Below are positions 1-36,319 of a DNA stretch of 36,319 nucleotides, one piece after another (the first letter of the stretch is position 1; each line of letters opens with the position of its first letter). This stretch comes from Nitrososphaerota archaeon (GTDB lineage: Archaea > Thermoproteota > Nitrososphaeria_A > Caldarchaeales > Wolframiiraptoraceae), in the NCBI GenBank assembly GCA_021163925.1, contig JAGGTD010000062.1:1-36319 (forward strand), written 5' to 3'. Both the position numbers and the translations under genes were made by a program. Below the pieces are notes generated by a model. That model searched no databases. It was not told where the DNA came from and worked only from the letters and a program-made list of their open reading frames with translations.

Positions 1-466
1 AGGTTATCTCGGTTAAGTCGCTGTCGGGTAGCAGCTCATACTCTATCCATGGAACATATGGTCCAACGTTATCGCCTAGATTCTCATCGCTCACTGGATC
101 GACGGCGTTCGGTCTAAGCGGAATCTCCTCCGAGGCCATCTCCACAGACTCCTCGATGATCGAAGGTATTAGGCTGAGGTAGGGGGATCTCGTCCCCAAT
201 TTGATGAAGAAGAATGGGACTCCAGTATCTTGACATATGGGTATCTCCTTCTCGGCCGCGTAGCGAGCGTTCTCAAGCATCATTTCATAAAATCTCTTGG
301 CGACGGGGTCTTCCTCGGCTTCCCTCTCCCCCCGAAGAGCTTTGAGGACATCGTCTGGAAGTTTAGTTGCGACCACCTTGATGAACTTGACGAGAAGCTC
401 TCTAAGCTCAGCTCCACTCAGGGTCACGCATTTTCCATCCACTCCTTCTAACTTAAATCTTCGCAT
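1..466 (-). CDS. Fumarate hydratase / tartrate dehydratase class I alpha subunit, N-terminal part (truncated by window edge)
   Basis: Reverse-strand translation MRRFKLEGVDGKCVTLSGAELRELLVKFIKVV...YAAEKEIPICQDTGVPFFFIKLG; the ICQDTG motif is typical of class I fumarase N-terminal subunits. Start ATG at 466 or GTG near 450. Confidence 0.8.
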   Translation of the reverse strand, partial: MRRFKLEGVDGKCVTLSGAELRELLVKFIKVVATKLPDDVLKALRGEREAEEDPVAKRFYEMMLENARYAAEKEIPICQDTGVPFFFIKLGTRSPYLSLIPSIIEESVEMASEEIPLRPNAVDPVSDENLGDNVGPYVPWIEYELLPDSDLTEIT

Positions 467-485
467 ACAAGGGTATTGGTGTGGG

Positions 486-1649
486 ATGAGGATCTTCAGG
501 GATGAGGAGAAGCTCTCGCCCGAATATGTTCCGAGGGCTCTACCTCATAGGGAGGGGGAGCTCAAGCTTCTGAAGACCTTCTTCAGCGGGGTTATCGCCG
601 GGACATCTAGGATCTCGACGAGGGTTATCATCACGGGATCCGTTGGAACTGGTAAGAGCGCGCTGGTCAAGCTCTTCGGTAGGCAGGCGAGGGAGGAGGC
701 GAGGAGGAGGGGAGTTGATCTAAGATTCCTCTACGTGAATTGTAGGATCAGTAAGACCATCTTCACGATCTTGACTAGGATGATCGAGCAGCTCAAGGCG
801 AGGATACCTATGAGAGGCTACTCCTATGAGGAGCTACTCCACAAGATTCTAAACTACTTTGAGCTGAAGAACATCTATGGGATCTTGGCCCTCGACGAGG
901 TCGACGCGCTTCTAGGCAGGGAGGAGAAGAACGCCCTATACTTCTTCAGTAGGATTGGGGAGGAGAGGGAGAGGGTTCCGAGGATTTCCGTCATCCTGAT
1001 AACCAGGAATCCAGAGATATTCGACGTATTGGATGAGAGCACTAAGAGCACCCTACTCGGAAACATAATCCACCTAGATGAATATAGTAGCGACCAACTA
1101 TACGATATCGTGAAGTTTAGGGCAGATGAGGCGCTGATCCCAGGAGTCTTGATGGAGAGCTCCTTGAGGCTGATAGCGGATCTGGCTGGCGAGAGGGGAG
1201 ATGCTCGATACGCTCTCGACATACTTTGGAGAGCTGGAAAATATGCTGAGGCCGAGGGTTCTCCGAGAATAACTCCAGAGCATGTTAGGAAGGCTTCGGC
1301 CAGCATCTACCCGGCGATTAGGAGGGAGCATCTCGAATATCTTGGAGACCATGAGAAGCTAATCCTCCTAGCCTTGAGTAGGGCCTTGAAGGAGGGGCAA
1401 GCCTATATCACCGCGAGCGACCTTCATCAACATTATAGGATTATCTGCGAAGAATACTCGACTCAGCCGAGAGCATATACTAGGTTTTGGGAGTATCTTC
1501 AGAGGTTGGATGACTTGGGGATAATCAGGATAAATGTTAGGAGTGAGGGGATCAAGGGTAGGAGATCATATATCTCGCTTCCAGGAATGCCTGTCTCGAT
1601 CTTGAGACGTGAATTGGAGTCGATCCTCGAAAAAGGTGAACGGGTTTAA
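486..1649 (+). CDS. cdc6: Orc1/Cdc6 family replication initiator (AAA+)
   Basis: MRIFRDEEKLSPEYVPRALPHREGELKLL, Walker A GSVGTGKSALV, Walker B ILALDEVDAL, winged-helix-like C-terminus. Internal ATG at 486 preferred over the ORF-track start at 297, which lies antisense in the fumarase gene. Confidence 0.9.
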   Translation: MRIFRDEEKLSPEYVPRALPHREGELKLLKTFFSGVIAGTSRISTRVIITGSVGTGKSALVKLFGRQAREEARRRGVDLRFLYVNCRISKTIFTILTRMIEQLKARIPMRGYSYEELLHKILNYFELKNIYGILALDEVDALLGREEKNALYFFSRIGEERERVPRISVILITRNPEIFDVLDESTKSTLLGNIIHLDEYSSDQLYDIVKFRADEALIPGVLMESSLRLIADLAGERGDARYALDILWRAGKYAEAEGSPRITPEHVRKASASIYPAIRREHLEYLGDHEKLILLALSRALKEGQAYITASDLHQHYRIICEEYSTQPRAYTRFWEYLQRLDDLGIIRINVRSEGIKGRRSYISLPGMPVSILRRELESILEKGERV

Positions 1650-2935
1650 CGCCTCCTCGTTCTCCGACCTCTCCCCCTCTTCTTGACAGCCACCTCAGCT
1701 ACCTCAACCTCGCCTTTCCCAGCCAGATATTTGACCTCACTCGGCGTAAACTCAAAGTATTCCGCCATCGCCTTGGCGTATTCATCACCTCTAGACATGA
1801 TGAATGATATGTATGGAAGCATGTGGGTTATGGCCTTAGAGGATGATAGGTGGAGCTTTCCAGCTATCTTGGAGGCTATAGAGCTTCTGAGTTCCCTCTC
1901 AGCCCTACTCCTCTGCATCAACCTAATCTTCGATGGGAATGTGAATTTCACGAATCCTTGGGGTTTAGTCTTCCTAGCCAAGGCCACCCCACCGGTCATC
2001 AAGGGAATCGCGTATCTCGTGAGCTTCCACTTCTGCTCCCTACTCGCCTTAGCCAAGAAAAGGTCTGCTCTAGCGAGAGCCTCATATGCCTCAGCCAGCT
2101 CCCCTGGATCGGGTATCTGCTCGGGGACATTCTCGATCAGCCAGGCATAGACCATGTCTAAGTCTATCTCAAGACCCTCTAACGCAGCCCTCGCCGCCCT
2201 AAGCGACTTCGTGTTGAAGATTATCCTCAAGGCCTGGAAGATCTCCCTCACCCTATTCCTCTCGCCAAGGGCTTCAACAGCGTCTACATCGACAACCTTC
2301 CTACCGCTAGCTATGGCCTGTAGATCGTTTATCGCGGATCTGAGGTCTCCCTCGGAGCGTTCGGCGAGCTTCTTCAAGGCGGCGTCGGTGACCTTAATCC
2401 CCTCCATCGAGGCTATCTCCTTAAGCCTCTTAACCACCTCAGACTTTCTAAGCCTCCTAAACTGGAGCATCAAACACCTATCTCGAATGGATGCGAGCCT
2501 CGGATCCCATGGATTATTCGCCACCAAGGCTATCGGAGTCCTCGTCTCATCGATTATCTTTCTGAGGGCCGATAGTCCTCCGGCATCCTCTCTTCCAGCG
2601 ATCCCATCGACCTCATCCACCAAGATTATCTTCTTAGTCGTCCCATCTAGGGTTGCTTGAAGCGAGGACTCCCCGACCACCATCTTCATCCTCTCTTCAT
2701 TCCTCCAATCGCTCGCATTGACTTCAACGACATCATATCCATGCTCCCTAGCATAGGCTAAGACCAAGCTCGTCTTCCCAACACCCGCGGGACCATAGAG
2801 TAGAACCGCCTTCTTCGATGGTTTTCCAAGCTCCCAGCTCCTCATCCACTCGACGAATGCCTTGACCGAATCCTTATTCCCAACGACCTCTGAAACCCTC
2901 TTAGGCCTATACTTCTCGACCCAGAGCTCCGTCAA
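1646..2935 (-). CDS. rfcL: Replication factor C large subunit
   Basis: MTELWVEKYRPKRVSEVVGNKDSVKAFVEWM, Walker A GPAGVGKTSL, Walker B ILVDEVDGI, basic C-terminal tail. Confidence 0.95.
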   Translation of the reverse strand: MTELWVEKYRPKRVSEVVGNKDSVKAFVEWMRSWELGKPSKKAVLLYGPAGVGKTSLVLAYAREHGYDVVEVNASDWRNEERMKMVVGESSLQATLDGTTKKIILVDEVDGIAGREDAGGLSALRKIIDETRTPIALVANNPWDPRLASIRDRCLMLQFRRLRKSEVVKRLKEIASMEGIKVTDAALKKLAERSEGDLRSAINDLQAIASGRKVVDVDAVEALGERNRVREIFQALRIIFNTKSLRAARAALEGLEIDLDMVYAWLIENVPEQIPDPGELAEAYEALARADLFLAKASREQKWKLTRYAIPLMTGGVALARKTKPQGFVKFTFPSKIRLMQRSRAERELRSSIASKIAGKLHLSSSKAITHMLPYISFIMSRGDEYAKAMAEYFEFTPSEVKYLAGKGEVEVAEVAVKKRGRGRRTRRR

Positions 2936-2941
2936 TCCCCA

Positions 2942-3931
2942 TCACTTCGATCCCTTACCTTTTGCGGCGACTCGGGCCAAGAACGCCATTAACTGGACTT
3001 CAGGTGTTCCACCCTCCGTGATCCTATAATCGACTTCTCCGAGGAGGTCTAGGAGGTCGAGCTTATCCTCTTCGGGTAGGTTGAGATAGAATAGTTCCCT
3101 ATAGATCGCGGAGATCAGGTCAGATGGCATTATCCCCTGAACATAGAGCAGTTTCCTAACCTCATCCCTCATCTCCTTAAACTTCCCGCTCAAGGCTAGC
3201 TCCAAGATCTTCCTAACCTCCCCCCTACTGACATATCCCATAACCTGGTAGACGGTCTTCTCATCGATCTTCCTAGAGATCGACGCCGATGCTTGGAGAG
3301 TGTTTATCGCCTTCCTCATATCTCCCTCGGAGAAGTCGTAGATGACCTCGAGTGCTTGATCATCGATCTCCAAGCCCTCCTTCTCAGCGATGTTCCTCAA
3401 GTGTTTGATGACATCCTTCTTTAATAATGGCCTGAATCTGAAGACCGCGCACCTCGATTGGATCGGCTCGATTATCCTATTGCTATAGTTCGCGGCCAAG
3501 ATAAACCTACAGGTTGCCGAATATTGCTCCATAACCCTCCTAAATGCGTGTTGGGCGTCATCGGTCAATTGATCGCTCTCATCCAATAGGAGTATCTTGA
3601 ATCCGAGGCCGCCCATCGGGATCTGCCTAGCGAACATCTTAACCTTCTCCCTAATCGTCTGGATTCCACGCTCATCAGATGCGTTGATCTCCATGAAGTG
3701 GCCATCATCGATATATCTGTCGCCGAATAGGTCTCTCGCGAAGGCGTGGGCGGTGGCGGTCTTCCCGACTCCAGGCGGCCCTGCGAAGAGCATGTGGGGG
3801 ACGGCCTTCGTCTTTAAGATATTCTTTAGACTATTAACCACCTCCTCCTGATCTATTATCTCATCTAGGGATTTTGGTCTATATTTCTCGACCCATGGCA
3901 GGGTCGCTATCGCCTCAAGGCTCGAACTCAT
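2942..3931 (-). CDS. rfcS: Replication factor C small subunit
   Basis: LPWVEKYRPKSLDEIIDQEEVVNSLKNIL, GPPGVGKTATAHAFARDLFG, LLLDESDQLT, SRCAVFRFRPL. Confidence 0.97.
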   Translation of the reverse strand: MSSSLEAIATLPWVEKYRPKSLDEIIDQEEVVNSLKNILKTKAVPHMLFAGPPGVGKTATAHAFARDLFGDRYIDDGHFMEINASDERGIQTIREKVKMFARQIPMGGLGFKILLLDESDQLTDDAQHAFRRVMEQYSATCRFILAANYSNRIIEPIQSRCAVFRFRPLLKKDVIKHLRNIAEKEGLEIDDQALEVIYDFSEGDMRKAINTLQASASISRKIDEKTVYQVMGYVSRGEVRKILELALSGKFKEMRDEVRKLLYVQGIMPSDLISAIYRELFYLNLPEEDKLDLLDLLGEVDYRITEGGTPEVQLMAFLARVAAKGKGSK

Positions 3932-4031
3932 CCAGCGATAGAGCTATAGCGCCTCTAATTAGGCTTTTCATCGAGTTTGAGATGAGTAAATTAAGACCCC
4001 TTCTCCAAGTATTATCCTAGACAGTCCCGAA

Positions 4032-4778
4032 CTATAACCTTAGATCGAGGATTTCAGCCGCATTCCTCCCAGTGGCCTCTATGACCTTCTCGATGGGAAC
4101 TCCTTTAATCTTGCCTATCCACTCCGCCGAGACTAGGATATTCCATGGATAATTTACTTGACCAGCGACTGGGGAGAGGACTGGAGAATCGCTCTCAAGA
4201 AGTAGGTTCTCCAGGGGAATCCTCTTAACTAGATTTCTCTTTTGCTGGCTCCTCGCTATCGATGGTGGGATGCTGAACATATAACCTTTCTCAACGGCCT
4301 TCACAGCATGTTTGGCTGCTCCATCGAATGCATGCATGATCACCCTCTCCGCCTTCATCTCGAAGAGTATCTCAAGCGCATATCTCCCAGCGCTTCTCGA
4401 ATGTATTATGAGTGGTAGGTCGAGGCTCTTTGAAAGCTCTATGAACTCCCTAAAGACTCTCCTCTGCCTATTCCTCTCCTCATCATCTCTCACGCGCCAA
4501 TAATCCAATCCAACCTCGCCTATCGCGACGATCCTCCTCGACTCTCTACCTATCAATTCGATGACCCGTTCATAGCCTTCCAGCATATATGGGCTGACGC
4601 CTAACGATGGATAGACGATCCTATAATCCGATATCTCTAAAGCCTTTAACCCGTCTTCATAGCCTAGCCCGGATGTGATAATCGCCTTGACTCCAGCTTC
4701 AACAGACTTCTCGACGACCTCCCTAACCCTGCCCTCAAACTCTGGAGCTGTTAAATGGCAATGGACGTCTATCAACAT
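4032..4778 (-). CDS. TatD family metal-dependent hydrolase
   Basis: MLIDVHCHLTAPEF, AIGEVGLDYWR, LIIHSRSAG, LLLESDSPVLSP. Confidence 0.9.
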   Translation of the reverse strand: MLIDVHCHLTAPEFEGRVREVVEKSVEAGVKAIITSGLGYEDGLKALEISDYRIVYPSLGVSPYMLEGYERVIELIGRESRRIVAIGEVGLDYWRVRDDEERNRQRRVFREFIELSKSLDLPLIIHSRSAGRYALEILFEMKAERVIMHAFDGAAKHAVKAVEKGYMFSIPPSIARSQQKRNLVKRIPLENLLLESDSPVLSPVAGQVNYPWNILVSAEWIGKIKGVPIEKVIEATGRNAAEILDLRL

Positions 4779-4840
4779 TCTTGGATCGTGGAATGGTTTC
4801 AGGATTATCTCTTAAACCTAACCATCTCCCATGAATTCAC

Positions 4841-5323
4841 TTAATCGAGGATGCTCTCTGGGAGTATATCTGGCCTGATCACCCATAGAATACTCCACCT
4901 CTCATCCTTCTCCAAGCAGACCACCCCGCCATACCTGAATCTAACGATCTCTAGGTCATCTCTCCCCGTTAAGAGTAGGCTCGCGAGCCTCTTGAGGTGG
5001 GGTAGGTGGCCGACTAGCATCAAGTCATGTTCACTCTCATCGAGCTTCTCAGCCCAGATCCGAGGATCTGCGAGAGGATCTAAGCCCTCCACCGCCTCAA
5101 CTCCCTCCACGGGCTTAACATATCTTGCTATTAGCTCAGCGGTTTGAGCGGCTCTAAGCTTTCCGCTATGGAATATCCGATCCACCCTAACCCCAATCCT
5201 CGCTAAAAATCTCCCAACCCGCTCAACCTCAGCCCTCCCACCTTCGGTTAAGGGTCTAGCTGGATCTTCTTCCTTCTTTTTCGCTTCGCCATGCTGGATT
5301 AAGTATATCCTCATATTAGACAT
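4841..5323 (-). CDS. SixA-like phosphohistidine phosphatase (histidine phosphatase superfamily)
   Basis: MRIYLIQHGEAKKKEEDPARPLTEGGRAEVERVGRFLA, HSGKLRAAQTAEL, LMLVGHLPHL. Confidence 0.9.
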   Translation of the reverse strand: MSNMRIYLIQHGEAKKKEEDPARPLTEGGRAEVERVGRFLARIGVRVDRIFHSGKLRAAQTAELIARYVKPVEGVEAVEGLDPLADPRIWAEKLDESEHDLMLVGHLPHLKRLASLLLTGRDDLEIVRFRYGGVVCLEKDERWSILWVIRPDILPESILD

Positions 5324-5449
5324 AGGTTGCTAAGTTTGAGATAAAGATTTTCTGGAATGTTGGAGATCGCGTGGAGCTTAAATCACCCCACATAATCCCT
5401 TGATTATTGTTTGAAAACTCTTTTAAGAGACCTCATCGCTGAATCTAGT

Positions 5450-6106
5450 ATGCCATACACATATCAGGGTGTGGAGATTAGCTGGCTCGGCCACGCGGCC
5501 TTCCTACTGAAGCACTCTGGAAAACTGATTTACATAGACCCATATAAGATTAGGTCCAAGGGTTCGGCCGACATAATTCTAGTGACCCACGAGCACTTCG
5601 ACCATCTTAGCCCAGATGATTTGAGGAAGATCGTCAAACATGACACGGATATAGTTGCGCCGAGATCGTGTGAGGGTAAGCTTAAGGGGCTTGGAGCCGG
5701 GATAATCAAGCTAGTCAAGCCCGGAGATAAGGTGATGGTTAAGGATGTGGAGGTCGAGGCCATCCCAGCCTACAACTTGACGAAGTTCAGGGCTCCTGGG
5801 ATACCGTATCATCCAAGGGAGGCTGGCGGAGTTGGATACATACTAAACTTAGATGGTGTCAGGATTTATCATGCTGGGGATACTGACTTCATTCCAGAGA
5901 TGAGGGAGCTTAAGGTCGATGTCGCCTTAATCCCCGTGAGCGGAACCTATGTGATGACTGCGGAGGAGGCTGCCGAGGCGGTGAACACGTTCAAGCCGAA
6001 GCTCGCGATCCCGATGCACTATGGATCCATCGTTGGGAGTAGGAGGGATGCGGAGAGGTTTAAGGAGCTGGCGGAAGTCGAGGTCGTCATCTTGGAGCGT
6101 GAATAA
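5450..6106 (+). CDS. UPF0173-type metallo-beta-lactamase fold hydrolase
   Basis: MPYTYQGVEISWLGHAAFLLKHSGKLIYIDP, VTHEHFDHLSPDD, HAGDTDFIPEM, IPMHYGSIVG. ATG at 5450 lies about 26 nt after a TATA-like CTTTTAAG, supporting this start over the TTG at 5411. Confidence 0.88.
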   Translation: MPYTYQGVEISWLGHAAFLLKHSGKLIYIDPYKIRSKGSADIILVTHEHFDHLSPDDLRKIVKHDTDIVAPRSCEGKLKGLGAGIIKLVKPGDKVMVKDVEVEAIPAYNLTKFRAPGIPYHPREAGGVGYILNLDGVRIYHAGDTDFIPEMRELKVDVALIPVSGTYVMTAEEAAEAVNTFKPKLAIPMHYGSIVGSRRDAERFKELAEVEVVILERE

Positions 6107-6524
6107 ATTGGATGGAAAACACGAGTTCCAGTACCATGGATCCCTAAACATCTACGATGGATCAAATCTGATTCAAACCTACGACTCATGGAGATGCAAT
6201 AAATGCGGAATCGTCAGAATATGCATTAGGAGACCTGGAAAGATTGAGCCTGAGTTCCTCGAGGATCCATCGAGTCCGGATGAGCGTTGGATGATTCTGA
6301 TCTGTAAGGCTGAGAAGCCGAGGGTTGAAACATATTCGGTCAAACCTGGAGAGACTATTAGGCATGAATGCGTCGATGGAAGGGTGATCGAGTTCGAGGG
6401 AGATGTGAAGTTCGAGGCCAAGGTGGCGGAAAACCATTACCTCTACAGGTTTGAGGACGTTCTAAATGGGTTCATAGATGTATCCGAGGATCCCCCTAAG
6501 GTCGTTGTCCCGAAGAGATCCTAG
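6099..6524 (+). CDS. Hypothetical protein with a CxxC knuckle
   Basis: In-frame GTG at 6099 overlaps the end of the preceding gene by 8 nt; MNKLDGKHEFQYHGSLNIYDGSNLIQTYDSWRCNKCGIVRICIRRPGK...; ends in a 4-nt tail overlap with the next gene. Confidence 0.65.
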   Translation: MNKLDGKHEFQYHGSLNIYDGSNLIQTYDSWRCNKCGIVRICIRRPGKIEPEFLEDPSSPDERWMILICKAEKPRVETYSVKPGETIRHECVDGRVIEFEGDVKFEAKVAENHYLYRFEDVLNGFIDVSEDPPKVVVPKRS

Positions 6525-7672
6525 GAGACGGGCCTATAGACTATTCCGAGCTCATCGGCGTAGCTATAAGCTTCATGCATCTCATCGCTTCTAGGTCTCC
6601 TCGACACATCTCGATACCTTTCAGGGTTTTCGAGGACTAGGTGATCTGGCCTATACTGCCCCATTATATTGACCAGAACCCTATCCTTCAGATTCTCTGA
6701 GATCCACTTCAAGATAGGCTTTGTATCACATTCGAGATGATTTGGGAGGACTAGATGTCTGATTATCATATCTCCATGTCTGGCGGCGATTAGATGATTC
6801 CTTGTAACTACCTCCCTATATCCAAGCCTCCCCCGAACATTTGACAGCCTCTTCGCGCACTCATTACTCCAATACTTGAAGTCTGGGAGCCAGATGTCCA
6901 CGAGATCCTTTAGGAGGTTCATGGACTCCCCACTCATATACATATTGCTGTTCCAGAGTATTGGGACATTGACATCGAGATACTTCAACGACTCGATTAT
7001 CACATGGAGGTTTGGGGTCGGCTCGCCCCCAACATAGTTTATGTTCGCCGCCCCATCCACCCTAAGCTTCTTCGCGATCGCTGCGAGTGTCTTGGCATTA
7101 ACCTCTACTCCCGCGTCCTCAAGCCTCCCCTTTGGATGCGAGATGTCCCAGTTCTGGCAGAAGACGCAGTGGAAGTTGCATGATACGAAGAATATGGTTC
7201 CAGATCCTCCCTGTTTATCCGTCCCTATTAGGGGCGCCTCCTCGCCATAGTGGTGGAAGAATGAGGCGACATAAGCCTTGTCGGCCAGCTTACAGACCCC
7301 CCTCATCCCCGAGAGCCTATCGACTCCACATCTCCATTCACAGAACCTACATCTCCTAAGAATCCTCCTCGCGAGCTCGATCTTTAGGTCTAGGTATGAG
7401 GGCTGGACGGGTTTAAGCTTCTCATAATCCACGCCGGATCCATAGTATTGCTTGAATAGCTCTTCAGCCTCCTCATGCAATTCTTCATGTAGGTTCCAGA
7501 GCTTCTCCTCCCTCAACTCCTTTAACCCATCCACAGCCTTAATCGACTTAACTATCATGAACTTCGCCGGGGTCTCGTCGAGCATCACAGACCTATACCA
7601 TCCAAGCCTACGCTTAACCTCTGGATCCCTCCAAACCAGCGAGGCATCGGGTCTAAAGAGCCTAATCCACAA
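6521..7672 (-). CDS. Radical SAM protein, pyruvate-formate-lyase-activating-enzyme-like (PflX/COG1313 type)
   Basis: CRFCEWRCGVDRLSGMRGVCKL followed by SCNFHCVFCQNWDISHP (CxxxCxxC) and YVGGEPTPNLHVI. Confidence 0.88.
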   Translation of the reverse strand: MWIRLFRPDASLVWRDPEVKRRLGWYRSVMLDETPAKFMIVKSIKAVDGLKELREEKLWNLHEELHEEAEELFKQYYGSGVDYEKLKPVQPSYLDLKIELARRILRRCRFCEWRCGVDRLSGMRGVCKLADKAYVASFFHHYGEEAPLIGTDKQGGSGTIFFVSCNFHCVFCQNWDISHPKGRLEDAGVEVNAKTLAAIAKKLRVDGAANINYVGGEPTPNLHVIIESLKYLDVNVPILWNSNMYMSGESMNLLKDLVDIWLPDFKYWSNECAKRLSNVRGRLGYREVVTRNHLIAARHGDMIIRHLVLPNHLECDTKPILKWISENLKDRVLVNIMGQYRPDHLVLENPERYRDVSRRPRSDEMHEAYSYADELGIVYRPVS

Positions 7673-7740
7673 GAACCTCCAACCATAGCTGGTGAGATGA
7701 GGATAAAAATGTTATTCTTAAGCCGTCCAATACTCTTTAT

Positions 7741-8136
7741 ATGAGCCGTTTGGAAAGGCATCCGGAAAGCGCCCTAAAGCTCTTCGCGGAGATGAGCGAT
7801 AGGGAGCACGCCATCTTCGAGGCTGGGATATGTTTAGCGTCAATCCTCCATCAATTGATAGGTCTCCCAGTTAAGGCGGATGAGGAATTCCTAGAAAACT
7901 TGGTGGAAGTCGCTCAGAGATCGTTCAGCCTCCAGCCATTTAGAGCCGATGTGAGGATAAAGATCCTCAAGGATAGGTTGAAGATCTCAAAGAGCTATGG
8001 ATATGGCGTAATCTCTCCAGAATCATTGGATGTGAGAGTTGAAGTTAGATATGGTGAGGCTAGGGCGGTTGGAAGGTTAAGGTATGTGGATGAACTCGAC
8101 TATCCCTTAATGTATGTTGAGGAGGTCAATCCTTGA
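7741..8136 (+). CDS. mptD: Archaeal dihydroneopterin aldolase MptD family (tetrahydromethanopterin/folate-type biosynthesis)
   Basis: DREHAIFEAGICLASILHQLIGLPV with Glu and His 10 residues apart, and C-terminal DYPLMYVEEV with Tyr, consistent with the described Glu/His/Tyr active site of archaeal MptD. From memory, not searched. Confidence 0.7.
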   Translation: MSRLERHPESALKLFAEMSDREHAIFEAGICLASILHQLIGLPVKADEEFLENLVEVAQRSFSLQPFRADVRIKILKDRLKISKSYGYGVISPESLDVRVEVRYGEARAVGRLRYVDELDYPLMYVEEVNP

Positions 8137-8650
8137 AGGATGGAAGCCTAACCCCCCTCTGGCCCTGATACCTCCCCATATACGGCTTCTCGACTGGAGA
8201 TGAGAGCTTCGCGAAGACGACGTGGATGAACCTATCGCCGGCGTAGAGCTTCACTGGAAAGTCTCCACCGACCAGCTCTATGGTGAGCTGTCCCTCGAAG
8301 TTCGCATCTATAATTGTTGGGGGGATGGTCAATCCAATCCTAGCGTAGCTGCTCCTGAGGTTCACAAAGCCCATCAAGTCTAGTGGAAGCTTGATGTATT
8401 CTATCGTGTGTAGGAGGACGTGCTCCCTCGGATTTATCACGAACTCCCTACCTCTCTCGATCACATAATATTTCTCGATATCTTCATGGGCGTGGACGTC
8501 GAAGAGCTTATCCGAGTTCTTCATCCTAGCTATCTCCTCTCCAATCCTCAGGTCGAGCCCATTCTCCCTCACCACATCGTCTCTAAAGGGCTCTATCCTC
8601 AGCCTGCCACTCCTAATATAGTTCCAGAGGTCGAAGTCGCTTAAGATCAT
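8126..8650 (-). CDS. dcd: dCTP deaminase
   Basis: MILSDFDLWNYIRSGRLRIEPF, VRENGLDLRIG, LRSSYARIGLTIPPTIIDANFEGQLTIELV, YQGQRGVRLPS. Confidence 0.93.
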   Translation of the reverse strand: MILSDFDLWNYIRSGRLRIEPFRDDVVRENGLDLRIGEEIARMKNSDKLFDVHAHEDIEKYYVIERGREFVINPREHVLLHTIEYIKLPLDLMGFVNLRSSYARIGLTIPPTIIDANFEGQLTIELVGGDFPVKLYAGDRFIHVVFAKLSSPVEKPYMGRYQGQRGVRLPSFKD

Positions 8651-8727
8651 CTCCTAAACAGTTCTGAGTCATCAATTTAAGAGGTTATCGCTCGATCGAG
8701 GGCGGTAAATCCATGAGATTCTTTTCG

Positions 8728-9504
8728 TCAGACCTCGATCACATCTAAATCCGAGGGGATATAAACTAATCCGCCCGACGCCCTTCTCAAAGACTCTCTT
8801 AAGCTCTGGACTCTTCCCTCCATCTCGGGATAGAGGTGAACCGCTACCGTGATCCTCGGCCTGATTCTAGAGACGATCTCGATAAGCTCCTCATCGGATG
8901 TATGTTTCCCGAGCTTCCGGCCGCTTGGATAAGAGCATTCATGAATCAATACATCCACGTCCTCCGCCAGCCTGATCAATCTCTCATCGGGCACTGTGTC
9001 TCCAGAGTAGACGAGATCGATTCCATCAACCCTAATCCTATATGCGACGCCGTTAAAGTGTTCGACTGGGACAGATCTTATCTCGAGCCTCTCATCGGCG
9101 GCCACAACTCCATCCCAGCACTCGTGGAGCCGAATATCTCTCAGAACATCGAGATTCATTAGATAGCTTAGGAATCTATTCTTGAGCAGTAGGTCTTCGA
9201 TGAAGTCATTCAACCCCCTTGGGCCATAAATGTCGAGAGGCTCTTTAAATCTTCCATAACTTTTCCGGCTTAAACCCCTCATCTTAAGGAATGGTAGCAG
9301 ATCTGAGACGTGGTCTATGTGGAAGTGTGTGATAAGAATCCTGTTTATAGTCTCCAAGTCATACCCAATCCTCTTCAACTTCTCGATCGTCCCGGGTCCT
9401 ATGTCGAGCAGGATTCCCCCCAAGCTTGTCTCCAGTAGGATGGATGATCCAAACCTTTCCCTAGTTGGGATTATCGTTCCAGCTCCCAAGACTATTATCC
9501 TCAA
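8728..9504 (-). CDS. Metallo-beta-lactamase fold, RNase Z-like hydrolase
   Basis: MRIIVLGAGTIIPTRERFGSSILLE, LITHFHIDHVSDLLPFL, VYSGDTVPDERL, LIHECSYPS, HTSDEELIEI. Start is 2 nt from the stop of the upstream gene. Confidence 0.87.
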   Translation of the reverse strand: MRIIVLGAGTIIPTRERFGSSILLETSLGGILLDIGPGTIEKLKRIGYDLETINRILITHFHIDHVSDLLPFLKMRGLSRKSYGRFKEPLDIYGPRGLNDFIEDLLLKNRFLSYLMNLDVLRDIRLHECWDGVVAADERLEIRSVPVEHFNGVAYRIRVDGIDLVYSGDTVPDERLIRLAEDVDVLIHECSYPSGRKLGKHTSDEELIEIVSRIRPRITVAVHLYPEMEGRVQSLRESLRRASGGLVYIPSDLDVIEV

Positions 9505-9505
9505 C

Positions 9506-10225
9506 TCACTCTCTCCTCGACAAGATATCTATCCATGGATTATCGACGAGATATGATGGAAGCCTCTTGGAACTCGGTTTAACCCGCTCCTCGATTTTGG
9601 GAGTTTCACGAACCCTTACCTCAACCTTTGAAGATCTCTGCTCGATCCTATTCACTCTGATCTCAAGACTTCTCTGCGCACGCTCAAGTCTATCGAGCCT
9701 CGCCTCAAGCTCCTCAAGCATCCTAAGGATTCTCCCGATATCGGATCTAATCCTAACGATCTCCTCGACGCCGACGGCTTTCTCCTCCATCACTGTATTG
9801 GAGCTTTTCACGACCTCAACCCTCTCGGAGAACCTTGGGGGAACCACTTCCTCAGCACCCATCATATCATAGACTATCAGTCCTAGGCCATGCATGGATA
9901 GGACTCCATCGTCCACAGCTCTTCTAAACCTTCTCGGGATGGCTATCGCGACCCCACTATATCTCTCTCTAAGCTTCTCGGCTTGGAGGAGGGCGTCGTG
10001 GATCGCTCCGTGAACCATTAAGGTGTCTTCATCTAGGATGTTTACGGCTAGCTCGCGTCTCCCATCAGATAATACTATTCTACTCGATGCTCCTAGGATC
10101 CCCTCCTCCCTTCTCTCGACCTCATAGAATCCCTCCTCCTCGTAGATCGCGGCCACCAAGTCTTCGGGCTTAAACCTCCTATGCAAGGTATAGCCACCCC
10201 TCCATCCTATTCCAATTCCACTCAT
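9506..10225 (-). CDS. Crenactin-linked protein: restriction-endonuclease-like (possibly inactive) N-terminal domain, coiled coil, conserved-looking C-terminal peptide
   Basis: ORF overlaps the crenactin 3' end; start uncertain (ATG 10225 or an internal TTG/GTG). N-terminal pattern SDGRRELAVNILDEDTLMVHGAIHDALLQAEKLRERYSGVAIAIPRRF; heptad-rich RILRMLEELEARLDRLERAQRSLEIRVNRIEQ; C-terminus LPSYLVDNPWIDILSRRE. Confidence 0.75.
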   Translation of the reverse strand: MSGIGIGWRGGYTLHRRFKPEDLVAAIYEEEGFYEVERREEGILGASSRIVLSDGRRELAVNILDEDTLMVHGAIHDALLQAEKLRERYSGVAIAIPRRFRRAVDDGVLSMHGLGLIVYDMMGAEEVVPPRFSERVEVVKSSNTVMEEKAVGVEEIVRIRSDIGRILRMLEELEARLDRLERAQRSLEIRVNRIEQRSSKVEVRVRETPKIEERVKPSSKRLPSYLVDNPWIDILSRRE

Positions 10226-11456
10226 AGTCTATTGGAACCGCGTATCCATAGACTATACATCCTCTCCAGACCGAGAATCTAGGCTCCTCGGTTATCCTCA
10301 CCTCTACATCCTCTATCCCTTTCTCGTGGAGCATTGATGAGAGTTTCAGGTCTGAGGTCACCGCAACCTCCTTGAGGTCTTCTGGAACCCTCCAGCCGAA
10401 GTTTCCGCCTGAGAGGAGGATCTTCGAGTATAGGTGTGGTTGAAGCTCTATCGGACACTTCTCAACTGATTCTATGATGGCGTCGGCCATGTCCATCATC
10501 CCGTAGAAGAATGTGTCTCCGATCTTTATGTCGCTGGGCTTCGGCATCCCCCTCGCGAAGTAGCTTTGGAAGATCTCGTGATTCGGGTTAAAGACATATT
10601 CCCCGACTAGGAACCTAGTCCATGAATGCTCCCCCAAGTCTATCACTATCCTAGTTCCCGGGATCTTTAGGCGGCCGTGAACCTTCTCGGGATTAGCCTT
10701 GGCATAATCTATTGCAGAGTCTAGGTCTCTTGGAAGCAGTCCGAGCTCCTCCTTAACCCTCCTAACGAGACTCTCCTCCTTGGCTAGATCGCCGTATCCA
10801 GCGTCCTTCAAGATCTCGGCCATGAGAGTGTTAGCGGAGCCCCCACCCCTATTCAGGGCCAGAACCGCGTCCCTTATCGGATACATGGAGATAGGGCAGA
10901 TCTGGCTATTTCCATGGCCTGATTCGACGACCACGCATGTCGGTATCTTGTGAGCTATCGCGACCGCGAGGGGCTGTGGGATTATCGTCGCCGCCTTGAC
11001 GAGAGTTCTCTCCTCATTCATCTTCTTGAAGATCTCGAAGAACTTTTCATACATGTATCTCGGCGCGACCATCGATACGCTGGCCACGAGATAGAATCCA
11101 TCGAACTCCTCATCCCTTGGGGCGAATGACTCTAATGCATATCTGGTCAATTCTTCGACGACCCTCCAAGCCCTCCAATCATCCTTTCCGATCACCCCAT
11201 TCTTCATAGGATAAACCATCCTCTCGGCTAGGCTCTTCCTAGACTCCAAGAATAGTGGGAGCTCCTTTCCAACTATTATCTCCCTCCTGATATCCATGAG
11301 CCTCGACATCAGCGACTCCTTATCCACGAAGTATCCCCTATTCTCGACGACCTCTGGGGTCTCTCCTAGAGTTATCGGGCCATACTTGAAGTCGCTCGTC
11401 CCATAATCTATCCCGAATACGTGTTCGCGCTTATACTCCTCGCTCATCTCCCCCAC
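10179..11456 (-). CDS. Crenactin (archaeal actin homologue)
   Basis: HVFGIDYGTSDFKYGPITLGE (phosphate-1), TCVVVESGHGNSQICPIS (phosphate-2), ILLSGGNFGWRVPEDL (adenosine), RFSVWRGCIVYGYAVPIDYEWN...EGW; matches recalled Pyrobaculum crenactin along its length. Confidence 0.93.
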   Translation of the reverse strand: MGEMSEEYKREHVFGIDYGTSDFKYGPITLGETPEVVENRGYFVDKESLMSRLMDIRREIIVGKELPLFLESRKSLAERMVYPMKNGVIGKDDWRAWRVVEELTRYALESFAPRDEEFDGFYLVASVSMVAPRYMYEKFFEIFKKMNEERTLVKAATIIPQPLAVAIAHKIPTCVVVESGHGNSQICPISMYPIRDAVLALNRGGGSANTLMAEILKDAGYGDLAKEESLVRRVKEELGLLPRDLDSAIDYAKANPEKVHGRLKIPGTRIVIDLGEHSWTRFLVGEYVFNPNHEIFQSYFARGMPKPSDIKIGDTFFYGMMDMADAIIESVEKCPIELQPHLYSKILLSGGNFGWRVPEDLKEVAVTSDLKLSSMLHEKGIEDVEVRITEEPRFSVWRGCIVYGYAVPIDYEWNWNRMEGWLYLA

Positions 11457-11980
11457 CCCATTATCCTGGATAGGATTGATGATTTAGGGGCTCCGCAAAG
11501 CTTCTCATGAACCTTCAAAACCGCGCCCCTCGAGACCTCAGCCCATCCAACCCTATATGAGATCGTCAAGGCTTTATGCGAGGGATACGCCGAGACCTTG
11601 AGATCTACCCCAGATAACTTGATCTCGAAGACTCTTTTCTCCTCAAACATCACCCCAAGGGCTTCCGCGACTTTTCTCGCCTCATCACCCCTAAAGTTAT
11701 AATAGATGTCGATATACCAGCAGTCCCTAATTATCGATCTAACGAGGTCTTCGAGATGCTTAGACTTCTTCAGGCTTAGGCTTAGCATGAACTCATCTCT
11801 ACTCGGGTTTAGGCCTAAGAGCTTGACGATGGATCCATCGAGCTCCGCGATCCTCCCCTCAACCCTCCAGCCTTCTGGGAGAAGCTTGCTGAATAGCTCC
11901 TCATCTCTAACCTCAGCCCTATCCCTGAGCTTGCAGACCAGTCTAAGCTTGTTGACGGGGTTGTTCACGTTCCTATCCAC
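11444..11980 (-). CDS. Uncharacterised protein, first gene of the crenactin cluster (possible arcadin-like partner; not assignable by eye)
   Basis: GTG-start ORF of 178 aa overlapping the crenactin start by 13 nt; TATA-like AAAAATATAT (minus strand) about 26-35 nt upstream. Confidence 0.75.
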   Translation of the reverse strand: MDRNVNNPVNKLRLVCKLRDRAEVRDEELFSKLLPEGWRVEGRIAELDGSIVKLLGLNPSRDEFMLSLSLKKSKHLEDLVRSIIRDCWYIDIYYNFRGDEARKVAEALGVMFEEKRVFEIKLSGVDLKVSAYPSHKALTISYRVGWAEVSRGAVLKVHEKLCGAPKSSILSRIMGWGR

Positions 11981-12107
11981 TAGCTAAAATACTTGGCGTC
12001 GATCCATATATTTTTGAGAGTTGGCTGAAAGTGAAGCACCGTGCTCAAGACACAATCTTTATTAGAGGATTTTTAGAGCTGAATTCGGAGCCTGAAAGTG
12101 AGTAGCT

Positions 12108-14297
12108 ATGCCTAGGGTTAAGAGAATAGCTGAGGTTTTAGACATCCTAAGGCAGAAGGATCAGATAAGGAACATAGGGATAATCGCCCACGTCGATCAC
12201 GGGAAGACGACCACAACCGACAGCCTCCTAGCCGCAGCGGGGCTTCTCTCACCGACCCTGGCTGGGAAGGCATTAGCCCTAGACTATCTTGAGGAGGAGC
12301 AGCAGAGGCAGATGACGATCAAGGCCGCCAACATCTCCCTATACTATGAGATGAATGGAAAGCCATACGTGATAAACCTGATAGACACTCCAGGCCACGT
12401 GGACTTCAGTGGGAGGGTTACGAGAGCTCTTAGAGCGATAGATGGGGCGGTCGTGGTCGTTGACGCAGTTGAGGGGGTCATGACCCAGACCGAGACCGTC
12501 GTTAGGCAGGCTTTAGAGGAGAGGGTTAAGCCAGTCCTATACATAAATAAGATCGATAGGCTGATCAAGGAGCTTAGGCTTACTCCGGAGAAGATTCAGG
12601 AAACCTTGGTCAGAATCGTGATGGACATCAATAGGCTCATCGAGATGTACGCCGAGCCCCAGTATAAACAGAAGTGGAAGGTGAGCTTCCAGGATGGCAG
12701 CGTCGCGATCGGGAGCGCGAAGGATAGGTGGGGCTTCACGGTTCCACAGGCTCAGAAGAGGGGGATAAAGTTCAAGGACGTGATGAACGCCTTCGTCAAC
12801 AACGATATCGATTGGCTTAGGGAGAACGCCCCACTCCATGAAGCTATCCTAGAGATGGTGATAAACCATCACCCACCGCCCCACGTAGCCCAGAGATATA
12901 GGATTCCGAAGATCTGGACCGGAGATATTGAGAGCGAGGTTGGGCAGGCGATGGTGAACTGCGACGAGAATGGGCCTATAGTCATGGTAGTGACCGAGGT
13001 CAAGGTCGATCCACAGGCAGGGGTCGTCGCGACCGGGAGATTGTTCAGCGGAACGGTCAAGGAGGGGGACATACTCCAGATAGTTGGGAGGAATATCAAG
13101 AAGAGGGTTCAGCAAGTAACGGTCTACATGGGTCCGAATAGGGAGATAGTTGGAATGCTCCCAGCCGGAAACATCCCAGCCCTACTCGGGATAGAGGAGG
13201 CTAGAGCTGGAGACACCCTCTCAACCGTCGATCTAGTCCCATTCGAGTCCCTACACTACGTCTCAGAGCCCGTCGTCACGATCTCCGTCGAGCCAAAGCA
13301 TAGTAGGGATCTACCGAAGCTCGTCGACTTCTTGAATAAGCTCTCGATAGAGGATCCAACCCTAGTCACGACCGTTAGGCCCGAGACTGGGGAGTATCTG
13401 ATCAGCGGGATGGGGACACTCCACCTAGAGATCGCCTTGACCTGGATAGCGAAGGCTGGGATAGAGGTTGTCGCGAGCAAGCCCATAATACTATACAGGG
13501 AGACCATATCGAAGCGTGGAAAGGTCTTCGAGGGCAAGTCCCCGAACAGGCATAATAGGATCTACATCCAAGTAGAGCCACTTGAAGAGGAGATAATCCA
13601 GCTCATAAGGAGGGGTGAATTGTTCAATGAGATGGATAGGAAGCAGATAGCGAGGATTCTGAGAGACCATGGATGGGATGCGGACATGGCGAGAAACGTC
13701 TGGATGATAGATCCAAAGGGAAACATACTCGTAGACATGACCAAGGGAGCCCAATACCTACAGGAGTCAAAGGCGCTGATAATAGCCGGATTCCAAGATG
13801 TGATGGAGAGGGGTCCCTTGGCGGAGGAGGCCATGAGGGGTGTTAAGGCTATCCTCGTAAACGTCGAGCTACACGAAGACCCGGTTCACCGAGGCTATGC
13901 TCAGATAGTTCCAGCGACTAGGAGAACCCTCTATGCGAGCATCCTAAGCGCCGATCCAATCCTACTCGAACCAATCTTAAAGATCGAGGCGAAGGTTCCG
14001 CCTGAGCTCATGGGAGCCGTCACATCGGTCATAACGAGCAAGCGTGGAAAGATCTTGAACATCACCCAGCAAGAATACGTCACAGTTGTGTCGGGCGAGA
14101 TACCGGCGGCCGAGACCTTCGATCTAAGCGAGGCCATGAGGAGCGCGACCATGGGCAAGGCGTTCTGGGCAACCGAGTTCTCAGCTTGGAAGCCTGTCCC
14201 AGCGTCCCTGAGAGACAAGGTCATTCAAGAGATTAGGAAGAGGAAGGGACTACCTCCGAGGATCCCCCAGATATCGGACTTCGTCGAGATTCGTTAA
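12108..14297 (+). CDS. Archaeal translation elongation factor EF-2
   Basis: IRNIGIIAHVDHGKTTTTDSLLAAAGLLSPTLAGKALALDYLEEEQQRQMTIKAANISL; full length 729 aa; domain IV loop DPVHRGYAQIVPATRR. Confidence 0.98.
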   Translation: MPRVKRIAEVLDILRQKDQIRNIGIIAHVDHGKTTTTDSLLAAAGLLSPTLAGKALALDYLEEEQQRQMTIKAANISLYYEMNGKPYVINLIDTPGHVDFSGRVTRALRAIDGAVVVVDAVEGVMTQTETVVRQALEERVKPVLYINKIDRLIKELRLTPEKIQETLVRIVMDINRLIEMYAEPQYKQKWKVSFQDGSVAIGSAKDRWGFTVPQAQKRGIKFKDVMNAFVNNDIDWLRENAPLHEAILEMVINHHPPPHVAQRYRIPKIWTGDIESEVGQAMVNCDENGPIVMVVTEVKVDPQAGVVATGRLFSGTVKEGDILQIVGRNIKKRVQQVTVYMGPNREIVGMLPAGNIPALLGIEEARAGDTLSTVDLVPFESLHYVSEPVVTISVEPKHSRDLPKLVDFLNKLSIEDPTLVTTVRPETGEYLISGMGTLHLEIALTWIAKAGIEVVASKPIILYRETISKRGKVFEGKSPNRHNRIYIQVEPLEEEIIQLIRRGELFNEMDRKQIARILRDHGWDADMARNVWMIDPKGNILVDMTKGAQYLQESKALIIAGFQDVMERGPLAEEAMRGVKAILVNVELHEDPVHRGYAQIVPATRRTLYASILSADPILLEPILKIEAKVPPELMGAVTSVITSKRGKILNITQQEYVTVVSGEIPAAETFDLSEAMRSATMGKAFWATEFSAWKPVPASLRDKVIQEIRKRKGLPPRIPQISDFVEIR

Positions 14298-14307
14298 GCA
14301 TCCAAGG

Positions 14308-15609
14308 CTACGCCACCACATATCTCCTCAAGGTCTTCTTGTAAGCGATTATCCCGATTAGATAGGATATTGTGGCGGCCGCCAAGACCTTTAAGAACGT
14401 TGGCATGAGCTCGGCTGCGGTGGCTCCATAGACGAGGGCCGACCTCATCCCATCTATCGCCCAAGTCGCTGGAAATATGTCCGCCAAGAACTTCATCCAG
14501 GTCGGTAGCCACGACTTCGGGAACCAGATCCCCGCTATGAATGCAAGCATAAGCCCTAGGACGACGCTCAGATTCGACGCGCTCTCAGTCGTTCTCGCGA
14601 TGAGGGATAGGATCATGCCTATTCCGATTACCATTATCGAGACGAGGATTAAGAGTATTATCGCGAGCCAGTGGGCTGGGTTCATGGGATTCCAAATTAT
14701 CTTCGCCCCACATGGATAAACTCCTAGGATTACTATGATCGCCGACATGATCCCAAGAGTTATGAGACCTGAGAGAGTCTTCCCGACAAGCATATCGGTT
14801 GAGGTGGCAGGGGATGCTAGGATCCTCCTGAGAGTTCCAGCCTCCTTCTCCCTAACGGCCATGGTCGAACCGATGATCAGACCCGAATATAGTAGGCTCA
14901 TCCCAATCGCCCCAAAGGTATACCAGCCTAAGATCGACGATCTCTCGACGAAAGCTTTCGGCTTAACATCTTGAAAGCTGACGTTTATCGGGGAGGCGAG
15001 GCCTATCATCCAATCCCTCATGAAATCCAACCAACTCCTATTCCCAGCGACGGGGATCGTTAGGTTCTTCGGCATATACTTCTCCGAGTAGATCTCGATA
15101 TACCTCAATGTCTCGTTAACCTTCCTCATCGAAATCCCATTATTCAAGCCTTGAATGAAGCCCCTAAGGATCGACTCCGCTATCTGGGCTGATTGCAGGC
15201 TCCTCGCGCCAACATACACTTTCAATCTCGCCTGACCGAAGATAATGTTCTCCCCAAATCCCTCTGGTATCGTGAATCCGCCGTCGAGCCTACCCCTCCT
15301 AATGTCTTCGAGCATGGGGGTCTCGTTTTCATAGACCTTAACTTGGAAGAGCTTAGCACCCTTATACTCGGACTCGTTTAGGATCTGGATGAGGGTCGTC
15401 CCATTAAAGGGGGATGTGGATCCAACGTCATAGTTCACGACCCCAACCTTCAAGGTCATGGGCTGACCTGTTGCCGGCGGGACAAAGACGTAAGCAGTCA
15501 TCAGTAGCCAGATGGCGGGCCACGCGATTATCCAGAAGATGCTCGCCTTACTCCTAAAGGTGAGCTTGAGCTCCTTGACTATGAACGCCTTTATCGCGCT
15601 CCACATCAT
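14308..15609 (-). CDS. ABC-2 type transporter permease
   Basis: N-terminal TM, large extracytoplasmic region, ~5 C-terminal TMs; AVREKEAGTLRRILASPATSTDMLVGKTLSGL. Confidence 0.9.
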   Translation of the reverse strand: MMWSAIKAFIVKELKLTFRSKASIFWIIAWPAIWLLMTAYVFVPPATGQPMTLKVGVVNYDVGSTSPFNGTTLIQILNESEYKGAKLFQVKVYENETPMLEDIRRGRLDGGFTIPEGFGENIIFGQARLKVYVGARSLQSAQIAESILRGFIQGLNNGISMRKVNETLRYIEIYSEKYMPKNLTIPVAGNRSWLDFMRDWMIGLASPINVSFQDVKPKAFVERSSILGWYTFGAIGMSLLYSGLIIGSTMAVREKEAGTLRRILASPATSTDMLVGKTLSGLITLGIMSAIIVILGVYPCGAKIIWNPMNPAHWLAIILLILVSIMVIGIGMILSLIARTTESASNLSVVLGLMLAFIAGIWFPKSWLPTWMKFLADIFPATWAIDGMRSALVYGATAAELMPTFLKVLAAATISYLIGIIAYKKTLRRYVVA

Positions 15610-16556
15610 CCCTCGATCAGCCTCCTACCAGTCAATCTGAGGAAGACATCCTCGAGGGTCGGAGTGGTTATCTTCAAGGTCTTCAGCCCAACTCCCATCC
15701 TCACCAGCTCTGAGACAATTTTAGGAGCTACAATGTCCGGGTCATCTACATGAACTCTCAACTCACCATTCCTACACATCACCCTACCTTCAGACGCATA
15801 TGGTTTAACCTCCTCGATCATGGCTTCGGGATCGGTGGCCGGCTTAGAGAGTTCTACGTCTATCACGGCCTTGGGCCCATAGCGATTCTTTAGGTCCTCT
15901 GGAGAGCCCTCAGCAACTACTTTTCCCAAATCCATTATCGCAACCCTATCGGATAATTCATCCGCTTCCTCCATGTAATGGGTTGCTAGGATTATCGTCT
16001 TTCCCTCCTCCTTAAGCCTGAGTATAGACTCCCAGACAGACCTCCTGATCCTCGGATCCATACCGGTCGTCGGCTCGTCGAGTAAGAGGAGCTCTGGCTC
16101 GCCGATCAATGTGATGGCGAAGCTAAGCCTCTTCTTCATCCCACCCGAATAGGTCTTAACCTTTCTGCTGGCATATTCGCCTAACCCCATCTGATCGAGT
16201 AGCTCCCTACACCTCTGCTTCACATGGCCTCCGCTCAGCCCATGGAGTCCAGCGTAGAACATCATGTTCTCCAAGCCCGTTAAATTATCATAGACTATCG
16301 GCTCTTGGGGACAGTAGCCGACCCTCCCCCTCGTCTTAGGATCGAGGGCATTTAATCCATCAATCGAGATTTCGCCGGAGTCGGGCTCCAAGATCCCCGC
16401 TATCATGCTTAGGAGGGTTGTCTTCCCAGCCCCATTAGGTCCAAGCAGGCCATAAATCTCACCCCTATGAACCTTGAAGCTCACCCCATCCACCGCAACC
16501 CTATCCCCAAACCTCTTAGACACATCCCTAACCATCAAGCAGACATCGACGCCCAT
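15606..16556 (-). CDS. ABC transporter ATP-binding protein (DrrA-like)
   Basis: Walker A GLLGPNGAGKTTLLSM, signature YSGGMKKRLSFA, Walker B LLLLDEPTTGMDP. ORF extends to 16601, but ATG 16556 sits ~30 nt from a TATA-like TTAAATA. Confidence 0.92.
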   Translation of the reverse strand: MGVDVCLMVRDVSKRFGDRVAVDGVSFKVHRGEIYGLLGPNGAGKTTLLSMIAGILEPDSGEISIDGLNALDPKTRGRVGYCPQEPIVYDNLTGLENMMFYAGLHGLSGGHVKQRCRELLDQMGLGEYASRKVKTYSGGMKKRLSFAITLIGEPELLLLDEPTTGMDPRIRRSVWESILRLKEEGKTIILATHYMEEADELSDRVAIMDLGKVVAEGSPEDLKNRYGPKAVIDVELSKPATDPEAMIEEVKPYASEGRVMCRNGELRVHVDDPDIVAPKIVSELVRMGVGLKTLKITTPTLEDVFLRLTGRRLIEG

Positions 16557-16810
16557 CTCAATAGATGGGTCTCCAGCGACACCATATTTAACCTTGAGCA
16601 CATAACTCTACAAAAACATCCACACATCCCACAGGCTTGAGACCTAGAAAATCATCAACTCTAAAAGAGCGGATAGGCTTCACGGCCAATCCAACATCAG
16701 CTGAATAAACGATCCATCTGCAAGATCCGCCAACCGATTCGTTTCCCCTTTCTGGGCTTAGGCGCCTACTCTTTTAAGGTCTGATGGCCCACACCTCCAC
16801 CCACGCCCGC

Positions 16811-16937
16811 TAATCCCCTCTCCGCGGGATTACCCACCCCCTCAATAATCCCATACTCATGGAATTGCATTTCCGATGGGATTATTTGTTTTACCTTAGA
16901 TGGTAAAACTTTAATTTTAGATGTTTTACCTTTTACC
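16811..16937. promoter_or_regulatory. Cluster of inverted repeats / putative operator array upstream of the small basic protein gene
   Basis: TAATCCC(16811-16817)/GGGATTA(16826-16832); AATAATCCCAT(16844-16854)/ATGGGATTATT(16876-16886); GTTTTACC(16888-16895)/GGTAAAAC(16902-16909); further GTTTTACC at 16923-16930 and TTTTACC at 16931-16937. Confidence 0.65.
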
Positions 16938-16955
16938 CATGCCAAGAAGAAATCG

Positions 16956-17234
16956 GTGGAGAAAATAGATGAGAAGCTCTTGAAGCAGGCGGTTAAGGCG
17001 GCTCAGAGGCAGCCGAGGCTTGCATTGTATTCTCCGGTTGCCGCCTGCATACTGAATTATTGGAAGAGTGCTGTGCCGAGGTTTAGCATGAGTGAGTTCT
17101 TGGCCGCGGTTGTGGAGAAGGAGCTTGCTAAGAGGTGGCCTAAATTGTATAGGATGGCTGAGGCGAGGGTGAAGACCAAGTCCAAGACTAGAAAGCGCGG
17201 GAGATCTAGTGGATCGTCTCTGAAACTTAAATAA
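16956..17234 (+). CDS. Small basic protein, possibly nucleic-acid binding, unknown family
   Basis: GTG start; MEKIDEKLLKQAVKAAQRQPRLALYSPVAACILNYWKSAVPRFSMSEFLAAVVEKELAKRWPKLYRMAEARVKTKSKTRKRGRSSGSSLKLK; Lys/Arg-rich tail. Confidence 0.7.
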   Translation: MEKIDEKLLKQAVKAAQRQPRLALYSPVAACILNYWKSAVPRFSMSEFLAAVVEKELAKRWPKLYRMAEARVKTKSKTRKRGRSSGSSLKLK

Positions 17235-17268
17235 AGATTCGTAACGTGAGCATTGGAGATGATCTAGA

Positions 17269-18072
17269 ATGCCGGAATTGATAGAGATCGTCAAGAACGC
17301 GCTGACTGAAAGTCATAGAGCGTTGGAGGAGGCGTTAAAGACCGATGGGAAAGAGGCCCGCGGTCGAGGAGCTTATGGAGACATATCATATGCATTCGAC
17401 CTCGCCGTCGAGGAAGCCGTCATAAACTTCCTCCAAGAAAATCTCGATAGATGCACGGTGATATCGGAGGAGTCTGGAGTTGTCGGAGAACTTAATCCAA
17501 AATATTACGTCCTCATGGATCCCATCGATGGAAGCAAGAACGCGTGGAAAGGCATACCGTTCTACTGCACAACGATCTCCATAGCCAAGGGGCCGAGGGT
17601 ATCAGATATCGTTGCTGCAGGAGTTATTGATCATCCGAGAAATAAGCTATACCTCGGAGAAGTTGGCGTCGGCGTCGAGGTCTCTGGGAAGAGGCCGAGG
17701 TTAAGCGCGGCGAGGTCTCTTAAAGATGCTGTGCTCTTAATCGACCATGATTCGATAAAGGACGTGGAGACTAGGGAGTGGAGTCTCAGGATACTTGATA
17801 GATGTAAGGGGACGAGATTTCTCGCCGCGGCAGCCCTTGAGACGGCGCTCATATTAGAGGGCGTTGTTGAGGGATTCCTATGTCTTTCAAGAAGCCTTAA
17901 GCTCATGGACTTCATAGCCCCCGCCTTCTTGGTCAACCTCGCCGGAGGCTATTATGAGATAGTCGGTGGAGATAGGGATACCTTATTAATGGACGATGGG
18001 AGATTCGGGATTCTTGTAGCATCGACGCGAGAATTGCTCAACGAGATATTATCGCTGAGAGAACAGCCTTGA
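17269..18072 (+). CDS. Inositol monophosphatase / fructose-1,6-bisphosphatase family protein
   Basis: DLAVEEAVINFL, VISEESG, VLMDPIDGSKNAWKGIPFYCTTISIA, LMDFIAPAFLVNLAGG. Confidence 0.87.
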   Translation: MPELIEIVKNALTESHRALEEALKTDGKEARGRGAYGDISYAFDLAVEEAVINFLQENLDRCTVISEESGVVGELNPKYYVLMDPIDGSKNAWKGIPFYCTTISIAKGPRVSDIVAAGVIDHPRNKLYLGEVGVGVEVSGKRPRLSAARSLKDAVLLIDHDSIKDVETREWSLRILDRCKGTRFLAAAALETALILEGVVEGFLCLSRSLKLMDFIAPAFLVNLAGGYYEIVGGDRDTLLMDDGRFGILVASTRELLNEILSLREQP

Positions 18073-18151
18073 ACCTGAACAGTCATGAACGTTCCCCTTA
18101 AAGTGAAAACGGAGAGGAATACTTAATTCCTGCAACGACGCTATAGGGTTG

Positions 18152-19315
18152 ATGGATCAAGTAGGCTTAAGTTTCGGATTTGGATCGCCGCGCAAGCTGA
18201 TATTTGGGAGAGGATCTATCGAGAGGTTAGGTGAGGTCATTGAGGAACTCGGATTATCTGGTAAAGCCTTACTGGTTACTGGGAGGAGTTTCGCCAGAAG
18301 ATCCGGATACTTGGAGAAGCTCAAGACAATCCTTGAATCCAGCGGGATGGCTGTGAGCATATTTGACAAGGTTGAACCTAACCCTTCGACTGAGACGGTT
18401 GAGCTTGGTGCTGAGCTAGCTAGGAGGGAGGAGGTAGATTTTATCGTCTCCTTCGGTGGTGGAAGCGCCATGGATGCCGGGAAGGCCATCGCAGTTCTTT
18501 CCTCTCAAGGTGGAAGAGCTGAGGATTACTTCTATCCAGCCGTGGTGAAGCCCCCAGTTCTTCCGGTGATCGCCATCCCAACGACTTGTGGAACTGGAAG
18601 CGAAGTGACTAAATTCGCCGTGATAAGCAAGGGTTTGAGGAAGGATGTCATCGTGGGGGATGTTATAGTGCCGATCGCCTCGATCCTCGATCCCGATGTC
18701 TTAAGCTATCTGCCGAGAGAACTGCTCGCATACACATCGATGGACGCCATATCCCACGCAATAGAATCATACTTCAACAAGAATGCGAACCCGCTATCCG
18801 ATATCTATGTCTTTGGAGCGTTGAGAACTATAATGAGATACTTTAAGGATGCGTATGATGGCTCCATCGATGCCAGGGGGAAATTGCTCTATGCGAGCAT
18901 GCTCGCGGGGAAGGCGATAAACCTCTGTGGGACGGCGATGGTTCATGGAGTCGGATACTATCTGACGATGAGGTATGGATTTCAACATGGGTTGGCGAAC
19001 GCCCTCCTAATAACCCAATTCATAAGACAGGTCTCCAATCTAGTGCCTCAGCGAGCTCTAGAACTAGGCAGGAGACTTGATCTTAATCCAAGCACTCCAG
19101 CCGAGTCGGCCGAGCTATTAATTAAAGCATTAAATGAGTTAAAGAGATATTCCAATATTCCGCTTAGCCTGAAAGATGCTGGAGTGCCGGAAGAGGATCT
19201 GGAGAGGATAGTTGAGGGAGGTATGAGCTATGAAAGAAACCTCAAGAACTCTCCTGGAACTCCGACTAGGAGAGATGTTGAGGAGCTTGTGAGAGGAGCT
19301 TTTAAGGGAGCATAA
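18152..19315 (+). CDS. Iron-containing alcohol dehydrogenase
   Basis: FGFGSPRKLIFGRGSIERLGEVI, VSFGGGSAMDAGKAIAVL, IAIPTTCGTGSEVTKFAVI, HGVGYYLTMRYGFQHGLANALLI. Confidence 0.93.
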   Translation: MDQVGLSFGFGSPRKLIFGRGSIERLGEVIEELGLSGKALLVTGRSFARRSGYLEKLKTILESSGMAVSIFDKVEPNPSTETVELGAELARREEVDFIVSFGGGSAMDAGKAIAVLSSQGGRAEDYFYPAVVKPPVLPVIAIPTTCGTGSEVTKFAVISKGLRKDVIVGDVIVPIASILDPDVLSYLPRELLAYTSMDAISHAIESYFNKNANPLSDIYVFGALRTIMRYFKDAYDGSIDARGKLLYASMLAGKAINLCGTAMVHGVGYYLTMRYGFQHGLANALLITQFIRQVSNLVPQRALELGRRLDLNPSTPAESAELLIKALNELKRYSNIPLSLKDAGVPEEDLERIVEGGMSYERNLKNSPGTPTRRDVEELVRGAFKGA

Positions 19316-19473
19316 GGTAATGGATCCGCTGAAGTTGCCAAATGCTCCATGTGGGTTCTCTTTTATAATCCTCGCCACCAATATCCGCGAGCCACGCCTC
19401 CTATCGAGGCTGAAAAAGCCGTATTTTCAACCGTTTTAGGCTAACGTTTAAAATTTCCCAACTCTATATTCGT

Positions 19474-20508
19474 ATGGGTATTCTTGATATGACTCTCACT
19501 CATGGGGACACACGCCTTAAGCTAGACGAGGTTGACAGGCTTAGGAGGGCTGGTTATAGGATAGTTGGGAGGCATTCAGCGGTTAAGATATGCCATTGGA
19601 CTAAATCCGTTCTCAGGGGAGGGAAGAACTGCTATAAGGGGTGGTATGGTGTTCAGAGCCATAGATGTCTTCAGATGACCCCAAGCCTCCAATACTGTAA
19701 CATGATGTGCGTCTTCTGCTGGAGGCATCACACGATTAATAGGATTAGACCCTACGGCGGTGAATGGGATAGGCCTGAAGAGATCTTAGACGAGCTTATC
19801 AAGGAACAGCGTCAACTCCTCTCAGGGTTTAAGGGGAATCCGAAGGTCGATCCAAGGTTGTATGAGGAGGCCATGGAGCCCAATAACGCGGCCATATCAT
19901 TGGACGGCGAACCAACCCTATACCCATTTCTCCGAGAGTTGATAAGCATTCTCCATGAGAGGGGTATGACGACCTTCTTAGTGACGAATGGGACGATGCC
20001 CGAGATGTTAAAGATCTTGGTGGATACAGGAGCCGAGCCCACAAACCTTTACATAAGTCTCTATGGACCTGATAGGAGAACTCATGTGAAGACCTGCCGC
20101 CCGCTCATCAATAATAGCTGGGAGAGGTTGATAGATAGCCTGAGGGTCATGAGGACGTTCAACAAGTCTAGGAGGGTGATAAGACTAACCCTCGTCAAGG
20201 GATATACTATGAAGGATCCGGAGAAATATGCGGAGTTAATAAGGATAGCTGATCCAGACTTCATCGAATGTAAGGGATATGTGCATGTGGGCGAGTCTCA
20301 GAAGAGGCTTCCGAGAAGTGCCATGCCCAGCGTGAGGGAGGTGGAGGACTTCGCTAAGAGGCTTCAAGCCCATCTAAGAGGGTATGAGTATATTGCGAAG
20401 GATGTTCCCAGCAGGGTTTGCCTGCTCGCCAAGAAAACCTCACCACATTATGATGAGACCGTGAAGAATGCTGAGAGGATGGGTGAGCTTATACAAAATA
20501 CTTCTTGA
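19474..20508 (+). CDS. taw1: tRNA 4-demethylwyosine synthase (TYW1/Taw1), radical SAM
   Basis: CHWTKSVLRGGKNCYKGWYGVQSHRCLQMTPSLQYCNMMCVFCWRHHT, AAISLDGEPTLYPFLRELI, YISLYGPDRRTH, ECKGYVHVGESQKRL. Confidence 0.95.
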   Translation: MGILDMTLTHGDTRLKLDEVDRLRRAGYRIVGRHSAVKICHWTKSVLRGGKNCYKGWYGVQSHRCLQMTPSLQYCNMMCVFCWRHHTINRIRPYGGEWDRPEEILDELIKEQRQLLSGFKGNPKVDPRLYEEAMEPNNAAISLDGEPTLYPFLRELISILHERGMTTFLVTNGTMPEMLKILVDTGAEPTNLYISLYGPDRRTHVKTCRPLINNSWERLIDSLRVMRTFNKSRRVIRLTLVKGYTMKDPEKYAELIRIADPDFIECKGYVHVGESQKRLPRSAMPSVREVEDFAKRLQAHLRGYEYIAKDVPSRVCLLAKKTSPHYDETVKNAERMGELIQNTS

Positions 20509-20968
20509 GCCGCGAGTAACTCTCCGTCAATAGCTCTGGGATCGTCTTGGTCTCAGATATTATGGGCATGAAATTCGTATCCCCAACCCATCGCGGGATG
20601 ACGTGTATGTGTAGATGGTCTTCCAGCCCAGCCCCAGCCGCCCTCCCAAGATTCAATCCAATATTGAATCCATCAGGATTATATTCGGACTTTAGCGCCT
20701 TGACCGCGAGCTTAACCATCTTTACAAGCTCGATCAATTCATCATCACTCAATTGGAGTACGTCTCCGACATGCCTGTTTGGAGCGATCATCAAATGGCC
20801 ATTATTATATGGATATCTGTTCATGATTATGAAGCTCCTCTCACCTCTAAAGAGAATTAGATTCTCCTCATCCCTATCCTCGGACAATGCTCGGCATAGA
20901 AAGCATCCCGTATCCTTGGAGCATGATTTAATGTATTTCATTCTCCATGGAGCCCAGAGTATCTTCAT
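20489..20968 (-). CDS. HIT family hydrolase
   Basis: MKILWAPWRMKYIKSCSKDTGCFLCRA, MNRYPYNNGHLMIAPNRHVGDV, GLEDHLHIHVIPRW (HxHxH). Confidence 0.93.
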   Translation of the reverse strand: MKILWAPWRMKYIKSCSKDTGCFLCRALSEDRDEENLILFRGERSFIIMNRYPYNNGHLMIAPNRHVGDVLQLSDDELIELVKMVKLAVKALKSEYNPDGFNIGLNLGRAAGAGLEDHLHIHVIPRWVGDTNFMPIISETKTIPELLTESYSRLKKYFV

Positions 20969-21037
20969 CTGTAGGAATGATTGCCTCGCCCTATATTTAA
21001 TTTCATATGCTTGACGGAAATAGCTGCATCGGCTGAT

Positions 21038-21433
21038 TCAGATTTCAAGCTGGTCTACTCTAATCGCTTCAGGGTATTTGGATAAGACTTCCCGATCCTC
21101 GGTTATCAGCTTTAGACCCTGCTTCCTAGCCACGTGTATATAGGCTGCATCATAGAAAGTTAGCTTCATCCTCACCGCTAGGTCGAGTACCTCTCCGATA
21201 TCATCTACGGACAATTTTGGTAGCTGATCCAATACATGCTGAAATAGGTTCGCCGCACTTTTCAGATCCCTTATCCTCCCCTTTCCATACTCCTTCCATA
21301 AAACGTTGCCCACCTCGTAGATCGTAAGATCTAGGATCGAGAAGGCATCCTTGTATAAGATTATTTTCTCGCGCATCTTCAATATTAGCGGGTAGAGGGC
21401 TGAGCAGTCGACCAAATATCTCTGCATACTCAT
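21038..21433 (-). CDS. vapC: PIN domain toxin, VapC family
   Basis: YLVDCSALYPLIL, LTIYEVGNVLWKEYGKG, LTFYDAAYIHVARKQGLKLITEDREV. Confidence 0.88.
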   Translation of the reverse strand: MSMQRYLVDCSALYPLILKMREKIILYKDAFSILDLTIYEVGNVLWKEYGKGRIRDLKSAANLFQHVLDQLPKLSVDDIGEVLDLAVRMKLTFYDAAYIHVARKQGLKLITEDREVLSKYPEAIRVDQLEI

Positions 21434-21657
21434 CTCTCCCGTCTAGACTCCTTGACCGCCTCGACCCATTCCTCTGAGTCCATGTCGAGAGCCTTCAACC
21501 CCTCCTCCAATACATGCTTGAACATCTCGGCCTTTACTCGGCTTATCTCCTCGCTTAAGGCCTTCTCAACAACCTTCCTTAAATCTATCCCAAGCCTCTC
21601 CGCCTCCTCCTTAAGCTCCCTGCGAACCCTCACAGATATAACCGTAGACACTCTCAA
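21430..21657 (-). CDS. vapB: VapB-type antitoxin
   Basis: STVISVRVRRELKEEAERLGIDLRKVVEKALSEEI; 4-nt overlap with downstream PIN gene; TTG (21657) or GTG start. Confidence 0.83.
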   Translation of the reverse strand: MRVSTVISVRVRRELKEEAERLGIDLRKVVEKALSEEISRVKAEMFKHVLEEGLKALDMDSEEWVEAVKESRRER

Positions 21658-21670
21658 ACACCAAAAATAC

Positions 21671-21702
21671 GTATACGCCGGTGGGTTAAAAATCTGTATA
21701 CG
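21671..21702. promoter_or_regulatory. Putative VapBC operator: two GTATACG copies 25 bp apart
   Basis: CGTATACG palindrome with GTATACG at 21671-21677, second GTATACG at 21696-21702, just upstream of vapB. Confidence 0.5.
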
Positions 21703-21772
21703 GCAATGGAGACCCGGCTGGGGTCGAACGCATTAAGCCCCTAATATTGTTGGAGGATGAGTTTCATCGGTT

Positions 21773-22270
21773 TTGTCGAGATTATCCTTAACATCTAGAG
21801 CTTTGAGCTTATCTTGGAGGACTGGGAGATTGGCTATTAAGCAAGTTGATGTGTCGGGTAAGCCCATGGTTAGGAGGGAGGCGGTTGCGAGGGGCTTCAT
21901 CAAGCTTAAGCCCGAAACCATTAAGATGATTAGGGAGGGTAGGGTCGAGAAGGGAGATCCTCTCCAAGTTGCCAGGCTTGGCGGAATTAATGCCGTGAAG
22001 TTCACCCCGATCCTCCTCCCACTCTGCCACCAGCTCAAGATAGATAATGTCGCGATCGAGACTCGATTGGTGGATGATGGGGTTGAGGTCTTGGCCAAGG
22101 TCAAGGCATTTGAGAGAACTGGGGTTGAGATGGAAGCCTTGACGGCGGTCTCGATAGCGCTGTTGAATATCTGGGACGTGGTTAAGGCGTATGAGAAGGA
22201 TGAGCGCGGCCAATATCCTGAAACCGAGATAACTGAGATCAAGGTCTTGGAGAAGTTGAAGGAGGGTTAA
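21773..22270 (+). CDS. moaC: Cyclic pyranopterin monophosphate synthase MoaC
   Basis: QVDVSGKPMVRREAVARGFIKL, LGGINAVKFTPILLPLCHQLKID, RTGVEMEALTAVSIALLNIWDVVKAYEKDERGQYPETEI; true start may be the TTG near 21830. Confidence 0.93.
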   Translation: MSRLSLTSRALSLSWRTGRLAIKQVDVSGKPMVRREAVARGFIKLKPETIKMIREGRVEKGDPLQVARLGGINAVKFTPILLPLCHQLKIDNVAIETRLVDDGVEVLAKVKAFERTGVEMEALTAVSIALLNIWDVVKAYEKDERGQYPETEITEIKVLEKLKEG

Positions 22271-22273
22271 TCC

Positions 22274-22804
22274 GTGGCCTCACCCCATGAAGAGCATAGG
22301 AGGCTCGCCGAGCGGAGGCTTAGATTCGCCCTCTTCACGGTGAGCAGCTCGAGATATGAGGCGAAGGCTAGGGGTGAGCCTTTCAACGATATATCTATGG
22401 AGGTGGCGGTCGAGGAGATTAAGAAGAGGGGTCATGGAGTGGTTCACGAGGAGATAATAGATGATGATGTTGAGATGATTAGGGAGAAGCTATTGGAGAT
22501 GTTGAGGAGGGAGGATGTCGACGTCGTGATCTTCATGGGCGGAACTGGATTGGCTAGAAGCGATGTCACCATAGAAGCCGTCAGACCATTCTTCGAGAAG
22601 GAGGCTGAGGGATTTGGAGAACTTTTCAGGATGCTAAGCTATCGGAGGGTTGGAGCCGCTGCAGCCTTGACGAGGGCGACGGCGGGAGTCGCCTCAGGGA
22701 AGGCCATCCTATGTCTTCCAGGCTCTCCAGATGCTGTGAAATTGGCTCTAGAGGAGTTTATAGATGAGCTTCCACACATGGTTTATCTCGCGAGGAGGGA
22801 ATAA
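22274..22804 (+). CDS. moaB: MoaB/MogA family molybdopterin biosynthesis protein
   Basis: FALFTVSSSRYEAKARGEPFND, VVIFMGGTGLARSDVTIEAVRPFFEKEAEGFGELFRMLSY, ILCLPGSPDAVKLAL. Confidence 0.92.
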   Translation: MASPHEEHRRLAERRLRFALFTVSSSRYEAKARGEPFNDISMEVAVEEIKKRGHGVVHEEIIDDDVEMIREKLLEMLRREDVDVVIFMGGTGLARSDVTIEAVRPFFEKEAEGFGELFRMLSYRRVGAAAALTRATAGVASGKAILCLPGSPDAVKLALEEFIDELPHMVYLARRE

Positions 22805-22811
22805 AGGGGGT

Positions 22812-23330
22812 TCAGCTCGTCTCAGCCTCTCCTTCCTTCTGTGAGACCTTCTCCATTATCGGTATCGCGACCCTTATCAGCCTCTCCTCCCCTCTCATGA
22901 CGTGATAGCTCGGCGACCTGACCTTCCTATCACCTACATAGACGTGGCCATGGACTATGAGCTGTCTAGCTTGATGGATCGTCTTAGCAAGGGCGAGCCT
23001 ATAGACCATCGTTTGAAGCCTTCTCTCCAAGATATCTCTGACGGTCAGCTTTAAGACGTCGTCGGCGGTCGCGTTCTCATCGACTATTCCCATCCTCCAA
23101 AGCCTGTGAATAAGCTCTCGCTCCGCCTTAACCCTCTTCTCGCCGGTTAATGCGAAGAGCTTCCTGGCATGTGCTCTAATCTTCCTCAGAATAGTCTCAG
23201 CCCTCCAAAGCTCCCTCTTATTCCTCAACCCATACTCGCCTATCAACTGTAGCTCGGCCGCGAGCCTATCAGCCTTCCATGGATGCTTGGGGGTCTCATA
23301 CTGTTTCCTAGGCTTCTTAGGGTCTCCCAT
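22812..23330 (-). CDS. rps4: 30S ribosomal protein S4
   Basis: MGDPKKPRKQYETPKHPWKADRLAAELQLIGEYGLRNKRELWRAETILRKIR; S4 RNA-binding motif ILERRLQTMVYRLALAKTIHQARQLIVHGHVYVGDRKVRSPSYHV. Confidence 0.96.
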   Translation of the reverse strand: MGDPKKPRKQYETPKHPWKADRLAAELQLIGEYGLRNKRELWRAETILRKIRAHARKLFALTGEKRVKAERELIHRLWRMGIVDENATADDVLKLTVRDILERRLQTMVYRLALAKTIHQARQLIVHGHVYVGDRKVRSPSYHVMRGEERLIRVAIPIMEKVSQKEGEAETS

Positions 23331-23414
23331 CTCAGGTCATAGACCGCTTAGACCACCTTATTAACGCTTCTAACGACGATATTCCTAAAAAGTGGGTTCT
23401 TTAAGGGATGATCG

Positions 23415-24620
23415 ATGGATTTATCTTCGCTGACTAGGCTTAAAGAGCTTTTAAGCAGTGGATGGCTCCTATCGCTGTTCTCGGTGGCCTTTCTCGGGAC
23501 GACGGCCTTCAGGATGGTGATCCCGGCCGTCGCATACTATGCTAGAACGGAGCTCATGCTCTCGATGGGGTTCTTGAGCATCCTATCCATGGCCTTCCTC
23601 TCGGCCAGAGCCTTGACGGCGCCTCTAGCCGGATACCTCATCGATAGGAGGGGGTTGAGGACGATTATCCCGATTCTCCCGATACTGGCGTCAATAATCC
23701 TAATCCTATACAATTATCTTAGATCATTCACGTTCTTCTTGGCGTTGAGGATCTTTCAGGGAGTCGTGAGCGGATTCTTCTGGATCTTCATCCAAGTCTT
23801 GATAGCCTCGAATACGCCGATCGAGTGGAGGGGAACTGCCTTAGCACTCTACTTCGCATCAGGATCTATAGGCGTATTTGTGGGAAACCTCCTCTACAGC
23901 ATAATCGCGCCGATAAACTCCACCTATATCTTCCCGACGGCGTTTATTCTCTCCGCCGCATCAGCCCCCTTAACGTATCTGGCGATAAGATCCAATCAGG
24001 TGAAGATCGAGGTGAGGCGTGAAGGGCTTCGGGAGGAGTCTGGGAGGAGATCCTCGATTCATCCACTCCTCTTGACATCTTTCATAGTCGCGTTTATAGG
24101 AGCTATGTTGGTCGGCGATCCCATCTATGTTTACTTAAGCGAGTTCGCAGGCATGTCTAAGGAGGCTTCAGCTTTAATCCTAGGCGTAACGGGGGTTTTA
24201 GGGCTTATCGCCAGCATCCCGATAAACATCATAGCCGATAAGATCTCGGAAGACTACGCGATAATCATCATAGCATTTATGACGTGTTTAGCCCCAATCC
24301 TACTCGCCGTGAAGAGCTATCAGGCGATAATCATCGGCCTACTCGCGGCTGGAGTCAGCTGGAAAGCCTACACACCGTTATCGAGGAGGTTGGCGGCATC
24401 CTATCAGAGGCGAGCCGGGATGACTATAGGCCTCGTAAACTCCGTCATGAACCTTGGAACCGTTGTGGGGCTACTCGTCTTCGGCTGGTCTTATGATCTA
24501 TTCCAAGGAATCGTCTTGAATTTAATGGGGCTTGGAATAAATCCCGCTCCCCTAACCCTATCGCTACTGACACCCATCCTAATACTCTCAATACTATCTT
24601 TGAGGAAGAGTGGGCCATAG
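23415..24620 (+). CDS. Major facilitator superfamily transporter
   Basis: About 12 hydrophobic segments; LAGYLIDRRGLRTIIPILPI (motif A-like); C-half INIIADKISEDYAII. Confidence 0.85.
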   Translation: MDLSSLTRLKELLSSGWLLSLFSVAFLGTTAFRMVIPAVAYYARTELMLSMGFLSILSMAFLSARALTAPLAGYLIDRRGLRTIIPILPILASIILILYNYLRSFTFFLALRIFQGVVSGFFWIFIQVLIASNTPIEWRGTALALYFASGSIGVFVGNLLYSIIAPINSTYIFPTAFILSAASAPLTYLAIRSNQVKIEVRREGLREESGRRSSIHPLLLTSFIVAFIGAMLVGDPIYVYLSEFAGMSKEASALILGVTGVLGLIASIPINIIADKISEDYAIIIIAFMTCLAPILLAVKSYQAIIIGLLAAGVSWKAYTPLSRRLAASYQRRAGMTIGLVNSVMNLGTVVGLLVFGWSYDLFQGIVLNLMGLGINPAPLTLSLLTPILILSILSLRKSGP

Positions 24621-24697
24621 AATCGGGATAATATCTTTAAGAGGCCTCTGCATCGCCGCCGTCTGCTCCCGATGGAAGATAAGCTAAATAGAAGCTA

Positions 24698-25582
24698 TTG
24701 CATGGGTTGAGCGGCTTGAAGATAGATCTCGACTGCCTCTCGTGCACCTTGAGGATGGCGTCACGTAACGCTAGACTGGTTACTAAGGATATCAAGCTCC
24801 AGAGAAAGATTATGATCGAGGTAATCAAATCTCTTGAATCCGTCAGCTGGGACTTCATACCAATAGAGCTCGCCTTTATCGTGAATAGGGTGATCAGCGA
24901 GGTGACGGGAAACCCCGACCCCTTCAAGGAACTTAGGAGGAGGAGCAATGACATGGTTCTCAAGATCTATCCAGAGTTGAAGAAGATTGTTGAAAGCTCC
25001 TCTGATAAGTTGGAGACCGCTGTCAAGTTATCGGCGGCCGGCAACTCAATAGACCTCGGAGCATATCTCCAACTGGACTTACATGAATCCATCGAGAGGG
25101 CTATGAAGGGGTCGTTCATGATCAACGACTATAAGGAGTTTAGGGAGAGGGTCTTAAAGGCTGAAGACATGATATACTTCCTTGACAACGCTGGAGAGAT
25201 AGTGCTCGATAAGTTGCTGATAGAGACGATGCTCGACGTAAGATCTAGGCCATTCAAATCGATCACCCTAGTCGTCAAGGGAGGACCCGCGATAGGCGAT
25301 GCCATTCCAGAGGATGTGAGATATATTGGTCTGGATAAGCTCCCCAACGTCGAGGTCAGATCTGTCTCAAATGGGGTTGAGGGAACTGGGCCATGGATGT
25401 CGAGCGAGGTCGTTAAGGGCTGGATAAGGGAGCATGATCTAAGGATATTCAAGGGGCAGGCGAACTATGAGACCTACGATGATGAAGCCGACTCATTCTT
25501 CATCCTGATGGTGAAGTGCCCGATTGTGGCAAAGGCGATAGGCGCTCCAATGGGAAGCTTCGTCTTAAAACATTCACGCTAA
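24698..25582 (+). CDS. DUF89 / ARMT1-like damage-control phosphatase family protein
   Basis: LKIDLDCLSCTLRMASRNARLVTKD, AAGNSIDLGAYLQLDLHE, YFLDNAGEIVLDKLLIETML, VVKGGPAIGDAIPEDV, FILMVKCPIVAKAIGAPMGSFVL. Start likely TTG at 24707 or 24716. Confidence 0.88.
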   Translation: MHGLSGLKIDLDCLSCTLRMASRNARLVTKDIKLQRKIMIEVIKSLESVSWDFIPIELAFIVNRVISEVTGNPDPFKELRRRSNDMVLKIYPELKKIVESSSDKLETAVKLSAAGNSIDLGAYLQLDLHESIERAMKGSFMINDYKEFRERVLKAEDMIYFLDNAGEIVLDKLLIETMLDVRSRPFKSITLVVKGGPAIGDAIPEDVRYIGLDKLPNVEVRSVSNGVEGTGPWMSSEVVKGWIREHDLRIFKGQANYETYDDEADSFFILMVKCPIVAKAIGAPMGSFVLKHSR

Positions 25583-27870
25583 CCCCTTTTCCTCCTTTCC
25601 TTCAGAAGTTTTTTCAACTCCTCATCCTCAATCTCCTTCAAGACATCCTCAACCGATACGACGACATGCTCCTCCGTCTCCTCCTCTTCCATGACCGGCG
25701 GCGATGGAGGAGGATACTCTGGAGGAATCTCATAATATTCTCGTCTAAGCATCTCCCTCTTCTTCCTGTATGCCGCGAACGTGATCAACGCCGTGAATAA
25801 GGCTATTATTCCAGCCGAGATGTAAATAGTTGTCAATGATATTGGAACCGTGACCGTGATCGGCCTACTGCTCCCGATATTGAATATCCTGCTGGAGCTG
25901 AACCAGAGATACTTCACTCTAACCATCAAATCGCATGGCGGAAGCGGGCCAACGTTCCAGATCTCCCCATTATCCCCAGTCCTCCCCTCATACAGTATGG
26001 TGCCATTCATCAAGCTCACGGAGACCTCGGCATCCTTAACCGGAAATCCTAGGTAATCGGTTACCCTGAATCCAGCCTTGAACACCCTAATCGGAATTGT
26101 TATGTCTTGGATGCCTCTCTCAATATAGATTGACTGTCTAGGGGATACATCGAATCCTTTCCAAGTGGCGTTCTCGATGAGCCAGTTACCCTCATAGATC
26201 CATGTGGTCGAGTCTGAGCCTAGTTTCATGGAATCCTCTCCACATCTAAGAACCAAACTCACCCCCTCAACAGGCTCCCCATCATATCCTACCACGTGGA
26301 TCCTCGCAAGCCACTCAAATCTATATCTGGCTTCCAAGTTTATGGGTTTGGAGATGGAAGTTATATTGCATAGTGGGTCGGCGCACTCGTATCCAACCCA
26401 CCCTATGAAGGTGAGTCTACTATCGTTCGATAATGGGATTATTGGCGGGGCATATACTTCATAGCTTGCCCCAGAATCCATCCAGATCTCATCCCTTATC
26501 TTGGCTTCATCTGGAGCTTGAATGGATAAGAGATACTGTTTCTTCCATTCCGCCCTCAGATCGAGTGGTCGATCCACCTCCTCTATCATGAGGCATGGTG
26601 ATGTTTGAGATAATGTCCCTCTCCAACCTTGAAACACCACCCTCATTCCTTCATCAAGTAATCTGATGGTGGGCGAGGCGTTGAAGTATATGCTGGAGCC
26701 TCTCTCGATCCAAGTGGATTGATTTGAGAGGTTTGTTGAGATCGGGTAAGCAGACTCGTATCTAACCAAGTAAAATACTCTCCACTTAACCCTAATCCTG
26801 ATAGGCTTCCTAACCTGAATCTTTATCGGATTTAGATCAGAGGTTACATCTCCAACCCACTTCTCGAACTTGATCATCGTTCCATTATCCCATCTATATT
26901 CTTTCGGAACCTTGTATTCCGCAAAGTCTCCATCTAAAACCCAGTCATCTGCTATCGTCGAGTTTATGTAATTCGACGAGATTAGGACGTGGTGATAGAA
27001 TCGCCATCTCACCACGACAAATATGGGGGAGAATACATCGAGTGAAACCTCCGATACATTCTCGAATTTCAGGTCTTTATAGTTCTTCAGCTCGTAGTCT
27101 GCGAGGATCTCCCCCACGACCGCCTTGGTTCCTCCATTATTTAAAAATGCGACGGGCTTTAAGACCCTGATCACGGCCTCCGAGCCTTCATCATACCATC
27201 CACCTCCAACAATCTCTGATATGGCTTGGGGATCTGAGACGATGTAGACTTTATACTGTCTTCTCCATATGGCTGAAGCCTTTATGGGCTGATAAACCTC
27301 GATCTTAATGAATCTGTTCATTCCCTCGAAGTCCCCGCTCCATCCCTCGAATATGAGCTTGGTGTTGTTTGAAAGCTCCTTACTTTTAGGGACCTCTACC
27401 CCGAGCTCTTCACCTCTCTTAATCCATTCAGAGATCCTCTCATATCCTAGGTTTACGTCAATCCAATACTCAACATCATAGCATGCATAGTATTCTGCGT
27501 TTGACGTGGCGTTAATAGAGATGGCCAGATTTGTTGTGACAAGCTCACTATCACGATACCATCCCCTAAAGATTAGACGCGTCCCATTGCGATATTCCCT
27601 GACCTCCTCTGCTCTATACGTGATCGACTGACCTTTATTGGTAACCATCTCGGTTAATAGGGACTTCCCAAGCTCGGACTTCATCCAAAACTTTATCGTA
27701 ACCCTCTCCTCTTGCATAGGAAAGTACGCAAGGGCTAATGCATCTCTCACCATGTTCATCGAATGGAATTGCTCCGCGGATGCGGTTTGGACTAGAGTTA
27801 GGATTATAAGCATGATGATGAATAAATAAATGATTTCACGTCCATGTCTCATCACAGTCTTTCCGTCCAT
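25579..27870 (-). CDS. Large membrane-anchored surface protein with divergent InlB-like B-repeats
   Basis: N-terminal signal/TM IIYLFIIMLIILTLVQTASA; repeated [F/Y-x-G-W-x-G/R-D ... P-I-x-I-x-A-x-W-R-x-x-Y] units; C-terminal TM TIYISAGIIALFTALITFAAY and short charged tail. ATG 27870 matches a TATA-like TTTTTAAG ~27-35 nt upstream. Confidence 0.78.
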   Translation of the reverse strand: MDGKTVMRHGREIIYLFIIMLIILTLVQTASAEQFHSMNMVRDALALAYFPMQEERVTIKFWMKSELGKSLLTEMVTNKGQSITYRAEEVREYRNGTRLIFRGWYRDSELVTTNLAISINATSNAEYYACYDVEYWIDVNLGYERISEWIKRGEELGVEVPKSKELSNNTKLIFEGWSGDFEGMNRFIKIEVYQPIKASAIWRRQYKVYIVSDPQAISEIVGGGWYDEGSEAVIRVLKPVAFLNNGGTKAVVGEILADYELKNYKDLKFENVSEVSLDVFSPIFVVVRWRFYHHVLISSNYINSTIADDWVLDGDFAEYKVPKEYRWDNGTMIKFEKWVGDVTSDLNPIKIQVRKPIRIRVKWRVFYLVRYESAYPISTNLSNQSTWIERGSSIYFNASPTIRLLDEGMRVVFQGWRGTLSQTSPCLMIEEVDRPLDLRAEWKKQYLLSIQAPDEAKIRDEIWMDSGASYEVYAPPIIPLSNDSRLTFIGWVGYECADPLCNITSISKPINLEARYRFEWLARIHVVGYDGEPVEGVSLVLRCGEDSMKLGSDSTTWIYEGNWLIENATWKGFDVSPRQSIYIERGIQDITIPIRVFKAGFRVTDYLGFPVKDAEVSVSLMNGTILYEGRTGDNGEIWNVGPLPPCDLMVRVKYLWFSSSRIFNIGSSRPITVTVPISLTTIYISAGIIALFTALITFAAYRKKREMLRREYYEIPPEYPPPSPPVMEEEETEEHVVVSVEDVLKEIEDEELKKLLKERRKRG

Positions 27871-27930
27871 CCTTTTGAAAATAAATCGCATTTGACGCTT
27901 AAAAACCTTAACCACGATTAATGGAAAAAT

Positions 27931-28872
27931 CTAGCCAGTCTTCTCGAATCTCATCCTAAGCTCTCTCAACAATTCCTCCAAGCTCCTATAATTTTTCCTC
28001 CTAAGCTGTTTGAGGATTACGCTGGCCGGAACCCTAGTCTTCTCATCTATATCTATTAGCTTCCATCCATGTTTCCTTACAAGCTCCTCTTTCGTCGCTG
28101 GAAAGCTCGCATCCACGAGAACTTCCGCGAGGGAGTCTATGCCATAGCTTTTAGTAACCCTCGGTAGCTCGCCTTTCTTCAAGAATCTCTCTAGTCTGGC
28201 GGCATCGAGATACATCCTTATTCCATGGAAGCTTAGGTAAACCTTCTTCGACCTCCTCTTCTCAGCCCTCTCCCTTATCCTGATTAGGTCGTCGTCTGTG
28301 AACTGGTATATGTTATGGCTTCCCTTCCCGAATAGCCTCGTGTAGGCTATCTCCTCATCGTCATATGGCGGCTCTTCAATAGAGTAGTCTGTTATCGGGA
28401 CGAGCTTTAGCTTAATCGCCTCCTCGACCGCCTTGAGAGGCCACCCAGCCCTAGGCTCCCAGGCTATCCTGATGTCTCCAAGATCCACCTTCTTGAGGAT
28501 GTTCTTCAGCCCATTTACCGCTTTTATCGGGTCGAGGGATCGTGGAGTTTCGAGGACCAGTATCTTCGATCTAAGAGTTTCAGCCACCTCAACGCAGTCT
28601 TGAAAAGCCTTAACCACCTTCTCCGTCGGATTCAGTTTCTCGACGTGGCTTATCAGCCTATTGAGTCTAACCGAGAATTCGAAATCTCTTGGAACCCTCC
28701 TACGCCAAGACCTCACCAAGTCCATTGGGGGGATCTTGTAGAAGGTCGAGTTAACCTCAACGAATCTAAAGGCCATGGAGTAAGCTTCCAGTGGATCCAT
28801 GTTCGGGATTATGAAGTATTGCCAGCCCCCGCATCCTATTACGATCTCCCCCACATCTCCTGAAACATACAA
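27931..28872 (-). CDS. DUF72 family protein
   Basis: EIVIGCGGWQYFIIPNMDPLEAYSMAFRFVEVNSTFYKIPPMDLVRSWRRRVPRDFEFSVRLNRLISH; FHGIRMYLDAARL. Confidence 0.87.
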   Translation of the reverse strand: MYVSGDVGEIVIGCGGWQYFIIPNMDPLEAYSMAFRFVEVNSTFYKIPPMDLVRSWRRRVPRDFEFSVRLNRLISHVEKLNPTEKVVKAFQDCVEVAETLRSKILVLETPRSLDPIKAVNGLKNILKKVDLGDIRIAWEPRAGWPLKAVEEAIKLKLVPITDYSIEEPPYDDEEIAYTRLFGKGSHNIYQFTDDDLIRIRERAEKRRSKKVYLSFHGIRMYLDAARLERFLKKGELPRVTKSYGIDSLAEVLVDASFPATKEELVRKHGWKLIDIDEKTRVPASVILKQLRRKNYRSLEELLRELRMRFEKTG

Positions 28873-28940
28873 GAGGAATATTTGAGTTAGAGTTTGGACG
28901 CCGTTTTGGTGCTTGGCTTAAATCCAGCCTCGGCCATGGA

Positions 28941-30140
28941 TTGAGGGGCTTGGCCAAGATCCTCTTAGGTACTAGTGGATGGAGCTATGAGGACTGGGTC
29001 GGGGTCTTCTATCGAAGCTCTAATGAGGGCAAGCTCTACAGGTATTCGAGGGTGTTTGAGACGGTTGAGATAGACTCCACATTCTACTCATATCCAGATC
29101 CCAGAATCATCATGTCGATGGAGAGAATGGTTCCGGAGAACTTCACGTTCTCGGCCAAGGTTCCGAGGCTGATAACCCATAAGAAGAAGCTCAGCCCATC
29201 GGAGGGAGTTGAGGAGGATCTTAACCGATTCCTCGAAGTTTTAAAGCCGCTGAGTAGTTCTGGAAAGCTCGGCCCTCTCTTGATCCAGCTCCCCCCAAGC
29301 TTCACCTACGAGAGACATAGAGAACTTTTGAGAGACTTCTTCAAGATCCTCCCAGATGAGTATAGGTTCGCCGTGGAGTTTAGGGATCTATCATGGCTCA
29401 AGGAGGATTCCCTCAGCCTCCTATCGAGATACGATGTCGCATACACGATAGTGGACGAACCATTGCTCCCACCTGAGCTACACGTAACAACCGATTTCTC
29501 ATATGTTAGATGGCATGGTAGGGGGACGAGGCCATGGTATAATTATCACTATAGTAGGGAGGAGCTTGAGCCTTGGAGGAATAGGTTGGAGGAGTTGAGC
29601 GATAGAGTTGATGTGGTCTATGGATACTTCAATAACCACTTCCACGGATACGCCGTCCACAACTGTCTCCAAGTCCTTGAGATTCTCGGAATAATAACCC
29701 CGGAGCAGAGGGAGGTTTTGGAGGAGGTTGAGAGGAATCTGGCTAGACCGGCTAAACCCGTTGAATCCCTATCGGTCTATATGTCCCCCGAAAAGCTTCC
29801 AAAGAATGTAAGAGATCTGTTAAAGATGTTGGTGAGCGAGTCTAGGCTTAGGAGGGCTGAGAAGATGGATAAGAATCTGATTAGAGTCTTGGAGAAGTCT
29901 GAGAACTATCTAAGCGCGGAGGTTAAGGAGTATGGAGTGGTCATAGACCTTGATAGGAGGCTGATCTTACATGATTGCGCCGACTGGGAGAGGGTTAGAT
30001 TGGAGTTTAAGCTATGTAAGCATATAGCTGCCCTCCTACTGAACTTAGACGAAAACTATGCCAAGAACATTTTGAGGGATATTATCGTGAATAGGGGTTT
30101 GTGGAGCTTTCGGAGACTTGAGAGTCCTATAGAAAAATGA
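28941..30140 (+). CDS. DUF72 family protein with C-terminal SWIM-like extension
   Basis: KILLGTSGWSYEDWVGVFYRSSNEGKLYRYSRVFETVEIDSTFYSYP, FSYVRWHGRGTRPWYNYHYS, YGYFNNHFHGYAVHN; C-terminal LILHDCADWERVRLEFKLCKHIAALLL. TTG start. Confidence 0.87.
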   Translation: MRGLAKILLGTSGWSYEDWVGVFYRSSNEGKLYRYSRVFETVEIDSTFYSYPDPRIIMSMERMVPENFTFSAKVPRLITHKKKLSPSEGVEEDLNRFLEVLKPLSSSGKLGPLLIQLPPSFTYERHRELLRDFFKILPDEYRFAVEFRDLSWLKEDSLSLLSRYDVAYTIVDEPLLPPELHVTTDFSYVRWHGRGTRPWYNYHYSREELEPWRNRLEELSDRVDVVYGYFNNHFHGYAVHNCLQVLEILGIITPEQREVLEEVERNLARPAKPVESLSVYMSPEKLPKNVRDLLKMLVSESRLRRAEKMDKNLIRVLEKSENYLSAEVKEYGVVIDLDRRLILHDCADWERVRLEFKLCKHIAALLLNLDENYAKNILRDIIVNRGLWSFRRLESPIEK

Positions 30141-30154
30141 CCCAATTCAGATGA

Positions 30155-31444
30155 TTAGATTATGCATGATGCTAAGCCGACGCTATATAGGCACTCGGAG
30201 CATGATGGAGAGTTTCCATAGCAGTCGAGCAGATTATCCTTCACGAACCAGCATTCGAGTTCGGAATACGGGCAGTCTCCACACCATGGGCAGTTGCGAA
30301 TCAAGTTCTTCCTCATCTCTCTAAACCTCTTAAATCCCTCATTTGATAGGATCTTTGACAGACTCTCAGACTTGACATCTCCGATCAAATATTCATGAAC
30401 TAGCTTGTTATGAGAATTGACGTATTCGGGATGGGTGTAGGCGAGCTCCATGCACGGCGCGACCTTCCCATCTCTCCTAACATAGATTGAATGCTTCTCC
30501 TCATATGGGCATGTTCTATCGGCGGCGTCTGAGAATACTTTGGGAACCCTGAGCTCCACCCCACTACTCTCAGCGATCTCGCTCATCTGCTCAAACACTT
30601 CTCTGACTCTCAGCGCCAAGCTTATCTTATGCCGCTCTTCGCAGAGGGCGGTTAGGTTCGCGGTATATCCATGCGATGTCAAGTCTCCCATGATCTCAAA
30701 GTATTTCTTGAGTTCATGACTTCCTCTTGGCCTAGCATAAGAGAGCAGCAAGGCTTGATGGGATGCCTTGTCACGGATCTCGCAAAGCTCTCTCAACCCA
30801 TCTTCTCCGAGCACGGATAGGACTCGCTCGCTCACGCATGTATAGCATGCATATTCGTAGATCTGTTTTGAATAGGGAACCACGTGGCTTACCTGGACAT
30901 AATCTACTCCTAGGTCAGCGGCATATTCCACCACCTTTGGAAGCTCCTCGAATCCATGCTTTAGGATCACGCACTCAACCCCTATCTCAAGCTCAGGTAG
31001 AATTCTCCTACCGATCCTACAGAGATCCTCAAGCGACTTTAAGACACGTGAACCTGACCCAACCCGAATCTTCTTGAGCTGCTGTAGGTTGACTGAGTCG
31101 ACTGAGACGGCTATCGAGTCTAACCCGCGTTCGATGGCCTTCTCTATGACAGATTCATTGAGGAGCATGCCATTCGTGCTCAGAAATATCTTCGAGTCCT
31201 TGAAGGATCTCCTCGCATAATATATCATATCCAGTATTCTAGGATTCATGAACGGCTCTCCAAATCCATACAGATTTATCCTCTCTAACCCCTCAACTTG
31301 ATCCAATATTCTGAGAAATGTGTTGAAGTCCATGTCCCTCGGCTCATAGCCCGACCAAAACCTCCTCAAGCAATAGATGCAGTTAAGGTTACATCTGGTG
31401 GTGACCTCTATGTGCAGGTTTTTAAGATCGAAGCCGTGGCTCAT
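30155..31444 (-). CDS. Radical SAM/SPASM protein, probable tungsten-cofactor oxidoreductase maturase
   Basis: IEVTTRCNLNCIYCLR (CxxxCxxC), SPASM-type Cys cluster CPWCGDCPYSELECWF, tail CYGNSPSCSECLYSVG; directly downstream of the AOR gene on the same strand. Confidence 0.82.
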   Translation of the reverse strand: MSHGFDLKNLHIEVTTRCNLNCIYCLRRFWSGYEPRDMDFNTFLRILDQVEGLERINLYGFGEPFMNPRILDMIYYARRSFKDSKIFLSTNGMLLNESVIEKAIERGLDSIAVSVDSVNLQQLKKIRVGSGSRVLKSLEDLCRIGRRILPELEIGVECVILKHGFEELPKVVEYAADLGVDYVQVSHVVPYSKQIYEYACYTCVSERVLSVLGEDGLRELCEIRDKASHQALLLSYARPRGSHELKKYFEIMGDLTSHGYTANLTALCEERHKISLALRVREVFEQMSEIAESSGVELRVPKVFSDAADRTCPYEEKHSIYVRRDGKVAPCMELAYTHPEYVNSHNKLVHEYLIGDVKSESLSKILSNEGFKRFREMRKNLIRNCPWCGDCPYSELECWFVKDNLLDCYGNSPSCSECLYSVGLASCII

Positions 31445-31490
31445 CTTTCATAAAATAAATGGGGAAGGTATGGGATTAAGATTATCTCGA

Positions 31491-33338
31491 TTAGAGCTCT
31501 ATCTCAAGCTCCTTTAACTTCTCTGGGGTTGGCCTCCCATCAACCCATCCTCTAAGCTCATAATACTCCTTCTTCATCTCATCGAGTTCGACTACATGCC
31601 CCTTCGCAGGTCCTTCAGGCATCTGCTCCTTCAACAGCCTCGGTGGAAGAGTGTCATCCTTTCCATCGAATCCAAGCTTATTGACCAAGACCCTCTCAAG
31701 GTTGTATATCCTCTCGCCTATCCTCATTATGTCGTCGGCCGTGTAGTCGACTCCCATCACCGCCGAGAGGAAGGCGGCGTAGTCCTCCGCTCCTAGGGCG
31801 AAGGTTGTGAAGAGGCAGTTTACGGCGGAGTTCACCACGCATGTGAAGTCTTGGAAGGTCTTGACCCACTTCGCCTTACCCTTCGGAGTCAATGGGTCTA
31901 TCTTCTCCGGAACTCCTAGGATCTCGGGCGAGATCGTGTATCCAGTTACATGGCATCCACCCCTATTCGACGTGGCATACTCCAACCCTATCCCCTTAGC
32001 TCCTCTAGGATCATAGGCGGGCATCTCCAATCCCTTGACGCTCATCGATAGCTCAGGTCTCCCGAAGATCTCCGCAAGCCTCTTAGAGCCTAGGGCCAAG
32101 TATTTCCCGAAGCCGACCTTATATGCCGTCCTCCAAATCGCTTCGACTAGAGCGGCGGCGTTCCCAAATCTTAGATCCAATCCCTGTAAGATCTCCTCAG
32201 GGATACATCCCTTCTCGACGAGCTCCATTGCGCATGCTATCGTTGAGCCCATGCTTATAGGATCTATTCCAAGCTCATCACAGTAGTGGTTCGCCTTGAT
32301 GACGGCCTCGAGGTCTGAGACTCCTGTGCAGCTTCCAAGGGCCCAGATGTTCTCATATTCAGGTCCCTCCGTGTAGAGTATCTGGTAGGCTCCCTTCTCA
32401 ACCCTCGAAACTCTCCCACATCCTATTGGACAGCCCCAGCATGGCCTCCTCTTAATGAGGTATTTCTCGGCGAGCAGTTCGCCGCTTATCTTCTCGGCCT
32501 CTGGATTCACTCCGCTCTGCCAGTTCTTGTATGGGAGTATTCCAGCACTATTAATTATCTTCACGAGGACCGCTGTCCCGAGTTTTGGTAGGGACTCGCT
32601 TGTCACGGGGTTTGTCTTGATCTTTTCGAGGAGCTTCTTCCCAACCTCCTTAAGCTTTTCTGGGTTCGCGGCCTGAGGCTTCTGAGTCCCTGAGACCACT
32701 ATGGCCTTAAGCTTCTTAGATCCCATAACCGCTCCAAGCCCACCTCTACCTCCAGCCCTATGCTCATCATTTATCACCGGCGCAAAATAGACTAGGTTCT
32801 CTCCAGCAGGTCCTATACATGCCACGCTTACATTCTTTCCCCCAACCTCCTTCTTCAAGATTCTACAGGTGTCGAAGGTATTCATCCCCCAGACATGGGA
32901 TGCGTCTCTAAGCTCAGCCTCTCCATCGGTTATCGAGAGATAGACTGGAGTGTCTGAAGCACCTTGAATGACGATCATATCGTATCCAGCGAACTTCAAG
33001 AATGGCCCCCACTCTCCGCCAGCGTTCCCGCTACCGATCGACCCCGTTAAAGGCGCCTTCAAGGCCATAATGTGGTATCTTCCAGATGATGGGACCTCTG
33101 GGAACCCTGTTGCAGGCCCTGTCGCGAAAATCAGGACGTTTTCTGGGCCGAGGGGGTTGAGGTCTCTCAGGTCCATCCCCTTCTCCTCATAGCTCTTAGC
33201 TATCTCATAGAGAATCTTCACTGCGTAACCCTTTCCACCGATGTATTTCCTAGCTATCTCCTCATTTATAGGCTCGGTTGAAATAGTTCCTGTAGTCAGA
33301 TTAACTCGGAGTATCTTACCCATATATCCGCCTAACAT
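31491..33338 (-). CDS. Tungsten-dependent aldehyde:ferredoxin oxidoreductase family protein
   Basis: MGKILRVNLTTGTISTEPINEEIARKYIGGKGYAVKILYE, PSSGRYHIMALKAPLTGSIGSGNAGGEWGP, CWGCPIGCGR (CxxCxxxC), GLEMPAYDPRGAKGIGLEYATSNRGGCH. Confidence 0.95.
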   Translation of the reverse strand: MLGGYMGKILRVNLTTGTISTEPINEEIARKYIGGKGYAVKILYEIAKSYEEKGMDLRDLNPLGPENVLIFATGPATGFPEVPSSGRYHIMALKAPLTGSIGSGNAGGEWGPFLKFAGYDMIVIQGASDTPVYLSITDGEAELRDASHVWGMNTFDTCRILKKEVGGKNVSVACIGPAGENLVYFAPVINDEHRAGGRGGLGAVMGSKKLKAIVVSGTQKPQAANPEKLKEVGKKLLEKIKTNPVTSESLPKLGTAVLVKIINSAGILPYKNWQSGVNPEAEKISGELLAEKYLIKRRPCWGCPIGCGRVSRVEKGAYQILYTEGPEYENIWALGSCTGVSDLEAVIKANHYCDELGIDPISMGSTIACAMELVEKGCIPEEILQGLDLRFGNAAALVEAIWRTAYKVGFGKYLALGSKRLAEIFGRPELSMSVKGLEMPAYDPRGAKGIGLEYATSNRGGCHVTGYTISPEILGVPEKIDPLTPKGKAKWVKTFQDFTCVVNSAVNCLFTTFALGAEDYAAFLSAVMGVDYTADDIMRIGERIYNLERVLVNKLGFDGKDDTLPPRLLKEQMPEGPAKGHVVELDEMKKEYYELRGWVDGRPTPEKLKELEIEL

Positions 33339-33386
33339 AGCCTGTCATCTCATAACTGGGTCGTTATCCTACTTAAGATTTTCCGC

Positions 33387-34079
33387 TTAAAGCTCGTTAA
33401 GCAACTTTCCCCCGCAAAATCTGAGTATGTAGTCTACGGCGAGCCTCCCCGCATTCTTGAGGACCTCAACCCTTATTCCAGGGACTCCGCAGACCATTAA
33501 GCACACCTTCTCTGTCCTCAGCGTGACCTTGCTATACTCGGCGTCTCGATATGGGTAGATGGCTACAAGCCTACTTGAGTCCGCTACAACTATCTCTCCA
33601 CCTCTTAAGATCTTCGGCTTTTTCATGCCTATTCCATGGAATTCCTCGCCCTCTCTAGCGAATCTCATGACCATATCCCCATCTATCTTCTCCAAGTCGA
33701 AGGCGGCCAAGGCTATCCCCGACTCCGCGGATGCGAGATTGTATGAGTCTACGAGGGTGTTTATTCTGGGAATCCCCCTACCGCTCAATATCCTCCTGAG
33801 TAAAGCCTCTGCAGCCGGCCTGATCTTCGTCGGATCTATCCCAATCCTCCAGAAGAAGCTCCTATAGGTCTTCACGAGCGGATCATCTTTTAGAGACTCG
33901 AGCCTATACCTCTTCCTAAGCTTGTCGCAGATCTCCAGCTTGAATTCCTCGAGTTCTTGAGAGTATTCTGAGACCTCGACCGAGTCTATCCCCATTAATA
34001 GGACGTTTAGGTCTGGAAACCGGTCCTTAACCTCCTCATCTATTATGAGCCTCAAATCCATGAACCCTTCGATCTCCAT
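33387..34079 (-). CDS. B3/4 (phenylalanyl-tRNA synthetase beta-like) domain protein
   Basis: SFFWRIGIDPTKIRPAAEALLRRILSGRGIPRINTLVDSYNLASAESGIALAAFDLEKIDGDMVMRFAREGEEFHGIG. Confidence 0.88.
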   Translation of the reverse strand: MEIEGFMDLRLIIDEEVKDRFPDLNVLLMGIDSVEVSEYSQELEEFKLEICDKLRKRYRLESLKDDPLVKTYRSFFWRIGIDPTKIRPAAEALLRRILSGRGIPRINTLVDSYNLASAESGIALAAFDLEKIDGDMVMRFAREGEEFHGIGMKKPKILRGGEIVVADSSRLVAIYPYRDAEYSKVTLRTEKVCLMVCGVPGIRVEVLKNAGRLAVDYILRFCGGKLLNEL

Positions 34080-34143
34080 GAGTTTTATCCGTGTTAAGTT
34101 TTACTCCGATCTGAGCGGGTAGATCTAGGTTGTCGAGGTTACG

Positions 34144-34647
34144 CTAATATGCCGTCACGCTCCTAACGTTCGGGATCTTCAGCAACTTACTCAAGCCTTC
34201 CCCGGATAATGGTTGTTCAAGCACTAGGATGAGCTTTGGTTCTGGGAATAGTTCCGGGTCCTCCGCCACGGCCTGCCTTATACTTATCCCCTCATCGGCG
34301 ATTATCTTGGCCGCGTTCGCCAAGATCCCAACCGCGCTTGGATCGGCTCTTATCTCGACCACCGAGTATCCCAGCTCCTTCGCTATGGGGGCTAGGAATG
34401 CACCGGCCGGCTTCAGCCCCGTGAAGATCCTCCTCAGGGTTGGATCTCCTAAGAGTTGCTGTATAGTCTGTCTCACAACCCTCCTATCTACTCCTGCCGC
34501 CCTCGCGAGAGATGAGTCCGCTATCTCGACTGGGCCCACGACGACCTTACCATCCTCGCTTATGCCCAGCCCATACTCTATCATCAACCTAACTACCTTG
34601 ATTCTTGCGGGATAATCCTTAAGCTTGTCAGCTATCCTACTCCACAT
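34144..34647 (-). CDS. ACT-domain-containing regulatory protein (predicted amino-acid metabolism regulator)
   Basis: N-terminal HTH-like IADSSLARAAGVDRRVVRQTIQQLL followed by ACT-like YSVVEIRADPSAVGILANAAKIIADEGISIRQAVAED. Confidence 0.8.
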   Translation of the reverse strand: MWSRIADKLKDYPARIKVVRLMIEYGLGISEDGKVVVGPVEIADSSLARAAGVDRRVVRQTIQQLLGDPTLRRIFTGLKPAGAFLAPIAKELGYSVVEIRADPSAVGILANAAKIIADEGISIRQAVAEDPELFPEPKLILVLEQPLSGEGLSKLLKIPNVRSVTAY

Positions 34648-34700
34648 CCTCTAGCATATGATCGGCTCAGCTAGTTATAATGGATATTGCTTATAGGGGT

Positions 34701-35429
34701 CTATCGGAAGCCAGCCTTCCTCAACCTTCTCAATAAGGGTATCTGATTGAGCTTCTCCTCATCGAGTAGATCCCATAAAATTCCTCTTGGTCTAGCTCTT
34801 CTCCGTTCAATCTTTATCAGATCTCTCGGGGTTGCGATGTAGTCAACGGTTAGATCGTATGGTTCTGATGGGAGTCTCTCATAGACTTGGATGTCGTGGA
34901 CGTTCGTCATTATGGGCGTATTTTCATCAACCTTCCCGAGCTCTCTCAAGATCGCGTATTCGAGCTCCCCATATCCTCCCCCCTTCCCAATCCTAGCCCC
35001 ATCTCTTGAAACCGCCACAGATCCGGTGACTATCAAATCCACCCTCGGAAGGTCTTCGGGATCTATTATCCTTCCATATCTGAATGCTCCCCGAATCGTT
35101 GAGGCTCTCTCAAGCATCCTCCTCGGAATCCTTGAAGGGTCGAGTATGAGGAAGCCTCTCCTAAGCCTTGGGGTAGGCATTATCAGGATCTTCCCATCCA
35201 GCAGACACCTATATCTGACATATCTTTGGGGAGAGTCTGGGCTCACCTTGACGGCCCTCGAATCGATATACTCTTTCAGGTTTAGGAGTCTTGAGGCCGC
35301 CTTCTCAGCTCCGATGAAGTTCGGGATCCTGCCGTAGACGGGTCTTGGAAACTTGGCTAAGCCCAGCTCCTCAAGCCTTCTCCAAACCTCGCGTCTAATC
35401 CTATCCTTCTCCTCCTTCACGGCGTTCAA
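34701..35429 (-). CDS. 5-formyltetrahydrofolate cyclo-ligase family protein
   Basis: KDRIRREVWRRLEELGLAKFP, VDLIVTGSVAVSRDGARIGKGGGYGELEYAIL, TNVHDIQVYERLPSEPYDLTVDYIATP. Confidence 0.88.
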   Translation of the reverse strand: MNAVKEEKDRIRREVWRRLEELGLAKFPRPVYGRIPNFIGAEKAASRLLNLKEYIDSRAVKVSPDSPQRYVRYRCLLDGKILIMPTPRLRRGFLILDPSRIPRRMLERASTIRGAFRYGRIIDPEDLPRVDLIVTGSVAVSRDGARIGKGGGYGELEYAILRELGKVDENTPIMTNVHDIQVYERLPSEPYDLTVDYIATPRDLIKIERRRARPRGILWDLLDEEKLNQIPLLRRLRKAGFR

Positions 35430-35434
35430 CTCAG

Positions 35435-36193
35435 CTAGATTACGTTCAGCGAGCTTAAGAGCTTGTTAAAGCTCTCCTCATCCATCCTAAGCTTATACAT
35501 CCTCGAAGAATCTATCGGAGGCTTAGATAATCCGAGCATCTTGAGGATCTTGCTTGAGTGTCGGCCGAAGGTCACATAGCTGAAGAAGGATGTGACGTTC
35601 GATGGCCTCCGCCTCCTACTCGCCTTGCCAAAGTCTATTATGACCGGAGATAGATTCCTCCTCAAGATTATGTGCCTCCTCGCGTCGCCGAGCTCTCCAT
35701 GATCGAGCCCTATCTTATCGAGGGCTCTCGCCTGTCTAAAGCATGAGGCCAAGACCATCTTCAAGGATCGAACCTCACCTACATCAAGCCCCTTTAGCCA
35801 AGTATCTAGATCCACCCCATCTATGTATTCGAGGGCGATGACGTGCTTACCTGACGCCCTAAGCTTCGCGCCTATTCCAACGCTGTTGGCGAGCTTGGTG
35901 TTCTCGGCCTCCTCGATCAGATCTCTTAGGGTTGAGTCCGTCCTCAAGACCTTTAATGCCACGTCCTCGCCTCTCATCCTCCCCCTAAACACAATCCCCC
36001 GATAGCCCTTGCCCAGCTTAAGTAATTCGCCGCCACCCCCAACTTCAACATAGATTCCATCGACCCCGCACTCCTCAAGCTCCTCGAGGATCATCGACGC
36101 GTATCCTAAGTCCTTGGATGGATAGGATAGTTCGAGCAAGAGGTCTGGGTTGTGTTTAAGCTCTCTCAACGTCAAGAGCTGCATGAACCTCAC
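35435..36193 (-). CDS. Atypical archaeal Ser/Thr protein kinase (COG2112-like)
   Basis: LGKGYRGIVFRGRMRGEDVALKVLR (P-loop + Lys), LDHGELGDARRHIILRRNLSPVIIDFGKAS (catalytic loop + DFG). Confidence 0.85.
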   Translation of the reverse strand: MRFMQLLTLRELKHNPDLLLELSYPSKDLGYASMILEELEECGVDGIYVEVGGGGELLKLGKGYRGIVFRGRMRGEDVALKVLRTDSTLRDLIEEAENTKLANSVGIGAKLRASGKHVIALEYIDGVDLDTWLKGLDVGEVRSLKMVLASCFRQARALDKIGLDHGELGDARRHIILRRNLSPVIIDFGKASRRRRPSNVTSFFSYVTFGRHSSKILKMLGLSKPPIDSSRMYKLRMDEESFNKLLSSLNVI

Positions 36194-36200
36194 TCCAATC

Positions 36201-36317
36201 CTAGATGAATGGCGGCCTCGCCTTTAGAAATGAGCTTATGAATCTCAACGCGGATGAATTGTCTGTAAGATGCTCGATTAAGCGATCGATCCTATGATCT
36301 ATCTCCGCGCCCTTTAT
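36201..36317 (-). CDS. C-terminal end of an ORF running off the right edge (unknown)
   Basis: Open reverse frame IKGAEIDHRIDRLIEHLTDNSSALRFISSFLKARPPFI*; too short to identify. Confidence 0.35.
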   Translation of the reverse strand: MKGAEIDHRIDRLIEHLTDNSSALRFISSFLKARPPFI

Positions 36318-36319
36318 CG

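What the first reader, a model, noticed from the sequence alone, without database searches (positions are those of the whole stretch)
8728..11980. Crenactin gene cluster with two uncharacterised partners and an RNase Z-like hydrolase
Seen: four same-strand genes with overlaps or 1-nt spacing (178 aa - crenactin - 239 aa - MBL/RNase Z-like) behind one TATA-like element near 12004-12015. Known: in Thermoproteales crenactin is co-encoded with arcadins and forms actin-like double-helical filaments regulated by arcadin-2. Inference: the flanking 178-aa and 239-aa proteins are lineage-specific crenactin regulators, and the MBL hydrolase may belong to the same transcription unit.
Basis: partly seen in the sequence, partly recalled or inferred. 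Interest (0 to 1): 0.8.

Follow-up and report, generated by a model that had tools for sequence, protein, structure and literature searches.

The report
Archaeal actin operon with DNA-linking partners
This is an operon for crenactin, the archaeal relative of actin; one neighbour turns out to be its known partner arcadin-2, the other is an unnamed partner kept beside crenactin across several archaeal lineages, and the short tail arcadin-2 uses to grip crenactin also sits on many DNA-binding proteins and two plasmid proteins, which suggests that crenactin may hold or move DNA.

Summary
In detail: four overlapping or 1-nt-spaced minus-strand genes with crenactin second. The window comes from a Wolframiiraptoraceae (Caldarchaeales) MAG.

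The 239-aa protein is not an uncharacterised, lineage-specific partner. It is arcadin-2: same place, homologous N-domain, and an invariant C-terminal LPSYLxDNPWhxILS tail matching the arcadin-2 peptide crystallised in crenactin's hydrophobic groove.

The 178-aa protein (probably 174 aa) is not arcadin-1. It belongs to an apparently unnamed family found in 31 of 398 Thermoproteota genomes and directly upstream of crenactin in all 31 (Caldarchaeales, Brockarchaeota, Bathyarchaeota, Culexarchaeia). Its predicted fold has no clear PDB match.

The MBL enzyme is an RNase Z-like paralogue, linked in three genera only; I treat it as a neighbour.

Unexpected: the arcadin-2 tail is portable. Up to five matches per crenactin genome, most on proteins with DNA-binding domains (19 of 40 sampled share a conserved HTH; others are C2H2 or probable winged-helix/RHH). 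Two archaeal plasmids (pTPEN01, pHA1) encode it. Of 270 crenactin-less genomes only 4 match. Arcadin-2's own N-domain resembles an inactive PD-(D/E)XK nuclease.

Best reading: crenactin is served by ParR-like adaptors tying DNA to it. Tail-groove binding is likely; a DNA-segregation role is inference (about 0.45).

The parts
11444..11968 (-). p178: unnamed crenactin-upstream partner (174 aa from GTG 11968; ORF opens at GTG 11980). AF2 model: two beta-alpha-beta(3-4)-alpha halves, mean pLDDT 87
   Evidence: Family A9; 31/31 genomes immediately upstream of crenactin; hhalign links Caldarchaeales, Brockarchaeota and Bathy/Culex members; model; start correction
10179..11447 (-). crenactin, 422 aa from ATG 11447 (ORF opens at GTG 11456)
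   Evidence: phmmer 4cj7 E=6e-114, NF053560 561 bits, Pfam Actin 3.3e-15
   Evidence: hhalign to P. calidifontis-type arcadin-2 97.8%, E=1.2e-12; position; C-terminal motif
9842..10168 (-). arcadin-2 N-terminal domain, PD-(D/E)XK-like fold with catalytic acidic residue absent
   Evidence: Foldseek XisH 2inb prob 1.00, TMt 0.55; PaqCI; no acidic residue at the E-x-K position in 44 sequences
9626..9790 (-). arcadin-2 coiled-coil helix (residues 146-200 of the 239-aa ORF)
   Evidence: AF2
9509..9562 (-). arcadin-2 C-terminal crenactin-binding tail LPSYLVDNPWIDILSRRE
   Evidence: Invariant columns in A1/A10; corresponds to P. calidifontis arcadin-2 187-203 bound to crenactin in 5LY3 (PMC5173319)
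12004..12015 (-). TATA-like element AAAAATATATGG ahead of the operon
   Evidence: Read directly; identical in sister species; transcription not tested
8728..9504 (-). MBL-fold RNase Z-like paralogue, 258 aa; neighbour, probably not a crenactin component
   Evidence: Below TIGR02651 cut-off; orthologues unlinked to crenactin in other genera

Best explanation
The cluster is a crenactin ('arcade'-type) operon: p178 - crenactin - arcadin-2. Shown: the homologies, the gene order and the conserved arcadin-2 tail. Very likely, because solved for the P. calidifontis homologue: the DNPW tail of arcadin-2 inserts into crenactin's hydrophobic groove and controls polymerisation. Inferred: the tail is a portable crenactin-binding peptide. 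Arcadin-2 carries it on a catalytically dead PD-(D/E)XK-like, coiled-coil body. In other crenactin archaea the same tail is carried by HTH, zinc-finger, probable winged-helix and ribbon-helix-helix proteins and by two plasmid proteins. These would act like ParR adaptors, holding specific DNA to crenactin monomers or filament ends. p178 is a dedicated crenactin partner of unknown fold class; its strict co-location suggests a direct partner, perhaps a nucleator, cap or DNA-side factor. Estimates: identity of crenactin and arcadin-2 0.97; p178 functionally tied to crenactin 0.85; tails bind the groove 0.8; DNA tethering is what they do 0.45-0.5.
For: Crenactin and arcadin-2 homology. Crenactin then arcadin-2 gene order in Thermofilaceae, Bathyarchaeota, Culexarchaeia, Brockarchaeota and Caldarchaeales. 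p178 31/31 adjacency and family unity (control 43). Tail HMM in 112/398 genomes, 108 of them crenactin-positive; only 4 of 270 crenactin-less genomes match; no hit in 11,719 reversed ORFs. All 40 sampled extra loci had the tail 0-9 residues from the C-terminus. All 17 aligned HTH-tail proteins match Pfam HTH models; C2H2 fingers and a MatP-like RHH. The only two plasmid hits in 72,556 PLSDB records are archaeal: pTPEN01 of Thermofilum pendens and pHA1. PMC5173319 says thymosin's orientation is reversed relative to both arcadin-2 and ParR, so arcadin-2 and ParR share a groove orientation.
Against: No binding or DNA assay exists for any tail protein other than arcadin-2. Arcadin-2 in vitro depolymerises crenactin, which fits a sequestering regulator as well as an adaptor. 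No centromere-like iterons were found near the HTH-tail genes. No extra tail protein was found in the window's own assembly (81% complete), and Pyrobaculum mostly has arcadin-2 alone. The winged-helix and most RHH assignments are weak in Pfam. p178 Foldseek matches are poor. Co-folding could not be run.
Confidence: 0.6

Rival explanations
1. Pure polymerisation regulators: arcadin-2 and the other tail proteins only sequester or cap crenactin (thymosin-beta4/WH2 analogues) for cell shape or division; DNA binding is incidental.
For: Arcadin-2 or its peptide depolymerises crenactin in vitro, Kd about 31 nM (PMC5173319); crenactin is usually linked to rod shape or division.
Against: Does not explain why the tail is repeatedly fused to unrelated DNA-binding domains and carried by plasmids.
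Confidence: 0.25
2. Actin-sensing transcription factors: HTH/ZnF-tail proteins regulate genes according to free crenactin, as MRTF does with G-actin.
For: Most sampled domains are typical transcription-factor folds and the tail should bind monomers.
Against: Plasmid-borne tails without a recognisable transcription-factor domain; arcadin-2 itself is not a typical transcription factor.
Confidence: 0.2
3. The tail binds something else that co-occurs with crenactin, for example a degradation factor.
For: Tail-crenactin binding has been shown only for the divergent NEW-type Pyrobaculum tail.
Against: Arcadin-2 with a DNPW tail sits beside crenactin in most lineages and is homologous to the crystallised partner.
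Confidence: 0.07
4. The MBL hydrolase is a functional member of the crenactin unit.
For: 1-nt spacing here and linkage in three genera.
Against: Orthologues lie tens of kilobases away from crenactin in sister genus g4 (Terraquivivens; e.g. G004, G010) and crenactin loci of other families lack it.
Confidence: 0.05

Closest known systems
Arcade cluster of Thermoproteales (Pyrobaculum calidifontis crenactin, arcadins 1-4)
   Same: Crenactin with arcadin-2 directly downstream; same groove-binding tail and N-domain.
   Different: Upstream gene is p178 instead of arcadin-1; no arcadin-3/-4 downstream; arcadin-1 homologue lies on another contig; DNPW instead of NEW tail.
Type II partition system ParM-ParR-parC
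   Same: Actin-like filament; adaptors with a DNA-binding domain and a C-terminal peptide for the actin groove (arcadin-2 and ParR peptides share orientation, PMC5173319).
   Different: Adaptor genes are mostly not beside the actin gene, are diverse and multiple per genome, and no centromere was found; one host actin would serve chromosome and plasmids.
WH2/thymosin-beta4 motifs of eukaryotes
   Same: Short portable actin-groove peptides carried by many proteins.
   Different: No sequence similarity, reversed orientation (thymosin); archaeal tails are strictly C-terminal and mostly on DNA-binding proteins.
AlpA-AlpC of corynebacterial prophage CGP3 (PMC5539076)
   Same: Actin-like protein with a DNA-binding adaptor moving mobile-element DNA.
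   Different: Prophage encodes its own actin; here plasmids appear to use the host's crenactin.

Membership tests
crenactin | Full-length homology to P. calidifontis crenactin | tested here: met
   E=6e-114 over residues 1-423
crenactin | NCBIfam NF053560 curated cut-off | tested here: not met
   560.9 against 630 bits; no other actin model comes close, so read as a divergent clade
crenactin | ATP-dependent double-helical filaments | not testable with these tools
   Needs protein biochemistry and cryo-EM
arcadin-2 (239-aa protein) | C-terminal helix with Trp motif binding crenactin | tested here: met
   Motif invariant; helix predicted; binding itself not tested
arcadin-2 (239-aa protein) | Homologous N-terminal core | tested here: met
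   hhalign 97.8%, E=1.2e-12
arcadin-2 (239-aa protein) | Gene directly downstream of crenactin | tested here: met
arcadin-1 (for the 178-aa protein) | Sequence homology to arcadin-1 | tested here: not met
   hhalign probability 0.5%; arcadin-1 homologue at G000:C18
RNase Z (for the MBL protein) | TIGR02651 cut-off and full-length match | tested here: not met
   113 against 293 bits; matches only positions about 2-148 and 201-262
ParR-type adaptor (tail proteins) | DNA-binding domain plus C-terminal actin-groove tail | tested here: met
   HTH in 17/17 of A12, C2H2; only by sequence, and not for every tail protein
ParR-type adaptor (tail proteins) | Centromere iterons beside the gene | tested here: inconclusive
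   No clear iterons in six upstream regions or upstream of the pTPEN01 gene
ParR-type adaptor (tail proteins) | Encoded next to the actin gene | tested here: not met
   The sampled extra tail genes lie away from crenactin
PD-(D/E)XK nuclease (arcadin-2 N-domain) | Fold | tested here: met
   Foldseek prob 1.00 to XisH and PaqCI; on a predicted model
PD-(D/E)XK nuclease (arcadin-2 N-domain) | Catalytic D...(E/D)xK | tested here: not met
   Acidic position hydrophobic throughout

The most novel reading that the evidence does not exclude
Crenactin is a host-encoded DNA-segregating (or DNA-anchoring) actin, served by a whole family of ParR-like adaptors that share one C-terminal groove-binding tail: arcadin-2 with a dead nuclease-like domain, a conserved chromosomal HTH-tail protein, zinc-finger and RHH-like variants, and tails encoded by plasmids that would use the host actin for their own inheritance. 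p178 is a further, previously unnamed core component.
Probability: 0.42. Interest if true: 0.92.

Novelty: new variant of a known kind. Interest (0 to 1): 0.76.

Why it matters
What crenactin does has been open since its discovery; reviews propose cell shape or division mainly from analogy and from the lack of FtsZ/ESCRT (PMC7613921, PMC7617429). A sequence-defined crenactin-binding tail on DNA-binding and plasmid proteins gives a concrete, cheap test of a third role, DNA handling. It would also show that archaea evolved a portable actin-binding peptide system independently of eukaryotic WH2 motifs. p178 adds a missing partner for biochemistry.

Tried and rejected
p178 as arcadin-1: rejected. 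p178 homologous to arcadin-2: rejected. p178 in PDB, Pfam or NCBIfam by sequence: nothing. p178 fold: TBP-like and AdoMetDC-like topologies appear among hits but TM is 0.40 or less; an ArpC2 hit at rank 49 (E=0.07) was ignored as noise. MBL as bona fide RNase Z or as a conserved cluster member: rejected. Iterons near HTH-tail genes: none convincing. Tails in IMG/VR: one pattern gave no contig, the other three contigs, none in frame with the motif HMM. Tails in phage records: none.

Full report
What is there. The four minus-strand ORFs are real. The operon is p178 (11444-11968), crenactin (10179-11447), arcadin-2 (9506-10186), then an MBL gene (8728-9504). Crenactin starts best at ATG 11447, overlapping the p178 stop by ATGA. 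A 1-nt indel in the sister species puts the p178 start at GTG 11968, and homologues put the arcadin-2 start at TTG 10186. All four genes are under purifying selection against the sister species. The TATA-like AAAAATATATGG is identical there, in an intergenic that also serves divergent EF-2 and is conserved along most of its length, so its conservation is not specific evidence for this promoter.

Organism. Named contigs from the crenactin scan place the window with Wolframiiraptor, Geocrenenecus and Terraquivivens, family Wolframiiraptoraceae, Caldarchaeales (family name from my own knowledge). The nearest record is MAG AUK008 (95% crenactin identity).

Crenactin. E=6e-114 to 4cj7; the NCBIfam equivalog is best but below its cut-off, as expected for a divergent clade. 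It is present in 45 of 61 relatives and 128 of 398 phylum genomes.

The 239-aa protein is arcadin-2. A 2,009,313-bp genome in the relatives (L068) carries arcadin-1 - crenactin - a 203-aa protein ending RGGIGENEWVKILRSKR. Those 17 residues span R187-R203 of a 203-aa protein, which matches the construct limits given for P. calidifontis arcadin-2 in PMC5173319; I take L068 to be that species or a near-identical one. The window family aligns with this protein at hhalign 97.8%, E=1.2e-12 over the N-domain and keeps LPS[YF]xxDNPWhxIL at its C-terminus. Arcadin-2 in Caldarchaeales has been noted before (PMC9723716), so this part is known. New detail: the N-domain models as a PD-(D/E)XK-like fold (Foldseek XisH, PaqCI) whose E-x-K acidic position is hydrophobic throughout the 44 sequences, so it is probably a non-catalytic DNA- or protein-binding domain. 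A 55-residue coiled coil and a predicted C-terminal helix follow.

The 178-aa protein is a separate, apparently unnamed partner. It is not arcadin-1, which lies at G000:C18:11827. Three subfamilies (Wolframiiraptoraceae; Brockarchaeota and relatives; Bathyarchaeota/Culexarchaeia/Caldarchaeales f3) are linked by hhalign (82-96%, E 1e-5 to 2e-9) against a 2% control. In 398 phylum genomes it occurs 31 times, always immediately upstream of crenactin on the same strand, with EF-2 divergent in some genera and co-directional in another. Culexarchaeia and some Bathyarchaeota members carry an RHH-like C-terminal extension (Pfam RHH_1 E=0.0023 in L104, sub-threshold). The AF2 model is confident (pLDDT 87, pTM 0.81) but Foldseek finds nothing convincing.

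The MBL gene. It matches RNase Z models only below cut-off and lacks the middle of the model; all 20 other genomes examined have a separate RNase Z above cut-off, and orthologues in genus g4 (Terraquivivens) lie away from crenactin. Linkage is limited to three genera.

Unexpected result. Searching with the arcadin-2 profile returned short C-terminal matches in unrelated proteins. A 28-column tail HMM (A11) matched 42 of 61 relatives, all with crenactin. In the phylum sample it matched 112 of 398 genomes at E<=1e-4; 108 have crenactin. Three of the four exceptions (G279, G315, G326) are incomplete MAGs; the fourth, G240, is a weak hit (4.6e-5). Most crenactin genomes without a match belong to family f13 (the P. 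calidifontis family), whose arcadin-2 ends in the NEW variant. Thirty-eight tail-positive genomes have two to five matches; at least one of these (T. pendens arcadin-2) is two copies in one protein. I fetched 40 extra loci: each has an ORF with the tail 0-9 residues from its end. By domain: 19 share an HTH with near-invariant TVYKALYKYRK (17 of 17 aligned match Pfam HTH models); 5 have C2H2/zinc-ribbon fingers; about 5 look winged-helix, 4 RHH-like and 2 MazE/AbrB-like (weaker Pfam support); 5 are unassigned. The reversed-sequence null gave no hit.

Plasmids. One tail protein is TPEN_RS09445 on pTPEN01 of Thermofilum pendens. A 22-residue tail query against 72,556 plasmid records gave only two hits, weak by BLAST E-value: pTPEN01 and archaeal plasmid pHA1 (gp42...LPSFAQDNPWLGILSKKH); both pass the tail HMM clearly.

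Mechanism. In P. calidifontis the tail sits in crenactin's hydrophobic groove, competes with the D-loop and depolymerises filaments. PMC5173319 reports that thymosin beta4 lies reversed relative to arcadin-2 and ParR, i.e. the latter two share orientation. The groove is free on monomers and at one filament end. A DNA-bound cluster of tails would therefore capture monomers or one end, as ParR does for ParM. I infer that arcadin-2 and the HTH/ZnF/RHH-tail proteins are ParR-like adaptors. The reported arcadin-2 location between segregated nucleoids (as cited in PMC9723716) is compatible. Rivals are pure sequestration and actin-sensing transcription factors. No paper found in the held library describes the shared tail; subscription papers and preprints were not searchable.

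Verdict. Observation confirmed. Interpretation partly supported: one 'novel' partner is arcadin-2, one is a genuinely new and widely conserved crenactin partner, the MBL gene is a neighbour. The portable tail makes the function of crenactin directly testable.

Noticed in passing
L067 (G020:C27) 5487-9017; L151 540-4116: A second, divergent crenactin type (53-54%); in L067 a VWA-domain protein lies upstream and a protein ending LPDAAxDNPW downstream, with a similar arrangement in L151. The L067 tail protein has hydrophobic N-terminal segments, suggesting a membrane-anchored crenactin tail.
   Followed up: partly
L171 645-1031; L173 718-954; L172 near 2800: In the window's own family, extra tail proteins: a C2H2 zinc-finger protein (Wolframiiraptor gerlachensis) and a 78-aa or fragmentary protein next to a RelE-like gene pair, possibly mobile-element genes.
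   Followed up: partly
L110-L118, L121, L127, L136, L140 against L135-L141, L177, L178: Arcadin-2 moves: upstream of crenactin in Terraquivivens and Caldarchaeaceae-type genomes, unlinked elsewhere in the genome in Calditenuaceae, yet still present.
   Followed up: yes
L158, L160, L161, L164, L165, L169, L170: In a group of divergent crenactin loci the upstream gene looks like an O6-alkylguanine-DNA methyltransferase (PCHRV motif) and no arcadin-2 is adjacent.
   Followed up: no
L147/L148 crenactin loci; L162; L167: Methanomethylicus and other divergent crenactin loci have long partners (288-626 aa; coiled-coil in L148) ending in LPD/NxxxDNPW.
   Followed up: no
G139:C2:480849-481019: Thermofilum pendens arcadin-2 appears to carry two tail motifs in tandem.
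   Followed up: no
L101, L102, L108, L113, L122, L123, L125, L043 downstream of arcadin-2: A gene of about 92-103 aa follows arcadin-2 in many Bathyarchaeota-type loci; the L043 member has a cysteine cluster like a zinc ribbon. Possibly another crenactin-cluster component.
   Followed up: no
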